Below the pieces are notes generated by a model. That model searched no databases. It was not told the origin of the DNA and saw nothing but the letters and a program-made list of their open reading frames with translations. From assembly GCF_036170895.1 (NCBI RefSeq), contig NZ_CP108036.1:3162001-3226000 (forward strand): a stretch of DNA of 64,000 bases. Direction: 5' to 3'. Positions within the stretch are counted from its first letter, which is position 1, and each line of letters starts with the position of its first letter. Positions 1 to 64,000 of this stretch are shown one piece after another. The position numbers and the translations under genes are program-made. Source of the DNA: Streptomyces erythrochromogenes (GTDB lineage: Bacteria; Actinomycetota; Actinomycetes; Streptomycetales; Streptomycetaceae).

Positions 1-1333
1 CGGCGAGGAGGGCCTGGGCCGCCTTGGCGTCCTGGCCGCCGAGGGCGTCGCTGTTGTCGGCGTACGCCTGCTGCCCGGCCAGGGCCACGTGGCTGCCGAC
101 CGGCTTCGCCGGCAGGCCCAGCGGCTTGAGCACGAGTTCGGCCAGCGCCTGGCGGTCCAGGGCGCGGGCGACCGCCCGGCGCACCCGCTCGTCCGCGAGC
201 GGGCCGGACGCCCCGTTCATCGCGAGCTGCGTGTACGCGGGCTCCAGGGACTTGCGGACCCTGAAGCCCCGCAGGGCCTTCTGCTCGTCGGCGTACCGCT
301 TCACCGACTCGGTGTGCTTGGTGCGCGACTCCTTCTCCTGCGCCGCCTTCTCCTCGTCCGCACCGAAGGCGGTCGCCCACGACAGCGTGGCCTGCGCCGG
401 GGTCATCGCGGCGCCCGGGCCGTGCGCCGGGGCCCCGCCCGCACCCGCGCCGCCCTTGCCGGAGGCCTCCCGGCGGGCCAGCGCGATGCGGTCGGCCCCC
501 GAGCGGTCGATCTCCGCCAGGTCGAGCTTCCCGGCGGCCAGCGCCGCCGGTCGCTCGGCGCGGGGCACCGCCGTCAGGACCAGCGTGTCCAGCTTGGCCT
601 GCCGGCCCCACCAGCGCGGGTTGCGCGTCAGGGCTGCGGTGCCGGTCTTCTTGTCGATCGCCCCGAGGGCGAAGGGCCCCGCCGTGACCTTCAGAGTGCC
701 GCGGGCGCCCTCGTTGAAGGCGTCCGGGGTCCCGGTGACCTGCTTGGGGTAGAGCGGGGAGAACAGCGAGCGCCAGTCCACGTACGGCTTGCTGAAGGTG
801 ACCCTGACCTCCAGGTCCGTCTTGCCCTTCTCGATCTTCTCGATGCGCTCGTAGCCGGCGTTGCGCGCCGTCCAGTACGCCGAGTCCTTGCCGTTCAGGG
901 CCCGCCACTGGGCCACGAAGTCGGGGGCGCCGATCTCCCGCCCGTCGCTCCACACGGCCTGCTGGTTCAGCTTGTACAGGACGACCTGCTTGGGCTCCCG
1001 CTCGATGACCTCGGCCTTCTCCAGGTAGTCGGGATTGGCCACCGGCCGTCCCTTGGCGTCCAGCACGAACAGGTGCGGCAGCACGGCTCCCGCGATCCTG
1101 CTGGTGGCGGCGTCCGCGTCGGCCTGGAAGGCGTTGAGGGTGTCCGGAAGGGCGTCCACCGCCCACCGCAGCACGCCCCCGTCCGCGACCTTGTCGCGGG
1201 TGGTCGTGGCGATGTCCTGCCCTGCGGCGGCCGGGCCGCCCTCGTCGTCACCCGCGCCGCAGCCCGTGAGCAGCGGCAGTGCGAGGACTCCCGAGGTCAG
1301 GAGCGCCAAGGACCTGCGCCTTCTCTGGGACAT
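1..1333 (-). CDS. ABC transporter substrate-binding lipoprotein, family 5 (partial)
   Basis: The first 444 residues of a solute-binding protein of the oligopeptide/nickel class (SBP family 5); the carboxyl end lies beyond the window edge. The start is the ATG at 1331-1333, with GGAGG about 8 bases upstream. The amino terminus is MSQRRRR, then a hydrophobic stretch ending in the lipobox LTGC (Cys about residue 25), so it is a secreted lipoprotein. Family-typical segments follow, such as VLRWAVDALPDTLNAF and NQQAVWSDGREIGAPDF. A low-complexity Gly/Ala insertion lies around residues 285-305. It probably captures peptides for an ABC importer, but the permease and ATPase genes are not in the window. 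The exact substrate is unknown. Confidence 0.88.
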   Translation of the reverse strand, partial: MSQRRRRSLALLTSGVLALPLLTGCGAGDDEGGPAAAGQDIATTTRDKVADGGVLRWAVDALPDTLNAFQADADAATSRIAGAVLPHLFVLDAKGRPVANPDYLEKAEVIEREPKQVVLYKLNQQAVWSDGREIGAPDFVAQWRALNGKDSAYWTARNAGYERIEKIEKGKTDLEVRVTFSKPYVDWRSLFSPLYPKQVTGTPDAFNEGARGTLKVTAGPFALGAIDKKTGTAALTRNPRWWGRQAKLDTLVLTAVPRAERPAALAAGKLDLAEIDRSGADRIALARREASGKGGAGAGGAPAHGPGAAMTPAQATLSWATAFGADEEKAAQEKESRTKHTESVKRYADEQKALRGFRVRKSLEPAYTQLAMNGASGPLADERVRRAVARALDRQALAELVLKPLGLPAKPVGSHVALAGQQAYADNSDALGGQDAKAAQALLA

Positions 1334-1681
1334 GGGTGGTACCTCCGGGGCGGGGCTTGGGGGAAGCATGATCACGTTCGGCGGTATATGGAGCTGATCA
1401 CACCGGCTGCCGGAATCCACTGAAATCGACGGCGCTCCGCACCCTTCGCAGCCGCCTCTCGCCACGCCGCGAACCCCACCCGTGCGGACCAATCCCGCTT
1501 GCGCGGCGAGAGCGCGTTCCCCCGGGAGAGGGATGAGAATGGGGGGCAGGGAGGGGCGCACAGTTCGCGCCTGCGCGCCCGCAATCGCTGCACGTCCCTT
1601 CACAACCGGGGACGTGAAGCGCGACACTCGCAGGCGCACATGAGCGTTGCCACCGCACCCTGGCGGAAATGAGGGCAAATC
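1334..1681. other. Divergent intergenic region
   Basis: A 348-base gap between the lipoprotein gene (minus) and the small coiled-coil gene (plus). It must hold both promoters. Short frames cross it on the minus strand, but they are rich in Arg, Cys and Pro and look like noise. I see no convincing hairpin or operator. Confidence 0.6.
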
Positions 1682-1906
1682 ATGTCCCTGCAAGACGACC
1701 TGACCGCTGTACGACGCAACCTCGACGAGCTGACGCGCAAGGTCGAGCGGCTGGAGCAGCAGGCCGCGGCCACGCGCGGGAAGCCCGCGTCGGCGGCGCC
1801 GGACCCGTCCCGAATGGTGACGGTCCCGGACACCCCCTACGACAGCGCGCTCTGGACGGACTCCGACGACGAGGGCCTCGGCGCCCGCGATCGCCGCGCG
1901 CCCTGA
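1682..1906 (+). CDS. Small coiled-coil protein, function unknown
   Basis: A 74-residue protein. ATG at 1682 follows a TGAGGG-type ribosome site. The first 35 residues (SLQDDLTAVRRNLDELTRKV and onward) have hydrophobic heptads typical of a short coiled coil. The second half is acidic and Pro-rich and probably disordered. There is no signal peptide or membrane segment. It lies 114 bases before the sdh operon in the same direction, so it could be cotranscribed. I do not recognise the family. The unbiased amino-terminal composition argues that the gene is real. Confidence 0.6.
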   Translation: MSLQDDLTAVRRNLDELTRKVERLEQQAAATRGKPASAAPDPSRMVTVPDTPYDSALWTDSDDEGLGARDRRAP

Positions 1907-2020
1907 CGCCGCCCCTGCGCGATCCGCACACCGTCCGCCCCGCACCCCCGTACCGGCCCGGCCGCCCCGCGACCGGCCCGGTGCGGGAGCGTCCCCTCAT
2001 CACTCCTACCGGAGTCCTCT

Positions 2021-2845
2021 TTGGCCACAGGCACGGAACGACCCCAGCAGCGGCCCGGCGGCGTCCACGACGCCTCGCGGGCCGCGATCGCGGCCCGGCA
2101 CCTGCGGACCGACCGGTGGTGGCTGGCCCCCGCGGGCACCGCCGCCGGGCTGCTCGCCTTCATCGTCTACTCGACCTGGCGGGCCTTCGCGAACGCCGAC
2201 TACTACGCGGCCCCCTACGTCTCCCCGTTCTACTCCCCGTGCCTGGCGGAGAACTGCGAGGAGATGCGCGGCGGCCCCAACTGGGACCTCTTCGGCAGCT
2301 GGTGGGGCCTGTCCCCCGCGCTGCTGATCCTGGTCTTCCCGCTCGGCTTCCGGCTGACCTGCTACTACTACCGCAAGGCCTACTACCGGGGCTTCTGGGC
2401 CTCACCGCCCGCCTGCGCCGTCGCCGAGCCGCACGCGAAGTACACCGGCGAGACCCGCTTCCCGCTGATCCTCCAGAACGCCCACCGGTACTTCTTCTAC
2501 GCGGCGATCCCGGTGGCGGGCATCCTCACGTACGACACCGTGCTGACCTTCCGCGACGAGCACTACGACTGGGGCCACATGGGCCTCGGAACCCTGCTGT
2601 TCCTGGTCAACATCGCGCTGATCTGGGCCTACACGCTGTCCTGCCACTCCTGCCGCCACATCATGGGCGGCCGGCTCAAGCACTTCTCGAAGCACCCGGT
2701 GCGCTACCGCCTCTGGGGCTGGATCAGCCGGCTCAACTCCCGCCACATGCAACTGGCCTGGGCCTCCCTGATCAGCGTGGCCCTGTGCGACTTCTACGTG
2801 TACCTGCTGGCCAGCGGCGCCTTCACCGACCCGAGGATCTTCTGA
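2021..2845 (+). CDS. sdhC: Succinate dehydrogenase/fumarate reductase membrane (cytochrome b) subunit
   Basis: A 274-residue membrane anchor of complex II. It should bind heme b and quinone and hold SdhAB on the cytoplasmic side of the membrane. Translation probably starts at TTG 2021 after a GGAGTCC site. About five hydrophobic spans are visible (near residues 35-55, 95-115, 150-175, 185-210 and 245-268). Histidines suitable as heme ligands occur in QNAHRYFF, WGHMG, CHSCRH and SRHMQ. The single large subunit fits the one-anchor type of SDH. The extracytoplasmic loop after the first span contains two cysteines (SPCLAENCEE). The sdhA gene starts one base after the stop codon, so the operon is certain. 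Confidence 0.88.
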   Translation: MATGTERPQQRPGGVHDASRAAIAARHLRTDRWWLAPAGTAAGLLAFIVYSTWRAFANADYYAAPYVSPFYSPCLAENCEEMRGGPNWDLFGSWWGLSPALLILVFPLGFRLTCYYYRKAYYRGFWASPPACAVAEPHAKYTGETRFPLILQNAHRYFFYAAIPVAGILTYDTVLTFRDEHYDWGHMGLGTLLFLVNIALIWAYTLSCHSCRHIMGGRLKHFSKHPVRYRLWGWISRLNSRHMQLAWASLISVALCDFYVYLLASGAFTDPRIF

Positions 2846-2846
2846 G

Positions 2847-4748
2847 ATGGCTCAAGTGGAACGGCAGCAGTGGGACGTGGTCGTGGTCGGCGCGGGTGGC
2901 GCGGGGCTGCGGGCCGCGATCGAGGCCCGCGAGCGGGGCGCCCGTACCGCCGTGATCTGCAAGTCCCTGTTCGGCAAGGCCCATACGGTGATGGCGGAGG
3001 GCGGGATCGCCGCCTCCATGGGCAACGTCAACGAGGGCGACAACTGGCAGGTGCACTTCCGCGACACCATGCGCGGAGGGAAGTTCCTCAATCAGTGGCG
3101 GATGGCGGAGCTCCACGCCAAGGAGGCCCCGGACCGGGTCTGGGAGTTGGAGACCTGGGGCGCGCTCTTCGACCGCACGCCCGACGGGAAGATCTCCCAG
3201 CGCAACTTCGGCGGACACGAGTACCCCCGCCTCGCGCACGTCGGCGACCGCACCGGCCTGGAGCTGATCCGCACCCTCCAGCAGAAGATCGTCGCCCTCC
3301 AGCAGGAGGACTTCAAGGAGTGCGGGGACTACGAGGCCCGGCTCAAGGTCTTCCAGGAGTGCACCGTCACGAGGGTGCTGAAGGAGGGGCGGAGGGTCTC
3401 GGGGGCCTTCTGCTACGAGCGCGAGTCCGGCCGCTTCTTCGTGCTGGAGGCGCCGGCCGTGGTCCTGGCCACGGGCGGCATCGGCAAGTCCTTCAAGACC
3501 ACCTCCAACTCCTGGGAGTACACCGGCGACGGCCACGCGCTGGCCCTCCTCGCGGGTGCCCCCCTGCTCAACATGGAGTTCGTGCAGTTCCACCCGACCG
3601 GCATGGTCTGGCCGCCGTCGGTGAAGGGGATCCTCGTCACCGAGTCCGTGCGCGGCGACGGCGGGGTGCTGCGCAACTCCGAGGGCAAGCGGTTCATGTT
3701 CGACTACGTCCCCGACGTCTTCAAGGAGAAGTACGCGGAGTCGGAGGAGGAGGGCGACCGCTGGTACGAGGACCCGGACCACAACCGGCGCCCGCCCGAG
3801 CTGCTGCCCCGCGACGAGGTGGCGCGGGCGATCAACTCCGAGGTGAAGGCCGGTCGTGGCTCCCCGCACGGCGGGGTCTTCCTCGACGTGTCCACGCGGA
3901 TGCCGGCCGAGAGGATCAGGCGGCGGCTGCCGTCCATGTACCACCAGTTCAAGGAGCTGGCGGACGTGGACATCACGGCGGAGCCGATGGAGGTCGGCCC
4001 GACCTGCCACTACGTGATGGGCGGCATCGCCGTCGACTCCGAGACCGCGGCCACCGTCGGGGTGCCGGGGCTGTTCGCGGCCGGTGAGGTCGCGGGCGGG
4101 ATGCACGGCTCGAACCGGCTCGGCGGGAACTCCCTGTCCGACCTGCTGGTCTTCGGGCGGCGGGCCGGGCTGCACGCCGCCGAGTACGCCGCCTCGCCTT
4201 CCGGGCGCCCGGCCGTCTCCCAGGCCGAGATCGACGCGGCGGCCGTGGAGGCGCTGGCTCCGTTCCACGCCGCCGAGGGCGCGGAGAACCCGTACACCCT
4301 CCACCAGGAACTCCAGACGACCATGAACGACCTCGTCGGCATCATCCGCCGGGAGGGCGAGATGGCCGAGGCCCTGGAGCGGCTCGCGACCCTGCGCGTA
4401 CGGGCCTCCCGGGCCGGCGTCGAGGGCCACCGGCAGTTCAACCCGGGCTGGCACCTCGCCCTGGACCTGCGGAACATGCTGCTGGTCAGCGAATGCGTGG
4501 CCCGCGCTGCCCTGGAGCGCACCGAGAGCCGGGGCGGGCACACCCGCGAGGACTGCCCGGCGATGGAGCGGACCTGGCGCCCGGTGAACCTGCTGTGCCG
4601 GCCGGTGGCCCCCGTACCGGCGGACCCGGCGGCCGACCGGATCGAACTGGTCCGGACCCGCACCGACCCCATCCGCCCCGACCTGCTCGCACTGTTCGAC
4701 AAGGAAGAGCTGGTCAAGTACCTCGCCGAAGAGGAGCTGTACGAATGA
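2847..4748 (+). CDS. sdhA: Succinate dehydrogenase/fumarate reductase flavoprotein subunit
   Basis: A 633-residue catalytic subunit that oxidises succinate to fumarate, or runs in reverse, using covalent FAD. The dinucleotide-binding motif VVVVGAGGAGL is at about residues 11-21. The flavin-linking histidine is probably His47 in GKAHTVMAEGG. Active-site signatures FVQFHPTG and SVRGDGGVLRN are present, and the carboxyl FAD-contact segment GGMHGSNRLGGNSLSDLLVF is complete. The length is normal for the family. Start ATG 2847 lies one base after sdhC, and the last four bases overlap the sdhB start, which suggests translational coupling. The product, fumarate, feeds the two fumarases encoded later in the window. 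Confidence 0.96.
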   Translation: MAQVERQQWDVVVVGAGGAGLRAAIEARERGARTAVICKSLFGKAHTVMAEGGIAASMGNVNEGDNWQVHFRDTMRGGKFLNQWRMAELHAKEAPDRVWELETWGALFDRTPDGKISQRNFGGHEYPRLAHVGDRTGLELIRTLQQKIVALQQEDFKECGDYEARLKVFQECTVTRVLKEGRRVSGAFCYERESGRFFVLEAPAVVLATGGIGKSFKTTSNSWEYTGDGHALALLAGAPLLNMEFVQFHPTGMVWPPSVKGILVTESVRGDGGVLRNSEGKRFMFDYVPDVFKEKYAESEEEGDRWYEDPDHNRRPPELLPRDEVARAINSEVKAGRGSPHGGVFLDVSTRMPAERIRRRLPSMYHQFKELADVDITAEPMEVGPTCHYVMGGIAVDSETAATVGVPGLFAAGEVAGGMHGSNRLGGNSLSDLLVFGRRAGLHAAEYAASPSGRPAVSQAEIDAAAVEALAPFHAAEGAENPYTLHQELQTTMNDLVGIIRREGEMAEALERLATLRVRASRAGVEGHRQFNPGWHLALDLRNMLLVSECVARAALERTESRGGHTREDCPAMERTWRPVNLLCRPVAPVPADPAADRIELVRTRTDPIRPDLLALFDKEELVKYLAEEELYE

Positions 4749-5515
4749 GCACGTACGACGCGAGCTTCCGGATCTGGCGGGGCGACGCGGAGGGCGGGGA
4801 CCTGCGGGACTTCACGGTCGAGGTGCACGACGGTGAAGTGGTCCTCGACATCGTCCACCGGCTCCAGGCCACCCAGGCGGCCGACCTGGCGGTGCGCTGG
4901 AACTGCAAGGCGGGCAAGTGCGGCTCGTGCAGCGCGGAGGTCAACGGCCGGCCGCGGCTGATGTGCATGACGCGCATGTCCACCTTCGAGCGGACCGAGA
5001 CGATCACGATCACGCCGCTGCGTGCCTTCCCCGTGGTCCGGGACCTGGTCACGGACGTGTCCTTCAACTATCGCAAGGCGCGGGAGGTCCCCGCCTTCGT
5101 GCCGCCGGAGGGGGTGGCCCCGGGCGCGTACCGGATGCAGCAGATCGACGTGGAGCGCTCGCAGGAGTTCCGCAAGTGCATCGAGTGCTTCCTGTGCCAG
5201 GACACCTGCCACGTGGTGCGTGACCACGAGGAGAACAAGCCCGCCTTCGCCGGTCCGCGCTTCCTGATGCGGGTGGCGGAGCTGGACATGCACCCCCTGG
5301 ACGCGGCCTCGGACGCGGGCCTCGACCGCAAGCGGACCGCGCAGGAGGAGCACGGGCTCGGCTACTGCAACATCACCAAGTGCTGTACGGAGGTCTGTCC
5401 CGAGGGCATCAAGATCACCGACAACGCGCTGATCCCGCTGAAGGAGCGGGCGGTGGACCGCAAGTACGACCCGTTGGTCTGGCTCGGCAGCAAGATCGGG
5501 CGCCGGAAGGGCTGA
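4745..5515 (+). CDS. sdhB: Succinate dehydrogenase/fumarate reductase iron-sulfur subunit
   Basis: A 256-residue electron-transfer subunit. The amino-terminal ferredoxin domain carries the [2Fe-2S] ligands Cys54, Cys59, Cys62 and Cys74. The carboxyl domain has CIECFLCQDTC (Cys144, 147, 150, 154) and CNITKCCTEVCP (Cys207, 212, 213, 217) for the [4Fe-4S] and [3Fe-4S] clusters. It passes electrons from the FAD of SdhA to quinone in SdhC. The start is ATG 4745 in an ATGA overlap with the sdhA stop. It is the last gene of the operon, followed by a strong hairpin. Confidence 0.96.
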   Translation: MSTYDASFRIWRGDAEGGDLRDFTVEVHDGEVVLDIVHRLQATQAADLAVRWNCKAGKCGSCSAEVNGRPRLMCMTRMSTFERTETITITPLRAFPVVRDLVTDVSFNYRKAREVPAFVPPEGVAPGAYRMQQIDVERSQEFRKCIECFLCQDTCHVVRDHEENKPAFAGPRFLMRVAELDMHPLDAASDAGLDRKRTAQEEHGLGYCNITKCCTEVCPEGIKITDNALIPLKERAVDRKYDPLVWLGSKIGRRKG

Positions 5516-5529
5516 CGGACGGGAGGCGG

Positions 5530-5561
5530 GGCCGGGGTGCCTCCGCGGGAGGACCCCGGCC
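5530..5561. terminator. Bidirectional hairpin between sdhB and the small secreted gene
   Basis: Inverted repeat with arms GGCCGGGGTGCCTCC and GGAGGACCCCGGCC around a GCG loop, with one unpaired base. It lies between two convergent genes, ending at 5515 and 5570. Confidence 0.75.
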
Positions 5562-5569
5562 CCCGCCGG

Positions 5570-5809
5570 TCAGCGGCCGGAGTGGTCGATGACGTTGCCG
5601 TTGGAGCAGTTGTTCGCGTGGTCCGACACGTAGTCGCCGAGTACGGGGACCACGGCCACCTCTTGGAGGCAGACGGCGGCCGCGGTGAAGTTCCAGTTGT
5701 TGGCCGCGTTCACCCCGCCCCCGAAGTTGGAGTCGTTGTCGGCGTGGGCGGGGGCGGCGAGGCCGAGTGCGGCCACGGTGAGCACGGCCGCAGTCATGAT
5801 CTTCTTCAT
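5570..5809 (-). CDS. Small secreted protein
   Basis: A 79-residue protein with a clear signal peptide (MKKIMTAAVLTVAALGLAAPAHA, cleaved after AHA). The mature form is about 56 residues, rich in Asn and Gly, with two cysteines (AAAVCLQEV and HANNCSNG) that probably form a disulfide. ATG 5809 is used; GGAGG lies about 16 bases upstream, rather far. Its size, low charge and Cys/Asn pattern recall small Streptomyces surface proteins such as rodlins, but it lacks chaplin features I would recognise. It converges on the sdh operon and diverges from the TPM gene. Function unknown. Confidence 0.7.
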   Translation of the reverse strand: MKKIMTAAVLTVAALGLAAPAHADNDSNFGGGVNAANNWNFTAAAVCLQEVAVVPVLGDYVSDHANNCSNGNVIDHSGR

Positions 5810-5893
5810 GGCCTGGCAACGAGCACCCTCCGGCCGGGTCACTGCCCCTTGCTCCGGATGCGGGCGCAGTGAAGCACTCATACCCTCCCAAAT

Positions 5894-8026
5894 GTGATCC
5901 CGCCGAGAACCGAGCCGCGCAGCAGAGCACTCGCACGGGCCGGGCTCGCCCTGGCCGCCGGACTGCTGGCGCTCGGCGGCTGGGGCTTCGCGCAGGCCCC
6001 GCCCGCACGGGCCGAGGACCCCGTCGCCCTGGAGCGGCAGGGGCAGATCACCGACCTCGTCGGCGCGCTCGGCGAGCGGAAGTCCGACGTCACCGCCGCC
6101 CTCGACAAGCTGTACGCCGACCGGAAGATCCAGCTCTTCGTGGCGTACGTGCAGGACTTCTCCGGGCGCTCCGCCCAGAGCTGGGCGGACGCCACCGCGC
6201 AGCGCAACGGCCTCGGCCGGGACGACGTCCTGCTGGCGGTGGCCACCGGGGACCGCCAGTACGCCTATTCGGCCGATGTCGACTCCGGTTTCACCGAGCG
6301 GCAGCTGGCGGAGGTGGCGCGGACCGCGATCGAGCCGGCCCTGCGGCAGAACGACTGGGCGGGCGCGGCGATCGGCGCGGCGAACGGCTACGACGCGGTC
6401 CTCGGCGGGCAGCCCGTGCCGGCGCCGACCATCACCCCCGGCCCGGCCGACCCCGGCGGCGGCAGCGGCGGGAGCGGCGCCGGGGACTACGTGCTCCCGG
6501 TGGTCGCGGTCGGCGCGGCCGGGGCGCTCGGCGTGTACGCGTACACCCGGCGCAGGCGCAGGGACGCCGCGGCCGGCGGCCGCGGTACGACGACCGGGCC
6601 GGGCTGGCCCGAGGGGGCGCCGGACCGCCTGCCGCTGCCGGAGCTGGACGGCCGGGCGAAGTCCCTGCTGGTGGAGACGGACGACGCGGTCCGCACCAGC
6701 TCCGAGGAACTGGGTTTCGCCACCGCGCAGTTCGGCGAGGAGGCGGCCGCCCCGTTCATCGCGGCCGTGGAGTACGCCAAGGGCGAGCTGACGCACGCCT
6801 TCCGGCTGCGCCAGCAGCTCGACGACGCCTATCCGGAGGACGACGCGACCCGGCGCCGGATGCTGGACGAGATCGTCGCCCGCTGCACCGAGGCGAACCG
6901 GCGGCTCGACGCCCAGGCGGCGGACTTCGACCGGCTGCGGGACATGGAGAAGAACGCCCCGCAGGCCCTGGCGGCCGTGGAGGAGCACTATCTGGAGCTG
7001 ACCGGCCGCACCACCACCGCCGAGGCGACCCTGACCGCGCTGGCCCGGCAGTACGCGGACTCCGCTTCCGCGGCGGTCTCCTCCAACCCCGAGCAGGCCA
7101 AGGACCGGCTGCTGTTCGCGGCGACCAACCTGGGCCTGGCCCACGCGGCCGTCGACGCGGGCGAGAACGGCACGGCGGCCGTGCACGTACGGTCCGCCGA
7201 GGGCGCGGTGGACCAGGCGGCGACCCTGATGGACGCGGTCGAGCGGCGGGCGCAGGAGCTGGCGGAGGCGGCCGGCAAGCTGCCGGGCGCGCTGACCGAG
7301 ACGGAGACCGACCTCGCGGACGCCCGCGGGCTGCTGACCGGCACGGCGGAGGGCACCTCGACAGCCGACCTGCGCGGGCGCATCGGCCGGGCCGAGGCCG
7401 TACTGGCCGACGTCCGGCAGGAGGAGGCGGCGGGCCGCTACGACCCGATCGACGCCCTGCGCCGGGTGGAGGAGGCCGACGCGGCGCTCGACGAGGCCCT
7501 CGCCGGGGCCCGGGAGCGGGAGTCGGGCCGGCAGCGGGCGGCGGCCCTGCTCGACCGGGCGATGCTCGCGGCGCGCAGTGCGATCGGCGCGGCGACGGAC
7601 TACATCACCACCAGCCGGGGCGCGGTGGGCAGCCAGGCCCGCACGCGGCTGGCGGAGGCGGGCCGGCATCTGGAGCGGGCCGGGGCGCTGGCGGCGGGCG
7701 ACCCGTCGGAGGCGCTGGCGGAGGCCCAGCAGGCGGATGCGCTGGCGCGGCAGGCACAGCAGCTGGCGGAGCAGGACGTACGGGCGTACCAGGACCCGTA
7801 CGCGGGCCGGCGCGGCGGCGGGCAGGGCGGCGCCGTACTGGGCGGGATCATCCTCGGCGAGATCCTGCGGGGCGGCCGGGGCGGTGGCGGATTCGGCGGA
7901 GGCGGTTTCGGCGGCGGCGGGGGCGGTGGGGGCTTCGGCGGATTCGGCGGCGGCGGTGGCAGCGGCCCCGGCTCCTTCGGAGGCGGCGGCACCCGGGGCC
8001 GCATGGGCGGCGGCGGCCGCTTCTGA
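5894..8026 (+). CDS. TPM-domain membrane protein with Gly-rich tail
   Basis: A 710-residue protein. A signal peptide (to about residue 40, ARA-ED) leads into a TPM domain (about 50-165; TPM = Tpm/Psb32/MOLO, usually extracytoplasmic). A Gly/Pro linker and one membrane span follow (about 195-215, then RRRRR). Next is a long Ala/Glu-rich helical region, about 230-640, probably a cytoplasmic coiled coil, and finally a Gly/Phe-rich tail of about 60 residues. The GTG at 5894 is the most upstream sensible start; no ribosome site is obvious. The PspA-like gene follows 59 bases downstream, which points to a membrane-integrity role. The biochemical function of this family is uncertain. Confidence 0.85.
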   Translation: MIPPRTEPRSRALARAGLALAAGLLALGGWGFAQAPPARAEDPVALERQGQITDLVGALGERKSDVTAALDKLYADRKIQLFVAYVQDFSGRSAQSWADATAQRNGLGRDDVLLAVATGDRQYAYSADVDSGFTERQLAEVARTAIEPALRQNDWAGAAIGAANGYDAVLGGQPVPAPTITPGPADPGGGSGGSGAGDYVLPVVAVGAAGALGVYAYTRRRRRDAAAGGRGTTTGPGWPEGAPDRLPLPELDGRAKSLLVETDDAVRTSSEELGFATAQFGEEAAAPFIAAVEYAKGELTHAFRLRQQLDDAYPEDDATRRRMLDEIVARCTEANRRLDAQAADFDRLRDMEKNAPQALAAVEEHYLELTGRTTTAEATLTALARQYADSASAAVSSNPEQAKDRLLFAATNLGLAHAAVDAGENGTAAVHVRSAEGAVDQAATLMDAVERRAQELAEAAGKLPGALTETETDLADARGLLTGTAEGTSTADLRGRIGRAEAVLADVRQEEAAGRYDPIDALRRVEEADAALDEALAGARERESGRQRAAALLDRAMLAARSAIGAATDYITTSRGAVGSQARTRLAEAGRHLERAGALAAGDPSEALAEAQQADALARQAQQLAEQDVRAYQDPYAGRRGGGQGGAVLGGIILGEILRGGRGGGGFGGGGFGGGGGGGGFGGFGGGGGSGPGSFGGGGTRGRMGGGGRF

Positions 8027-8085
8027 ACCTCCCGCGGCGCGGGTCCCGTACCGGACAGTCCATCCCCCACCAGGAGAGACCCATC

Positions 8086-8796
8086 ATGAGCAAGCAGACC
8101 ATCCTCGGCCGGGTCACCCAGCTCGCCAAGGCCAACATCAATGCGCTGCTGGACCAGGCGGAGGACCCGCAGAAGATGCTGGACCAGCTGATCCGGGACT
8201 ACAGCAACAACATCTCGGAGGCGGACCAGGCGGTCGCGACGACGATCGGCAACCTGCGGATGCTGGAGGCGGACCACAAGGAGGACGTGGACGCGGCGTC
8301 CGAGTGGGGTTCCAAGGCCCTGGCCGCGAGCCGGAAGGCGGACGAGCTGAGGGCGTCGGGGGCCGCTGCGGAGGCCGACCGGTTCGACAACCTGGCGAAG
8401 GTGGCACTGGGCCGGCAGTTGCAGTCGGAGAAGGAGGCGCAGACGGCGGAGCCGACGATCGCCGCGCAGACGGAGGTCGTCGGCAAGCTCAAGTCGGGCC
8501 TGGACTCGATGAGGAACAAGCTGACGGAGCTCCAGGCGAAGCGGGACGAGCTGGTGGCCCGGGCCCGCACCGCCGAGGCGCAGAACACGATGCTGGACGC
8601 GGTGAAGAACATCGACGTCATGGACCCGACGAGCGACCTGAGCCGCTTCGAGGAGAAGGTGCGGCGGGAGGAGGCGATGGCCCTGGGCAAGCAGGAGCTG
8701 GCCGCGTCCTCCTTGGACGCGCAGTTCGAGTCCCTGGACGACCTGGACCGCCGCAGCGAGATCGAGGCCCGCCTGGCCGCCCTGAAGCAGGCCTAG
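8086..8796 (+). CDS. PspA/IM30-family protein
   Basis: A 236-residue, almost wholly alpha-helical protein of the phage-shock/IM30 family. The amino terminus MSKQTILGRVTQLAKANINA is the typical amphipathic membrane-binding helix, and QAEDPQKMLDQLIRDY is the family signature. Long coiled coils fill residues 25-220. ATG 8086 follows an AGGAGA site. Known relatives polymerise on stressed membranes and may act as repressors of stress genes. The preceding TPM gene probably shares its transcript. A convergent hairpin lies just downstream. Confidence 0.93.
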   Translation: MSKQTILGRVTQLAKANINALLDQAEDPQKMLDQLIRDYSNNISEADQAVATTIGNLRMLEADHKEDVDAASEWGSKALAASRKADELRASGAAAEADRFDNLAKVALGRQLQSEKEAQTAEPTIAAQTEVVGKLKSGLDSMRNKLTELQAKRDELVARARTAEAQNTMLDAVKNIDVMDPTSDLSRFEEKVRREEAMALGKQELAASSLDAQFESLDDLDRRSEIEARLAALKQA

Positions 8797-8820
8797 GTCC
8801 TGGAGGTTCGCCGGTTGCTT

Positions 8821-8855
8821 CCCACACCGGTCGGACAGTCTCCGGCCGGTGTGGG
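8821..8855. terminator. Bidirectional hairpin after the PspA-like gene
   Basis: Perfect 10-bp arms CCCACACCGG and CCGGTGTGGG around a 15-base loop. It lies between the PspA-like gene (plus) and the beta-helix gene (minus). Confidence 0.7.
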
Positions 8856-8913
8856 GAGGCCCGCCACCCGATGTCGTCGCAGCCCGACGACGTGAACTGC
8901 CTTCGGCCGACCG

Positions 8914-10302
8914 TCAGCCGGTGCAGCCCGGGACGGCACCGGTCGGGCTGCAGTTGTTCGGCTGGTTGTTGCGAATGACATCGCCGTTCAGGGTCAGGAG
9001 GCCGGACGCCTTGAAGATGCCGCCGCCGTCGCCCGCCCGGTTGCGCGTGATGGTGTTCTCCTCCAGCGTGGTGGTGCCCAGCCCCTCGGGTCCCCCGGCG
9101 TGGTAGAGGCCGCCGCCCTGAGCCGTGCCGTTCTTCGCGGTGGCTGTGTTCCGGAGAACCTTGTTGCGCCTGGCCGTCAGGGTGCCGCCGTCGGGGTTGT
9201 CGAGGCCGGCGCCCTGAGCCGTGCCGTTCTCAGCGTCGACGGTGTTACCGGTGATGCGGCTGTCGATCAGGTCGAGTGCGCCGAAGGGGCCGACGCGGAC
9301 GCCACCACCGCGCGCAGTGCCGTCCTTGGCCACCGCCCGGTTGCCGCTGATCTCCACCCTGCTCACGGTCATCAGGCCGTTGTTCGCGATGCCACCGCCC
9401 TGGGCGACACCGTGCGGAGCGTCCGAGGTGTTGTCGCTGACGGCGCCGCCGGTCACGGTCAGCCTGCCGGGCTGCGGGATGCCGTTGGCGACGGCGGCGC
9501 GCGCGAATCCCCCGGGGGCGAAGGAACGGTTCTTGCGGATGACCGTGTCCTCGACGGTCGTCTCGGCGAAGCTGATGATGCCGGCCGCGAAGGCGGTGCT
9601 CTGGGTGTCCTTGGTGACGGTCGCGGTGTTCCCGGTCAGCCGGGAGCGGGTGACCGTCAGAGGACCGTCGTTCGCGATGGCGCCGCCGGCGGCGGCTCCG
9701 CCGGTCGCGCTCCCGCTGTAGATGACGTGGTTCGCGGTGACCTCGGTCTCGCTCACGCTGCCGGTGCCGGGGCTGTCGATGGCGCCGCCCTGGGCGAACA
9801 CGTCGGACTGGGACGTGTTGCCGATGAACTTGCTGCGGGTCACCTTCATCGTTCCGGTGTTGGAGATGCCGCCGCCGCAGGCCAGACCCGGGGGGTCGGG
9901 AAAAGCAGGGCAGTCCGTGGCGAAGCCACCACTGATCGTCGTGCGGGTGAGCGTGAGGTTTCCCGTCGGTCCGACGAAGAGGATCCGGAACTTCGGCACG
10001 TTGTCCTCTCGCCCGTCCCGCCTGATCGTGGCCCCACTCCCGTCGATGGTGATCTCACTTGCGATCACCGGCAGCCCGTTGCCGGGGTTCACGGGGTCCG
10101 GCGCCGTCAGCTCGTACGTGCACTTGCGCGCCAGCCGGAGCGTGTCCGGCCCCGGTGAGCTGTTCGCGGCGTTGATCGCCGCGACGAGATCCGGGACCGA
10201 GCAGCGCACCTGCACCGTGGCGGCGTGCGCGGCCGGGGCGGGGACCGCCACCAGCGCGCCCGCCACGAGGCCGAGGACGGCCGGGACATGCTGACGAGAC
10301 AT
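8914..10302 (-). CDS. Secreted right-handed beta-helix repeat protein
   Basis: A 462-residue exported protein. ATG 10302 follows AAGGAG. The signal peptide (MSRQHVPAVLGLVAGALVAV, cut near AHA-AT) precedes a Cys-containing cap (RCSVPDLVAAINAAN, about 32-46). About ten rungs then follow with the recurrent pattern GGGI(A/S)N-G-(L/M)-TV-RS-I-GN-A. This is the arrangement of the parallel beta-helix and of the choice-of-anchor or polymorphic outer-membrane repeat families. There are two cysteines near each end (ACGGG, NNCSP, GCTG). No catalytic residues of pectate lyases are evident, so an adhesive or structural surface role is as likely as polysaccharide binding. It is a single gene flanked by hairpins. 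Confidence 0.85.
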   Translation of the reverse strand: MSRQHVPAVLGLVAGALVAVPAPAAHAATVQVRCSVPDLVAAINAANSSPGPDTLRLARKCTYELTAPDPVNPGNGLPVIASEITIDGSGATIRRDGREDNVPKFRILFVGPTGNLTLTRTTISGGFATDCPAFPDPPGLACGGGISNTGTMKVTRSKFIGNTSQSDVFAQGGAIDSPGTGSVSETEVTANHVIYSGSATGGAAAGGAIANDGPLTVTRSRLTGNTATVTKDTQSTAFAAGIISFAETTVEDTVIRKNRSFAPGGFARAAVANGIPQPGRLTVTGGAVSDNTSDAPHGVAQGGGIANNGLMTVSRVEISGNRAVAKDGTARGGGVRVGPFGALDLIDSRITGNTVDAENGTAQGAGLDNPDGGTLTARRNKVLRNTATAKNGTAQGGGLYHAGGPEGLGTTTLEENTITRNRAGDGGGIFKASGLLTLNGDVIRNNQPNNCSPTGAVPGCTG

Positions 10303-10465
10303 TCGGGACTCCTTCTTCTGCTGTGTACGGCCGGCCGTCAGGGGACCGCAACCAGCCGAGCTCAGCCGACCACGCGCAACAGCCGTCGGCTCCCCGGCGT
10401 GATCCGTACGGGCGGGCGGACCGCCCGGAGGGAGCATGAAGACGCGCGAACGGGCGACGACGCGC

Positions 10466-10499
10466 TAACGGGGTCCGCCCTGGCGGGCGGACCCCGTTA
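10466..10499 (-). terminator. Terminator of the PAS-PP2C phosphatase gene
   Basis: Perfect 15-bp stem (TAACGGGGTCCGCCC and its complement) with a four-base loop. It lies about 45 bases beyond the stop of the minus-strand phosphatase gene. Confidence 0.8.
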
Positions 10500-10544
10500 G
10501 CCGTGACGCAGCTCGCCGTACTCGGCAACCCGGCCCTCTGGCTG

Positions 10545-13175
10545 TCAGCCGTACATGTTGAGGAGTTGTTCCGCAGAGAGTTCCGTGACGCCCTCCTCCG
10601 CCGCGCCCGGCAGCGGCAGCTCGAACCACACGGTCTTGCCGCGGTGGGTGCGCCGGGTGCCCCACCCGGCGGACAGCAGGCCCACCAGCTGGAGGCCCCG
10701 GCCGCCCTCGTCGGTGTCGCGGGCGCGCCGGCGCCGCGGCTGGACCAGGTTCGCGTCCCACACCTCGCACACCAGCGTCCGGTCCAGCAGCAGCCTGAGC
10801 CGGATCTCGCCCTCGCCGTAGCGCAGTGCGTTGGTGACGAGTTCGCTGACCAGCAGCTCGGTGGTGTCCAGCAGGCCCTCCAGGCCCCACGCCGGCAGCT
10901 TGGCCCGGGCCAGTTCCCGCGCCCGGCCCACCGACCGGGCCTCGCGCGGCAGCTGCCAGTCCCCGACCGCGTCCACGGGCAGGCCCTGCACCCGGGCCAT
11001 CAGCAGGGCGATGTCGTCCTCGCCGTGCCGGGTGTCCAGGGTGTTCAACACGTGGTCGCAGACGTCCTCCAGAGGGCGGACCGGGTCCGCGAGCGCGGCG
11101 CGCAGACCGCGCAGGCCCTCCTCCAGGGGATGGTCCCGGGACTCCACGAGCCCGTCGGTGTACAGGGCGAGCAGGGCGCCCTCGGGGAGTTCGACCTCGA
11201 CCTCCTCGAACGGCTCCCCGCCCACCCCGAGCGGCAGCCCGGGCGGCACCTCCAGCAGCAGGGCGGGCATGGGCTCCCGGTCCTCGCCCCGGCCGGCCTG
11301 GTTCGGCGACACCAGCACCGGCGGCATGTGGCCGGCGTTGGCGATGGTGCAGCGCCGCGTCACCGGGTCGTAGACCGCGTACACGCAGGTGGCGAGGTAC
11401 ACCTCCGAGCGGTCCGAGTCCCGGGAGTGCAGGGCCGCCCGGGAGGCCTGCTGGGAGCCGCCGGGTGCGCCGAGCCCGCGCGCGATCTCGTCGAGCGCGG
11501 TCAGCACCTCCGCCGGTTCGAGGTCCAGCAGGGCCAGGGTCCGTACGGCGGTGCGCAGTTCGCCCATGGCGACGGCGGCCCGCAGGCCCCGGCCCATGAC
11601 GTCGCCGACGACCAGCGCCGTGCGGTGCCCGGGCAGTTCGATGACGTCGAACCAGTCGCCGCCGACCTCGGTCGCCGCGTTGCCCGGCAGGTAGCGGCAG
11701 GCGATGTCCAGGCCCGCCGCCTCCGGGTCGCCGGGGGGCAGCAGGCTGCGCTGCAGGATCAGCGCCCGCTCGTGCTCGCGCCGGTACAGGCGCGCGTTGT
11801 CGATGCACACCGCGGCCCGGGCGGCCAGTTCCACGGCCACCGCCCGGTCCCGTTCGCCGAAGGGCTCACTGCCCTTCGTACGGGAGAACTGCGCGAGCCC
11901 GACCACGGTGTCGTGGGCGACCATCGGCACCACCAGGGTGGACTGCACGAGGTCTTCCGGTCCTCCGCCCTCGATCAGCCGCGGCCGCGCCGTGCGCAGG
12001 GCGAGCGCGCCCGGCGAGGCCGCCGGATAGCGGTGGATGTCGCCGACGGCGACCAGGGCGCCCGGGCCGGACAGCGGGGCGTCGGAGACGGCGGAGGCGA
12101 AGGCCACCCGGCGCAGCGCGGCGGACGGCGTGCGGGCCGGACCCTGGCCGGGCAGGCTGGGCACGCCGGGCCCCTGGGGCCGTGCGGGCCGGTCGTCGTC
12201 GCCGAGCAGCAGCCCCTGGTAGAGGTCGACGGCGGCCAGGTCGCAGAAGCCCGGGACGGTGACGTCGAGGAGTTCCCTGGCGGTGGTCTCCAGGTCGAGG
12301 GAGTTCCCGATGCGGTGCCCGGCCTCGTTGAGGAGGGCGAGATTGCGCCGGACCCCGGCGGCCTCGCGGGCGGCGAGGTGGCGGCGGGTGACGTCCGTGC
12401 CGATGCCGGCGACACCGATGGGGCGGCCGCTGCCGCCGTGCACGCGGTAGAGGTTGATGGACCAGTGGCGGTTCTCCCGGCTGCGCGGGGTGGATCCGGT
12501 GATCCGGAGGTCGGTGACCGCGTCGCCGGTGTCCAGCACCCGGCGCAGGGCATCCGCCATCCGGTCCGCCTCGTGCGCGGGCAGGTAGTCGTGGACGGTG
12601 CGGCCGCGGTGCGTCTCGGCGGTGCCGCCGAAGACGGTGGCGAAGCGCCGGTTGGCCCGTTGCACGGTGAGGTCCGTGCCGAAGAGCAGGAAGCCGAAGG
12701 GAGATTGGCCGAATATGGCTTGTGAAGCGGCAAGGTCGGATTCGATGCGGCGCAGCGCGCGTACGTCGACGACGACGCAGAGGGCGGCCCGTTCCGCGGT
12801 TTCGGTCTGGGTGGGCATCACATAGATCTCGGCCACGCCGTGCGCGCCGTTCCCGCCCGGGATCCGGAAGGGGATCAGGCCGGTCCACTCCTTGCCGTCG
12901 AGGATCTCGGCGACCTTGCGGTGGGCGTCCGGGCGCAACTCGGGGGGCATGAAGGCGTCGACCGGGTCGCGCCCGACGGTCTGAGCGGCCGTCAGTCCGA
13001 AGAGCTCCTCGGCGCGCAGGCTCCACTGGTCGATGAACCCGTCGGGTCCGATCGAGAAGGATGCGACCTTTATGTAGTCATATATCGAGCCAGGCGGACT
13101 GCTGTGCCACAGGGCGTCGTGCCATGTCTCCCGAGGCACGTCGGCCTGATGTGCCTGCGCAGGTATTTCGCTCAC
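10545..13175 (-). CDS. PAS-PAS-GAF-SpoIIE phosphatase with fused anti-sigma-type ATPase
   Basis: An 876-residue multidomain signalling protein. Approximate order: PAS (30-140), second PAS (150-265), GAF (285-450), PP2C/SpoIIE phosphatase (480-700; AGGDWFD-type metal motif as VGGDWFDVIE, VGDVMGRG, NAGHMPPVL, YTDGLVESR), and HATPase_c_2 (720-870; LLVSELVTNALRYG and DEGGRGLQL). Start GTG 13175 follows GGAGGGGA. Relatives dephosphorylate anti-sigma antagonists, and the ATPase end resembles RsbW-like kinases, so both opposing activities may sit in one chain. It is probably cytoplasmic, sensing through PAS/GAF. A stand-alone ATPase gene lies just upstream in the same direction. Confidence 0.93.
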   Translation of the reverse strand: MSEIPAQAHQADVPRETWHDALWHSSPPGSIYDYIKVASFSIGPDGFIDQWSLRAEELFGLTAAQTVGRDPVDAFMPPELRPDAHRKVAEILDGKEWTGLIPFRIPGGNGAHGVAEIYVMPTQTETAERAALCVVVDVRALRRIESDLAASQAIFGQSPFGFLLFGTDLTVQRANRRFATVFGGTAETHRGRTVHDYLPAHEADRMADALRRVLDTGDAVTDLRITGSTPRSRENRHWSINLYRVHGGSGRPIGVAGIGTDVTRRHLAAREAAGVRRNLALLNEAGHRIGNSLDLETTARELLDVTVPGFCDLAAVDLYQGLLLGDDDRPARPQGPGVPSLPGQGPARTPSAALRRVAFASAVSDAPLSGPGALVAVGDIHRYPAASPGALALRTARPRLIEGGGPEDLVQSTLVVPMVAHDTVVGLAQFSRTKGSEPFGERDRAVAVELAARAAVCIDNARLYRREHERALILQRSLLPPGDPEAAGLDIACRYLPGNAATEVGGDWFDVIELPGHRTALVVGDVMGRGLRAAVAMGELRTAVRTLALLDLEPAEVLTALDEIARGLGAPGGSQQASRAALHSRDSDRSEVYLATCVYAVYDPVTRRCTIANAGHMPPVLVSPNQAGRGEDREPMPALLLEVPPGLPLGVGGEPFEEVEVELPEGALLALYTDGLVESRDHPLEEGLRGLRAALADPVRPLEDVCDHVLNTLDTRHGEDDIALLMARVQGLPVDAVGDWQLPREARSVGRARELARAKLPAWGLEGLLDTTELLVSELVTNALRYGEGEIRLRLLLDRTLVCEVWDANLVQPRRRRARDTDEGGRGLQLVGLLSAGWGTRRTHRGKTVWFELPLPGAAEEGVTELSAEQLLNMYG

Positions 13176-13372
13176 GCGACCGTCCCCTCCAGCTCACCGC
13201 AACCGGACCGGCCATGACGGCAGTATTCAGCACCACGACCCCGGACGGCACGGCGTTCACGATCACAGCACGGTCTCGATGATTTCAAGCCATGTCGCGC
13301 GATCTCCCCCGGCCCCCTTCCCGGCGACCGCCGGGAGGCGCCGCGGGGGGTCCCCCGCCACCGCTCACCTTG

Positions 13373-13888
13373 TTACTCACCAGGAAGAGCCAACTCGAAC
13401 CACACAGTCTTCCCTGTTTTCCCGTGACGTGTTCCCCACCGCTGCGAGGAGGCGGCCACGAGGTGCAGTCCGCGGCCCCCCTCGTCCTCCGAGTCCGCCA
13501 CCCGCTCGCGGGGCGGATCCGGAAGCGGATCGGAGATCTCCACAAGCAGTGCGGGACCGCCGGCGGGGGTGTCCGCGGGGCCCTGGGCGGCCGGATTCCG
13601 CCGTATCAGGCGGACGCCGATGGGGCCGGAGGCGTAGCGCAGGGAATTGGTCACCAGCTCGCTGACCAGCAGGACGGTCACATCGCCGACGGCTTCGAGG
13701 CCCCACTCGTGCAGGGTTCCGCGGACGGCGTGGCGGGCGGTGCGGACGGCGCCGGGCTCGGCGGGGAAGGCCCACTCGGCGCACTCACCGTCTGTGTCGA
13801 TCACGCCGATCACTTCCCGGGCCAGCAGCGACCCCAGTCCGGTTCGTCTGGGACGAAAGAGGGACGAGATAGGGATTAATAGCGACAT
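13373..13888 (-). CDS. Stand-alone ATP-binding protein, anti-sigma factor (RsbW) type
   Basis: Up to 171 residues with a HATPase_c_2 fold: LLVSELVTNSLRYASG is the N box, and DEDEGGRGLHLV followed by GKTVWFELALP are the later boxes. It closely resembles the carboxyl domain of the neighbouring phosphatase (DEGGRGLQLV, GKTVWFELPLPG), so the two look like paralogues. ATG 13888 is the longest start but has no clear ribosome site; a GTG within EVIGVID, about 25 codons later, is a plausible alternative. The role is likely Ser/Thr kinase or binder of a sigma-antagonist. About 200 bases separate it from the phosphatase. Confidence 0.88.
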   Translation of the reverse strand: MSLLIPISSLFRPRRTGLGSLLAREVIGVIDTDGECAEWAFPAEPGAVRTARHAVRGTLHEWGLEAVGDVTVLLVSELVTNSLRYASGPIGVRLIRRNPAAQGPADTPAGGPALLVEISDPLPDPPRERVADSEDEGGRGLHLVAASSQRWGTRHGKTGKTVWFELALPGE

Positions 13889-13967
13889 ACCCGATATTCA
13901 GGGCGTCGTACCACTCGATCCCGAACCCACCGGCGCAGTGTGGCGCAGACGGCCTAGAACGCGAGCG

Positions 13968-14387
13968 TCACGCGCCCCCGCCGCTCCCGCCGCCGTCCGC
14001 GCGCAGCCGGCGGCCGGCTTCGGCGACCGCGGGACGGTCCTGGTCGAGCCAGTCCACCGACTCCAGTTCCTCCGGCCCCAGCCAGCGCAGTTCGTCGTGG
14101 TCCTCCAGCGGCGCCGGCACCCCGGAGAGCAGCCGCGCCGTCCACACGTGCAGGACCAGCCCGGGCTTCAGCGGCCACTCCCCCGGGATCCGCTCCAGCG
14201 GCTCGGTCTCCACGCCGAGCTCCTCGCGCAGTTCGCGCACCAGGGCCTCGGGGACGGACTCACCCGGTTCGGCCTTCCCGCCCGGCAGCTCCCAGCGTCC
14301 GGCGAGCTCCGGCGGTGCGCTGCGGCGGGCGGCCAGCAGGCGCCCCTCATGACAAAGGGCTCCGCCCACGACCACTCGTACAGTCAT
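13968..14387 (-). CDS. Nudix hydrolase, MutT-like
   Basis: A 139-residue Nudix protein. The box is intact around residues 36-58: GGKAEPGESVPEALV then RELREELGV, with the Mg-binding REXXEE core. The short length, the early RLLAARRS segment and the WELPGG lead-in suit the (deoxy)nucleoside triphosphate pyrophosphohydrolase group that removes oxidised nucleotides. The carboxyl end is Gly-rich. ATG 14387 is the start. It is followed at a distance by the ATPase gene in the same direction. Confidence 0.9.
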   Translation of the reverse strand: MTVRVVVGGALCHEGRLLAARRSAPPELAGRWELPGGKAEPGESVPEALVRELREELGVETEPLERIPGEWPLKPGLVLHVWTARLLSGVPAPLEDHDELRWLGPEELESVDWLDQDRPAVAEAGRRLRADGGGSGGGA

Positions 14388-14426
14388 GGGCGGAGCCTAT
14401 GCCAGCGCCGTGAGGCGCCGCTCAGC

Positions 14427-14612
14427 TCAGTTCATCGTGGCGGTCTGACCGATCCGCTCGACCCAGTAGAGCTGCTTGTGTCCTCGGTCGTCGAGACTGT
14501 CGGCGACCTTCTGGGCCTCGGCCCGGGTGGCGTACCGGCCCACCCGGTAGCGGTTGCCGTTGTCGTCCTGACGTATGACCAGCCACGGAAGCAGTGCACC
14601 GCTGTCGTTCAT
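14427..14612 (-). CDS. Small SPOR-like domain protein
   Basis: A 61-residue protein, essentially one SPOR-like fold: WLVIRQDDNGNRYRVGRYAT, then RAEAQKVADSLDDRG and KQLYWVERIG. SPOR domains usually bind denuded glycan in septal peptidoglycan, but this protein has no signal peptide or membrane anchor, so a cytoplasmic role or a different ligand must be considered. ATG 14612 follows GGAAGG at about 9 bases. It ends 39 bases before the Nudix start and could be cotranscribed with it. Confidence 0.8.
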   Translation of the reverse strand: MNDSGALLPWLVIRQDDNGNRYRVGRYATRAEAQKVADSLDDRGHKQLYWVERIGQTATMN

Positions 14613-15099
14613 CGCGTTTCACCTTCCGCCGACGTATCTGCCCGGGAAACCGCATTGCGCATATGCCCGACCTTACGCCCGACCTTTACGGAGCGGATAC
14701 GGTTTTTCACGAAGAGATACCTGGCAGGCGTACGCATCCGGCCATGCGTACGAGTGCGCCGCGCGCGCCGGTCCGAACAGGGCGCACGCCGGGCGCCGGG
14801 GAAGGGACTGCGGGCCCCCTGCCTTCCTGCGTACGGATATACCCGCAGGTAGCTTCGGGGGAACCGGTCGTCCGGGCGGCCCGAGGGCCCGGGAACAGGG
14901 CGGTTCCGGCCGCAGCTGCGGCGCCGCCGGGGGCGGCGCGGCCGCCAGGCCCGCCCGCGGAAGGCGCAGCTCGGGACGGCCGGCCGCGATCACCATCGCG
15001 CCGAAACCCGCCGGGTCGCCGGATCCGGCGAGCCCGACGGTCGCCGCCCGGCCGCCATCCGCGACGCCGGGCGGTTGGCCGGTTGGCCGCGTTGGCCGG
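14613..15099. other. Intergenic region with inverted repeats
   Basis: 487 bases without a convincing gene. Open frames here give Arg/Pro/Gly-rich translations. A perfect 9-bp inverted repeat, CGTACGCAT and ATGCGTACG with a six-base spacer, lies at 14729-14752. The section from 14890 is extremely GC-rich and ends in repeated TTGGCCG units (15071-15100). The promoter of the SPOR/Nudix genes must lie near 14620-14720. Confidence 0.55.
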
Positions 15100-15852
15100 C
15101 TAGCGCACCGGAAGGTGGTACGCCAGGCGGTAGCGGTCGGCCGGGACGACCACGTCGGCCGTCTCCACCGCGCGGCCCGAGGCGAAGTAGGTGCGGCCGA
15201 TCACCAGCACCACGTGCCCCGGGACCCCGCCGAGCAGGACGAGCTCCTCCGCCAGGCCGGGCCGCGCGCCGACTTCCTCCACCATGTTGTCGACGACGAC
15301 GTCGATCGCGGCCATCCGGTCGACGACTCCGGAACCGCCCAGCGGGCCCTCCTCGGGCAGCATCACCGGGGTCCGCCCGGTCACCGCAAGGGGCTCCCAG
15401 GAGGTCGAGAGCATCATCGCCTCGCCCGCGTCGCGGAAGACGTACCGCGTCCGCATCACCCGCTCGCCCGGCTCGATGCCGAGCCGCTTCGCGATCTCCG
15501 CGGGCGCGCCCGCCTGTTCGCTGCTCGACTCCCACGTCCCCCGCGCGCCGGAGTCGGCCTGCTCCTGCCGGAACGGCGTCGAAGAGCCGCCCGTGCGGTA
15601 GCCGGAGCGGGCCACCCGCCGCGGCACCGGCTGCTCGCGCACGTACGTACCGGACCCGGACCGGCCCTCGACCAGTCCCTCCGCCATGAGGACCTTGCGC
15701 GCCTCCAGGGCCACGGTGTCGGAGACCCCGTACTCCTCGCGGATGCGTGCCTGAGAGGGGAGCCGGGCGTGCGGGGGCAGAGAACCGTCGACGATCTGCC
15801 GTCGAAGATCCCCGGCCACGCGCAGATAGGCCGGCTGCTCACCGAAAGTCAC
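15100..15852 (-). CDS. GntR-family regulator with UTRA ligand domain
   Basis: A 250-residue transcription factor. The winged helix-turn-helix at residues 8-75 contains YLRVAGDLRRQIVDGSLPPH and LPSQARIREEYGVSD. The UTRA effector domain is at about 95-245 (RYVFRDAGEAMMLSTSWEP; the VIGRTYFASGRAVETADVVV signature near the end). This is the HutC-type subfamily, which usually responds to a small metabolite. The start is 15852. A near-perfect palindrome lies 40 bases upstream, as expected for autoregulation. No adjacent metabolic operon identifies the ligand. Confidence 0.9.
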   Translation of the reverse strand: MTFGEQPAYLRVAGDLRRQIVDGSLPPHARLPSQARIREEYGVSDTVALEARKVLMAEGLVEGRSGSGTYVREQPVPRRVARSGYRTGGSSTPFRQEQADSGARGTWESSSEQAGAPAEIAKRLGIEPGERVMRTRYVFRDAGEAMMLSTSWEPLAVTGRTPVMLPEEGPLGGSGVVDRMAAIDVVVDNMVEEVGARPGLAEELVLLGGVPGHVVLVIGRTYFASGRAVETADVVVPADRYRLAYHLPVR

Positions 15853-15891
15853 TGGCCACTCCCATCAGGTTGACAGACAGCTACACCCTGG

Positions 15892-15904
15892 CAACCGACG
15901 GTTG
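15892..15904. promoter_or_regulatory. Candidate GntR operator
   Basis: CAACCG-A-CGGTTG, a 6-bp inverted repeat around one base, 40 bases upstream of the GntR start and in the gap before the DUF4190 gene. Position and symmetry suggest autoregulation; binding is inferred. Confidence 0.4.
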
Positions 15905-15989
15905 TAGACCGCAAGCAAGGGCCAGAGTTTCACCCGAAGTGATGAAGCCAGGTCACTCAAACCCGTTACCGCGCGTTACCCCGGAGACG

Positions 15990-17180
15990 TCACACCGACC
16001 GCGACGAGGGCAGCCGGGCGGACCCGACCTCCGGGTCCTCCGTGTCCTCCGGGCTGTCCTCCAGCCACCGCGGAACCTCCGTCGAAAGCCCGTACGCGCC
16101 GCGCAGCGCCTTCTCCGTCTCCAGGGACATCGCAGCCAGCGCCCGGTCCCACAGCCGGTCGAACTCCGTCCCCGTCCGCGCCTGGGAGGCGCGCTGCCAG
16201 GCCGCGCGGGCCGCCTCGATCTCCTTGAGCTGCGCCGGAGCGGCCTTCTCCAGCCCCGGCCGGGTCGCGTCCTGCTGGAGGACCTTCGCCTCCTCGCCCA
16301 GCGCCGCATGCATCTCGCGCGCCCACGCCTGGTGCTTCTGGAGCGCGTCGTCGACGTCCTCCTCGGGCGGCCGGCTCATGACGAACTCCACGCCGTTGGC
16401 CGCCCGCAGGAAGGCCGCCTGCTCCGGCTTCAGCATGCCCGCGTCCCGGCGCAGGCTGCCGCGCCACTCCTCCTCCGTCGTGCCGATCACGCACAGCAGC
16501 CGCCGGTCCCCCTCCCGCCAGGACTGGCGCGAGGGCGCGTAGTAGAACATCTCCGCGAACTCGGGCAGGGCCCAGGTGTCCATCGCGTACTCGTCCTGGG
16601 CCTTCCAGCAGGCGTCCTCCCACGCCCGGTCGGCCTCGCTCGAATCGGGGGCGTCCGCGGCGCCCACCGTCCTCGACGCGGTGACCTCGCCGTGGTGCAC
16701 GCGGGAGCAGTCGACCGCGTACATGAGGGGCCGCTCGTCGAACAGGTCCCCGCCGGGGACGTTGAAGCAGTCGCCCGCCTTCAGGTCGTCGATGTCCCTG
16801 AGTTCGCCCTCGACTTCGGTGTACTCGGTCAGCCCGTCGAGCCGGCCGGGAGCCGCCTCCGCCAACCGGCCGAGGGCGAAGACCATCACGCCCGTCATCA
16901 CGACGGAGACCACGAGCCCCGTGATCGCCAGGACCTTGCCCCGGTCGCCCTTCTTCGCGATCTGCACGAGCGCCGCGATGCCGAAGGCGATGCCGAGCGG
17001 CGGGAAGCAGAGCAGTCCGGCGAGGAGCGAGGCGAGGGCGAAGCCGTTGAGCGCCGGCGGCTGCGACCCGTGGCCGAGCGGCGGTCCCCATCCCCACCCC
17101 GGCTGCGACGACGGCGGGGGCCAGGAGTGGCCCGGTCCGGGAGGAGGACTCGGCGGGATGCTCAAGGGGTCGGACTCCAT
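15990..17180 (-). CDS. DUF4190 / septum-formation-domain membrane protein
   Basis: A 396-residue protein starting at ATG 17180 (MESDPLSIPPS). It has a Pro/Gly-rich cytoplasmic amino end (1-45), then two membrane spans of the DUF4190 type (NGFALASLLAGLLCFPPLG, about 48-68, and KVLAITGLVVSVVMTGVMVF, about 85-105). An extracytoplasmic domain with Cys pairs follows (AGDCFNVPGG, AVDCSRVHHGE, DACWKAQDE, LLCVIG). That domain matches the septum-formation-type region seen in many actinobacterial membrane proteins. The carboxyl third is helical. The function is unproven. Further open frame upstream of 17180 is compositionally poor and was not used. Confidence 0.85.
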   Translation of the reverse strand: MESDPLSIPPSPPPGPGHSWPPPSSQPGWGWGPPLGHGSQPPALNGFALASLLAGLLCFPPLGIAFGIAALVQIAKKGDRGKVLAITGLVVSVVMTGVMVFALGRLAEAAPGRLDGLTEYTEVEGELRDIDDLKAGDCFNVPGGDLFDERPLMYAVDCSRVHHGEVTASRTVGAADAPDSSEADRAWEDACWKAQDEYAMDTWALPEFAEMFYYAPSRQSWREGDRRLLCVIGTTEEEWRGSLRRDAGMLKPEQAAFLRAANGVEFVMSRPPEEDVDDALQKHQAWAREMHAALGEEAKVLQQDATRPGLEKAAPAQLKEIEAARAAWQRASQARTGTEFDRLWDRALAAMSLETEKALRGAYGLSTEVPRWLEDSPEDTEDPEVGSARLPSSRSV

Positions 17181-17253
17181 CGCAGGTGGCAGAGGGCATC
17201 GCGGGGCACCAGGTGGCACCACGGCGGGCGCGAACGGATGCGCGAATAGTACG

Positions 17254-17288
17254 CAGCGGGGGCGACCGGCAATCGGTCGCCCCCGCTG
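17254..17288 (-). terminator. Terminator of the subtilisin gene
   Basis: Perfect 15-bp stem (CAGCGGGGGCGACCG and its complement) with a five-base loop, about 40 bases past the stop of the S8 protease gene on the minus strand. Confidence 0.8.
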
Positions 17289-17326
17289 TTTCCTCACGGC
17301 TCAATCACCGCTGCCTGCTTCGCTCC

Positions 17327-18904
17327 TCAGAACTGCAGGGCCCAGGAATCGATCTTCCCGGTGTCGCCGTCGGAGTTGTCGTTCACCCGGAGCTTCCACG
17401 TGCCGTTCGGCGCCGTCTCGGAGGAGGCGTTCACCGTGAAGGTCCTGATGATGTTGTCGGCGCCCTCGCCGGAGCGGTTGTGCAGCGTGTAGACGGTGCC
17501 GTCGGGCGCGACCAGGTCGACCTTCAGGTCACCGATGTACGTGTGCTTGATGTCGACCGGGACCTTCAGCGTCGTCGGGGCGCTGCCCACCACACCGCTG
17601 ACGGCGATCGAGGACTCGACGGTCGCCTTGTCGCCGATCGCGCGGTCGGTGGTGTTCTCGAAGCGCTTGCCCGGCGGGACGGGGCCCAAGGCGGTGACGT
17701 GGAGCAGGCGGTTCGGCGAACCGGTACCGGGGCCGCCCACCACGTTCGGGGTCGCGGAGCCGATCAGCGCCGTGGCCACCTGGGCCGGGGTGCTGGCCGG
17801 GTTCTGCGACAGGTAGACGGCGGCCGCGCCCGCGACGTGCGGCGTGGCCATCGAGGTGCCGTTGATGGTGTTGGTCGCGTAGTCGCCCGTACCCCACGCG
17901 GAGGTGATGGAGGAGCCCGGCGCGAAGATGTCCAGGGCCGCGCCGTAGTTGGAGTAGCTCGCCTTGGCGTCGGTGTTCGTGGTGGCGCCGACGGTGATCG
18001 CCTCGGCGACGCGCGCCGGGGACTTGGTGGAGGCGTTGGCCGACTCGTTGCCCGCGGCCACGGCGTAGGTGATGCCGGAGGCTATGGAGTTGCGGACGGC
18101 CGTGTCGAGCGCGGTGTCCGCGCCGCCGCCGAGGGACATGTTGGCGACGGCCGGCTTGACGGCGTTGCGGGTCACCCAGTCGATGCCGGCGACGACCTGG
18201 GCGGTCGTGCCGGAGCCGTTGTTGTCGAGGACGCGGACGCCGACGATCTTGGCCTTCTTGGCCACGCCGTACGCTCCGCCCGCGACGGTGCCGGCGACGT
18301 GCGTGCCGTGGCCGTGGCCGTCCTGGGCGGTGTTGTCGTTGTCGATGGCGTCGTAGCCGTAGGAGGCGCGCCCGCCGAAGTCCTGGTGCGTGATGCGGAC
18401 ACCGGTGTCGAGGACGTACGCGGTGACGCCCTCGCCCGCCTTGTCCGGGTAGGTGTAGCTCTGGTTCAGCGGCAGCGCGCGCTGGTCGACGCGGTCCAGG
18501 CCCCAGGACGGCGGGCCGGGCTGCGTGGCGTTGACGGTGAAGGTGCGGTTCTGCACGACCGACTGGACCGCCGGGTCCCCGGCGAGCTTCTCGGCCTGCG
18601 CCTGGGAGACCTCGACGGAGTAGCCGTTGAGGGCCGCGCTGTAGGTCCGGTCGATCTTCGCGCCGTACTTCTTGGCGACGAGCTTGCCGCTCGCGGTGGT
18701 CGAGCGGGGCGCGGTGTCCTTCAGCGTCACGATGTAGCTGTTGGGCACGGTCCCGGGGGCCCCGGCGTTCTGGACCACGCCCCGCGCACCGCTGTCGGCG
18801 GCCGAGGCGGGCAGTGCGGCGGCGGCCGAGCCCAGTGCGAGGGCCACGACCGCGGTCGCGCTGATACCGGCGATCTTCCGGCGCCTGTGACGCATCACTG
18901 GCAT
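17327..18904 (-). CDS. Secreted subtilisin-like serine protease (S8) with P domain
   Basis: A 525-residue preproprotein. ATG 18904 follows GAGGAGG. Signal peptide about 1-35 (ALPASA), inhibitor I9 propeptide about 50-120 (NSYIVTLKD to VQNRTF), catalytic domain about 130-410. Catalytic residues are Asp166 (YVLDTGVRI), His199 ([12 protein letters not shown]) and Ser351 ([11 protein letters not shown]), with oxyanion Asn in AAGNES. The carboxyl domain (about 420-525, [12 protein letters not shown] and [10 protein letters not shown]) is a proprotein-convertase P domain. It should be processed outside the cell after removal of I9. The layout is like thermitase/proteinase K-type Streptomyces proteases. 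It stands alone and is well terminated. Confidence 0.96.
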
Positions 18905-19101
18905 GTGACGGGTCCTCCTCTTAGGTGGTGCATTGCGGGGGTCGGCGGAGCCTCGCAAGCGTGGCCATGACAACGCAGATGGCCCAACGGGCGGTCGCCT
19001 CCGAAAGGTTGACCCACCCTCGGCACGACCCGACAAGAGGACAACGAACGCGTAACATCCGTGCCATACCCCGGCCATGACCGACCAAAGGCGCTCCGCA
19101 C

Positions 19102-20214
19102 ATGACGCACGCACCCCCCGGTTACGTCTGCTCCGAGGACGGTACACGCGCCGACGTCCGGACCGCTCCTTGGGGGTGCCCTCTGTGCGGCGGGCCCTGG
19201 GACCTCGATTTCACGCCGGACCCGGACGCGGCGCTCGAACCGTCCGCCGGACCGAACTCGCTGTGGCGGTACGGGCCGGTGCTGCCGCTGCCGGGGGCGT
19301 TCTCCATCTCCCTGGCGGAGGGGCACACTCCGCTGATCCCGCTCGGGGAACGGGTTCACGCCAAGCTCGACTTCCTGATGCCGACCCTGTCCTTCAAGGA
19401 CCGGGGCGCCGTGATGCTCGTGGAGCTCGCCCGCCGGCTGGCGCCGCAGCGCGTCGTGGCGGACAGCAGCGGCAACGCCGGGACGTCGGTGGCGGCGTAC
19501 TGCGCACGGGCCGGCCTCGACTGCGAAATCTTCGTGCCCGAGGGGACATCGGAGAAGAAGACCGAGCAGATGCGGGCACACGGCGCGGTCGTCCGGGTGG
19601 TCCCGGGCGGCCGCGAGGCCGCGGCACTGGCCGCCCGCAAGGAGGCGGACGCCCCCGGCGTCTTCTACGCGAGCCACGTGTTCAACCCGTACTTCCTGCA
19701 CGGGACCAAGACCTACGTGTACGAGGTGTGGGAGGAGATGGGCCGGCGGCTGCCCGAGGCGCTGGTGGTCCCGGTGGGCAACGGCACGCTGCTGCTCGGG
19801 GCCGCGCTGGCGACGCAGGAGCTGGCCCGACGCGGCGTCAGGCCGCCGGCCCTGATCGCGGTCCAGTCGGAGGCGGTGGCCCCGCTCGCGGAGGCGTTCG
19901 CGGCGGGCTCGGACGATGCCGCTCCGGTGGAACAGCGGCCGACCCTGGCCGAGGGGATCGCGATCCCTGCGCCGCCGCGCGCCCGCCAGATCCTGGCCGC
20001 GGTCCGGGAATCCGGCGGCACCTTCGTGACGGTTCCGGACGACCGGCTGCGCGAGGCCCAGCGGGACCTGGCCCGGCGCGGCCTCTTCGTGGAACCGACG
20101 GCCGCGGCCTGCTGGGCGGCGGTGGGCCCCACGTCCGCGACCGACCCCTTGCAGGGCCGCACGGCGGTCATCCCCCTCTGCGGCGCGGGCGCGAAAACGG
20201 GCCTGGCCCCGTAG
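19102..20214 (+). CDS. Threonine-synthase-like PLP-dependent enzyme
   Basis: A 370-residue fold-type II PLP enzyme. An amino-terminal Cys pair (YVCSEDGTR, GCPLCGGPW) resembles the small zinc-ribbon start of some threonine synthases. The PLP lysine is in PTLSFKDRGA. DSSGNAGTSVAAYCA is the substrate/PLP Asn loop, and VPVGNGTLLLGAA binds the phosphate. Such enzymes convert phosphohomoserine to threonine or act on related substrates. Because no thr operon is nearby and the protein is divergent, it may be a paralogue rather than the housekeeping ThrC. ATG 19102 follows AAGGCG. Confidence 0.85.
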   Translation: MTHAPPGYVCSEDGTRADVRTAPWGCPLCGGPWDLDFTPDPDAALEPSAGPNSLWRYGPVLPLPGAFSISLAEGHTPLIPLGERVHAKLDFLMPTLSFKDRGAVMLVELARRLAPQRVVADSSGNAGTSVAAYCARAGLDCEIFVPEGTSEKKTEQMRAHGAVVRVVPGGREAAALAARKEADAPGVFYASHVFNPYFLHGTKTYVYEVWEEMGRRLPEALVVPVGNGTLLLGAALATQELARRGVRPPALIAVQSEAVAPLAEAFAAGSDDAAPVEQRPTLAEGIAIPAPPRARQILAAVRESGGTFVTVPDDRLREAQRDLARRGLFVEPTAAACWAAVGPTSATDPLQGRTAVIPLCGAGAKTGLAP

Positions 20215-20225
20215 CCGCCCCGAAT

Positions 20226-20276
20226 CCCAGCCCCGCCGGCGTTTTGAGGCGCGGGGGCCCGGGGGGGGAGCCCCCG
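20226..20276. repeat. Streptomyces-type dispersed intergenic repeat
   Basis: A GC-rich element beginning CCAGCCCCGCCGGCGTTTTG and ending in GGAGCCCCCG, with a run of eight G. I recall near-identical sequences (CAGCCCCGCCGGCGTTTGAG) in many intergenic regions of Streptomyces genomes. It lies between two plus-strand genes and can fold on itself. It may act as a terminator. Confidence 0.65.
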
Positions 20277-20397
20277 CAACGGCGCCGCACCCGGCCACGC
20301 ACCGGCAGCCCCCGAATCCGCCGAGCCAGCGCCAGCGCCAAGGCAGAGGTCGGAAATCCGCGAGCCCCCGCCCCACCCCGTCTGTTCAACTGACGGC

Positions 20398-21216
20398 ATG
20401 AGCACCCACATCGGCCTCGCCGCCAAAGCCACCGCGTTCGCCGCGCTGCACACCCCCGCCGCCCCCCTCGCCCTGGCGAACGCCTGGGACGTCGCGAGCG
20501 CCCGCATCGTGGAGGCCACCGGCGCCCCCGCCGTCGCCACCACCAGCGCGGGCGTCGCCTGGTCCCTCGGCTCGCCGGACGGCGACGCGCTCGCCCGCGA
20601 CCGCGCCCTCGACCTGATCGCCCGCGTGACCGCCGCCGTGTCCGTGCCGGTCACCGCCGACATCGAGGGCGGCTTCGGCGCAGACCCGGCCGCCGTCGGC
20701 GAGACCGTCGCGGGGGTCATCGCCGCCGGCGCGGTCGGGATCAACATCGAGGACGGCACCCGCGCCCCCGCCGAGCAGGCCGAGCGCCTGGCGGCCGCCC
20801 GCGCCGCGGCCGACGCCGCCGGGGTCCCGCTCTACATCAACGCCCGGATCGACACCTACCTCAAGGGCCTGGGCGAGCCCGCCGACCGCCTCGACGAGAC
20901 CCTCGCCCGCGCCACCGCCTACCTCCGGGCGGGAGCCAGCGGCGTCTTCGTGCCCGGCGTCCTCGACCCGGCCGTCGTCGCCGAGCTGGCCAAGGGCATC
21001 GACGCCCCCCTCAACATCCTCCTCGGCCCCGACGCCCCGACCGTCGCCGCCCTCGGCACCCTCGGCGTCTCCCGCGTCAGCCTCGGCTCCTGGGTGGCCG
21101 AAGCGGCGTACGCGCTCGTCCGCCGCGCCGCCGAAGAGCTGATCACCGAGGGGACCTACGGATCGCTCGCGCGATCGCTCCCGTACGGCGAGCTGAACAA
21201 CCTGCTCAAGGACTGA
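20398..21216 (+). CDS. Isocitrate lyase/PEP mutase-family enzyme
   Basis: A 272-residue TIM-barrel protein of the isocitrate lyase/PEP mutase superfamily. Characteristic pieces are LALANAWDVASARIVE, TTSAGVAWSLG, PVTADIEGGFG (metal-binding Asp/Glu), GINIEDGT and YINARIDTYL. The ICL signature KKCGH is absent, so it is not the glyoxylate-cycle enzyme. Relatives include methylisocitrate lyases, phosphonopyruvate hydrolases and carboxyPEP mutases. The reaction cannot be set from sequence alone. It starts at ATG 20398 and precedes the EamA exporter by 44 bases, perhaps in one operon. Confidence 0.87.
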   Translation: MSTHIGLAAKATAFAALHTPAAPLALANAWDVASARIVEATGAPAVATTSAGVAWSLGSPDGDALARDRALDLIARVTAAVSVPVTADIEGGFGADPAAVGETVAGVIAAGAVGINIEDGTRAPAEQAERLAAARAAADAAGVPLYINARIDTYLKGLGEPADRLDETLARATAYLRAGASGVFVPGVLDPAVVAELAKGIDAPLNILLGPDAPTVAALGTLGVSRVSLGSWVAEAAYALVRRAAEELITEGTYGSLARSLPYGELNNLLKD

Positions 21217-21260
21217 GACACCCAGATGCCTGCATGGGCCAACGACCATAGGATCCGGGC

Positions 21261-22199
21261 ATGAGCACCTCAACCCCGGTGGACGGCAGAGCCGCGGCCA
21301 CCTCGCACGGCAGGATCACCGGAGCGGTCTGGACCGCACTGGCCCTCGTCTACGTCGTGTGGGGCTCGACCTACCTCGGCATCCGGATCGTCGTCGAGAC
21401 GATGCCGCCCTTCCTCTCCGCGGGAGCCCGCTTCGTCACCGCCGGCCTGCTGCTGGCCGCCATGGTCGCCTGGCGCCACGGGCCGGCCGCGCTCCGGGCC
21501 ACCCGGGCGCAGCTCGGCTCGGCGGTCCTGGTCGGCCTGCTGCTGATCCTCGGCGGCAACGGCCTGGTCGTGCTCGCCGAGACCTCCGTGCCGTCCGGCC
21601 TGGCCGCACTGCTGGTGGCGGCGGTGCCCATGTGGGTCGTGGTGCTGCGAACGGCCACCGGGGACCGGCCCCCGGCCCGCACCCTGGCCGGGGTGCTCGT
21701 CGGCCTCGCCGGGCTCGCGGTACTGACCAGCCCCGGGCTGAGCGGCACCGTACGGCTGTCGGGGGTGCTGCTGGTGGTGGTGGCGTCGGTGCTGTGGTCC
21801 CTGGGGTCCTTCTCCGCCTCGAAGCTGTCCCTGCCCGGCAATCCCTTCACGGGCAGCGCCTACCAGATGCTCGCCGGCGGAATCGCGGGCGTGGTCGTCG
21901 GCCTGCTGCGCGGCGAGCACCGCGGTCTGGACCCCGCGTCCTTCTCCACCGCCTCCTGGCTGGCCCTGGGCTACCTGGTCCTCTTCGGCTCGCTCGTCGG
22001 TTTCACCGCGTACGTGTGGCTCCTGCAGGCAGCGCCGCTGTCCCTGGTGGCCACCTACGCGTACGTCAATCCGGTCGTCGCCGTCGCCCTCGGCGCGCTC
22101 ATCCTCGACGAGGCCCTGACCTGGCCGATCCTGGTCGGCGGCGCGATCGTCGTGGCGGCGGTGGTCGTGATCGTCAGCACGGAGCGCAGGAAGCGGTAG
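21261..22199 (+). CDS. EamA/DMT-family transporter
   Basis: A 312-residue integral membrane protein with ten predicted spans in two EamA repeats. The first begins VWTALALVYVVWGSTYLGIR, the family hallmark. The second starts near residue 165 with VASVLWSLGSFSASK. It ends SLVATYAYVNPVVAVALGAL followed by a last span and basic tail RRKR. Members export amino acids, nucleobases or drugs. The substrate here is unknown. ATG 21261 is the start. Confidence 0.92.
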   Translation: MSTSTPVDGRAAATSHGRITGAVWTALALVYVVWGSTYLGIRIVVETMPPFLSAGARFVTAGLLLAAMVAWRHGPAALRATRAQLGSAVLVGLLLILGGNGLVVLAETSVPSGLAALLVAAVPMWVVVLRTATGDRPPARTLAGVLVGLAGLAVLTSPGLSGTVRLSGVLLVVVASVLWSLGSFSASKLSLPGNPFTGSAYQMLAGGIAGVVVGLLRGEHRGLDPASFSTASWLALGYLVLFGSLVGFTAYVWLLQAAPLSLVATYAYVNPVVAVALGALILDEALTWPILVGGAIVVAAVVVIVSTERRKR

Positions 22200-22238
22200 C
22201 GGCGGGGCTGGAACCCGGGGTGCTGGGGCACGGGGCGC

Positions 22239-23030
22239 TCAGTCCCGTGCGGCCCGCTCGTACAGCGCCTTCGCCCGCTCGTCGAACAGCGCGGCCGTCG
22301 AGTCCACGTCGGTGTCCCCGCCGCTCAGCACTCCGATCAGGTGCCCGGCGGGATCCGCCCCGCCCCGGTCGGCGATCCACGGGCTGCCGCTCGTACCCGT
22401 CCAGAAGCCCGCGCAGCTCATGTAGAGCATGTCGGGGTCGTCATCGTCGTGACGGGTCTGCGTCGTGCAGGAGACGGGCCTGTTCTCCGGGTTGTGCTCG
22501 GACTCCGGGTAGCCGACGACGGTGACGTCCCGCTCGTAACCGGAGGTCCATTCGGGCCTGGGCGCCTCGGCGCGGCCGCCGACGGCCTCCTGGACGCTGC
22601 GCCCGTCCTCGTCCGGATCGATGGTGAGGAAGGCGAAGTCGGCGGTGTCCTCGCCCCACTTGGTCCAGCGGTCGTCCACGTGGATCGCCTTGACCTTCCA
22701 CACCCCCAGCGGCTGGGTGCCGTCGCCCTCGCCGGAGAAGGCCGGGGCGAAGGAGAGCTCGCCGATGGCCAGGCCGTCGTGAGCCACCTCGCCGGGCTGT
22801 CCGTCCTCGCCGGCGGGGGCGACGCAGTGCGCGGCGGTGGCGACGACATTGCCCTTCGGGCTGTCGACGACGCTCGCGGTGCACCAGTGCTCGCCGCCCG
22901 CCATGAGCACTCCGACGGTGGGGAAGGGGAGCACCGGCGGCTCGCCGGGCGCCTTCATGAAGGCCATGGCGCACACCGCCGCGATGCCCGCGGCGGCGGC
23001 CGCCGATGCCCCCTTCACCACCGTGCTCAT
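22239..23030 (-). CDS. Trypsin-like serine protease, membrane-anchored or secreted
   Basis: A 263-residue chymotrypsin-fold (S1) protein. ATG 23030 overlaps the stop of the upstream hydrolase by four bases (ATGA), so the two are translationally coupled. An amino-terminal hydrophobic segment (about 7-27) serves as signal or anchor. The catalytic triad is visible: His in VVATAAHCVAP, Asp in EDTADFAFLTI, Ser in WTGTSGSPWI. Cysteines sit beside the His and near SCTTQTR and MSCAGF. Such proteins often cleave extracellular partners. Its pairing with an esterase suggests joint action on an exported substrate. Confidence 0.88.
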   Translation of the reverse strand: MSTVVKGASAAAAAGIAAVCAMAFMKAPGEPPVLPFPTVGVLMAGGEHWCTASVVDSPKGNVVATAAHCVAPAGEDGQPGEVAHDGLAIGELSFAPAFSGEGDGTQPLGVWKVKAIHVDDRWTKWGEDTADFAFLTIDPDEDGRSVQEAVGGRAEAPRPEWTSGYERDVTVVGYPESEHNPENRPVSCTTQTRHDDDDPDMLYMSCAGFWTGTSGSPWIADRGGADPAGHLIGVLSGGDTDVDSTAALFDERAKALYERAARD

Positions 23031-24106
23031 CGCACGCCGGGATCGGGTGTCGGTCCCTTCATCACCTTGCTGATCCACTCCAGGGAGCCCTCCCTCATGC
23101 CGCGCACGTACGACTTTCCGTTGTGCTCACCATCCTGGATCACCTGGAGCGAGGTGTGCACGGGTCCCTTGCCGTACTCCTTCATGAACTTCTCGGCCTG
23201 CTCGCGACCGGTCTCCTTGGTGCCGATCTGGAAGTTGATGTAGACGTCGGGACCGCCCGTGTCGATCAGCTTCGCGGCGAGCTTCTCGGGGTTGTTCTGG
23301 TCCATGGCCTGCGTGTTCCCGTTCCAGAGCGGGGAGTCGGGCACGATGTCGGTGCCGCTCGCGATGGCCGCCTTGAACCGGTCGGGGTACTTCAGGAGCT
23401 GCTTGAAGCCGTTGAATCCGCCGGCCGAGGAGCCCATGAAGGCCCACCCGTCGCGGGAGGTGAAGGTGCGGAAATTGGCCTTCGCGAAATCGGGGACGTC
23501 ATCCGCCATCCAGGTGCCCATCTTGGGCTGGCCGGGGATGTCCGATCCGTCGAAGTGGTGCTTGGTGTCCGCGTTGGTCACCGGCATGATCAGGATGAAG
23601 GGCAGGCTCTTCCCCGACTGGGCCCCGTCGCTGACCGCCTGCTGCAGGCCGAGGCCCGGGCCCGTTCCCCAGTAGTTCGTGGGGTAGCCGCGGCCGCCGG
23701 GCAGGGAGATCAGGACCGGGAAGCCGCTCTTGGCGTACTTCGGATCGTCGTACTCCTTCGGCACCCACACCCACACGTCGCCCGTGAAGCCGGACTTCTT
23801 GCCCGTGAGGGTGGCCTTGCCGATCTGGGTGCCGTCGGGCAGCCGGCTGGTGCGGACGAACGAGGCCGCCGGACCGGTGGGCATGAGCACCTCCGGCAGG
23901 GCCTCGGAGGCGGTGGCCGTCTTCTCCTGGACCTTGCCGAAGGAGACCGGATCCCCTATGTCCGAGAAGAGGCCGAACTTGTACGCTGCTGCGCCCCCGG
24001 CGAGGGTGAGCGCGAGACCGCCGCTGATCAGAAGCAGGCGCAGGCGGTGGGGGCGGCGGCGACCCGTGGTCATGGGGCTGCCGTCGCCTTGCTGGTCATG
24101 CTGCAC
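23027..24106 (-). CDS. Exported alpha/beta-hydrolase (esterase-like), copy 1
   Basis: About 359 residues. One membrane span near 22-42 (HRLRLLLISGGLALTLAGG) works as signal-anchor. The rest is an extracytoplasmic alpha/beta hydrolase of the esterase-D/antigen-85-like group. The nucleophile elbow is GSSAGGF (Ser about 227). The oxyanion region is LPGGRGYPTNYW, and the catalytic His is probably in DGEHNGKSY. I chose GTG 24106, mirroring the GTG of copy 2; ATG 24073 is an alternative. It is about 60% like the gene at 25481 over the hydrolase domain, by eye. The protease gene overlaps its end. Substrate unknown. Confidence 0.85.
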   Translation of the reverse strand: MQHDQQGDGSPMTTGRRRPHRLRLLLISGGLALTLAGGAAAYKFGLFSDIGDPVSFGKVQEKTATASEALPEVLMPTGPAASFVRTSRLPDGTQIGKATLTGKKSGFTGDVWVWVPKEYDDPKYAKSGFPVLISLPGGRGYPTNYWGTGPGLGLQQAVSDGAQSGKSLPFILIMPVTNADTKHHFDGSDIPGQPKMGTWMADDVPDFAKANFRTFTSRDGWAFMGSSAGGFNGFKQLLKYPDRFKAAIASGTDIVPDSPLWNGNTQAMDQNNPEKLAAKLIDTGGPDVYINFQIGTKETGREQAEKFMKEYGKGPVHTSLQVIQDGEHNGKSYVRGMREGSLEWISKVMKGPTPDPGVR

Positions 24107-25480
24107 GGTTGTTGTCCCGTTCCTTCTCCGGCGCTCACCTCGGAGCGCGGGCCGGACCGATCGGTCCCCCTTACACCCTTTACAGAGGTATGAACGACGG
24201 TCCGGGTTGCCTGGGACGGGAGTGACGTGTCGAGCACCACGCGAGCCCTCGGGGGGCGGGGCGGGGTGAGGCGGGGCGGCGGGGCGGGGGCGGGGCGGCG
24301 AGCCGGGAGGGAGAGGCGCGGGAAGGTGGGGGGCGGCGGGGTTTCGGCGGGGCGGCATCAGCGCTGTCTTGGGGGTTTCCCGTCAGTCCCATCGTCTCTC
24401 CGGTTCGTGCCGGCCCCTCAGGGGCGCTCCTTCGTCGCGTCGCTGCGCGATGGCCTGCGGCCACCCTTGACCGCCCGTCCCGCCCCGGAAATACGAGGAC
24501 AGCCGGGAACCCCCCAAAGGAACGGGCCGGGCGATCGATAGAGAGACGGCGCGTCGGAGGGCGCGGGCGGGAGCCCGGAGCGCCTCAAATCGCTACGCGC
24601 TCCTGTCGTGAAGCGTCTGCGAGCCTCTTGGGCCGGACATAGGCCGCCATCGATCGCTACGCGCTTCTCGATCACGCGTCCGCAGACCGTCTGGGGCTGG
24701 CCATAAGCCGCAGAGGCCCGATTCGCTCCTCATGGAGGGCGTCCGAGGGCGGTTGGGGGGAGGAAAAGCGCCAGATAACGGCTGAGGCGATGCCAATCCA
24801 GGTGTGGGTGGATGCGCACCCCAAAGAGCCGACAGATTGCCCCAATTGCACCTGTTTGGGCGGGCGGCTGGGACCTCACCTCGCCCTTGATGGGGGTTGG
24901 CATCGGCTCAGCCGATGGATCGCCCTCCCGCCCCCCAAATCCGCCCCTCCCAGCCCCGAACAAGGGCCGGACGCGGTCTCGGAGAAGCGCGTAGCGATCG
25001 ATGGCGGCCTATGTCCAGCCCAAGAGGCCTGCGGACGCTTCACGACAGGAGCGCGTAGCGATTAGACGCGCTTCCCCGACCGCCCCGCCCATCACTGATG
25101 TGGCCGTCTCTCTTTTGAAGGCCCGGCCCGTTCCTTTGGGGGGTTCCCGGCTGTCCTCGTATGTCCGGGGCGGGACGGGCGGTCAAGGGTGGCCGCAGGC
25201 CATCGCGCAGCGACGCGACGAAGGAGCGGCCTTGAGGGACCGGCACGAACCGGAGAGACGATGGGACTGACGGGAAACCCCCAAGACAGCCCTGATGCCG
25301 CCCCGCCGAAACCCCGCCGCCCCACACCACCCCGCGCCTCCGCCCCCGCCCCGCCGAAAGCCCCGCGGCCTCAACGCGCTCGTCGGCTCGCGCTCCCGGC
25401 CGGGCAGGTCGTGGCCTCGTGGTGGGTGGGCAACCACGGGCCCGCGGTGGGGGCCGAGGGGGCTGGAACCCCGCCCCCGA
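24107..25480. other. Intergenic region between the hydrolase paralogues
   Basis: 1374 bases with no convincing gene. Most of it is the large imperfect palindrome described separately. Left of the palindrome (24225-24340) is an extremely G-rich stretch on the plus strand, with many GGCGGGGCGGGG runs. Right of it (25313-25480) is the C-rich counterpart. The promoter of hydrolase copy 1 should lie near 24110-24200. Confidence 0.7.
24341..25312. repeat. Near-1 kb imperfect palindrome (two inverted copies)
   Basis: Left arm 24341-24796 and right arm 24897-25312 are inverted copies around a loop of about 100 bases. The outer parts (24341-24535 against about 25122-25312) are almost identical: GTTTCGGCGGGGCGGCATCA pairs with TGATGCCGCCCCGCCGAAAC. 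Each arm holds two direct copies of TCGCTACGCGCT (24590-24601 and 24654-24665; complements at 24986-24997 and 25050-25061), all symmetric about 24825.5. Inner parts are diverged but still matched, as GATGCCAA (24789-24796) and TTGGCATC (24897-24904). No coding capacity is apparent. An RNA read from either strand could fold into a stem of over 400 bp. Confidence 0.85.
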
Positions 25481-26749
25481 TCAGCCCGCCTCGGGCTTCG
25501 GCGCCTTCAGGACCTTGCTGATCCACTCCAGGGAGCCTTCCTTCATGCCCCGGACGTAGTGCCAGCCGTTGTGCTCGCCGTTCTGGATGTCGCGGATGGT
25601 CATCTTGATCGGCCCCTTGCCGTACTGCTGCTGGAACTTCGTCATCCGCTCCTTCCCGGACTCCTTGGTGCCGATCTGGAAGTTGATGTAGACCTCGGGG
25701 CCCTTGGTGTCGATCAGCTTCTGGGCGAGCTTCTCCGGGTTGTTCGCGTCCATCTCCGCCTGGTGGCCCTTCCACAGCGGGGAGTCGGGGACGATCTCGC
25801 CGCCGCTGGCGATGACGGCCTTGAACTTGTCCGGGTGCTGGAGGACCGTCTTCATGCCGACGAACGCGCCCGAGGACGAGCCCATGAAGGCCCAGCCGTC
25901 ACGGGACTTGTAGGTGCGGAAGTTGGCCTTGGCGAAGGCCGGGACGTCCTCGGCCATCCACGTCCCCATCTTGGCCTGGCCGGGGATGTCGGAGCCGTCG
26001 TAGTAGTACTTGGCGTCCGGGTTGAGCACCGGCATGATCACGATGAACGGCAGGCTGGTGCCGGCCTGGGCACCCTCGCTGATGGCCTTCTGCAGGCCGA
26101 GGCTGCGGTCGGACCAGTAGTTGGCCGGGAAGCCGTTGCCGCCGGGAAGCGCGATGAGCACCGGGAAGCCGCTCTTGGCGTACTTCGGGTCGTCGTACTC
26201 CTTGGGCGCCCACACCCACACGTCGCCCTCGAAGCCGGACTTCGCGCCCGTGAGGCGGGTCTTCGCGATGATCGTGCCGTCGTCGAGCTTGGTGGTCTGC
26301 TTGAAGTCCGACTTCGGGCCGGTCGGCATCAGCACGTCGGGGTCGCCGGAGGGCTTGGCCTCGGCGGCCGGTGTGCCCGGGTCCGACTTGCCCGCGGCCG
26401 GGGGCGGGTTCTTGCCGAAGGTCACGGCCTCGCCGTTGCCCGAGAACCAGTCGAGCTTCCAGGCGGCGAAACCGCCGCCGCCGAGGAGCAGCGCGAGGGC
26501 GACCACGGCGCTGATCCATATTCGGCGCCGGGACCGCTCGGGCTGCGGGGGCTCACCGTCGTGCGGGTACCCGGTGGGGGCGGGCGGCTCGCCGTACGGC
26601 GGCTGGTCGTACCGCTCCTGGTAGGGCTGCTCCTGCCGGTACTGCGGGTACTGCTGCGTGTGCTGCTGCTGGCCGCCATGCCCCTGGGGCGGGTGGTCCT
26701 GGTACGACGGCTGGTCGTCAGGCCGCGGGCGCTGCGGGTACTGGTGCAC
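25481..26749 (-). CDS. Exported alpha/beta-hydrolase (esterase-like), copy 2
   Basis: About 422 residues, paralogue of the gene at 23027. GTG 26749 follows GGAG at 8 bases. Residues 1-75 form a Gln/Pro/Tyr-rich cytoplasmic tail absent from copy 1, followed by RSRRR and a membrane span (WISAVVALALLLGGGGFAAW). The extracytoplasmic domain matches copy 1: DVWVWAPKEYDDPKYAKSGF, LPGGNGFPANYWS, GTWMAEDVP, nucleophile elbow GSSSGAF and NGEHNGWHY. The Gln-rich tail resembles tails of Streptomyces membrane proteins that interact with envelope machinery. It lies upstream of copy 1 in the same direction, with the palindrome between. Substrate unknown. Confidence 0.87.
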   Translation of the reverse strand: MHQYPQRPRPDDQPSYQDHPPQGHGGQQQHTQQYPQYRQEQPYQERYDQPPYGEPPAPTGYPHDGEPPQPERSRRRIWISAVVALALLLGGGGFAAWKLDWFSGNGEAVTFGKNPPPAAGKSDPGTPAAEAKPSGDPDVLMPTGPKSDFKQTTKLDDGTIIAKTRLTGAKSGFEGDVWVWAPKEYDDPKYAKSGFPVLIALPGGNGFPANYWSDRSLGLQKAISEGAQAGTSLPFIVIMPVLNPDAKYYYDGSDIPGQAKMGTWMAEDVPAFAKANFRTYKSRDGWAFMGSSSGAFVGMKTVLQHPDKFKAVIASGGEIVPDSPLWKGHQAEMDANNPEKLAQKLIDTKGPEVYINFQIGTKESGKERMTKFQQQYGKGPIKMTIRDIQNGEHNGWHYVRGMKEGSLEWISKVLKAPKPEAG

Positions 26750-26881
26750 GAACTTCGCTCCGAACGGTCTTGACTGCCCCCGAGGGCAGAACGGCTGGTC
26801 TCCCCTAAGTCCTGATGAGCGAACCACCCGCACAGTTCCAAATTCGAGCAAAAAACATGGGGGAGGCGCGCGGGCGGGGAC

Positions 26882-27319
26882 TCACCGCTGGGCGTCGAGC
26901 GCCTCCGCGCACCGCCCGAGCAGTTCGATGAGCTGCGCCCGCTCCTCCCCGGTGAACGCGGCGGCGAGCGCCCGCTCCACCCGGACCGCGCCCGCGTCCG
27001 CGAGTTCCATGACCGCCCGCCCCTCGTCGGTGAGCCGGGTCTCCAGCACGTTGCGGTGCCATTCGTGCGGGGTCCGCTCGATGAGCCCGCGCTCCTGGAG
27101 GTTCTTCAGCACGGTGTTCATGGTCGGCGGGGTCACCCCGCACAGGCGCGCGAGCGCGGCGGCCGAGATCCCGGGCTTCTCGGCGAGCCAGAGCAGTGCC
27201 GCGTACTGCGGAACCGTTACTGCGGCCGGCTTGCAGGCCGCGTTCTTCGCCGCGAGGAGTGCCTGCTCGGCGCGCTTGACGTGAGAGCCGATGCGCTCCT
27301 CGGGGGCCATGGAGGTCAT
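26882..27319 (-). CDS. MarR-family transcriptional regulator
   Basis: About 145 residues with the MarR winged helix-turn-helix: TVPQYAALLWLAEKPGISAA, ALARLCGVTPPTMNTVLKNL, QERGLIERTPHEWHRNVLE. The terminal helices form the dimer interface. One Cys (NAACKPA) sits at the position where some MarR proteins sense oxidants. ATG 27319 is chosen; ATG 27343 is possible and would be nearly leaderless. It diverges from the beta-propeller gene, and the shared gap contains a perfect palindrome, so it probably represses both. Confidence 0.88.
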   Translation of the reverse strand: MTSMAPEERIGSHVKRAEQALLAAKNAACKPAAVTVPQYAALLWLAEKPGISAAALARLCGVTPPTMNTVLKNLQERGLIERTPHEWHRNVLETRLTDEGRAVMELADAGAVRVERALAAAFTGEERAQLIELLGRCAEALDAQR

Positions 27320-27346
27320 GACGGCATCATACGACCCTTGCATGCA

Positions 27347-27358
27347 TTAGAGCTCTAA
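27347..27358. promoter_or_regulatory. Candidate MarR operator
   Basis: Perfect 12-bp palindrome TTAGAGCTCTAA in the gap between the MarR gene and the beta-propeller gene. AT-rich palindromes of this form are typical MarR-family sites. Binding is inferred. Confidence 0.6.
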
Positions 27359-27396
27359 CATACATTCGCCTTCACTTATCCAGTAGAGGACATCCG

Positions 27397-28452
27397 ATGG
27401 GGCGGGCGATGAAGACGACGAAGATGACGAAGACGAACAACAAGGCCAACAGGACGGCTGCGAAGAAGTCGCTCCTGGTCGCGGCACTGGCCGGGACGCT
27501 CGCCCTCGGTGCGGCGGCGCCGGCTCCGGCCCTGGCCGGGGCGGGGGGCCCGGCGGGCGGCGCCCGGATATCCACCGCCTTCACCCTGCCCGGGGCGAAG
27601 GTCTACCCGGAGGGCATAGCCGCGGACCCCCGCACGCGCACGGTCTACGTCGGCTCGTACGCGGACGGCACGGTCTACCGGGCCCGGCCGGGGCGGGCGG
27701 AGGCCGAGGTGTTCCTGCCCTCCGGCACCGACGGCCGCCACACGGCCAACGGCCTGCGGGTCGACGCGCTCGGCCGGCTGTGGGTCACGGACTCCACCGC
27801 GGGCGTGGCCGTGTACGACACCGCGACCGGGACCCGGTTGGCCCACTTCGAGGTGGCCGCGGGGACCGCCGCCCGCTTCGTGAACGACCTCACCATCACC
27901 CCGGACGGCACCGCGTACCTGACGGACAGCATCCGGGGCGTGATCTACCGCGTGACCCCGCGGCAACTGGCAGCCGGCAGCGGCGTCCTGACCGAGGCCT
28001 ACGACCTCACCCCGGCCCTGCGCCCCCGTCCGGCCGGCGCGTTCCGCCTCAACGGCATCACCTCCGACCGGGCGGGCCGCTACCTCCTCACCGTCGACAT
28101 GACGGCGGGCGACCTCTACCGGGTCGACCTGCGGACCGGCGCCGTCCGCCGCGTCGCCCTCACCGGCGGGGACCTGAAGGCCGCCGACGGCCTCGACCTC
28201 GCCCCGGACGGCACCCTGCGCGTGGCGCACAACGTCACCAACACGCTGACCCGGTGGCAGCTCGGTGCGGACGGGACCCGCGCCGGGCTGACCCGTACGG
28301 TCACGGACCCGTCCCTACAGATCCCCACGACGCTCGCGCACGTCCCGGGACGCACCCTGGTGGTCCGCTCGCAGTTCGACAAGGGCGGCCCCATGAACCC
28401 CGGTACGGGCACCCCGACCACCTTCACGGTGGCTTCGGTGCGCGGCCTCTGA
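27397..28452 (+). CDS. Secreted SMP-30/gluconolactonase-like beta-propeller protein
   Basis: A 351-residue exported protein. ATG 27397 follows AGAGGA. The Lys/Thr-rich start leads to a signal peptide cut near ALA-GAG (about residue 50). The remainder is a six-bladed propeller of the SMP-30/strictosidine-synthase type: YPEGIAADPRTRTVYVGSYA, ANGLRVDALGRLWVTDS, FVNDLTITPDGTAYLTDS, RLNGITSDRAGRYLLTV, KAADGLDLAPDGTLRV. Metal-ligand Glu, Asn and Asp candidates recur at blade starts. Members hydrolyse lactones or simply bind ligands. Divergence from MarR with a shared palindrome suggests an inducible response to a small molecule. Confidence 0.87.
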   Translation: MGRAMKTTKMTKTNNKANRTAAKKSLLVAALAGTLALGAAAPAPALAGAGGPAGGARISTAFTLPGAKVYPEGIAADPRTRTVYVGSYADGTVYRARPGRAEAEVFLPSGTDGRHTANGLRVDALGRLWVTDSTAGVAVYDTATGTRLAHFEVAAGTAARFVNDLTITPDGTAYLTDSIRGVIYRVTPRQLAAGSGVLTEAYDLTPALRPRPAGAFRLNGITSDRAGRYLLTVDMTAGDLYRVDLRTGAVRRVALTGGDLKAADGLDLAPDGTLRVAHNVTNTLTRWQLGADGTRAGLTRTVTDPSLQIPTTLAHVPGRTLVVRSQFDKGGPMNPGTGTPTTFTVASVRGL

Positions 28453-28480
28453 CCGGGCCGGACCGGACCGGACCGCGCCG

Positions 28481-29050
28481 TCAGGCGGCGCCGGCGGCAG
28501 CGGCGTTCTTGCGGGCCCGCGCGTCGGCGACGGCGTACGGCAGCCCGGGCAGCAGCAGGAGCGGCGGCGCCCACAGCGGCAGCGTGAACAGCGGCCCGTC
28601 ACCGGCCAGCCAGTCGACCAGGATCCCCGCGGGGAGCGCGACGAGGAGGGCGACGCCCCAGCTCCGGAGGAGGCCGAGGCTGCCCCGGCGCAGGTTCCAG
28701 GCGACGGTGACCGCGGCGAGGACCACCCAGAAGGAGAGGTTGCCGGGGGTCACGTCCAACTGAGTGGTCCACCGGGTCAGGTACGGGATCAGCAGGACCC
28801 AGGCGGCGAAGTAGCAGCCGATGGACGCGGCGCGCAGCACGCGGCGCGGGAGCGGGGCGCGCGCCCGGGCCCAGGCCGCGGCGAAGGTGCGTACGTTCCC
28901 GCCGACGACGTCCTGTGCGGTGCGGCCGGCGGCCTCCGCGTCCTCCAGGTGCGCGGAGAGCTCGTCGAGCATCTCGCGCATGGACGCGTCGTCGATCCCG
29001 CGGTACTCCCAGTTGCTGCGGCAGGCCGCGAGTATCTGCGCGTTCGTCAT
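28481..29050 (-). CDS. HAAS/DUF1700-like membrane protein, partner of PadR
   Basis: A 189-residue protein. ATG 29050 overlaps the PadR stop by four bases. An amino-terminal cytoplasmic helical domain (1-75; LDELSAHLEDAEAAGRTAQD) resembles the HAAS-type domain often encoded next to PadR regulators. Four membrane spans follow (about 82-103, 110-128, 135-155, 160-180). In other bacteria such pairs act in envelope stress or sporulation control. The mechanism is unknown. Confidence 0.82.
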   Translation of the reverse strand: MTNAQILAACRSNWEYRGIDDASMREMLDELSAHLEDAEAAGRTAQDVVGGNVRTFAAAWARARAPLPRRVLRAASIGCYFAAWVLLIPYLTRWTTQLDVTPGNLSFWVVLAAVTVAWNLRRGSLGLLRSWGVALLVALPAGILVDWLAGDGPLFTLPLWAPPLLLLPGLPYAVADARARKNAAAAGAA

Positions 29051-29427
29051 GCCGTGTTCTCCCCCGTGGATTGCGTGGTGGCGGTCAGGATCCGGCCCAC
29101 CGGTCCGGCGAAGGCGAGCCAGTCGGCCCGGCCGCGGCCGAGCTCGGCGTGCCCCGCGTCGGTCAGCCGGTAGTACTTGCGCGGGGCGCCGCCGCTCGGG
29201 GACGGGGCGCGGTACGAGGAGATGAGCCCCGCCCGCTCCATCCTGGCGAGCAGCGGGTAGATGCTGCCGTCGCTGACCAGCTCCAGTCCGCCGGTGGCGA
29301 GGGCCTCGGCGAACTCGAAGCCGTACCTGGGCCGTTCGGCGATCAGGGACAGCAGGCACAGGTCGAGCACTCCGCGCAGGAGCTGGCTGCGCCGTTGGTC
29401 ACCGGTCGCCGGCGGCTCCTTTGTCAT
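29047..29427 (-). CDS. PadR-family transcriptional regulator
   Basis: A 126-residue PadR protein: QLLRGVLDLCLLSLIAERPR, YGFEFAEALATGGLELVSDG, SIYPLLARMERAGLISS, and the wing PRKYYRLTDAGHAEL. It lacks the long carboxyl domain, so it belongs to the short PadR-s2 group. ATG 29427 has no ribosome site, and the upstream palindrome ends at the base before it, so the message may be leaderless. Coupled to the HAAS-like membrane gene. Confidence 0.9.
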   Translation of the reverse strand: MTKEPPATGDQRRSQLLRGVLDLCLLSLIAERPRYGFEFAEALATGGLELVSDGSIYPLLARMERAGLISSYRAPSPSGGAPRKYYRLTDAGHAELGRGRADWLAFAGPVGRILTATTQSTGENTA

Positions 29428-29462
29428 GCGGCACAAGATAGTCAGCAACTAGCTTGTGCCGC
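29428..29462. promoter_or_regulatory. Inverted repeat at the PadR promoter
   Basis: Perfect 10-bp arms GCGGCACAAG (29428-29437) and CTTGTGCCGC (29453-29462) with an inner TAGT/ACTA pair. It abuts the PadR start codon. This is the expected place for an autorepression operator. Confidence 0.6.
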
Positions 29463-29482
29463 AAGGCAATGGGCGGGGTCGG

Positions 29483-30091
29483 CTATCTCGGTGCGGTGAC
29501 CCGACGGGTGGCGGAACGCATCACCAGCGCCATCACGACTTCGAACACGCCGAGCAGGACGAGCCACAGCCCGAGCAGCCGTGTCAGGGCGACCGCGGAG
29601 TCCACCGGGAAGCAGAGCACGACGATTCCGGCGACGGTGCCGAGTGCACCCAGGCCGAAGAGCAGCCCCCGGTGGACGAGGAGGCGGTCGGCGATCGCGA
29701 CGTAGGCCGTGAGCACTCCGGTGATCAGCCAGAACACGCCGACGATCAGGGACAGTGCGCCGATCGTCTGCATCGGATGCCGCAGCACGAGGACGCCGGC
29801 CAGGAAGGCCAGGACCGCGATCAGCACGCTCGCCAGCCTGCTGCCGCCGGCGTCGTTGCTGTGCGAGAAGGCGGCAACGAAGCGGAACCCGCCCGCCACC
29901 AGGAGCTGCAGGCCGATGATCACGGCCAGGATGTGCAGCGTCTCGTCGGGCCAGACGAGCACGAGGATGCCCGGGATCAGGGTCGCGAGAGCGACTCCGA
30001 GTGCCCAGTGCCAGGAACTCCCGAGCTGCTTGAGCGTGTCCTCGGGGTCATGCTGCGCGCGCTGCGGTGCCGCGTCGGGATGTACGGACAT
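29483..30091 (-). CDS. HdeD/DUF308-family membrane protein
   Basis: A 202-residue protein with six membrane spans in three related pairs, each beginning with a motif like WPDETLHILAVIIGLQLLVA, RHPMQTIGALSLIVGVFWLI or FPVDSAVALTRLLGLWLVLL. This is the HdeD repeat pattern. The amino end (1-35) is hydrophilic. ATG 30091 follows GGGAGG at 4-5 bases. In enterobacteria HdeD is linked to acid resistance; its role in actinobacteria is not established. Confidence 0.88.
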   Translation of the reverse strand: MSVHPDAAPQRAQHDPEDTLKQLGSSWHWALGVALATLIPGILVLVWPDETLHILAVIIGLQLLVAGGFRFVAAFSHSNDAGGSRLASVLIAVLAFLAGVLVLRHPMQTIGALSLIVGVFWLITGVLTAYVAIADRLLVHRGLLFGLGALGTVAGIVVLCFPVDSAVALTRLLGLWLVLLGVFEVVMALVMRSATRRVTAPR

Positions 30092-30221
30092 CACGCCTCC
30101 CGGACCCACCTGAAGTACCTTTACACCCATTTTATGCCGGTACCCCGCAACCCGCGGCTCCGTCGCCGGTCCGGCCGCCGGAAGCGACGTCTCATCCGGC
30201 CGCAATCGCTAGGGTCGGCTC

Positions 30222-30803
30222 ATGACCGCACTGCCCGACTGGATGCGCCCGCCGCGCCCGGAAGGCTGGTTCGCGGAGGACCTGGACCACCTCCCCGAGG
30301 CACCCCGCCACACCGAGCTGATCGACGGAGCCCTCGTCTTCATGATGTCGCCCCAGCGGTCCTGGCATGGCCGCCTCGTCACCGCCCTGACCACCACGCT
30401 CATGGCGCAGGCGCCAGCCGGATTCGAGGTCGAGGGGGAAATGACGATCCGCCTCGATGCCCGCAACCGTCCCGAGCCGGACCTCTTGCTGACGAACCTG
30501 CCCTACGACCCCGACCGCACCTGGTACGCCCCGGAGGACGTGAAGCTCGTCGTTGAGGCCGTATCCCCAGAGTCCGCCCATCGCGATCGCACGGTAAAAC
30601 TCCGCAAGTACGCGGAGGCCGGCATCCCGCACTACTGGTGCATCGAGGACGAGGACGGGGCACCCGTCGCCCACGTCTACGAGCTCGACGAACCCACCGG
30701 CGCCTACGCGCCCGCCGGGATCTTCCGGGGCACCCTCCAGCGCCCGGTGCCCTTCCAGGTCAACCTGGACCTCGACCAGCTCACGCCGCCCCGAAGCACC
30801 TGA
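30222..30803 (+). CDS. Uma2-family (PD-(D/E)XK-like) protein
   Basis: A 193-residue protein of the Uma2 family. Core elements are HTELIDGALVFMMSP, EPDLLLTNLP (catalytic Asp candidate), LVVEAVSPES (Glu) and RDRTVKLRKYAEAGIPHYWC (Lys and family signature). The fold is that of PD-(D/E)XK nucleases, but no activity has been shown for most members. Streptomyces genomes carry many copies, which is a sign of an accessory gene. ATG 30222 is the start. It lies just outside the repeat-flanked stretch that follows. Confidence 0.9.
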   Translation: MTALPDWMRPPRPEGWFAEDLDHLPEAPRHTELIDGALVFMMSPQRSWHGRLVTALTTTLMAQAPAGFEVEGEMTIRLDARNRPEPDLLLTNLPYDPDRTWYAPEDVKLVVEAVSPESAHRDRTVKLRKYAEAGIPHYWCIEDEDGAPVAHVYELDEPTGAYAPAGIFRGTLQRPVPFQVNLDLDQLTPPRST

Positions 30804-30805
30804 GA

Positions 30806-30833
30806 AGTCAGCACCCAGTCAGCACGGGAATGC
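30806..30833 (+). repeat. 28-bp direct repeat, copy A
   Basis: AGTCAGCACCCAGTCAGCAC followed by GGGAATGC. Identical at 24 of 28 positions to 32014-32041, and its CAGCACGGGAA (30820-30830) recurs at 31234-31244. Each copy is itself a doubled AGTCAGCAC unit. It sits just after the Uma2 stop codon. Confidence 0.7.
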
Positions 30834-30895
30834 GTACACATTGAAGCGGAATGTCTGCGGCCCACTCCTGACCTGCGGACTGTCTGCGGACTGGC

Positions 30896-31135
30896 CTACG
30901 AGGTCTCGACGGAATCGAGGTGCCTGCGCAGCTCAGCCGCGATGTCTTCGTCGCCACCCTCGGCCGGCAGCGGCCACGGGTCCTGCTCGCCGTTCGCCAC
31001 AGCAAGGCCGCTCGCGAACCAGACGAGGTGCGGTGCGGGCACAGGAGTCCCGGAGCCACCGCGCAACGTGGGCTCGGGAATGTCTCCCTCAGAGCCCTCT
31101 CCAGGGACTCGGCCGTAGCGCGCCAGGCTCAGCAC
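30896..31135 (-). CDS. Small ORF of unknown function
   Basis: A 79-residue frame from GTG 31135 to 30896. Composition is protein-like (HLVWFASGLAVANGEQDPWP, GGDEDIAAELRRHLDSVE), unlike the Arg/Pro-rich frames on the other strand. A GAGGAG lies about 16 bases upstream, too far to be ideal, and an in-frame stop lies just beyond. It may be an intact small gene or the tail of a broken one. No family recognised, no signal or membrane segment. Confidence 0.4.
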   Translation of the reverse strand: MLSLARYGRVPGEGSEGDIPEPTLRGGSGTPVPAPHLVWFASGLAVANGEQDPWPLPAEGGDEDIAAELRRHLDSVETS

Positions 31136-31373
31136 CGTGAAGCGTCACGGTCTCCTCGTCCCGCTGGACCGCGCACCGGCGTCCTTCAGGCGGGCCGAAC
31201 GACTGATGGATGACCAGATGCCCAGCGCCGGCCCAGCACGGGAAACAGCAGGGGCCAACGGCTCACCTCTTCACCTGAATGCCCCTGCCGCGTCGCCCCC
31301 CATCCGCCCCGGTCATCGCGTGGAGTGGGAAAACGAGCCCGCGCGGGGCCACCGGAAGGCAGGAAAGGGCGCT

Positions 31374-31988
31374 ATGTACGTTCGCAGCATCTACGCAACG
31401 GGTGATCCGGCCGAGCTCGACGGGGTCGCCGAGGCGCTACGGACCGACGGGCGTGCGCTGCTGTCGGCGCAACCGGGCTTTCGCGGGATGGGGCTGTTCG
31501 CCGACCGCGAGCTCGGCAAGCTCCTGGTGGGATCGTGGTGGGAGGACGAGGCCTCCCGGCAGGCCAGCTACGAGAACCTGAGCAAGCGGCGGGCCGAGAT
31601 GATGGCACCCTTCGCGCAGACCGTGACGGTCGACAACTGGGAAGCGGCGGTCGCCCGGCGCGCAGAGGAACTCGCGCCAGGCGCGGGGTTCCGGCTGGTC
31701 CACATGGACGTCGAGCCGGCCGACATCGACCTGCTGGTGGACACGTTCCGCGACACCTCACTGCCCAGGATCCAGAAAATTCCCGGACTGGCCGGCATCT
31801 CCCTGCTCATCGATCGCGACCGCGGCAGAGTCGCCGTCGGCGCGCTCTACGCCGACCGCAACGCACTCGTGGCATCCCGTGGCGCCGTCGCGGCGGTCCG
31901 CGGAGAGGCCACGGCGAAGGCTCGCGCAACCACCCGCAGCCTCGAGGAATTCGAGGTGGTCCTCGCCACGGCTGTACCCCACGCCTGA
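31374..31988 (+). CDS. Antibiotic-biosynthesis-monooxygenase (ABM)-like protein
   Basis: A 204-residue protein made of two related ferredoxin-like ABM halves (about 1-100 and 105-200). Half one: YVRSIYATGDPAELDGVAEA, QPGFRGMGLFADRELGKLLV, GSWWEDEASRQASYENLSK. Half two: GFRLVHMDVEPADIDLLVDT, IPGLAGISLLIDRDRGRVAV, GALYADRNALVASRG. ATG 31374 is preferred over upstream starts because of AGGAAAGG just before it. ABM proteins may be cofactor-free oxygenases or heme-binding; the duplicated form here is of unknown activity. It is followed by a hairpin and flanked by direct repeats. Confidence 0.75.
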   Translation: MYVRSIYATGDPAELDGVAEALRTDGRALLSAQPGFRGMGLFADRELGKLLVGSWWEDEASRQASYENLSKRRAEMMAPFAQTVTVDNWEAAVARRAEELAPGAGFRLVHMDVEPADIDLLVDTFRDTSLPRIQKIPGLAGISLLIDRDRGRVAVGALYADRNALVASRGAVAAVRGEATAKARATTRSLEEFEVVLATAVPHA

Positions 31989-32013
31989 GCCTGCCTCCGC
32001 CTGCGCGATCGCG

Positions 32014-32041
32014 AGTCAGCACCAAGTCGGCATGGGCATGC
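32014..32041 (+). repeat. 28-bp direct repeat, copy B
   Basis: AGTCAGCACCAAGTCGGCAT followed by GGGCATGC; partner of the copy at 30806-30833, 1208 bases away in the same orientation. Confidence 0.7.
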
Positions 32042-32076
32042 AGAAGGGGCGAACTCGACGAGTCCGGCCCCTTCTG
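32041..32076 (+). terminator. Hairpin after the ABM-like gene
   Basis: Arms CAGAAGGGGC and GCCCCTTCTG with an inner ACTCG-A-CGAGT hairpin. It lies 53 bases past the ABM-like stop. Confidence 0.65.
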
Positions 32077-32219
32077 ACCTGCACGCTTGCGAAATCAGTC
32101 CATCGGCCGGGGGCGTGGCTCGTACGCGGGTGCCCCTGCACGCCGTAGGGCCGCGGGATCTCCGTCCCCGGAATCAGCCACCCAATCGGCGGCTCACCAC
32201 GAGTGCACGCAACCCACGT

Positions 32220-32229
32220 TGTGTACACA
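32220..32229. promoter_or_regulatory. Candidate YefM operator
   Basis: Perfect palindrome TGTGTACACA, 18 bases before the antitoxin start. It contains TGTACA, the core recognised by YefM-YoeB in E. coli. Autoregulation is inferred. Confidence 0.6.
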
Positions 32230-32246
32230 TGGCACACTCGGTAGGC

Positions 32247-32516
32247 ATGACTCAGCCGCTGCACATAGAGTCCATTCGCGACGTACGCGCCCACTTGGCC
32301 GAAGTCGTCGAACGCGCCGACCGCGACGACGTGCCCACTGTCATCACCCGCCGCGGCAAGCAAGTCGCCGCCGTGGTCTCGATCGAGGTGCTGCGCAAGT
32401 ACCAGGAGTGGGAAGAGCGCGAGATCAACCGCATCATCGACGAGCGCATGGCGAGCCCGGCCGCCGGCGTCCCGATCGAGGACGTGATGAGGGAGACCCT
32501 GGCGCGCAGTGAGTGA
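32247..32516 (+). CDS. Type II antitoxin, YefM/Phd family
   Basis: An 89-residue antitoxin: ESIRDVRAHLAEVVERADRD, then VPTVITRRGKQVAAVVSIEV, the Phd/YefM DNA-binding fold. An acidic flexible tail follows (EWEEREINRIIDERMASPAA) that should wrap the toxin. ATG 32247 is chosen; ATG 32229 would overlap the palindrome. The toxin gene starts within its last codons (8-base overlap), as is normal for such pairs. Confidence 0.92.
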   Translation: MTQPLHIESIRDVRAHLAEVVERADRDDVPTVITRRGKQVAAVVSIEVLRKYQEWEEREINRIIDERMASPAAGVPIEDVMRETLARSE

Positions 32517-32808
32517 CTACCGCACGGTGTTCCGACCCGAGGCCCAGGCCGAGCTGCGCAAGATCCCGCGCGACATGGCGCTTCGCATCCTGGCCAGACT
32601 GACAGAGCTGGAGAGCGACCCCTTCGGCTTCAACACCACGGCACTCGTATCCCAGCCTGAGCGCCGCCGCCTACGGGTCGGCGACTACCGTGTCGTCTAC
32701 ACGATCGACAACGGGGAGCTGGTGGTGTGGGTCGGACACCGCTCCACGGTCTACGACACCTGGCCGCTCCCGGTCCTGCGGACTGTTGCGGACAGCAGAA
32801 GGGCCTGA
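32509..32808 (+). CDS. relE: Type II toxin, RelE family mRNA interferase
   Basis: A 99-residue RelE/ParE-superfamily toxin. GTG 32509 lies inside the antitoxin gene. YRTVFRPEAQAELRKIPRDM and RRRLRVGDYRVVYTIDNGEL then VVWVGHRSTVYD are the family core. The Arg, Tyr and His residues expected for ribosome-bound mRNA cleavage are present (RRRLRVGDYRV, GHRSTVY). The pairing with a YefM-type antitoxin makes this a hybrid YefM/RelE module. Confidence 0.92.
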   Translation: MSDYRTVFRPEAQAELRKIPRDMALRILARLTELESDPFGFNTTALVSQPERRRLRVGDYRVVYTIDNGELVVWVGHRSTVYDTWPLPVLRTVADSRRA

Positions 32809-32831
32809 CCTCCATCCTCGCAGGTCAGGCC
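32802..32831. terminator. Bidirectional hairpin between relE and ychF
   Basis: Perfect arms GGCCTGACCT and AGGTCAGGCC with a ten-base loop. It overlaps the relE stop codon and precedes the convergent ychF end. Confidence 0.75.
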
Positions 32832-32847
32832 GCATCTGGATACGCGA

Positions 32848-33936
<1,089 letters not shown>

Positions 33937-34071
33937 GTTGGCGACTTCCCGTAGCTGGAGGGGGCGGCGGCCCGGGAGTGGGCCACCGGACAGTTTACTT
34001 TCCGATGAGTGGCGGTCGATGTACGCGTGTCCGGGCCCGGATCCGGGCGCCCTCCCGCCTAATTTGGTGGG

Positions 34072-34587
34072 GTGGAGCAATACAGGACGCGACCGGCCCC
34101 TCACCCGCAGCGACCCCCGGCCCAGCGCCGGGGCCCGCGGCCCCCGGGCGTGCCCGCCCAGGGCGGCGGCGCCCCGCGGCCCGCGCCCGCGCGCCGGATG
34201 CCCCGCCCCCGGCTGACCGGCCTGGGCGGCGGGCTCTTCGCGTGCACCTCCATGGTGCTCGTCGCCGGGATCTGCTGGCTGCTCTTCGGCTCCTCGCTGT
34301 TCGTCTACGGGCTGCTCTTCCCGCCCGTAGCGGCCGCCACCGCGCTCTGGGTCCGGCCGGCCGACCTGATCACCGCGCCGATCGGCGTCCCCATCGCCTT
34401 CGCCGCCGGGGTGTGGCCCATCTCGGGCGGCTCCGGCGGCTTCGGCGGACAGCTGATGGGGCTGGTCTCCGCGCTGTCCCTGCACGCCGGATGGCTGTAC
34501 GCGGGGACGCTCGTGGCCGCCCTCATCGCGCTGGTGCGCAAGGCGGTGCTCATCGGCCGGCGCCGCGTCCCCCGCCGCGTCGCCTGA
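34072..34587 (+). CDS. DUF6542-like membrane protein
   Basis: A 171-residue protein. GTG 34072 opens a basic Pro/Arg-rich amino end (1-45). It is followed by membrane spans at about 50-72, 76-93, 99-118 and 125-155 and a basic tail. It diverges from ychF and converges on ppgK. The family (DUF6542, as I recall it) is widespread in Streptomyces and has no known function. Confidence 0.75.
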   Translation: MEQYRTRPAPHPQRPPAQRRGPRPPGVPAQGGGAPRPAPARRMPRPRLTGLGGGLFACTSMVLVAGICWLLFGSSLFVYGLLFPPVAAATALWVRPADLITAPIGVPIAFAAGVWPISGGSGGFGGQLMGLVSALSLHAGWLYAGTLVAALIALVRKAVLIGRRRVPRRVA

Positions 34588-34614
34588 CCGGTACGGCTCC
34601 CCTACCCAGCTCCT

Positions 34615-35358
34615 CTACCCCTTCGCCGCCATCGCCGCTCCGACGATGCCCGCGTTGTTCTGCAGCCGGGCCGGGAGGATCTCGGCGCGGACGCCCTCGA
34701 TCAGGGGCAGGAACTTCTCCGGCTTGCGGCTGACGCCGCCGCCGATGACGAAGAGGTCCGGGGAGAAGAGCATCTCCACGTGCTGCATGTACTTGCTCAG
34801 CCGGTGCGCCCAGCGCTCCCAGGTGAGGTCCCCGTCCTCCTTGGCCTTCACCGACGCCCGCGTCTCCGCGTCGTGGCCCTTCAGCTCCAGGTGGCCCAGC
34901 TCCGTGTTCGGGACCAGCCGCCCGTCCGTGAAGAGGGCGCTCCCGATGCCCGTGCCCAGGGTGAGCAGGATGACCGTGCCGCCCCGCCCGCGCCCGGCCC
35001 CGTACGTCATCTCCGCGACGCCCGCCGCGTCCGCGTCGTTCAGCACCGTGACGGGCCGGCCGTCGAGCTCGCGCGCGAGCAGCGCCGCGGTGTCGACGCC
35101 GATCCAGGACTTGTCCATGTTGGCCGCCGTGCGGGTGACGCCCGCCGTGACCACGCCGGGGAAGGTCACCCCCACCGGGCCGTCCCAGTCGAAGTGGCGC
35201 ACCACCTCGACGACACAGCCGGCCACCCCGTCGGGGGTGGCCGGCTGCGGTGTCAGCACCTTGTGGCGCTCCTGAGCCAGGTCGCCGCGCTCCAGGTCCA
35301 CGGGAGCGCCCTTGATCCCTGATCCGCCGATGTCCACGCCGAAGATCTGCATGGACAT
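34615..35358 (-). CDS. ppgK: Polyphosphate glucokinase
   Basis: A 247-residue enzyme of the ROK/hexokinase fold that phosphorylates glucose with polyphosphate (or ATP). [17 protein letters not shown] is the phosphate-1 loop. [20 protein letters not shown] and [11 protein letters not shown] include the catalytic Asp. [16 protein letters not shown] is phosphate-2. The polyphosphate-binding region [19 protein letters not shown] fits PpgK. ATG 35358 lies 15 bases after the ispH stop, so the two probably form one operon. Confidence 0.95.
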
Positions 35359-35373
35359 ACCGTACGAAACGAG

Positions 35374-36369
35374 TTACTTGTCGGCGACCAGTTCTGCGGC
35401 TTCGGCGCGCAGGTCGCGGCGGAGCTCCTTGGGCAGGGAGAAGGTGATGTGCTCCTCCGCCGTCTTGACGATCTCCACGTCCGCGTAGCCGCGCGCGGCG
35501 AGCCACTCCAGGACCTCCTCGACCAGGACCTCCGGCACCGAGGCGCCCGAGGTGAGGCCGACGGTGGCGACGCCCTCCAGCCAGGCCTCGTCGATCTCGC
35601 TCGCGAAGTCGACGAGGTACGCGGCCTTCGCGCCCGCGTCCTTGGCGACCTCGACCAGCCGGATCGAGTTCGAGGAGTTCTTCGAGCCGACGACGATGAC
35701 CAGGTCGGAGTCGGCGCCCATCACCTTGACGGCGGCCTGGCGGTTCGAGGTGGCGTAGCAGATGTCGTCGCTCGGCGGCGAGACGAGCAGCGGGAACTTC
35801 GTCTTCAACGCGTCGACGGTCTCCATGGTCTCGTCGACCGACAGCGTGGTCTGCGAGAGCCAGACGACCTTCGACTCGTCGCGGACGGTGACCTTGTCCA
35901 CGTCGTGCGGGCCGTCGACGATGGTGATGTGGTCGGGGGCCTCGCCGGAGGTGCCGATGACCTCCTCGTGGCCCTCGTGGCCGATGAGGAGGATGTCGAA
36001 GTCCTCGTTGGCGTACCGGATGGCTTCCTTGTGCACCTTGGTGACCAGCGGGCAGGTGGCGTCGATCGTCGCGAGCTTGCCGCGCGCCGCCTCGTCGTGC
36101 ACGACCGGGGCCACGCCGTGCGCGGAGAACATCACGATGTTGCCCTCGGGCACCTCCTCCGTCCGCTCGACGAAGATGGCGCCCTTCCGCTCCAGCGTCT
36201 GGACGACGTACTTGTTGTGCACGATCTCGTGGCGGACGTACACCGGCGCCCCGTACTGCTCAAGGGCTTTCTCGACGGCGATCACGGCTCGGTCCACGCC
36301 CGCGCAGTAGCCGCGGGGCGCGGCGAGCAGGACACGGCGGGAAGCGGGAGCAGGGGCGGGAGCAGTCAT
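35374..36369 (-). CDS. ispH: 4-hydroxy-3-methylbut-2-enyl diphosphate reductase
   Basis: A 331-residue IspH/LytB, the last enzyme of the MEP isoprenoid pathway, making IPP and DMAPP. Three cluster-binding cysteines are present: Cys22 ([11 protein letters not shown]), [11 protein letters not shown] and [24 protein letters not shown] and [15 protein letters not shown] are typical. ATG 36369 is used, with GGAGG very close upstream; ATG 36378 is an alternative. The downstream ppgK gene is probably cotranscribed. Confidence 0.97.
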
Positions 36370-36473
36370 AGCCTCCATCGTACGGGGGTCTCCAGCAGGC
36401 CGAACGTCGCCCGTTCGGCACAGACTGGCCGGGAGGTTCCGTAAGAACGTCCCACCCGTCACCCGGAGGACTG

Positions 36474-37856
36474 ATGGCGTCCGCTACGGATTCCGGCAGG
36501 GCCCCGGCGCCCGCGGCACTGCGGCGGAGTCTCGGCTTCCGAGATCTGGTCGTCTACGGGCTGCTCTTCATCGCCCCGATGGCCCCGGTCGGGGTCTTCG
36601 GCACGCTCGACGCCAGGTCGCACGGCGCCGTCGCCCTGGTCTACCTCGTGGCGACCGTCGCGATGGCCTTCACGGCCTTCTCCTACGCGCAGATGGTGCG
36701 GGTGGCCCCGCAGGCCGGTTCGGTCTTCACCTACGCCCGCAAGGGCCTGGGCGAGGGGCCGGGGCTGATCGCCGGGTGGATGGCGATGCTGGACTACCTG
36801 CTGATCCCGGCGGTCGCGTACCTCTTCTCCGGGATCGCGATGAACGCGCTGGTGCCGGAGGTCTCCCGGTGGGTGTGGACGGCCCTGGCCGTCGTGGTGA
36901 CCACCGCGCTCAACCTGTGGGGCGTACGGGCGGCCGCGCGGGTGGGGTTCGCCGTGCTGGTCATGGAGGTGCTGGTCCTGCTGGTCTTCGTGGTGGCCGC
37001 GGCGGTCGTGCTGGTCCAGGACGGCCCCCGGCGCGGCTGGCTCTCGCCGCTGACCGGAGACGGCTCGCTGGGCTTCAGCACGGCCGCGGTGCTGGGCGCG
37101 GTGTCGGTGGCGGTCCTGTCCTACCTCGGCTTCGACGCCATCGCCTCCTTCGCCGAGGAGGTGACGGGCGGATCGGAGCGCGTGGCGCGGGCGCTGCTGT
37201 TCTGCCTTGCGCTGGCCGGGACGCTGTTCGTCGTCCAGAGCTACCTGGCGGCGCTGCTGATGCCGGTGTCCGCGGCGGAGCTGGCGGCGGATCCGGTGCA
37301 GCAGGGCCCGGCCTTCTACACCGCGGCGGAGGCCTCGGTCGGCTTCTGGCTGCACGACCTGGTGGCGATCAGCAAGGCGGTCGGGGCGGCCTTCGCCGCC
37401 CTGGCGGGGCAGGCGGCGGCCGGCCGGCTGGTGTTCGCCATGGCCCGGGAGCGGCGGCTGCCGCGGGCGCTGGCGCGGACCTCGGACGGCACCCCGCGGG
37501 CCGCCCTGCTGGTGGCGGCGACCGTGACGCTGGTCGCCGCGGTGTGGGCGGCCCGGCGCGACGACGGGCTCGACCACCTGGTGTCGGTGGTGGACGTCGG
37601 GGCGCTGGTGGCCTTCACCCTGTTGCACGCCTCGGTGGTGGGCTGGTTCGTGGTCCGGCGCCGGGAGGGGCCGCCGAACTGGTGGAAGCACCTGGTCGTC
37701 CCGGTGCTCGGGGCGGCGGTGACCGTCACCGTGATCGTCGAGGCGTCCCGGACGGCTCAGCTGGTGGGTGCGGTGTGGCTGGCGGTGGGCCTGGCGGTGC
37801 TCTTCGTCCAGCGCGGACGCCGGGACCTGCCCGGCGACACCGGCGCCGGGGCCTGA
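36474..37856 (+). CDS. APC-family amino acid permease
   Basis: A 460-residue transporter with about 12 spans. [20 protein letters not shown] holds the first-span unwound motif. [20 protein letters not shown] is the conserved loop after span 6. [20 protein letters not shown] is the APC signature after span 8. It probably imports amino acids or polyamines by proton symport. ATG 36474 starts 104 bases from the divergent ispH. The xseA gene follows 33 bases later. Confidence 0.92.
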
Positions 37857-37889
37857 CACACTGTCGGCGGCGCCGGATAGCCTGCGCAC

Positions 37890-39194
37890 ATGGGTCTGAA
37901 TACGTCGGCCGAGGCGCCGCTGCCGGTGGGCCAGGTGTCCCGGCTCATCGGGGGCTGGATCGAGCGCCTGGGCCAGGTGTGGGTGGAGGGGCAGATCACG
38001 CAGCTCTCGCGGCGGCCGGGAGCGGGGGTGGTCTTCCTGACGCTGCGCGACCCCTCGCACGACATCTCGGTCAGCGTGACCTGCTTCCGCCAGGTCTACG
38101 ACGAGGTCGCGGACGTCGTCTCGGAGGGCGCGCGGGTCGTGCTGCTGGCCAAGCCCGAGTGGTACGCCCCGCGCGGGCAGCTGTCCCTGCGGGCGACGGA
38201 GATAAGGCCGGTGGGCATCGGCGAGCTGCTGGCCCGGCTGGAGCGGCTCAAGCGCTCCCTGGCCGCCGAGGGCCTCTTCGCGCTGGAGCGCAAGAAGCCG
38301 CTGCCCTTCCTGCCGCAGCTGATCGGGCTGGTGGTCGGGCGGGCCTCGGCGGCCGAGCGCGACGTGCTGGAGAACGCCCGGCGCCGCTGGCCGGCGGTCC
38401 GCTTCGAGGTGCGCAACGTCGCCGTGCAGGGCGTGCACGCCGTGCCGCAGGTGGTCCGGGCGGTCAAGGAGCTCGACGCCCTGGACGAGGTCGACGTGAT
38501 CATCGTGGCGCGCGGCGGCGGCAGCGTGGAGGACCTGCTGCCCTTCTCCGACGAGGAGGTCGTACGGGCGGTGGCCGCGGCCCGCACCCCGGTGGTGTCG
38601 GCGATCGGCCACGAGCCGGACTCCCCGCTGCTGGACCTGGTCGCCGACCTGAGGGCGTCCACGCCCACGGACGCGGCGAAGAAGGTGGTCCCGGACGTCG
38701 GCGAGGAGCTGGAGCGGGTACGGCAGTTGCAGGGCCGGGGGCTGCGCGCGGTGAACTCCCTGCTCGACCGGGAGGAGCGGGGGCTCGCCCACGCCCTGGG
38801 CCGGCCGGTCTTCGTCCATCCGCAGCGCATGGTGGAGATGCGGGAGGACGAGGTGGACGCTCTGCTGGCGCGCAGCAGGCGCACGCTGGGGCACCTGCTG
38901 GACCGGGCCGACTCGGAGCTCGCCCACACGCTGGCCCGGGTGGTGGCGCTGTCGCCGGCCGCGACGCTGGAGCGCGGGTACGCCGTACTGCAGCGGGCGG
39001 ACGGTCACGTGGTGCGCTCGCCGCAGGAGGTGTCGGCGCGGGAGGTGCTGCGCGCCAGGGTCGCGGAGGGCACGTTCTCCGTGGAGGTCTCCCCGCCGGA
39101 CGCGGCGGAGGAGGCGGAGGAGGCGGAGGAGGCGGAGGAGGCGGCGGGGGCGGAGGAGGCCGACGCCTCGGACACGGCCGAGGCTTCGCAGTAG
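37890..39194 (+). CDS. xseA: Exodeoxyribonuclease VII large subunit
   Basis: A 434-residue catalytic subunit of ExoVII, a single-strand DNA exonuclease. The amino-terminal OB-fold (about 12-108; [20 protein letters not shown]) binds DNA. The catalytic domain has [39 protein letters not shown] and [13 protein letters not shown] [20 protein letters not shown]. Long helices fill 260-370. The last 30 residues are an acidic tail from a 9-bp tandem repeat (about 39106-39150) encoding Glu-Glu-Ala units. The small subunit gene follows. Confidence 0.96.
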
Positions 39195-39248
39195 CGCCAC
39201 ACGGCCGCAATCACGCGGTCGCACGACACACAGAGGATGGATACGGGA

Positions 39249-39467
39249 ATGACAGAGGCCGGAACGGCGCTGGGGTACGAGCAGGCGCGCGACGAGCTCA
39301 TCGAGGTCGTCCGCAAGCTGGAGGCCGGCGGGACCTCGCTGGAGGACTCCCTCGCGCTCTGGGAGCGCGGTGAGGAGCTGGCGAAGGTGTGCCGGCACTG
39401 GCTGGAGGGGGCCCGGGCCCGGCTGGACTCGGCGCTGGCCGCGCGCGAGGCCGCCGAGGGGGAGTGA
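39249..39467 (+). CDS. xseB: Exodeoxyribonuclease VII small subunit
   Basis: A 72-residue Xse[21 protein letters not shown] then [20 protein letters not shown] is the family signature of two helices that coat the XseA coiled coil. ATG 39249 is chosen because GAGG lies about 12 bases upstream; ATG 39237 in the same frame abuts that site. It follows xseA by about 55 bases. Confidence 0.93.
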
Positions 39468-39565
39468 TCCCGGCCACGGCCACGGCAGTTTAGTTGAAAA
39501 TTCATCTACTTCGGCCGTAGAGTCATGGGCATCGCTTCACCTCCGTACGGAAGAAGGCTTTCCCG

Positions 39566-40159
39566 ATGTCTCTCGTTCTCGACCCCGCCGCTCAGGACCT
39601 GCTGTTCCGCGAGGCCCGCACCGCCAACGCGTTCTCCGAGGAGCCGGTCACCGAGGAGCAGGTCCAGGCGATCTACGACCTGGTGAAGTTCGGCCCGACC
39701 GCCTTCAACCAGACCCCGCTGCGCATCACCCTGGTCCGCTCCCCCGAGGCCCGCGAGCGCCTGGTGAAGCACATGGCCACGGGCAACGACGCCAAGACCG
39801 CGACCGCCCCGCTGGTCGCGATCCTCTCGGCGGACAACGAGTTCCACGAGGAGCTCCCGCAGCTGCTTCCGCACTTCCCGCAGGCCAAGGACGCGTTCTT
39901 CTCCGAGCGCCCGGTCCGCGAGCAGTCCGCGCTGCTGAACTCCGCGCTGCAGGCCGCGTACTTCATCATCGGCATCCGCGCCGCCGGTCTGGCCGCGGGC
40001 CCGATGACCGGCGCCGACTTCGCCGGCATCCAGAAGGAGTTCCTGGACGCCGACCACACCCCGATCATGGTCATCAACATCGGCAAGCCGGCCGCCGAGG
40101 GCGCCTGGTTCGACCGCTCCCCGCGCCTGGCCTTCGACGAGGTCATCACCACCGTCTGA
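39566..40159 (+). CDS. Nitroreductase-family protein, RutE/malonic semialdehyde reductase type
   Basis: A 197-residue FMN flavoprotein: FREARTANAFSEEPVTEEQV, KFGPTAFNQTPLRITLVRSP (FMN loop), AAYFIIGIRAAGLAAGPMTG. This matches the RutE subgroup that reduces malonic semialdehyde, but no rut genes are adjacent, so a general quinone or aldehyde reductase role is equally possible. ATG 39566. The AT-rich leader (TTGAAAATTCATC near 39495) contrasts with neighbours and may be a promoter or operator. A strong terminator follows. Confidence 0.9.
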   Translation: MSLVLDPAAQDLLFREARTANAFSEEPVTEEQVQAIYDLVKFGPTAFNQTPLRITLVRSPEARERLVKHMATGNDAKTATAPLVAILSADNEFHEELPQLLPHFPQAKDAFFSERPVREQSALLNSALQAAYFIIGIRAAGLAAGPMTGADFAGIQKEFLDADHTPIMVINIGKPAAEGAWFDRSPRLAFDEVITTV

Positions 40160-40182
40160 GCGCCACAGCAGGCACGCGAAAC

Positions 40183-40218
40183 GGGCCGTGGCCCCCGGAT
40201 CACCGGGGGCCACGGCCC
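40183..40218 (+). terminator. Terminator after the nitroreductase gene
   Basis: Perfect 16-bp stem GGGCCGTGGCCCCCGG and complement, four-base loop ATCA, 23 bases past the stop. Confidence 0.85.
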
Positions 40219-40310
40219 TTCGCGCACGTCCGTCCCGGCGGGAAGGGCGGGCGGCGGGCGTGGGACGGCCGCGGGGGGGGGGGCGCCGGTGCTGCCCACC
40301 CTCGTCGTCC

Positions 40311-40805
40311 ATGGATGCAGCACCTTCCACGCACTCTTCTCCGCCACCTGCTTCCACCCTGGTCGGGCTGTGGTGGAACGTCGTCCAGAGCCACCACGAC
40401 CGGATGCGCGACCCCGCCCTGCGGCGCGTCGTCGGCGGGATCTACCCGTCGTTCCTGCTGCCCGCCCTGATGGGCCTGTTCCCCAGATCGGCGGCACCGA
40501 GCAGCCGCAGGTCCGGCGGGCGGCCTTCGTCGTCCTCGCGGTGTTCGGCTGCGTCTGCACGCTGCGGCTGCCGGCCCGGGCGCGCGGCGACCGGTTCCTG
40601 ATCTGGCAGCGGGCCGCGGCCGCGCTGCTCCACGCCCTGATCGCGGTGATCGGCGCCTTCCCCGAACTCGCCGAACCGTTCGGATTGCGGCCGATCCGGG
40701 CCGAGGCGCTGATGCTGATCGGCCTGATCATGCTGGGGCACGCCCCGGTCTGGCGGTTCATGGCCGGCGAGGGCCGCGCCGCCGAGGACCAGGAGGCGTC
40801 CCTAG
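40311..40805 (+). pseudogene. Frameshifted small membrane protein gene
   Basis: A coding signal begins at ATG 40311 ([37 protein letters not shown]) and stops making sense at the CCCC run near 40480. It continues one frame over as [40 protein letters not shown] and [20 protein letters not shown]. One missing C joins the two parts. In the second frame no stop follows, but removing one C from the CCC run at 40800-40802 would give TAG at the point where the convergent gene also ends. The restored product would be about 164 residues with four spans. A run of 11 G lies at 40273-40283, just upstream. Decayed gene or base-count errors are both possible. Confidence 0.65.
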
Positions 40806-41320
40806 CGGCCCTGCTTGAACTCCAGCGCCGCCGCCAGCGTGCCGAGCTGCTCGAAGGAGGCGGTGCCGGTCACCACCGTGACGTAGCCCTGCTCACGCCG
40901 CACGAGGGCGTCGTACTTCTCGCCGTCCCAGCGCTCCCAGGCCGTGTCGCCGACCTGCTGCGTCTGCCCGGAGGCCGTGGCCTTGTGGGTGACCCGCTCC
41001 AGGTACTTCACGGAGGTGTCGGTGGACTGCTCGACCGCCGCGTACTGCTGCTCCGGGTCGAGGAAGCCCAGGTGCCAGGCGTCGGCCTTCTTGCGCTCGT
41101 ACGTCACCGAGGTCGCGCGCCACTGCTCCGGGAGGCCCACGGGGGCGGCCACCGGGTACGGGGCCGCGCGCCGGGCCGTGATGGTCTCCACCCGGTAGTC
41201 CACCGTGCGCGTGGGATCGGCCTTGTCGTCATGCGGGACGAAGAGGTAGATCCCGGCGACGACGACGCCGATCACCGCCAGCGACCGGACCATGTCCCAG
41301 ATCGTCTGCTTGCCTTTCAT
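40802..41320 (-). CDS. DUF4245-family membrane-anchored protein
   Basis: A 172-residue protein with one amino-terminal span ([20 protein letters not shown], about 10-29). An extracytoplasmic domain follows ([69 protein letters not shown]). The pattern is that of DUF4245, an actinobacterial family of unknown function. ATG 41320 is preferred; GTG 41329 or an upstream ATG in MRDDGAVAG remain possible. It diverges from glpX. The stop overlaps the inferred end of the frameshifted neighbour. Confidence 0.82.
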
Positions 41321-41569
41321 ACCTGCCACGGCACCATCGTCCCGCATCAGCGGGGGGCGATCACCGCCGGGGTCGCGCGGGCGCGGCGCGCGGCGCAACC
41401 TGGACTCGCCCCACCCGGTCCCCGCACGGGACGCAAGGCGTCCGCTCAGGACAATCGAATGACCGATATTCCGCTCATACGTGACCCGCCCTGCTCAATA
41501 TGTCGACGTACCGATAGAGTTCCAGCACCCTCACTTCCCGGCCGTCGCCGTACAGAAAGGTGCGCTCCG

Positions 41570-42601
41570 ATGACCGAGCACAACCTGCCGCCCCAGCTCG
41601 AAGTCTCTCCGGAGGCCCCCGACCGCAACCTCGCGCTCGAACTCGTACGGGTCACCGAGGCGGCCGCCATGGCCGCCGGCCGGTGGGTCGGCCGCGGCGA
41701 CAAGATCGGCGCGGACGGCGCCGCGGTCAACGCGATGAGGACCCTGATCTCCACCGTCTCGATGAACGGCGTCGTCGTCATCGGCGAGGGCGAGAAGGAC
41801 GAAGCCCCGATGCTCTTCAACGGGGAGCAGGTCGGCGACGGCACGGGTGCCGAGGTCGACATCGCCGTCGACCCGATCGACGGCACCACCCTGAACGCCA
41901 AGGGCATGCCGAACGCCATCGCCGTCCTGGCGGCCGCCGACCGCGGCACGATGTTCGACCCGTCCGCCGTGTTCTACATGGACAAGCTGGTCACCGGCCC
42001 CGAGGCCGCCGACTTCGTCGACATCAACGCCCCGGTCTCGGTGAACATCCGCCGGGTCGCCAAGGCCAAGGGCATGCACGCCGAGGACGTCACGGTCGTC
42101 ATCCTGGACCGCCCCCGCCACGAGGGCATCGTCCGGGAGATCCGCGAGACCGGCGCGCGCATCAAGTTCATCTCCGACGGCGATGTCGCCGGCTCCATCA
42201 TGGCCGCCCGCGAGGGCACCGGCGTGGACCTGCTCCTGGGCATCGGCGGCACCCCCGAGGGCATCATCTCGGCCTGCGCGATCAAGTGCCTGGGCGGCGT
42301 GATCCAGGGCAAGCTGTGGCCGAAGGACGACGCCGAGCGCCAGAAGGCCCTCGACGCCGGCCACGACCTGGACCGCGTGCTCACCACGACCGACCTGGTC
42401 TCGGGCGAGAACGTCTTCTTCGTCGCCACCGGCATCACCGACGGCGAGCTGCTGCGCGGCGTGCACTACCGCTCGGAGACCGCGACGACGTCCTCGCTGG
42501 TCATGCGCTCCAAGTCCGGCACCATCCGGAAGATCGACTCCACGCACCGCCTGTCGAAGCTGCGCGCGTACAGCGCGATCGACTTCGACCGCGCCCAGTA
42601 A
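41570..42601 (+). CDS. glpX: Class II fructose-1,6-bisphosphatase
   Basis: A 343-residue GlpX phosphatase of gluconeogenesis. Metal and substrate motifs are [50 protein letters not shown] and [23 protein letters not shown] 41570 follows AAAGG at about 9 bases. The reading frame is open for over 1 kb upstream by chance, but the conserved start and ribosome site fix the amino end. A 21-bp hairpin terminates it. Confidence 0.96.
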
Positions 42602-42616
42602 GCAGGCGGGGGCACA

Positions 42617-42665
42617 ACGCGAGAGGGGCGGTCACCCTGTGCGGGGGTGACCGCCCCTCTCGCGT
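42617..42665 (+). terminator. Terminator of glpX
   Basis: Perfect stem of about 21 bp (core GCGAGAGGGGCGGTCACCC) with a seven-base loop, 16 bases past the glpX stop. Confidence 0.9.
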
Positions 42666-42727
42666 GTCCGCGTACGAGGCGTGGAGGGCATGGAGGGCGT
42701 GGGGGACGCCACGGGGCGTCCGCGGCT

Positions 42728-42758
42728 GTCCATGGCCGTCCATGGCCGTCGATGGCGT
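42728..42758 (+). repeat. Short tandem repeat between glpX and the WhiB gene
   Basis: Units of CATGGCCGTC, two exact and a third degenerate. A related GGAGGGC repeat (GTGGAGGGCATGGAGGGCGT) lies at 42681-42700. Confidence 0.5.
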
Positions 42759-42817
42759 GCGACGCGGACCGCAGCCTGCCCGGTCGGCGACCGGCTCGGC
42801 CGGCAGCGGCGACCGGC

Positions 42818-43225
42818 TCAGCCCGCCGCGGCTATCGACCCCGCCCCCGGGGCCTGCCGCAGCTCGGCGGAGCGGCGCCGCATCCGGGCCAGCACCACCC
42901 GGCGCTCGGCCGCGGTGAGACCGCCCCAGACCCCGTACGGCTCGGGCTGGAGCAGCGCGTGCTCGCGGCAGGCGACCATCACCGGGCAGCGGGCGCAGAC
43001 GCGCTTCGCGGCCTCCTCGCGGGAGAGCCGGGCGGCGGTGGGCTCCTTGGACGGCGCGAAGAACAGTCCCGCCTCGTCGCGGCGGCACACCGCCTCCGCG
43101 TGCCAGGGGCCGTCCTCGGCCCTGGCCGGCACCCGCGGCTGCGGCACGGCCGATGGGCGTGCCGCAGGACCCTGAAGGCTCTTCACGGCGGCTACCTGCA
43201 GGGACTGATGCGGCGGATGCGGCAC
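42818..43225 (-). CDS. WhiB-family iron-sulfur regulator, WblI-like
   Basis: A 135-residue Wbl protein. Four cluster ligands are Cys47, Cys77, Cys80 and Cys86 (AVCRRDEAGLFFAPSKE, KRVCARCPVMVACREHAL). The turn motif YGVWGGLTAAERRVVLARMR is the conserved sigma-contact/DNA-binding part. GTG 43225 follows CAGGAG at 6 bases. The amino end of about 40 residues is longer than in WhiB or WblE. Position next to glpX recalls wblI of S. coelicolor (from memory). It should act with sigma factor region 4 in a redox- or NO-sensitive way. Confidence 0.93.
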   Translation of the reverse strand: MPHPPHQSLQVAAVKSLQGPAARPSAVPQPRVPARAEDGPWHAEAVCRRDEAGLFFAPSKEPTAARLSREEAAKRVCARCPVMVACREHALLQPEPYGVWGGLTAAERRVVLARMRRRSAELRQAPGAGSIAAAG

Positions 43226-43382
43226 GGTCTACTCCTGACGACGTATACGTGAGCGAGAGACGACGCACCTGTCCCTACCCGCTGTACGCGCCCCTATGCA
43301 CTGGGTGCCACGGGGCACCCGGGGTTCGTCCGAAACGAGACCCTCCGCATCCGGATGGACCGCCGTCCGTCTCGGCGCCGTC

Positions 43383-44042
43383 TCAGCCGTCGAGGTGCTT
43401 GCGCAGCTTGCGCGCCAGGTCGACCAAGCGGGCGCCCAGCTTGGGCCGCGCCTCGATGTTGCCGAGCAGGGAGAAGCCCCGGACGATCACCACCGGCGCC
43501 TGCGGGTCGGTCTCGCCGCGGCCCTCGCCGCGCACCTCGAAGTTGCCGAGGACCCCGCTGCCGTAGCCGCGCAGGGTGACGTTCTCCGGGACCAGGACCT
43601 CGACGTTGCCGAGGACGCAGGTCACGTTGATCTCGGTGACCTGCTGCTCGAAGACCGCCTGGGTGAGGTCGATGGTGATGTCACCCATGACCGAGACCGC
43701 GCGGGTGTGTGCGCCCGGCCGCCAGCGGCCCTTGCGGCTGGAGCTGCTGCACACGGCGACGATGGTCTCGGCGGCCGGTCCGGTGGCGGCACCCGCGTAC
43801 GCGGACGCGGGCGGGGTGTGGACGCCGCCGGGCGCGGGCAGATCCCGTACGAGCTGTTCCAGCTCGCCGACGGTCTTGACCGCGTACAGCGTGTCCAGGC
43901 GCTCGGAATGCTCCTCGGCGGTCAGCCTGCCTTCGGCGAGGGCGTCGCCGAGGATCTGCGCGATCCGGTCCCGGTCGGCGTCGGAAGCGCGCAGAGCGGC
44001 AGGGCCGGGCGCGGGGGCGGCGGGGTGCTTTTCCAGGTCCAC
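43383..44042 (-). CDS. DUF1707 / LiaF-like protein
   Basis: A 219-residue protein. The DUF1707 domain is at about 14-66 (LRASDADRDRIAQILGDALA, EGRLTAEEHSERLDTLYAVK). A beta-stranded domain follows from 110 (AVSVMGDITIDLTQAVFEQQ, VTEINVTCVLGNVEVLVPEN, GVLGNFEVRGEGRGET, GFSLLGNIEARPK), the pattern of LiaF/cell-wall-active-antibiotic-response carboxyl domains. It has no membrane span. GTG 44042 is the chosen start, and TATGCT 7-12 bases upstream could make a leaderless message. It diverges from the fumarase. Confidence 0.82.
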   Translation of the reverse strand: MDLEKHPAAPAPGPAALRASDADRDRIAQILGDALAEGRLTAEEHSERLDTLYAVKTVGELEQLVRDLPAPGGVHTPPASAYAGAATGPAAETIVAVCSSSSRKGRWRPGAHTRAVSVMGDITIDLTQAVFEQQVTEINVTCVLGNVEVLVPENVTLRGYGSGVLGNFEVRGEGRGETDPQAPVVIVRGFSLLGNIEARPKLGARLVDLARKLRKHLDG

Positions 44043-44199
44043 GACGCCAGCATAGCGAGACACGATAGATCGCGATACTACCGAGTCCAGCCGACTGAGC
44101 CCTACCTCACAAACACACGCCGGGCGGGAGGTTCTACGCTGGTGGACTGCGCTGCCAATTTGGTCGTCAGTGCTGTCTGCCGAGTGAGGAATGGCCCCA

Positions 44200-45864
44200 A
44201 TGCCGGAGTTCGCGTACACCGACCTGCTGCCCCTGGGTGAGGACACCACCCCCTACCGGCTGGTGACCGCCGAGGGCGTGTCCACCTTCGAGGCTGACGG
44301 CCGTACGTTCCTCAAGGTCGAGCCGGAGGCGCTGCGCAAGCTCGCCGAGGAGGCCATCCACGACATCCAGCACTTCCTGCGCCCCGCGCACCTCGCGCAG
44401 CTGCGCCGCATCATCGACGACCCGGAAGCCTCGTCGAACGACAAGTTCGTCGCGCTCGACCTCCTCAAGAACGCGAACATCGCCGCGGCCGGCGTCCTGC
44501 CGATGTGCCAGGACACGGGTACGGCGATCGTCATGGGCAAGCGCGGCCAGAACGTGCTGACCGAAGGCGGCGACGAGGCGGCGCTCTCGCGCGGCATCTA
44601 CGACGCCTACACCCGCCTGAACCTGCGCTACTCGCAGATGGCCCCCCTCACCATGTGGGAGGAGAAGAACACCGGCTCGAACCTGCCCGCGCAGATCGAG
44701 CTGTACGCGACCGACGGCGGCGCCTACAAGTTCCTCTTCATGGCCAAGGGCGGCGGCTCGGCCAACAAGTCCTTCCTCTACCAGGAGACCAAGGCGGTCC
44801 TCAACGAGGCCTCCATGATGAAGTTCCTGGAGGAGAAGATCCGCTCGCTCGGTACGGCGGCCTGCCCGCCCTACCACCTGGCGATCGTGGTCGGCGGCAC
44901 CTCCGCCGAGCACGCGCTCAAGACCGCCAAGTACGCCTCCGCGCACTACCTGGACGAGCTGCCCCGCGAGGGTTCGCCGCTGGGCCACGGCTTCCGCGAC
45001 GAGGCCCTGGAGCAGCAGGTCTTCGAGCTGACGCAGAAGATCGGCATCGGCGCGCAGTTCGGCGGCAAGTACTTCTGCCACGACGTCCGCGTCGTGCGCC
45101 TGCCCCGCCACGGCGCCTCCCTGCCCGTCGCGATCGCCGTGTCCTGCTCGGCGGACCGCCAGGCCACCGCGAAGATCACCGCCGAGGGCGTCTTCCTGGA
45201 GCAGCTGGAGCGGGACCCGGCGCGCTTCCTGCCGGAGACCACGGACGAGCACCTGTCCGAGTCCTCGGACGTCGTCTCCATCGACCTGAACCAGCCGATG
45301 GACGACATCCTGGCGACCCTGACGAAGCACCCGGTCAAGACCCGTCTGTCGCTGACCGGCCCGCTGGTCGTGGCGCGCGACATCGCGCACGCCAAGATCA
45401 AGGAACTGCTGGACTCGGGCGCGGAGATGCCGCAGTACCTGAAGGACCACCCGGTCTACTACGCCGGCCCCGCGAAGACCCCCGAGGGCTACGCGTCGGG
45501 CTCCTTCGGCCCGACCACGGCCGGCCGCATGGACTCCTACGTCGAGCAGTTCCAGGCGGCGGGCGGCTCGAAGGTCATGCTGGCCAAGGGCAACCGCTCC
45601 CAGCAGGTGACGGACGCGTGCGCCGCGCACGGCGGCTTCTACCTGGGCTCGATCGGCGGCCCCGCGGCCCGCCTGGCCCAGGACTGCATCAAGAAGGTCG
45701 AGGTCCTGGAGTACGAGGAGCTCGGCATGGAGGCCGTCTGGAAGATCGAGGTCGAGGACTTCCCGGCCTTCATCGTGGTCGACGACAAGGGCAACGACTT
45801 CTTCCAGAACCCGGCCCCCGAGCCGACGTTCACCCACATCCCGGTCCGCGGCCCGGGCCTGTAG
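44200..45864 (+). CDS. Class I fumarate hydratase ([4Fe-4S])
   Basis: A 554-residue oxygen-sensitive fumarase that converts fumarate to malate. ATG 44200 has GAGGA at a good distance; ATG 44191 would abut it. The amino-terminal alpha domain has [18 protein letters not shown] with a cluster Cys. Further cysteines in [20 protein letters not shown] and [20 protein letters not shown] complete the cluster. The beta domain (about 370-554) is fused, as usual for the one-chain form. A class II isoenzyme lies 3.7 kb away. Confidence 0.95.
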
Positions 45865-45878
45865 CAGCGCTCTTGCGA

Positions 45879-45914
45879 CGAGGGGCCCTCTGCCGAACGG
45901 CAGAGGGCCCCTCG
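45879..45914 (+). terminator. Terminator of the class I fumarase gene
   Basis: Perfect 16-bp stem CGAGGGGCCCTCTGCC and complement with loop GAAC, 14 bases past the stop. Confidence 0.9.
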
Positions 45915-46006
45915 GGTGTTTCCGCCGATCGGCAGATGGAGCCGGGGGCGCCGGACGGCGAGGCTCTTCCCGTACCCGATCAGCCTTTGGAACACGGGAG
46001 TTCACG

Positions 46007-46618
46007 ATGAAGAACCGCACGCGCGCCCTGGCCGTCGCCGGATCCGCCGCCCTGCTGGGCACCCTGATGGCGGCCGCCCCCGCCCCGGCGGCCCCGGCCG
46101 CGCCGAAGATCGCCTCGGTGCACGGGGGCGGCACGGTGCACTACCCGTACGTACCCGCCTCGCACGACATCCGCTTCACGGTCGACGCCGAGTCGGTGCC
46201 GTTCAGCAGGCCCCTGAAGGCCGAGAACCTGGAGCAGGGCCTGCCGACGGACGCGCGCGGCCGGGTGACCGTCTACCACGCGATGCCGGACGAGAACGTC
46301 ACCGCCGTCGCCGAGGCCGAGGTGGACTGCTTGGTGACGGGCGGCAGGACGGCGACGGTCACCGCGGTGGTCAGGAGCTCGAACGTCGGCTGGGAGGGCA
46401 GGCGGATCGGCCTCAGCATCCAGGACGGCGAGCGCGGCGCGCCCGACCGCGTGGGCTTCTCGTGGGGCATCGTGAACGTGGACGCGAAGCCCGACGGCTC
46501 GGTCGCCCAACCGACGGTGGGCACCTGCATGGCCCCGGCGCCCTTCACCGAGGTCACCAAGGGCGGCTTCAAGGTCACCCCGGCCCCGCTGGCCCCCCGG
46601 CCGAAGCCGCAGCCGTAG
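46007..46618 (+). CDS. Secreted protein of unknown function
   Basis: A 203-residue exported protein with a clear signal peptide (NRTRALAVAGSAALLGTLMA, cleaved near APA-AP). The mature part is beta-rich (HDIRFTVDAESVPFSRPLKA, RVTVYHAMPDENVTAVAEAE, GIVNVDAKPDGSV) with two cysteines (EVDCLVTGG, VGTCMAPA) that could pair. ATG 46007 follows GGGAG. Its stop codon directly abuts that of the convergent gene. No family recognised. Confidence 0.75.
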   Translation: MKNRTRALAVAGSAALLGTLMAAAPAPAAPAAPKIASVHGGGTVHYPYVPASHDIRFTVDAESVPFSRPLKAENLEQGLPTDARGRVTVYHAMPDENVTAVAEAEVDCLVTGGRTATVTAVVRSSNVGWEGRRIGLSIQDGERGAPDRVGFSWGIVNVDAKPDGSVAQPTVGTCMAPAPFTEVTKGGFKVTPAPLAPRPKPQP

Positions 46619-46975
46619 TCACGGCGCCGGGTCCGTCAGGTACCGGGCCTCAACGGGGGTGGCCCGGTACCCCTCCGCCCGCGCGGCGACGACCTCGGCG
46701 ATGCTCAGTCCGTACAGCCGGCGCAGCAGCGCGATCGGCACTCCGCCGGGCCCGCCGACGGGCAGGTGGACGGTGCCTTCGCGGGCGAGGATGCGCTCCC
46801 GGATCCAGGGCGGGGGGACGCCCCGGCCGCGGTCGCAGGCGTAGGTCCTGTACCGGGGGCAGTGGTCGTAGCCCTCCCAGCGCAGCTCGCCGTCCCGGAC
46901 GAACTGCCACTCCTCCCGGACGCACTCCTCGCAGGGCTCGCAGTGTGCGACCAGGTACATCTGCTGTTCCGCCAT
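46619..46975 (-). CDS. Cys-rich protein of unknown function
   Basis: A 118-residue cytoplasmic protein. Cysteines cluster at the start (VAHCEPCEECVREEW), then DHCPRY and YACDRGRG, a likely zinc-binding ribbon. The second half is basic and helical (IALLRRLYGLSIAEVVAARA, EGYRATPVEARYLTD). Composition is clearly protein-like. It abuts the convergent secreted-protein gene with no gap. I do not recognise the family. Confidence 0.7.
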   Translation of the reverse strand: MAEQQMYLVAHCEPCEECVREEWQFVRDGELRWEGYDHCPRYRTYACDRGRGVPPPWIRERILAREGTVHLPVGGPGGVPIALLRRLYGLSIAEVVAARAEGYRATPVEARYLTDPAP

Positions 46976-47028
46976 CCGCGCAGGATGCGCTACCGGGGCG
47001 CCCCGCGCATGCGGATAACGTCGGGGGC

Positions 47029-47796
47029 ATGACGCACACGCAGCTCCGTACCGACCGCGCCGTCCGGGTCGTCGCCCATCGCGGGGCCTCCCACGAGCAC
47101 CCCGAGCACACCCTGGCCGCCTACCGGCAGGCCGTCGCGGACGGTGCCGACGCCCTCGAATGCGACGTACGGCTGACCGCCGACCACAAACTGGTCTGCG
47201 TGCACGACCGGCGGGTGGAGCGGACCTCCGACGGGCGCGGGGTGGTCTCGGAGATGACGTACGAGGAGCTGTCCGCCCTGGACTTCGGCAGGTGGAAGGG
47301 CGAGGAGCACCGCGGGGCGCAGGTGCTGCTCTTCGAGGACCTGCTGAAGGAGGCGCTTGCCGCCGACCGGCCCGTCGGGCTGGCCGTGGAGACCAAGCAC
47401 CCCACGCGCGCCGGTGGCCGGCTGGAGGCGGAGCTCGTACGGGTCCTGAAGGACCACGGGCTGGCGGACGGCTCGGCGGGCCTGGTCGAGGTGATGAGCT
47501 TCTCGCGCAACGCCCTGATCAGGCTGAACCGGCTGGCGCCCGGCCTGCCCGCCGTCTATCTGATCGAGCGGCGGCTGCGGCCGGTCCGGCCGCCGTTCGC
47601 GGGGCATGCCGGGCCGGGCATCGACCTCGTGCGCAAGGATCCGGGGCTGGTGGGGCGGCTGAAGGCCAAGGGGCTGCGGGTGCGGGTGTGGACGGTCGAC
47701 GAGCCGGAGGACGTGGAGCTGTGCGTGCGGCTCGGCGTGGACACCCTGATCACCAACCGGCCGCGCGAGGTGCGGGAGTACCTGGGCTCCCTGTGA
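47029..47796 (+). CDS. Glycerophosphodiester phosphodiesterase
   Basis: A 255-residue GDPD TIM barrel that releases glycerol-3-phosphate from phosphodiesters. Catalytic and metal residues are in VVAHRGASHEHPEHTLAAY, GADALECDVRLTADHKLVCV, HDRRVERTSDGRG and GLAVETKHPTR; the end is RVRVWTVDEPEDVELCVRLG and DTLITNRP. It has no signal peptide, so it is likely cytoplasmic. ATG 47029. A hexanucleotide repeat follows the stop. Confidence 0.94.
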   Translation: MTHTQLRTDRAVRVVAHRGASHEHPEHTLAAYRQAVADGADALECDVRLTADHKLVCVHDRRVERTSDGRGVVSEMTYEELSALDFGRWKGEEHRGAQVLLFEDLLKEALAADRPVGLAVETKHPTRAGGRLEAELVRVLKDHGLADGSAGLVEVMSFSRNALIRLNRLAPGLPAVYLIERRLRPVRPPFAGHAGPGIDLVRKDPGLVGRLKAKGLRVRVWTVDEPEDVELCVRLGVDTLITNRPREVREYLGSL

Positions 47797-47804
47797 CCGG
47801 CACC

Positions 47805-47846
47805 GGTACGGGCACGGGCACGGGTACGGGTACGGGTACGGGAACA
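47805..47846 (+). repeat. Hexanucleotide tandem repeat
   Basis: Six units of GGTACG/GGCACG and a degenerate seventh, in the gap between two convergent genes. Confidence 0.85.
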
Positions 47847-47897
47847 CCCGGCCGGGGTGCGCCGGCCGGGCGTGGGGGGTCTGGCGGTGCGGGGCGG

Positions 47898-49424
47898 TTA
47901 TGCGAAGCGCTGGTTCGCGGATCCGTTGCAGCTCTGCAGGCGCAGCGGCTCGTGGGCGGCGGCCACGGTCAGGCACATGCCGGGGGCGGCGGCGGGCCGC
48001 AGGGTGGCGCCGTCGCGGACGAACTGCTGGTTGGCTCCGCCGTGGCAGTTCCAGATGATCAGGCCGGTGCCGGAGCCGTAGTTGGCGCCGGGGGTGTCGA
48101 GGCAGCGGTCCTGGGTCAGTTCGATGTGGACGGACTTGCGGGCGGTGTCGTACCACCAGCCCTGGTTGCGGCCGCTGTGGCAGTCCCAGCCCACGATCTT
48201 CGTCTCGTTGGCGCTGGAGCCGCCGAAGGAGTCGAGGCAGTTGCCGGTGGCCTCGTTCCTGAGCGGTTTGAACTTGTCGTCCCAGGCTCCGGCCTGGAGG
48301 ACGGGCCTGCCGGTGCTCGCGGGATCGGCGCAGGAGGCCTCGCGCAGGCCCGAGTCGTAGAGCTGGGTCAGGCAGGACGCGAAGGCCCCGTGTCCGCGGT
48401 AGTTGGGGTGGAAGGACTGGCGGGCGGTGTTCTCGTCCCAGGGGAAGTGGTCCCCGAGGTCCAGGTAGAGCCCGCGGGCCCAGGTGTCCTCCATGCACAC
48501 CTCGTGGCCGTGGAAGAGGCGCGAGTTGTCGAGGTAGATCGCGCCGGAGGCCAGGGCCGCGGCGCGCATGCCCTTCTCGAAGGTGGGTACCGCGTAGTTG
48601 CGGCCCCAGGTGGCGTCCGAGTCGTAGCCGGCGCAGCCGCCGGGCAGCTTCCCGGGGAAGTCCGGGTTGTCGTGGAAGTCGGGGCCGATGGGGCTGGGGT
48701 AGCCCATCACGACGAGCTTGTAGTCGGCGTCGGCGTAGCCGGCGTCGCGCATGACCGTCCTGAGGTCCGCGACCGTGGCCTCCACCTTGGGCCTCAGGCC
48801 GTCGACGCGGGCCTGCCAGCCGGGGGCGTACTTGGGCTCGCAGGTGCCCTGGCTGAGGATCCAGCGGGTGACGCAGTCGGTCATGACGGGGCCGAACTGC
48901 AGGTCGTCGTTGGCCCCCGCGACCAGCAGGACCATCTTGATCCTGGTGTTGCGGGCCTTGATGGCGAGGCTGTCGCTCTGCACCAGTTCGTCGGCGTACT
49001 GCTTGCTGCCGCCGATCCTGATGTTGCCGGTGTAGCCGCCGGAGCAGGCGACGTTGAAGGTGAGGTCGGCCGGGATGCCGGTGCGGTGGATCGCGGCATC
49101 GGGCGAGCGGTGGCACTGGTTGTTCGGCGTGTTGGTCGCCGGGTCGTAATGGCCGACGCCCTCGCCCGAGATCTCGCTGTCGCCCAGCGAGATCAGGCCG
49201 GTCTTGCGGTCGGCCTGCGGGCGCACGGCGGGGTCGCCGTAGATCTTGACGGCTTCGGCGGCGCGGATCGCCTCCAGCTCGGGCGAGAGGGGTGCGACGA
49301 CCCCGGAGGTGGTGGCCGCCTGGGCCATGGGGGTGACGGCGGTGACACCCCCCAGGGCGGCCGCGAACGCCGCGACGGCGGCGAAGGTAGATCTGAGCAT
49401 GGGTTTCGTGCGGGCACGTGCCAT
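47898..49424 (-). CDS. Secreted SGNH/GDSL esterase with ricin-type lectin domain
   Basis: A 508-residue exported enzyme. ATG 49424 follows GGGGAGG. Signal peptide to about residue 36 (PMAQA). The SGNH domain (about 60-365) has block I ISLGDSEISGEG, block III LLVAGANDDLQ and block V SFHPNYRGHGAF with the catalytic His. Several cysteines suggest disulfides (NNQCHRS, VACSGG, GTCEPK, GGCAGY, VCMEDT). The carboxyl domain (about 390-508) is a ricin B-type trefoil with GWDCHSGRNQGWWY, IWNCHGGANQQFV and CNGSANQRFA. It probably acts on acyl groups of a polysaccharide. Confidence 0.93.
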   Translation of the reverse strand: MARARTKPMLRSTFAAVAAFAAALGGVTAVTPMAQAATTSGVVAPLSPELEAIRAAEAVKIYGDPAVRPQADRKTGLISLGDSEISGEGVGHYDPATNTPNNQCHRSPDAAIHRTGIPADLTFNVACSGGYTGNIRIGGSKQYADELVQSDSLAIKARNTRIKMVLLVAGANDDLQFGPVMTDCVTRWILSQGTCEPKYAPGWQARVDGLRPKVEATVADLRTVMRDAGYADADYKLVVMGYPSPIGPDFHDNPDFPGKLPGGCAGYDSDATWGRNYAVPTFEKGMRAAALASGAIYLDNSRLFHGHEVCMEDTWARGLYLDLGDHFPWDENTARQSFHPNYRGHGAFASCLTQLYDSGLREASCADPASTGRPVLQAGAWDDKFKPLRNEATGNCLDSFGGSSANETKIVGWDCHSGRNQGWWYDTARKSVHIELTQDRCLDTPGANYGSGTGLIIWNCHGGANQQFVRDGATLRPAAAPGMCLTVAAAHEPLRLQSCNGSANQRFA

Positions 49425-49532
49425 GGACGCCTCCCCGGACATCGGTGTTACCCCCGGTATTTACTGGTCAGTAGGGGAGTTGGGAACACCGCCGACAAGA
49501 GAATTGCTCAACTTTTTTAGGAGGCAGCAGAC

Positions 49533-50936
49533 ATGACAGATGATCAGCAGACCGACGGGTTCCGGACGGAACACGACTCCATGGGCGACGTACGGGTGCC
49601 GCTGCACGCCAAGTGGCGCGCGCAGACCCAGCGCGCCGTGGAGAACTTCCCCCTCTCGGGACAGCGGCTGGAGCGGGCCCACATCGGGGCCCTCGCCCGG
49701 ATCAAGGCCGCGGCGGCCCTCGTGAACGCCCGCCTCGGCGTGGTGGACCAGGACGTCGCCGACGCGATCCGGTCCGCCGCCGCCGAGGTCGCCGACGGGC
49801 GCTGGGACGACCACTTCCCCGTGGACGTCTTCCAGACCGGGTCGGGGACCTCGTCCAACATGAACGCCAACGAGGTCATCGCCACCCTGGCCACCGAGCG
49901 CCTGGGCCGGGACGTGCACCCCAACGACCACGTCAACGCCTCGCAGAGCTCCAACGACGTCTTCCCGTCGTCCATCCACATCGCCGCCACCGCCGCCGTC
50001 GCGAACGAACTGGTCCCGGCGCTGGAGCACCTCGCCGCCGCGCTGGAGCGCAAGGCGGTCGAGTTCGACCGGGTGGTCAAGGCCGGCCGGACCCACCTGA
50101 TGGACGCCACCCCGGTCACCCTCGGCCAGGAGTTCGGCGGCTACGCGGCCCAGATCCGCTACGGCGTCGAGCGGCTGCGCTCGTCCCTGCCCCGCCTCGC
50201 CGAACTCCCCCTGGGCGGGACCGCGGTGGGCACCGGCATCAACACCCCGCCCGGCTTCTCGGCCGCCGTGATCGCCGAGGTGGCGGTCGCCACCGGGCTG
50301 CCGCTGACGGAGGCGCGCAACCACTTCGAGGCCCAAGGTGCGCGGGACGCGCTGGTGGAGACCTCGGGAATGCTCCGCACGGTCGCCGTATCGCTCACCA
50401 AGATCTGCAACGACCTGCGCTGGATGGCCTCCGGTCCGCGGACCGGATTGGCCGAAATCAGCCTCCCTGACCTCCAGCCCGGCTCCTCGATCATGCCCGG
50501 GAAGGTCAATCCGGTGGTTCCGGAGGCCGTCCTGATGGTCGCCGCTCAGGTCATGGGCAACGACGCCACCGTCGCGGTGGCGGGTGCGGCCGGCAACTTC
50601 GAACTCAACGTGATGCTCCCCGTGATGGCCAGGAACCTCCTCGAATCGATCCGGCTGCTGGCCGGCGCGAGCCGCCTGCTGGCCGACCGCACGGTCGACG
50701 GGATCACCGCCGACGAGGCCCGGGCCAGGGAGTACGCCGAGTCCTCGCCCTCCGTGGTGACCCCGCTCAACCGCTACATCGGCTACGAGGAGGCCGCGAA
50801 GGTCGCCAAGAGGTCCCTCGCCGAGCGCAGGACGATCAGGGAGGTCGTCCTGGAGTCCGGCTACGTGGAGCGCGGCGACCTCACCCTGGAGCAGCTCGAC
50901 GAGGCCCTGGACGTCCTGCGCATGACGCGTCCCTGA
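49533..50936 (+). CDS. fumC: Class II fumarate hydratase
   Basis: A 467-residue iron-free fumarase of the aspartase/fumarase superfamily. [32 protein letters not shown], the [13 protein letters not shown] [11 protein letters not shown] and the signature [16 protein letters not shown] are all intact. ATG 49533 follows AGGAGG. The 50 bases before it are AT-rich for this genome and likely hold the promoter. It gives the organism an oxygen- and iron-independent route from fumarate to malate beside the class I enzyme. Confidence 0.97.
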
Positions 50937-51048
50937 CCGGTCGCCGCCACCCCGGGGGCGGGGGCCGGATCCGGTCGTTCACCGTCCCCGAACCGCTCCG
51001 TGACCTGCACCGCAGCGGGCGTACGGGCCCCCGCCCTAAGATCTGCGC

Positions 51049-51768
51049 ATGACAGGTACCTTCAAGCCCGGGAGCGGCCGGGCGCCGGGCGCGCAGCCGG
51101 GTCCCGCGCGCGGCACGCGCTGGGCGCCCGGGGACCAGATCCTGTGGCGCTACCGCGACCACGCCCCGGGTCTGAAGGGCGCCGTGCACATCTGCCGCCC
51201 GGTGACCGTGGTGCAGGACACCGACGAGGTGCTCGCCGTCTGGATGGCCCCCGGCACCGAATGCGTCAAGCCGGTCCTCGCCGACGGCACCCCCGTCCAC
51301 GAGGAACCGCTCGCCACCCGGTACACCGCGCCGCGCACGACCGTGCGCTCGCGCTGGTTCGGCGGCGGTGTCCTGAAACTGGCCCGTCCCGGGGACCCCT
51401 GGTCGGTCTGGCTGTTCTGGGGACCGGGCTGGACGTTCAAGAACTGGTACGTGAACCTGGAGGCGCCGCGGTCGAGATGGGCCGGTGGAGTGGATTCCGA
51501 GGACCACTTCCTGGACATCGCCGTCTACCCCGACCGCAGCTGGAAGTGGCTGGACGAGGACGAGTTCGCGCAGGCCCAGCGGTCCGGTCTGATGGGCCGT
51601 GAGCAGGCACGGCGGGTAAGGCAAGCAGGCCGTGCGGCGGTCGCGTTGATCGAGGAATGGGGTGCTCCGTTCTCGGCCGGCTGGCAGGAGTGGCGGCCGG
51701 ATCCCGCCTGGAGGATTCCGGTCCTGCCCGAGGACTGGGACCGCACCCCGACGCATATGACCTCATGA
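51049..51768 (+). CDS. DUF402-domain protein
   Basis: A 239-residue protein. Amino residues 1-25 are flexible. DUF402 lies at about 100-200, with WSVWLFWGPGWTFKNWYVNL, EAPRSRWAGGVDSEDHFLDI, YPDRSWKWLDEDEFAQAQRS. The conserved Asp, Glu and Lys residues are those used by metal-dependent nucleoside-diphosphate phosphatases of this fold. The true substrate is unknown. ATG 51049. Confidence 0.87.
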   Translation: MTGTFKPGSGRAPGAQPGPARGTRWAPGDQILWRYRDHAPGLKGAVHICRPVTVVQDTDEVLAVWMAPGTECVKPVLADGTPVHEEPLATRYTAPRTTVRSRWFGGGVLKLARPGDPWSVWLFWGPGWTFKNWYVNLEAPRSRWAGGVDSEDHFLDIAVYPDRSWKWLDEDEFAQAQRSGLMGREQARRVRQAGRAAVALIEEWGAPFSAGWQEWRPDPAWRIPVLPEDWDRTPTHMTS

Positions 51769-52076
51769 GACCCTTGATGCGCCCCCGGGGTTCAAACGTA
51801 GGATCGTCCTCCGCGAGGTCGCGCACGCGGGGCGGCGCGATCGGGCCGCACATCGACAAGTGTCTTTCTGTACACGGGATCTGACCGGAGGTCGGCACAC
51901 GAGGAGAGGCGACGACGGGGCGGGGGGCCCGCCCGGGGAGCTCCCGGCCGCAGGCCGGGGGAGAAGTTCGAGCGAGGAACCTCTGGGTGATGGTGCCCGG
52001 GCCGCTGAGCGGGTATACCGCGACTGACCGAGTTGAGTGCAGCGCACATCGAGCGCAAACGGACGGAATTCCACGC
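51769..52076. other. Intergenic region before the second SpoIIE-type phosphatase
   Basis: 308 bases between the DUF402 gene and GTG 52077. It presumably holds the phosphatase promoter. Frames crossing it are Arg/Pro-rich. I see no strong palindrome. Confidence 0.5.
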
Positions 52077-54308
52077 GTGACGGAGTACCCCACCTCCCAG
52101 GAGGGCCCGCAGCCCGTCGCCTCCGGCGGAGGTACGGACGAGGCCGGCCACGGCAAGGCGCCCATCGCCGCCACCGAGGCCGTACGCACGCATGCCGCGG
52201 GCACCGGCGCCGGCCCAGCGGCCGAGCCGGGCGCTGCGGCAGCGGCGGCGGCTTCCGACGTACGGGCCGCGCGCTCGGCGGCGGGCTCCGCCTCGGGACT
52301 CCCCCGGCCGCGCGGAGCGGCGTCGGCGGAGGTTCCGGCCGCCGCGGGCTCCGGCCCGGGCCAGGACCACGACAACGCCCGCCCCCGGGAGGCCGAGGAC
52401 GCCCACGACGCCTCCGCCCCGCCCGCGGGAGCCGGCCCGGCCGCCGCGGGCGGCGGGGGCGGCACGGCGGGCCTCCACGGGGCCGGCGGGTCCGCACCGG
52501 CGGGCGGGGGCGGTCCGGACGCGACCGCCGCGCGCCGCGAGGGGGACCGGCTGCGCTTCGTCGGCGCCGCCACCCGGCGGATCGCCCGCGGCATCGACCT
52601 CGACGAGATCGTGCTCGGCCTGTGCCGGGCCACCGTCCCGACCTTCTCCGACGCCATCCTCGTCTACCTGCGCGACCCGCTCCCGGTGGGCGACGAACGG
52701 CCCGTCGGCCCGGTCGTTTTAAGGCTGCGCCGCACCGACCGGCTCCGGCCGATCGACGACCTCACCGACATCAGCAGCACCATCGGCGCGGGGATGGACC
52801 TCGCCGGGGCCGCGGGGGCCACCGGCGAGCTCGACTTCAGCCAGCTGCCGCTGGTCGGACCGCAGGGTGACCTGCCCGCGGCCGAGCTGTGCGAGATCCG
52901 GCCCGGCGGCGCGCTCGCCGAGGTGCTGCGCGGCGTACGGCCCGTCTTCGGGTCCTCCGCCGCCGCCCGCGCCGCGCTGCCCGAGCTGCTCGGCCTCGAC
53001 CACCCGCTGCCGCGCGGCAACCGGGCGGTCCTCGCGCCGCTGCGCGGCCGCCGCCGGGTGATCGGCGCCGCCGTCTTCCTGCGCAGTCCCGAGCGCCCGG
53101 CCTTCGAGCAGAACGACCTGCTGGTCGCCGCCCAGCTGGCCACCCACACCGCGCTCGGCATCGACAAGGCGGTCCTCTACGGCCGCGAGGCGTACATCGC
53201 CGACGAGCTCCAGCGCACCATGCTGCCCGACAGCCTGCCGCAGCCCACCGGGGTGCGGCTGGCCTCCCGCTACCTGCCCGCGGCCGAGACGGCCCGGGTC
53301 GGCGGCGACTGGTACGACGCCATACCGCTGCCCGGCAGCCGGGTCGCGCTCGTCGTCGGCGACGTCATGGGCCATTCGATGACCTCCGCCGCGATCATGG
53401 GCCAGCTCCGCACCACCGCCCAGACCCTGGCGCAGCTGGACCTGCCGCCCGCCGAGGTGCTGCACCACCTGGACGAACAGGCGCAGCGGCTCGGCACGGA
53501 CCGCATGGCCACCTGCATGTACGCCGTCTACGACCCCGTCGCGCACCGGATCACCATCGCCAACGCCGGCCATCCGCCGCCGGTGCTGCTGCACCTGGGC
53601 GGCCGGGCCGAGGTGCTGCGCGTACCGCCCGGCGCCCCCATCGGCGTCGGCGGTGTGGACTTCGAGGCCGTGGAGCTGGACGCGCCCGCCGGGGCCACCC
53701 TGCTGCTCTACACCGACGGCCTGGTGGAGTCGCGCCTGCGGGACGTGTGGACCGGCATCGAGCAGCTCCGCGAGCGCCTGGCCACCACCGCGCAGCTGAC
53801 CGGCCTGGACCACCCGCCGCCGCTGGAGGCCCTCTGCGACGACGTGCTGGACATGCTGGGCCCGGGCGACCGGGACGACGACATCGCGCTGCTCGCGGCC
53901 CGGTTCGACGGCATCGCGCCCAGTGACGTCGCGTACTGGTTCCTGGACCCGGAGGAGACCGCACCGGGCCGGGCCCGGCGGTTCGCCCGCCGGGCGCTGA
54001 CCCGGTGGGGCCTGGAGGAGCTGAGCGACTCCCTGGAGCTGCTGGTGAGCGAGGTCGTCACCAATGCCGTCCGGTACGCGGAGCGGCCGGTGACGCTGCG
54101 TCTGCTGCGTACGGACGTGCTCCGCTGCGAGGTCGGCGACGACTCCCCGCAGCTGCCCCGCCAGCGCCGCGCGCGGGACACCGACGAGGGCGGCCGCGGC
54201 CTGTTCCTGGTCAACCGGCTGGCCCGGCGCTGGGGCGCGACCCGGCTCAGCAGCGGAAAGGTCGTCTGGTTCGAACTCCCCCTGCCGGGGGCGGGCGAAC
54301 GGCGCTGA
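52077..54308 (+). CDS. GAF-SpoIIE phosphatase with fused anti-sigma-type ATPase
   Basis: A 743-residue signalling protein. The first 145 residues are Ala/Gly/Pro-rich and disordered. GAF-like sensor at about 155-375, PP2C/SpoIIE at about 385-600 (VGGDWYDAIPL, VVGDVMGHSM, NAGHPPPVLL, YTDGLVESRL, DDDIALLAARF), HATPase at about 620-743 (LLVSEVVTNAVRYAER, DEGGRGLFLV, GKVVWFELPLPG). GTG 52077 is chosen, after GGACGGA. It has the same architecture as the protein at 10545-13175 but no PAS domains. It probably dephosphorylates anti-sigma antagonists. A hairpin separates it from the PBP gene. Confidence 0.92.
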   Translation: MTEYPTSQEGPQPVASGGGTDEAGHGKAPIAATEAVRTHAAGTGAGPAAEPGAAAAAAASDVRAARSAAGSASGLPRPRGAASAEVPAAAGSGPGQDHDNARPREAEDAHDASAPPAGAGPAAAGGGGGTAGLHGAGGSAPAGGGGPDATAARREGDRLRFVGAATRRIARGIDLDEIVLGLCRATVPTFSDAILVYLRDPLPVGDERPVGPVVLRLRRTDRLRPIDDLTDISSTIGAGMDLAGAAGATGELDFSQLPLVGPQGDLPAAELCEIRPGGALAEVLRGVRPVFGSSAAARAALPELLGLDHPLPRGNRAVLAPLRGRRRVIGAAVFLRSPERPAFEQNDLLVAAQLATHTALGIDKAVLYGREAYIADELQRTMLPDSLPQPTGVRLASRYLPAAETARVGGDWYDAIPLPGSRVALVVGDVMGHSMTSAAIMGQLRTTAQTLAQLDLPPAEVLHHLDEQAQRLGTDRMATCMYAVYDPVAHRITIANAGHPPPVLLHLGGRAEVLRVPPGAPIGVGGVDFEAVELDAPAGATLLLYTDGLVESRLRDVWTGIEQLRERLATTAQLTGLDHPPPLEALCDDVLDMLGPGDRDDDIALLAARFDGIAPSDVAYWFLDPEETAPGRARRFARRALTRWGLEELSDSLELLVSEVVTNAVRYAERPVTLRLLRTDVLRCEVGDDSPQLPRQRRARDTDEGGRGLFLVNRLARRWGATRLSSGKVVWFELPLPGAGERR

Positions 54309-54350
54309 CCGCCGGCGGACCGGACCTGCCCGGACCGGACCTGTGAAACG

Positions 54351-54387
54351 CCGCCGCCCCGCAGCCTTGTCGGCTGCGGGGCGGCGG
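54351..54387. terminator. Bidirectional terminator between phosphatase and PBP genes
   Basis: Perfect 16-bp stem CCGCCGCCCCGCAGCC and complement, loop TTGTC, in an 84-base convergent gap. Confidence 0.9.
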
Positions 54388-54392
54388 TGTTC

Positions 54393-56675
54393 TCAGTTGT
54401 TGCCCGGGTCCTGGCCCAGGATCGGCGGGTCCGGCGGCTTGGGGCCGTTGGTCTTCGTGGCCGTGGCCGTCGGAGACGTCGTCCCGGTGGGCGTGCCGCC
54501 CGTCTTGGTCGTGGTGGGGGTCGGCGACGTCTGCGTCGGCGACTGCGTCGGGCTGTTGGTGACGGCCGGCGCGCTGGAGGACTGGCTCGGCGAGGCGGAC
54601 GGCGAGGCGCTGCGGGACGGCGTCTGCACGGCGCCCATGTCGGCCTCGGTCAGCTGGAACTTGCCGGTGTCCACACCCTTGAGGGCGGCGAGGGTGTACG
54701 CCTTCCAGATCGAGGCGGGGAAGCTGGATCCGCCCGCGCGCCCGAGGCCGGCGGTGCCGGTCAGGGTGACCTGGTTGTGGGTGTTGGGGTCCTCGCCGAA
54801 CATGGCGACGACAGTGACCAGCTCGGGCGTGTAGCCGGTGAACCAGGCCGCCACGTTGGACTCGGTGGTTCCGGTCTTGCCGCCGGCCTGGTAGGCGCTG
54901 CTGCGGACCTTGTTGCCGGAGCCGCCCTCGTCCTCCACGACGCCCTGGAGCACCTTGGTGACGGTGTCGGCGGTCTTGCGGCTGATGGCCTGGCTGCCGA
55001 CGGCCTCCTGCGGGGTGAACTCGCGGTCCTTGTGCTCGGCCTTCTTGACGATGGTCGGCGTGACCTTCTTGCCGTGGTTGTCGAGGGTGGCGTAGACGCC
55101 CGCCATCTCCAGGGTGTTCGCGCTCATCGTGCCCAGGGCCATGGCCGGCTTGTCCTCGGGCCAGCCCTCGCGGTCCTGCATGCCGAGTTCCAGGGCCGTC
55201 TTCTTCACGTTGGGCGGCTTCACGTCCACGATCATCTGCGCGTAGACGGAGTTCACCGAGAAGTTGGTCGCCTCCTGGACCGTCATCATCGGATTGCCGT
55301 AGTTCGTGTTGTCCTGGTTCTGCGGGTTGAACGGGATCTTGCTGCCGACGACCGGGCGCTTGCTCGTGCCGTCGTAGAGGGCGTTCGGGGTGATCGGCTT
55401 GCCGTCCTGGGTGTTCGAGGCGTTCTCCAGGGCGGAGGCGAGGACGATCGGCTTGAAGGTCGAGCCCGGCTGGTAGTCCGTGCGCAGGGCATTGCTCGCG
55501 GACTTCTCCTCCAGGCCCACTCCGCCGTACATCGCGACGACGGCACCGGTCTTCGGGTCCACGGAGGTCGCGCCGGCCTGGACGCTCTGGTCCTGCGGCC
55601 TGCCCTTGGTGTCCTTGCGGTCGAGCTTGGACTCCAGCTCGTCCTGGACCGCCTTCTCCAGCGCCGACTGCTTGTTCTTGTCGACGTTGAGCGTGATGTT
55701 CCAGCCGCCCGCCGTGATCATCGCGTCGGTGATGCCCTGCTTGTTCAGCTCGTCGTTGGCCGCCTGGACCAGGTAGCCCTTCTGCCCGTCCATGCCCGGC
55801 CGGGGCTTGGGCTTGATGGGCGGCGGGAGCGTCATGGTCTTGCGCTTCTCCGGGTCCAGCTTGCCCATCTCAACCATGTTGTCGAGGACGGCGTTGAAGC
55901 GGATGTTGACCAGCTTCGTGCCGTTCGGCCCGGCCGTCGCCAGGTCGTACTGGCTGGGGGCCTGGATGACTGAGGCCAGGTAGGCACCCTGCTCCAGCGT
56001 CAGCTGTCCGGCGTCGACGCCGTAGAAGGCCTGGGCCGCGGCCTGGATGCCATAGGCGTTGCGGCCGTAGAAGTTGGTGTTCAGGTAGCCGGCGAGGATG
56101 TCGTCCTTCTCCATGCGCTGGTCGACCTTGAGGGAGATGACGAGTTCCCTGAGCTTTCGGGTCGCCGACTGGTCCTGCGTCAGGTAGTAGTTCTTGACGT
56201 ACTGCTGGGTGATCGTCGAACCACCGGCCGTGCCCTTGCCCCTGACGGTGTTGAAAAGACCTCGGGCCACACCCATCAGGTCGATGCCGCGGTCCTGGTA
56301 GAAGGACTTGTTCTCGATGGCGATGAAGGCCGTGCGGACGTCCTGCGGGATCTTGTCGAGGGTGACGATCTCCCGGTTCATCTTGCCGGTGTTGGCCATG
56401 ATCGAGTTGTCGGACCACCGGTAGGTGTTGCTCTGGAGCGTCGCCTGCTTGTTGGGGTCGGTGGGTTCGTTCACCGAGAAGTACAGGGCGATCGCCGCGG
56501 CCATGAGGAGCAGGATCACCCCGAAGAAGGTTCCCAGGATCTTCTTCCAGGTGAAGAAGCGGCGTATGCCGGTGCGCTTGCCGGTACCCCCGCTCCCCTT
56601 GGCGCCCTTCGCGCGTCCGCTCGGCGCCCGCCGCGCACCGCGCTGCTGCGCCTTACGCACTTCTGCTCGGCCCAT
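54393..56675 (-). CDS. Class A penicillin-binding protein
   Basis: A 760-residue bifunctional peptidoglycan synthase. Basic cytoplasmic tail (1-43), span at 45-67, GT51 transglycosylase at about 90-265 (Glu121 in AIENKSFYQDRGID, GGSTITQQYVKNYYL, RKLRELVISLKVDQRMEKDD). The transpeptidase is at about 365-640, with Ser405-x-x-Lys408 (PGSTFKPI), Ser473-Val-Asn475 and Lys600-Thr-Gly. A Ser/Thr/Pro-rich wall-spanning tail covers 665-760. The usual Glu-Asp pair of the first GT51 motif is Glu-Asn here, though the catalytic Glu is kept. ATG 56675. Confidence 0.95.
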   Translation of the reverse strand: MGRAEVRKAQQRGARRAPSGRAKGAKGSGGTGKRTGIRRFFTWKKILGTFFGVILLLMAAAIALYFSVNEPTDPNKQATLQSNTYRWSDNSIMANTGKMNREIVTLDKIPQDVRTAFIAIENKSFYQDRGIDLMGVARGLFNTVRGKGTAGGSTITQQYVKNYYLTQDQSATRKLRELVISLKVDQRMEKDDILAGYLNTNFYGRNAYGIQAAAQAFYGVDAGQLTLEQGAYLASVIQAPSQYDLATAGPNGTKLVNIRFNAVLDNMVEMGKLDPEKRKTMTLPPPIKPKPRPGMDGQKGYLVQAANDELNKQGITDAMITAGGWNITLNVDKNKQSALEKAVQDELESKLDRKDTKGRPQDQSVQAGATSVDPKTGAVVAMYGGVGLEEKSASNALRTDYQPGSTFKPIVLASALENASNTQDGKPITPNALYDGTSKRPVVGSKIPFNPQNQDNTNYGNPMMTVQEATNFSVNSVYAQMIVDVKPPNVKKTALELGMQDREGWPEDKPAMALGTMSANTLEMAGVYATLDNHGKKVTPTIVKKAEHKDREFTPQEAVGSQAISRKTADTVTKVLQGVVEDEGGSGNKVRSSAYQAGGKTGTTESNVAAWFTGYTPELVTVVAMFGEDPNTHNQVTLTGTAGLGRAGGSSFPASIWKAYTLAALKGVDTGKFQLTEADMGAVQTPSRSASPSASPSQSSSAPAVTNSPTQSPTQTSPTPTTTKTGGTPTGTTSPTATATKTNGPKPPDPPILGQDPGNN

Positions 56676-56847
56676 CGCTCCCGCTCCGCTCGATTACCCC
56701 CCCGACGTCAACTCAGAAAGCTAACACCGCAGGCTGTGACAAAGATTGGCCAATTCGGATTATTACCGGTCATTTCGGACGTGAGAATCAGCACCCACGT
56801 CACAGGAACCGACGCTCACATAAGCCGATGGGTTGCCTATTCGCAAA

Positions 56848-56863
56848 AAAGTGATATCACTTT
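56848..56863. promoter_or_regulatory. Perfect 16-bp palindrome before the SPFH operon
   Basis: AAAGTGATATCACTTT, 44 bases before the SPFH start in an AT-rich pocket of a divergent promoter region. It may be the operator of the ribbon-helix-helix protein encoded second in the operon. Confidence 0.6.
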
Positions 56864-56907
56864 GCTAAGCGGCTCGACCGGCCGCGTGCAGAGAAACGGG
56901 GCGAACC

Positions 56908-57816
56908 ATGACGAACCAAATAGCCGATCCGGCAGGCGTAAGGGAGTTCGCGGCGCGCAGCGTCGGCGGCGGACTGGCGCTGCTGCTCGGACTCGCCGGT
57001 CTGCTCGCTGGCGCGGGTCTGGTCGTGGCGGGCGCGGTGACGGCGGCGACCGCCGCCAAGGCGGCCCTGATCGTGGCCGGCGTGCTCCTGGGCCTCGCCT
57101 CCGTGATCGCGATGAGCGGGCTCAACACGGTGGCGCCGGGCGAGGCCCGGGTCGTCCAGCTCTTCGGCCGCTACCGCGGCACCATCCGCGCCGACGGACT
57201 GCGCTGGGTCAACCCGCTGACCTCGCGCGAGAAGATCTCCACCCGGGTGCGCAACCACGAGACGGCCGTCCTGAAGGTCAACGACGCCTACGGCAACCCG
57301 ATCGAGCTGGCGGCGGTCGTGGTGTGGCGGGTCGAGGACACGGCGCGGGCCGTCTTCGAGGTCGAGGACTTCACCGAGTTCGTCGAGACGCAGACCGAGG
57401 CCGCGGTCCGGCACATCGCGATCGAGTACCCGTATGACGCGCACGAGGAGGGCGGCCTGTCGCTGCGCGGCAACGCCGAGGAGATCACCGAGAAGCTCGC
57501 GGTCGAACTGCACGCCCGGGTGGAGGCCGCCGGTGTGCAGATCATCGAGTCCCGGTTCACGCATCTCGCGTACGCTCCTGAGATCGCCTCCGCGATGCTC
57601 CAGCGCCAGCAGGCGGGCGCCGTCGTGGCGGCCCGCAAGCAGATCGTGGAGGGCGCGGTGGGCATGGTCGAGCTCGCCCTGACCCGTCTGGCGGAGGAGG
57701 AGATCGTGGACCTCGACTCGGAGCGCAAGGCGGCCATGGTCTCGAACCTGATGGTCGTCCTGTGCGGGGACCGCGCCGCCCAGCCGGTGCTCAACACGGG
57801 CACCCTCTACCAGTGA
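56908..57816 (+). CDS. SPFH/band 7-domain membrane protein
   Basis: A 302-residue protein. Two amino-terminal spans (about 20-45 and 48-68) form a hairpin. The SPFH domain (about 70-240; [60 protein letters not shown]) and a helical tail ([20 protein letters not shown]) follow. Such proteins scaffold membrane microdomains. ATG 56908. The downstream RHH gene overlaps by four bases (GTGA), so the two are translationally coupled. Confidence 0.93.
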
Positions 57817-58046
57817 CCCCCTCCGGCGAGGAGAAGCCGACGGGCCGCCAGGCGCGCAAGCAGGTGCTCCTGCGACTCGACCCGCAGGTGTACGACGCAC
57901 TGGCCCGCTGGGCGGGCGAGGAGCTGCGCAGCGCCAACGCGCAGATCGAGTTCCTGCTCCGCCGGGCCCTCGCCGAGGCCGGCCGGCTCCCCTCCGCCCC
58001 GGGCCCCATTCCCCGCCGGGGACGACCGCCCAAGCCCACGAACTGA
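57813..58046 (+). CDS. Ribbon-helix-helix (Arc/CopG-like) protein
   Basis: A 77-residue protein. KQVLLRLDPQVYDALARWAG is the beta strand and first helix, and SANAQIEFLLRRALAEAGR the second helix, matching Arc/HicB-type DNA-binding folds. The end is a basic AT-hook-like tail (PRRGRPPKP). GTG 57813 lies in the stop of the SPFH gene. It may repress its own operon through the palindrome at 56848. A toxin partner is not visible. Confidence 0.85.
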   Translation: MTPSGEEKPTGRQARKQVLLRLDPQVYDALARWAGEELRSANAQIEFLLRRALAEAGRLPSAPGPIPRRGRPPKPTN

Positions 58047-58057
58047 CCGCGGCCGAG

Positions 58058-58090
58058 AAGCCGCTCCCGTGCCGCGCACGGGAGCGGCTT
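58058..58090 (+). terminator. Terminator of the SPFH/RHH operon
   Basis: Perfect 15-bp stem AAGCCGCTCCCGTGC and complement, loop CGC, followed by TTTCG. Confidence 0.9.
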
Positions 58091-58114
58091 TCGCGTTTCC
58101 GCAGGCCGGGCTTC

Positions 58115-58144
58115 TATACACAGTGCGTATACACGCGGTGTATA
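58115..58144. promoter_or_regulatory. PadR operator of the ABC transporter operon
   Basis: TATACAC (58115-58121) and GTGTATA (58138-58144), exactly symmetric about a central GTATAC (58127-58132). It ends 9 bases before the PadR start, so it must overlap the promoter. Confidence 0.75.
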
Positions 58145-58153
58145 GTCGCTGCC

Positions 58154-58678
58154 ATGTCCATCGGTCACACCCTCCTGGGCCTCCTCGAGGCCGGCCCGCG
58201 CCACGGCTACGACCTGAAGCGGGCCTTCGACGAGAAGTTCGGCCACGACCGCCCCCTCGCCTACGGGCAGGTCTACTCGACCATGTCCCGGCTGCTGAAG
58301 AACGGCCTCGTCGAGGTCGACGGCATAGAGAGCGGCGGCGGCCCCGACCGCAAGCGGTACGCCATCACCGACGCCGGCATCACCGACGTCGAGACCTGGC
58401 TCTCCCAGCCCGAGAAGCCGGATCCGTACCTCCACTCGACCCTCTACACGAAGGTCGTCCTCGCCCTGCTCACCGGCCGCCGCGCCGACGAACTGCTGGA
58501 CACCCAGCGGGCCGAGCACCTTCGTCTCATGCGCGTGCTGACGACCCGCAAGCGCAAGGGCGACCTCGCCGACCAGCTCGTCTGCGACCACGCCCTGTTC
58601 CACCTCGAAGCGGACCTGCGGTGGCTGGAGCTCACCGCCGCCCGCCTCGGCCAGCTCGCCCAGGAGGTACGCCGATGA
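58154..58678 (+). CDS. PadR-family transcriptional regulator
   Basis: A 174-residue PadR of the long type. The winged helix is at 1-85 (HTLLGLLEAGPRHGYDLKRA, LAYGQVYSTMSRLLKNGLVE, RYAITDAGITDVETWL). The carboxyl dimerisation helices (95-174; DELLDTQRAEHLRLMRVL, LADQLVCDHALFHLEADLRW) follow. It heads an operon with an ABC exporter and should repress it until a ligand (often a drug) is bound. ATG 58154 has little ribosome-site complementarity. Confidence 0.94.
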   Translation: MSIGHTLLGLLEAGPRHGYDLKRAFDEKFGHDRPLAYGQVYSTMSRLLKNGLVEVDGIESGGGPDRKRYAITDAGITDVETWLSQPEKPDPYLHSTLYTKVVLALLTGRRADELLDTQRAEHLRLMRVLTTRKRKGDLADQLVCDHALFHLEADLRWLELTAARLGQLAQEVRR

Positions 58679-59364
58679 CGGCCCCGGCCGGCTCCCTGCT
58701 CGCCGCCACGGACCTGCGCAAGGCGTACGGGACCACCAACGCCCTCGACGGCGCCGAGTTCTCCATCCACGCGGGCGAGGTGGTCGCCGTCATGGGCCCC
58801 TCCGGCTCCGGCAAGTCCACCCTGCTGCACTGCCTCGCCGGGATCGTCCCGCCCGACTCCGGCTCCATCGCCTACGCCGGCCGCGAGCTCACCGCCATGA
58901 GCGACGCCGAACGCAGCGAACTGCGCCGCACCGAGTTCGGCTTCGTCTTCCAGTTCGGGCAGCTCGTACCGGAGCTGACCTGCGTGGAGAACGTCGCCCT
59001 CCCGCTGCGCCTGACCGGCGTCAAGCGCAAGGAGGCCGAACGCACCGCCCTGCACTGGATGGAGCAGCTCCAGGTGGAGGACCTCGGCGCCAAGCGCCCC
59101 GGCGAGATATCCGGCGGCCAGGGGCAGCGCGTGGCCGTCGCCCGCGCCCTCGTCACCGGCCCCCGGGTGATCTTCGCCGACGAGCCCACCGGAGCGCTCG
59201 ACTCCCTCAACGGCGAACTCGTCATGCAGTTGCTCACGGAGGCCGCCCGGTCCGCGAACGCCGCCGTCGTCCTCGTCACGCACGAGACGCGCGTGGCCGC
59301 CTACTCCGACCGCGAGATCGTCGTACGCGACGGCAGGTCCCGCGACATGGAGCGGATCGTATGA
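58675..59364 (+). CDS. ABC transporter ATP-binding protein (MacB/LolD type)
   Basis: A 229-residue ATPase: Walker A GPSGSGKSTLL (about 41-51), Q-loop VFQFGQLVPELTCVENVALP, signature written SGGQGQRVAVARALV (GGQGQR instead of the usual GGQ(Q/R)QR), Walker B VIFADEPTGALDS and switch VTHE. It belongs to the group that works with FtsX-like permeases in extruding peptides, lipids or drugs or in signalling. ATG 58675 overlaps the PadR stop, and its own stop overlaps the permease start. Confidence 0.95.
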   Translation: MTAPAGSLLAATDLRKAYGTTNALDGAEFSIHAGEVVAVMGPSGSGKSTLLHCLAGIVPPDSGSIAYAGRELTAMSDAERSELRRTEFGFVFQFGQLVPELTCVENVALPLRLTGVKRKEAERTALHWMEQLQVEDLGAKRPGEISGGQGQRVAVARALVTGPRVIFADEPTGALDSLNGELVMQLLTEAARSANAAVVLVTHETRVAAYSDREIVVRDGRSRDMERIV

Positions 59365-61715
59365 GCCGGCTCCAGGTATGGACCCGCGATCTCGGCATGG
59401 GCGCCCGCTTCGCCTTCGGCGGCGGCCGCGAGGGGTGGATCCGCACCCTGCTCACCGGTGTCGGCGTCGGTCTCGGCGTCGCGCTGCTGCTGATCAGCAC
59501 CGCCATTCCCGGTGCCCTGGCCGCGCGCTACGAGCGCGGCGACGCGCGGTCGACGATGAGCTCCGAGCGGGCCGACGCCCCCGGGCCCGACACCCTGCTC
59601 ATCACCCGGATCAGCCAGACGTACCGCGGCAAGGACATCGAGGGGTACGCGCTGCGGGCCGAGGGCCCGCAGGCCCCGCTGCCGCCCGGCCTGAAGAAGA
59701 TCCCCGGCGCGGGCGAGATGGCCGTCTCCCCCGCCCTGGAGGAGCTGCTGGAGTCCTCCGAAGGCTCCCTGCTGCGCGAGCGGCTGGACGGGCCGGTCAG
59801 CGAGACCATCGGCGACCCGGGGCTGGTCGGACCCGGCGAACTGTTCTTCTACCTCGGCAACGACAGCCTCGCCAAGAACGGCCCCGACGACTACCGCGTC
59901 GACCGCGTCACCACCTTCGGCTACGACGCGGAGCGCGACGGCCTCGACCCCGTCCTCATGCTGATGGTCGTCCTGACCTTCGTCGCCCTGCTGATGCCCG
60001 TCGCCGTGTTCATCGCCACCGCCGTCCGCTTCGGCGGGGAGCGGCGCGACCGCAGGCTCGCCGCACTGCGGCTGGTCGGCGCCGACAGCAGGATGGTGCG
60101 CCGGATCGCGGCCGGCGAGGCACTGGCCGGCTCCCTGGTCGGACTGGTGCTGGGCACCGGCTTCTTCGCCGTCGGCCGCTCCCTGGTCGGCAGCGTCAGC
60201 CTCCGGCAGCGCAGCGTCTTCCCCGCCGACCTCGACCCGGCGCCCTGGCTGGCCGCCCTGGTCGCCGTCGCGGTGCCCGCGGCGGCGGTGGCCGTGACCC
60301 TGTTCGCGCTGCGCGGTGTGGTCATCGAGCCGCTCGGCGTCGTCCGTACGGCCAAGCCCTCCCGGCGCCGCATCTGGTGGCGGCTGCTCCTCCCGCTCGT
60401 CGGCATCGGCCTGCTCCTGCCCATGGGCGGCCGCGGCAACGACCACGGCAGGTTCAACCAGTGGCAGGTCAGCGGTGGCGTGGTGCTGCTGCTGGTCGGA
60501 ATCACCGTCCTGCTTCCCTGGCTGCTGGAGCGTTTCGTCGGGAAGGTCTCCGGCGGCCCGGTCTCCTGGCAGCTGGCCGTACGCCGGCTCCAGGTCGACA
60601 CCGGCGGCGCCGCCCGCCTCGTCAACGGCATCGCCGTGGCCGTCGCGGGCGCCATCGCCCTCCAGATGCTCTTCGCGGGCGTCGAGGGCGACTACACGAA
60701 GTCGACCGGCCAGGATCCCAGCAGGGCCGCCGTCGCGGTCATGGTGCACAGCGACGCGCGGAGCAGCATGGACGGCCTCGCACAGCGGATCTCCGCCGTG
60801 CCGGGCGTCACCCGCGCGGTCCCGCTGACCTCCACGCAGGCGGCCCACCAGGTGCCCGCGGAGGCGGAGACGGTCCACGTCACCATCGGCACCTGCGAGG
60901 CGCTCGGCGAGGTCGCGGTGCTCGAATCGTGCAAGGAGGGCGACGCCTTCGTCCTGACCGGTTCCACCTCGACCGACGACTTCTACGGGGGCAGGGCCGA
61001 GCCCGGCGACGAGCTGTTCGTCGGCAACGTGAGGCGGTACGAGTCCGAGACGGCCGAGAGCCCCGCCCCGGTGAAGTGGAAGGTCCCGGCGGGCGCCCGC
61101 ACGGTCCCCAGCCGGGAGGACCCCACCGGGCAGCTGCGCAGCGGCCTGCTGGTGACCCCGTCGGCCGCGCCGAAGGAGCTCGGCGACTTCCCGGACATGC
61201 GGATCTTCGTCCAGGTCGACGAGTCCGGTCCGGACGCCCTGGACCGGGCGCGCAACGCCGTCTTCAAGACGGACCCGTTCGTCACGGCGATGACGCTGCG
61301 GGACAGCACGCAGGCCGCCGGCTTCTCCTCGATCCGCACCGGACTGTTCTTCGGGGCGGCTGCCGTGCTGGTCCTGATCGGCGGGAGCCTGTTCGTCTCC
61401 CAGCTGGAGCAGCTGCGCGAGCGGCGGAAACTGTTGTCCTCGCTGGTCGCCTTCGGCACCAAGCGCTCCACGCTGAGCCTGTCGGTGCTGTGGCAGACGG
61501 CCGTGCCGATCACGGTGGGCCTGGTGCTTGCGGCCGGTGCGGGCGTGGGGCTGGGAGCCGTCCTGATGTCGATGGCCGCCCAGCCGGTCCGGATCGACTG
61601 GCCGTCGGTCCTCGCGATGACCGGCGTCGGCGCGGGCGTCGTCGCCGCGGTGACCCTGCTCAGCCTGCCGCCGCTGCTGCGCCTGATGCGCCCGGACGGC
61701 CTGCGTACGGAGTGA
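59361..61715 (+). CDS. FtsX-like ABC transporter permease
   Basis: A 784-residue permease. First span at about 30-50 (LLTGVGVGLGVALLLISTAI), a large extracellular domain (about 55-195), then an FtsX block (about 200-330; LMLMVVLTFVALLMPVAVFI, RRDRRLAALRLVGADSRMVR). Middle spans are at about 355-390, a second extracellular domain at about 450-650, and a second FtsX block at 655-784 (AAAVLVLIGGSLFVSQLEQL, ERRKLLSSLVAFGTKRSTLS). Such two-FtsX permeases pair with MacB-like ATPases in antimicrobial export or lipid handling. ATG 59361. Confidence 0.93.
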   Translation: MSRLQVWTRDLGMGARFAFGGGREGWIRTLLTGVGVGLGVALLLISTAIPGALAARYERGDARSTMSSERADAPGPDTLLITRISQTYRGKDIEGYALRAEGPQAPLPPGLKKIPGAGEMAVSPALEELLESSEGSLLRERLDGPVSETIGDPGLVGPGELFFYLGNDSLAKNGPDDYRVDRVTTFGYDAERDGLDPVLMLMVVLTFVALLMPVAVFIATAVRFGGERRDRRLAALRLVGADSRMVRRIAAGEALAGSLVGLVLGTGFFAVGRSLVGSVSLRQRSVFPADLDPAPWLAALVAVAVPAAAVAVTLFALRGVVIEPLGVVRTAKPSRRRIWWRLLLPLVGIGLLLPMGGRGNDHGRFNQWQVSGGVVLLLVGITVLLPWLLERFVGKVSGGPVSWQLAVRRLQVDTGGAARLVNGIAVAVAGAIALQMLFAGVEGDYTKSTGQDPSRAAVAVMVHSDARSSMDGLAQRISAVPGVTRAVPLTSTQAAHQVPAEAETVHVTIGTCEALGEVAVLESCKEGDAFVLTGSTSTDDFYGGRAEPGDELFVGNVRRYESETAESPAPVKWKVPAGARTVPSREDPTGQLRSGLLVTPSAAPKELGDFPDMRIFVQVDESGPDALDRARNAVFKTDPFVTAMTLRDSTQAAGFSSIRTGLFFGAAAVLVLIGGSLFVSQLEQLRERRKLLSSLVAFGTKRSTLSLSVLWQTAVPITVGLVLAAGAGVGLGAVLMSMAAQPVRIDWPSVLAMTGVGAGVVAAVTLLSLPPLLRLMRPDGLRTE

Positions 61716-61769
61716 TCCCCGTACGCCCCTGAACCCGTACGCCCGTTCCCGGAGGCCCGACGACTCCCC

Positions 61770-62717
61770 CTAGTCGGTGGGCCACACGGGGAGCGGGCGT
61801 ACGGCTTCGCGGAGGGCGGCGGCGATCGCCTCGAACTCCTCCTGGCGGGCGGTCCCCGTGCGCATGGCCAGGGCGATCCGCCGCGAGGGCGCGGGTTCGG
61901 CGAAGCAGCCGGTGGAGAGGTACTCGTTGCGGGCGGTCTCCAGCCGCAGCGCGGTACGCGGCAACAGCGTCACCCCCAGTCCCCCGGCGACCAGTTGTAC
62001 GAGCGTGGACAGCCCGGCGGCGGTCGTGGTGACGTCCGCCCCGGTGGTCCGTCCGGCCTCCCGGCAGATGTCGAGGGCCTGGTCCCGCAGGCAGTGGCCC
62101 TCGTCGAGCAACAGCAGCTGGAGGTCGCGCAGCTCGTCGAGCGGGATGTCCCGGCGGCCGGCCAGCGCGTGCTCCCGGGGGGCGAGCAGGACGAAGTCCT
62201 CGTCGAAGAGGGGAAGTTCGGTCACGCCGGGCACGCCGAGCGGCACCGCCAGCAGGAGCAGGTCCAGGCGCCCGCCGGCCAGCCCCTCCAGCAGCGAGCC
62301 GGTCTGCTCCTCGTGCACCTGGAGGTCCATCCGCGGATAGCGCCGGTGGAACAGCCCGAGCACGGTCGGCAGCAGGTAGGGCGCCACGGTGGGGATCACC
62401 CCGAGCCGCAGCATCCCGGTGAAGGGGGCCCGTACCGCCTCGGCCTCCTCCAGCAGCCCGCCGACGGCGTCGAGCACCACCTGCGCCCGGGCGGCGATCC
62501 GCTCGCCCGCCGGGGACAGCAGCACCTTGCGGGTGGTGCGCTCCAGCAGCTGCACGCCGAGGGCCTCCTCCAGCGCGGAGACGGCGCCGGAGAGCGCCGG
62601 CTGGCTCATCCCGATGGCCGCGGCGGCGTCACGGAAGTGCAGATGCTCGGCGACGGCCGCGAAGGCGCGCAACTGAGCGAGAGTCGGTTGCTTCGCTCCC
62701 CTATTACCCACAGCCAC
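61770..62717 (-). CDS. oxyR: LysR-type peroxide sensor OxyR
   Basis: A 315-residue regulator. GTG 62717 follows GGAGGT at about 9 bases. Helix-turn-helix at 13-70 (PTLAQLRAFAAVAEHLHFRD, AAAAIGMSQPALSGAVSALE). The effector domain holds two cysteines, Cys209 and Cys218 (DEGHCLRDQALDICREAG), nine apart as in E. coli Cys199/Cys208, which form the activating disulfide. It diverges from ahpCD, its known target in Streptomyces. Confidence 0.96.
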   Translation of the reverse strand: MAVGNRGAKQPTLAQLRAFAAVAEHLHFRDAAAAIGMSQPALSGAVSALEEALGVQLLERTTRKVLLSPAGERIAARAQVVLDAVGGLLEEAEAVRAPFTGMLRLGVIPTVAPYLLPTVLGLFHRRYPRMDLQVHEEQTGSLLEGLAGGRLDLLLLAVPLGVPGVTELPLFDEDFVLLAPREHALAGRRDIPLDELRDLQLLLLDEGHCLRDQALDICREAGRTTGADVTTTAAGLSTLVQLVAGGLGVTLLPRTALRLETARNEYLSTGCFAEPAPSRRIALAMRTGTARQEEFEAIAAALREAVRPLPVWPTD

Positions 62718-62854
62718 TGATAGGTACCTCCGATCACCCGCAGCAAGACTAGCTATTTCCATAATCAATGCAGGTTGTGCCAGCATGTGAGACACGTCCA
62801 ACCCCATCGGAAAACCCCCAAAAGGGGTCTTTTCCCATTGAACAAGGAGAGCGC
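62718..62854. promoter_or_regulatory. oxyR-ahpC divergent control region
   Basis: Holds both promoters. CATAAT at 62760-62765 is a candidate ahpC -10 without a matching -35, as expected if an activator is needed. ATAG (62720-62723) and CTAT (62753-62756) match OxyR half-site ends. A short hairpin, AAAACCCC with GGGG-TC-TTTT, lies at 62811-62833 in the ahpC leader. Binding is inferred. Confidence 0.5.
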
Positions 62855-63409
62855 GTGCTCACTGTTGGTGACAAGTTCCCCGCCTTCGACCTGACCGCCT
62901 GCGTCTCGCTCGAGGCCGGTGCCGAGTTCGCGCAGATCGACCACAAGACCTACGAGGGCAAGTGGAAGGTCATCTTCGCGTGGCCGCTCGACTTCACCTT
63001 CGTGTGCCCGACGGAGATCGCCGCCTTCGGCAAGCTGAACGACGAGTTCGCCGACCGCGACGCGCAGATCCTCGGTTTCTCGCTCGACTCCGAGTACGTG
63101 CACCACGCCTGGCGCAAGGACCACGCCGACCTGCGTGACCTGCCCTTCCCGATGATGTCGGACATCAAGCGCGAGCTCTCCGCCGAGCTGGGCATCCTGG
63201 GCGAGGACGGCCTGCCGATGCGCGCCGTCTTCGTCGTGGACCCGAACAACGAGATCCAGTTCTCGATGGTGACCGCCGGCTCCGTGGGCCGTAACCCCAA
63301 GGAGGTCCTGCGGGTCCTCGACGCCCTGCAGACCGACGAGCTGTGCCCCTGCAACTGGAACAAGGGCGACGCCACGATCGACGCCGGCGCGCTGCTGGCC
63401 GGTGAGTGA
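62855..63409 (+). CDS. ahpC: Alkyl hydroperoxide reductase, peroxiredoxin subunit
   Basis: A 184-residue 2-Cys peroxiredoxin that reduces peroxides. Peroxidatic Cys51 is in DFTFVCPTEIAAFGKLND, and the resolving Cys is in DELCPCNWNKGD. GTG 62855 follows AAGGAGA at about 5 bases. The ahpD gene begins three bases after the stop, so both are one operon, and AhpD serves as reductant in place of AhpF. Confidence 0.97.
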   Translation: MLTVGDKFPAFDLTACVSLEAGAEFAQIDHKTYEGKWKVIFAWPLDFTFVCPTEIAAFGKLNDEFADRDAQILGFSLDSEYVHHAWRKDHADLRDLPFPMMSDIKRELSAELGILGEDGLPMRAVFVVDPNNEIQFSMVTAGSVGRNPKEVLRVLDALQTDELCPCNWNKGDATIDAGALLAGE

Positions 63410-63412
63410 CGG

Positions 63413-63949
63413 ATGTCCCTCGACTCCCTGAAGGCGTCCGTCCCGGACTTCGCCAAGGACCTGAAGCTGAACCTCGGCTCGGTCATAGGCAACAGCGACC
63501 TCCCGCAGCAGCAGCTGTGGGGCACGGTCCTGTCCTGCGCGATCGCCGCCCGCTCCCCGCGCGTCCTGCGTGAGCTGGAGCCCGAGGCGAAGGCGAACCT
63601 CTCGCCGGAGGCGTACACCGCCGCCAAGTCCGCCGCCGCGGTCATGGCGATGAACAACGTCTTCTACCGCACGCGGCACCTGCTCTCCGACCCGGAGTAC
63701 GGCACCCTGCGCGCGGGCCTGCGGATGAACGTCATCGGCAACCCGGGCGTGGAGAAGGTCGACTTCGAGCTGTGGTCGCTCGCGGTCTCCGCGATCAACG
63801 GCTGCGGCCAGTGCCTGGACTCGCACGAGCAGGTCCTGCGCAAGGCGGGCGTCGACCGCGAGACGATCCAGGAGGCCTTCAAGATCGCCTCGGTGATCCA
63901 GGCCGTCGCGGTCACCCTCGACGCCGAGGCCGCCATCGCCGGCGAGTAG
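63413..63949 (+). CDS. ahpD: Alkyl hydroperoxidase D
   Basis: A 178-residue helical protein. The catalytic Cys131-Gly-Gln-Cys134 with His138 ([19 protein letters not shown]) is the thioredoxin-like centre that reduces Ahp[10 protein letters not shown] and [20 protein letters not shown] complete the fold. ATG 63413 lies directly after ahpC. A hairpin at the window edge ends the operon. Confidence 0.97.
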
Positions 63950-63972
63950 CAGCACCCCGTACGGCGACGAGG

Positions 63973-64000
63973 GCCCCGCGACCGATTCCGGTCGCGGGGC
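63973..64000 (+). terminator. Terminator of the ahpCD operon
   Basis: Perfect 12-bp stem GCCCCGCGACCG and complement with loop ATTC; the window ends at its last base. Confidence 0.8.

Follow-up and report, generated by a model that had tools for sequence, protein, structure and literature searches.

A long palindrome in the chromosome of Streptomyces erythrochromogenes, located in the 64,000-nucleotide stretch analysed here (the window), is real but not peculiar to its locus. We found that it belongs to a dispersed family of inverted-pair elements which occupy sites shared across species, are homogenized within species, form recombinant mosaics, and enclose differing interiors at one and the same site. 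The members are probably fixed-site palindromic elements whose copies are homogenized by ectopic recombination and whose interiors are exchangeable, and the patterns of likeness among the arms suggest ectopic homologous recombination as the cause. Genomes and loci are cited below by our own labels (G and L numbers; G000 is the S. erythrochromogenes genome).

The palindrome and its family

The palindrome consists of an inverted repeat pairing 24306-24550 with 25103-25347 (245 nt, 94% identity) and a second block pairing 24579-24669 with 24982-25072 (91 nt, 93%). Chance is excluded: whereas none of 50 Markov-1 simulations of the 3.5-kb region produced an exact inverted seed longer than 17 nt, the palindrome has one of at least 59 nt. 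Thus, the preliminary description was right to place an imperfect palindrome here, as well as to assign one centre (24825.5) to the paired copies of TCGCTACGCGCT, of which there are four, at 24590 and 24654 and reversed at 24986 and 25050. It had further described near-identical outer arms around drifted inner parts. Gapped identity per 50 nt, from 24306 inwards, was 0.88, 0.98, 0.94, 0.98, 0.75, 0.76, 0.92, 0.26, 0.48, 0.62, and 0.15; the outer ~200 nt are indeed near-identical and the innermost part has drifted, although the inner part also contains a further near-identical block at about 24606-24655. The extent and the loop had to be revised: homology to element-free relatives ends at 24243-24259 and restarts at 25475-25481 in the best alignments, so the inserted stretch is larger than described, and the central ~280 nt recurs in other copies and is therefore the core of the family, not only a drifted loop. 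That no gene explains the palindrome holds, and it is made of a repetitive non-coding element. A coding core was rejected, because the open reading frame at 24790-25065 is interrupted in other copies: of 12 aligned, six have a stop at codon 6 and a seventh has one at codon 28. The parts are listed in the table.

Table. Parts of the element and flanking genes, in window coordinates
Feature	Position	Strand	Basis
Whole inserted stretch relative to element-free species	24244..25476 (ends approximate)		Alignment to relatives
Left arm	24306..24700	+	Inverted repeat and own-genome matches
Outer unit of left arm, starting TGGGGGTTTCCCGTCAGTCCCATCGTCTCTCC	24370..24536	+	Terminal 32-mer copies; present in other species
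Two tandem ~64-nt modules with TCGCTACGCGCT, left	24589..24716	+	Extent inferred from the 64-nt spacing
Non-coding core	24700..24980		Recurs in own genome
Two tandem ~64-nt modules, right	24934..25062	-	Inverted copy of the left pair; extent inferred
Right arm	24968..25340	-	90% identity to left arm
Outer unit of right arm	25121..25283	-	Terminal 32-mer and own-genome loci
Extra outer segment, right side	25348..25476		Likeness by eye to a segment beside the L031 element (5.81 Mb)
Flanking esterase-fold hydrolase, copy 1	23027..24073	-	Pfam PF00756 over 23036-24070; start inferred by reading
Flanking esterase-fold hydrolase, copy 2	25481..26851	-	Pfam PF00756; start uncertain

A hairpin of ~55 nt with TCAAGGG/CCCTTGA-like ends lies within the outer unit at 24418-24472. 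The extra right segment stops close to the stop codon of hydrolase copy 2, and a plasmid match to this segment was not found.

In the own genome, the left arm as a query gave 46 matching pieces (40 of 92 candidates scored), which resolve into at least 16 inverted pairs (the window's included), a third arm in L024, and a solo arm in L027; altogether, 34 arms with at least 130 nt of the outer unit were placed at 17 sites. The sites found span 2.95-6.74 Mb of the 8.5-Mb contig, with dnaA at 4.23 Mb. An independent pattern search for the terminal 32-mer with up to three mismatches returned 31 copies, 30 of them exact and all at the same places as the arm-search loci, against 0 for the reversed control. 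Besides, at least 223 nt of the core (24700-24980) recurred at 73-96% identity in 13 other places, and a short piece in two more. Neighbouring arms no more than 5 kb apart were oriented (+,-) in 16 cases, (-,-) in one, and (-,+) in one; orientation was judged unbiased in the own genome only, because the loci of other genomes were chosen around pairs. Of the counter-case raised in the preliminary description, that each arm is a common dispersed repeat unlinked to this locus, half applies: the arm is dispersed, yet mostly as inverted pairs. A recent inversion-duplication on the spot, its first suggestion, does not agree with an element present at least 16 times in the genome, none of whose 28 tested arms is closest to its own partner (see below).

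L024:7647-10910 holds three arms (+,-,-), and its outer flanks match elements of G197 and G062 that have two arms. Apparently, this is a larger island bounded by arms in which a complete palindrome takes the place of one of them.

Each search over several genomes scored part of the candidates per genome (two for the outer piece and 40 for the arm), so copy and genome counts are lower bounds. A 177-nt outer piece matched 74 of 295 genus genomes at E<=1e-3, many through the inner ~55-nt hairpin alone, and the outer unit was matched over about 120 nt or more in at least 19 of the 295, the own genome included. The hairpin is dispersed far more widely than the outer unit, with short matches on Nocardia and Microvirga plasmids. 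Species in which an exact 27-mer of the outer end was found include S. virginiae, S. katrae, S. amritsarensis, S. yangpuensis, and S. lavendulae. Inverted pairs occurred in all eight other genomes whose loci were chosen around pairs, and the single-contig genomes G293 and G158 have pairs; solo arms exist at L027 and L112, and others appear solo among the matches listed. The core was found in none of the 60 relatives searched (the closest relative, G066, is outside those 60), but loci of S. virginiae, S. yangpuensis, and S. amritsarensis contain 169-284 nt of it at 74-82%, which makes it lineage-specific and not limited to one species. G223 has core pieces of 24-84 nt.

A solo arm lies on the linear plasmid NZ_CP108163, 3 kb from a small gene of the kind described below (L241:6055-6222 and 9037-9243). 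A plasmid-borne palindrome was rejected, since this arm has no inverted partner within the 6.4 kb examined. The gene order GNAT, dehydratase, Tat-signal protein, and small gene is common to the linear plasmids NZ_CP108163 and NZ_CP034352. A phage origin was likewise rejected, as the arm matched no phage record and the recurring small protein was found in no viral contig with the patterns used. A literature search, with most subscription papers outside its reach, found no description of this palindromic family.

Shared sites and differing interiors

In all 18 further relatives that were compared (L121-L138), the hydrolase pair stands without the palindrome, its flank matches being 2-161 nt apart. 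G066 has an element beside hydrolase copy 1 at a contig end, and hydrolase copy 2 opens another contig, from which we infer that the two contigs join at the window's site. A reason for the palindrome specific to this locus is therefore not borne out. The left flank of G066 is 95% identical to that of the window over 2.7 kb, whereas its arms have a mean identity of 0.887 to the window's arms and 0.899 to the arms of other own sites. Its element retains 84 nt of the core (86%), against about 225 nt (80-82%) in the S. virginiae loci L157, L173, and L175. The spacers of empty sites are unalignable, and because the spacer is not conserved, a target-site duplication is not readable.

Eleven of the 17 own sites (L021, L023, L024, L026b, L027, L030, L031, L032, L033, L034, and L035) match another genome's element on both flanks with matches of at least 200 nt, of which L026b (282 and 320 nt only) and L035 (235 nt on one side) are weak cases. 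The window, L022, and L025 (221 nt) match on one flank, and L026a, L028, and L029 have no flank match of their own to another genome's element. With 40 loci of other genomes compared, the count of shared sites is a lower bound. Site L032 was followed through 17 genomes, and was occupied or partly so in six (in G066 by a 49-nt piece at a contig start, in G107 as judged by eye); nine have just a spacer of 49-212 nt, G274 has an unrelated spacer of 391 nt, and G281 has an apparent gene without arms. Occupancy changed five times on the tree against a shuffled mean of 5.1, that is, without clustering. The left flank of site L035 is not conserved, which made that site unscorable in the 17 genomes. 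In G281, the spacer between the L032-site flanks (L190) contains an open frame that by eye resembles a GNAT acetyltransferase, and arms are not recognisable there.

Between the outer units, elements have either 0.56-0.83 kb of inner arm and non-coding core or an interior of 1.1-3.5 kb. Open frames scored as coding were present in 18 of the 20 interiors larger than 1 kb and absent from two (L090 and L108), as called, like the orientation of neighbouring genes, by a simple codon-position rule and no gene finder. Within a species, non-coding interiors resemble one another; between near species, the resemblance is only partial. Pfam names found in the cargo were GDSL lipase, DDE_5 transposase, CYTH, GntR/UTRA (2), HAD (2), GNAT (2), NmrA, APH-fold, aldo/keto reductase, TetR, PadR, alpha/beta hydrolase, AraC/GyrI-like, SnoaL, 2OG-Fe(II) oxygenase, and transposase helix, with aldo/keto reductase paired with TetR, and PadR with hydrolase; six of the 26 cargo proteins scanned matched no family, and one matched only TPR_2 below the cut-off. 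The same site holds different genes in different genomes. At one, L032 and L103 are non-coding, L081 has a GntR gene, G281 the apparent gene without arms, and G302 a solo arm; at another, L021 is non-coding, L115 has SnoaL, and L084 has NmrA and APH-fold genes.

One small gene, with a product of ~84 amino acids, recurs at seven sites (six of G197 and L022). Its protein family (~68-84 aa; e.g., L086:3278-3532, minus strand) is multi-copy in this Streptomyces group, often adjoins arms, and has no Pfam match. The database contained 413 relatives, and among the best 120 of these, all with an organism name were from Streptomyces; 13 Streptomyces plasmid records carry a relative. An arm lay within 1.5 kb in 9 of 14 examined loci with strong matches (E up to 2.9e-23) and in 12 of 30 overall. 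In 3 of 23 loci, the stop codon of the small gene falls inside the GCGCGTAGCGA motif of the module, and in a fourth (L211) inside a form of the motif that differs by one base; in three more of the 23, the motif comes no more than 40 nt after the stop. This indicates that the ~64-nt module borders the exchangeable interior in several elements; similar modules were seen at the border of arm and cargo in G197.

Concerted evolution of the arms

We compared 109 arms with at least 130 nt aligned from nine species, one genome per species. Mean identity was 0.931 between partner arms (n=53), 0.916 between loci of the same species (n=941), and 0.831 both for the same site in another species (n=148) and for another site in another species (n=4738). 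Since the last two are equal, the site carries no information on arm sequence between species. The class of pairs within one element (0.920, n=59) comprises the 53 partner pairs at 0.931 and six non-partner pairs at 0.829. Species labels changed 12 times on the arm tree, against a shuffled mean of 67.3. Thus, arm sequence follows species, not site.

Recombination was assessed with the PHI test instead of an exact-run test, in which 84 of 91 pairs lay beyond 200 shuffles, because unevenly spread conserved blocks make the latter overstate recombination. PHI gave p=0.002 each for 12 own elements (the set without L022, L026a, L026b, and L030), six of G223, and four of G078, and was not significant for the four elements of G158 (p=0.31) and for the core alone (p=0.29).

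The partners within an element are not generally the closest relatives of each other. Over the inner arm, partners in the own genome had an identity of 0.727 against 0.739 for different elements (permutation p=0.53), and for none of 28 arms, from 14 elements tested with L022 and L026a set aside, was the partner the closest match. That own partner arms are no closer than other arms speaks against a recent local duplication and against a selected long double-stranded RNA. Partner inner arms showed no excess likeness in G223, G078, and G158 either. G197 differs: its partners reached 0.834 over the inner arm against 0.653 for others (p<0.001), the partner was the best match for 10 of 18, and its outer units (0.965 for partners against 0.927) are the main source of the slight overall partner excess. 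Exchange in G197 may therefore take place partly within elements, or its elements may move as units.

Competing explanations and known systems

We suggest that the family represents composite inverted-arm elements of the S. virginiae/lavendulae group. In each, two arms built of an outermost ~170-nt hairpin-like unit, a linker that varies, and ~64-nt modules would face each other across an exchangeable interior, the latter being a lineage-specific non-coding core or ordinary genes. Ectopic homologous recombination (gene conversion) would homogenize the copies and swap their interiors, and the symmetry of the arms would let copies pair in either orientation. Breakage of the palindrome, e.g., by SbcCD, may start the exchange. 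The genome has two SbcD homologues over the cut-off, and in E. coli SbcCD cuts an interrupted palindrome of 246 bp, after which the cell depends on RecA (PMC3315005); the passages available from that study are without mention of gene conversion, and the palindrome here has a long interior. An element would thus act as a fixed landing site for accessory genes, and one with the core alone as an empty landing site, not as a regulatory double-stranded RNA. Against exchange stand the patchy occupancy of L032, the solo arms, the closer partner arms of G197, and the non-significant PHI results for G158 and the core.

A further observation fits transposition equally well: the elements of L024 and L025, ~165 kb apart with unmatched flanks, are 99.4% identical as a whole, the likeness running from the left unit end to a point about 55 nt beyond the right unit. 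A possible, though doubtful, account is a non-autonomous, MITE-like transposable element with a transposase acting in trans, the shared sites being old inherited insertions and the lineage-specific sequence the product of recent bursts. As would be expected, the element has inverted repeats at its termini, and its outer end is sharp and almost invariant; besides, the L024/L025 near-identity begins at this very end, the arm tree shows two arm types in G158 with one of each per element, and empty sites are clean. However, bursts into new sites leave species-specific arms at shared sites unexplained, and the PHI signal indicates recombination. The unalignable spacers furnish no readable target-site duplication, and the 26 cargo proteins include one DDE_5 and one HTH_Tnp_1 protein but no recurring transposase.

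It is unlikely that the family is a conserved chromosomal structure element, either protein-binding or cruciform-forming, selected at sites in the core region with incidental cargo. The central span of the 17 own sites, the invariant outer end, and the sites common to several species are consistent with such a role, but clustering of the sites makes the positional bias less marked than it appears, and homogenization by itself can make copies invariant. Occupancy of L032 is patchy, and the window's site is empty in 18 relatives.

The preliminary description took a transcript running from hydrolase copy 2 into copy 1 to be a natural RNase III target; a selected long double-stranded RNA, or a terminator processed by RNase III, is very unlikely. 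A transcript of 24341-25312 has a predicted folding energy of -874.3 kcal/mol, whereas 20 shuffles gave -468.5 (sd 8.0), and the neighbour genes of 52 elements, counted with no genome-wide background, were tandem in 28 cases, convergent in 18, and divergent in six, so that shared promoter regions are mostly spared. Nevertheless, tandem neighbours outnumber convergent ones, which led us to reject a strict terminator role, and the greater likeness between partners expected of a functional double-stranded RNA was not seen in the own genome, nor in G223, G078, and G158, G197 being different. A known RNA family was also rejected, as Rfam gave no match at gathering in the whole window and none at E<=1 in 24240-25480. 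Finally, an assembly artefact or a recent local inverted duplication can practically be dismissed: draft genomes do break at these repeats (as at the G066 contig ends), but the 16 inverted pairs lie in a two-contig genome, pairs occur in single-contig G293 and G158, which contradicts the artefact that the preliminary description had considered for this locus, and partner arms differ.

Several known bacterial systems resemble the family in part. The minimal mobile elements of Neisseria are fixed sites with genes that vary among strains and are exchanged by homologous recombination through conserved flanking genes. The Streptomyces sites are likewise fixed in the chromosome and variable in gene content, whereas the homology here is a dispersed inverted arm common to the sites. 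Bacterial MITEs are also short non-coding intergenic elements with terminal inverted repeats, but the present elements have longer arms, no readable target duplication, no partner transposase found in the interiors scanned, and shared sites with homogenized sequence. The ~55-nt hairpin (about 24418-24472), itself widely dispersed in the genus, recalls REP/BIME sequences, although here it is nested in a 1-kb composite able to hold genes. Integron gene cassettes occupy sites that take up single accessory genes, as these elements appear to do; in contrast, no integrase was found among the 26 cargo proteins scanned, and the genes lie between inverted arms. The available part of a study on indel hot spots in Streptomyces (PMC6722414) describes indels from one gene upward that are about 5-fold denser in the chromosome arms, whereas the present sites are central; as described there, they are not tied to palindromic arms.

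Tentatively, and with considerable doubt, we consider that the family may be a clade-wide, recombinase-free counterpart of integrons: with the same inverted arms at fixed sites, a relative's arm-flanked gene could swap into any site, in either orientation, by homologous recombination, the fragility of the palindrome giving the breaks. A linear plasmid, such as the one found with a solo arm, could bring in arm-flanked genes of this kind. More generally, exchange at fixed arm-bounded sites would account for the entry of single accessory genes into the conserved centre of the Streptomyces chromosome. The family also offers a natural example of long palindromes retained at shared bacterial sites in several species although the sequences evolve in concert and, since sites, arms, and interiors can be listed from genomes, makes it directly testable whether ectopic gene conversion in bacteria is driven by palindromes.
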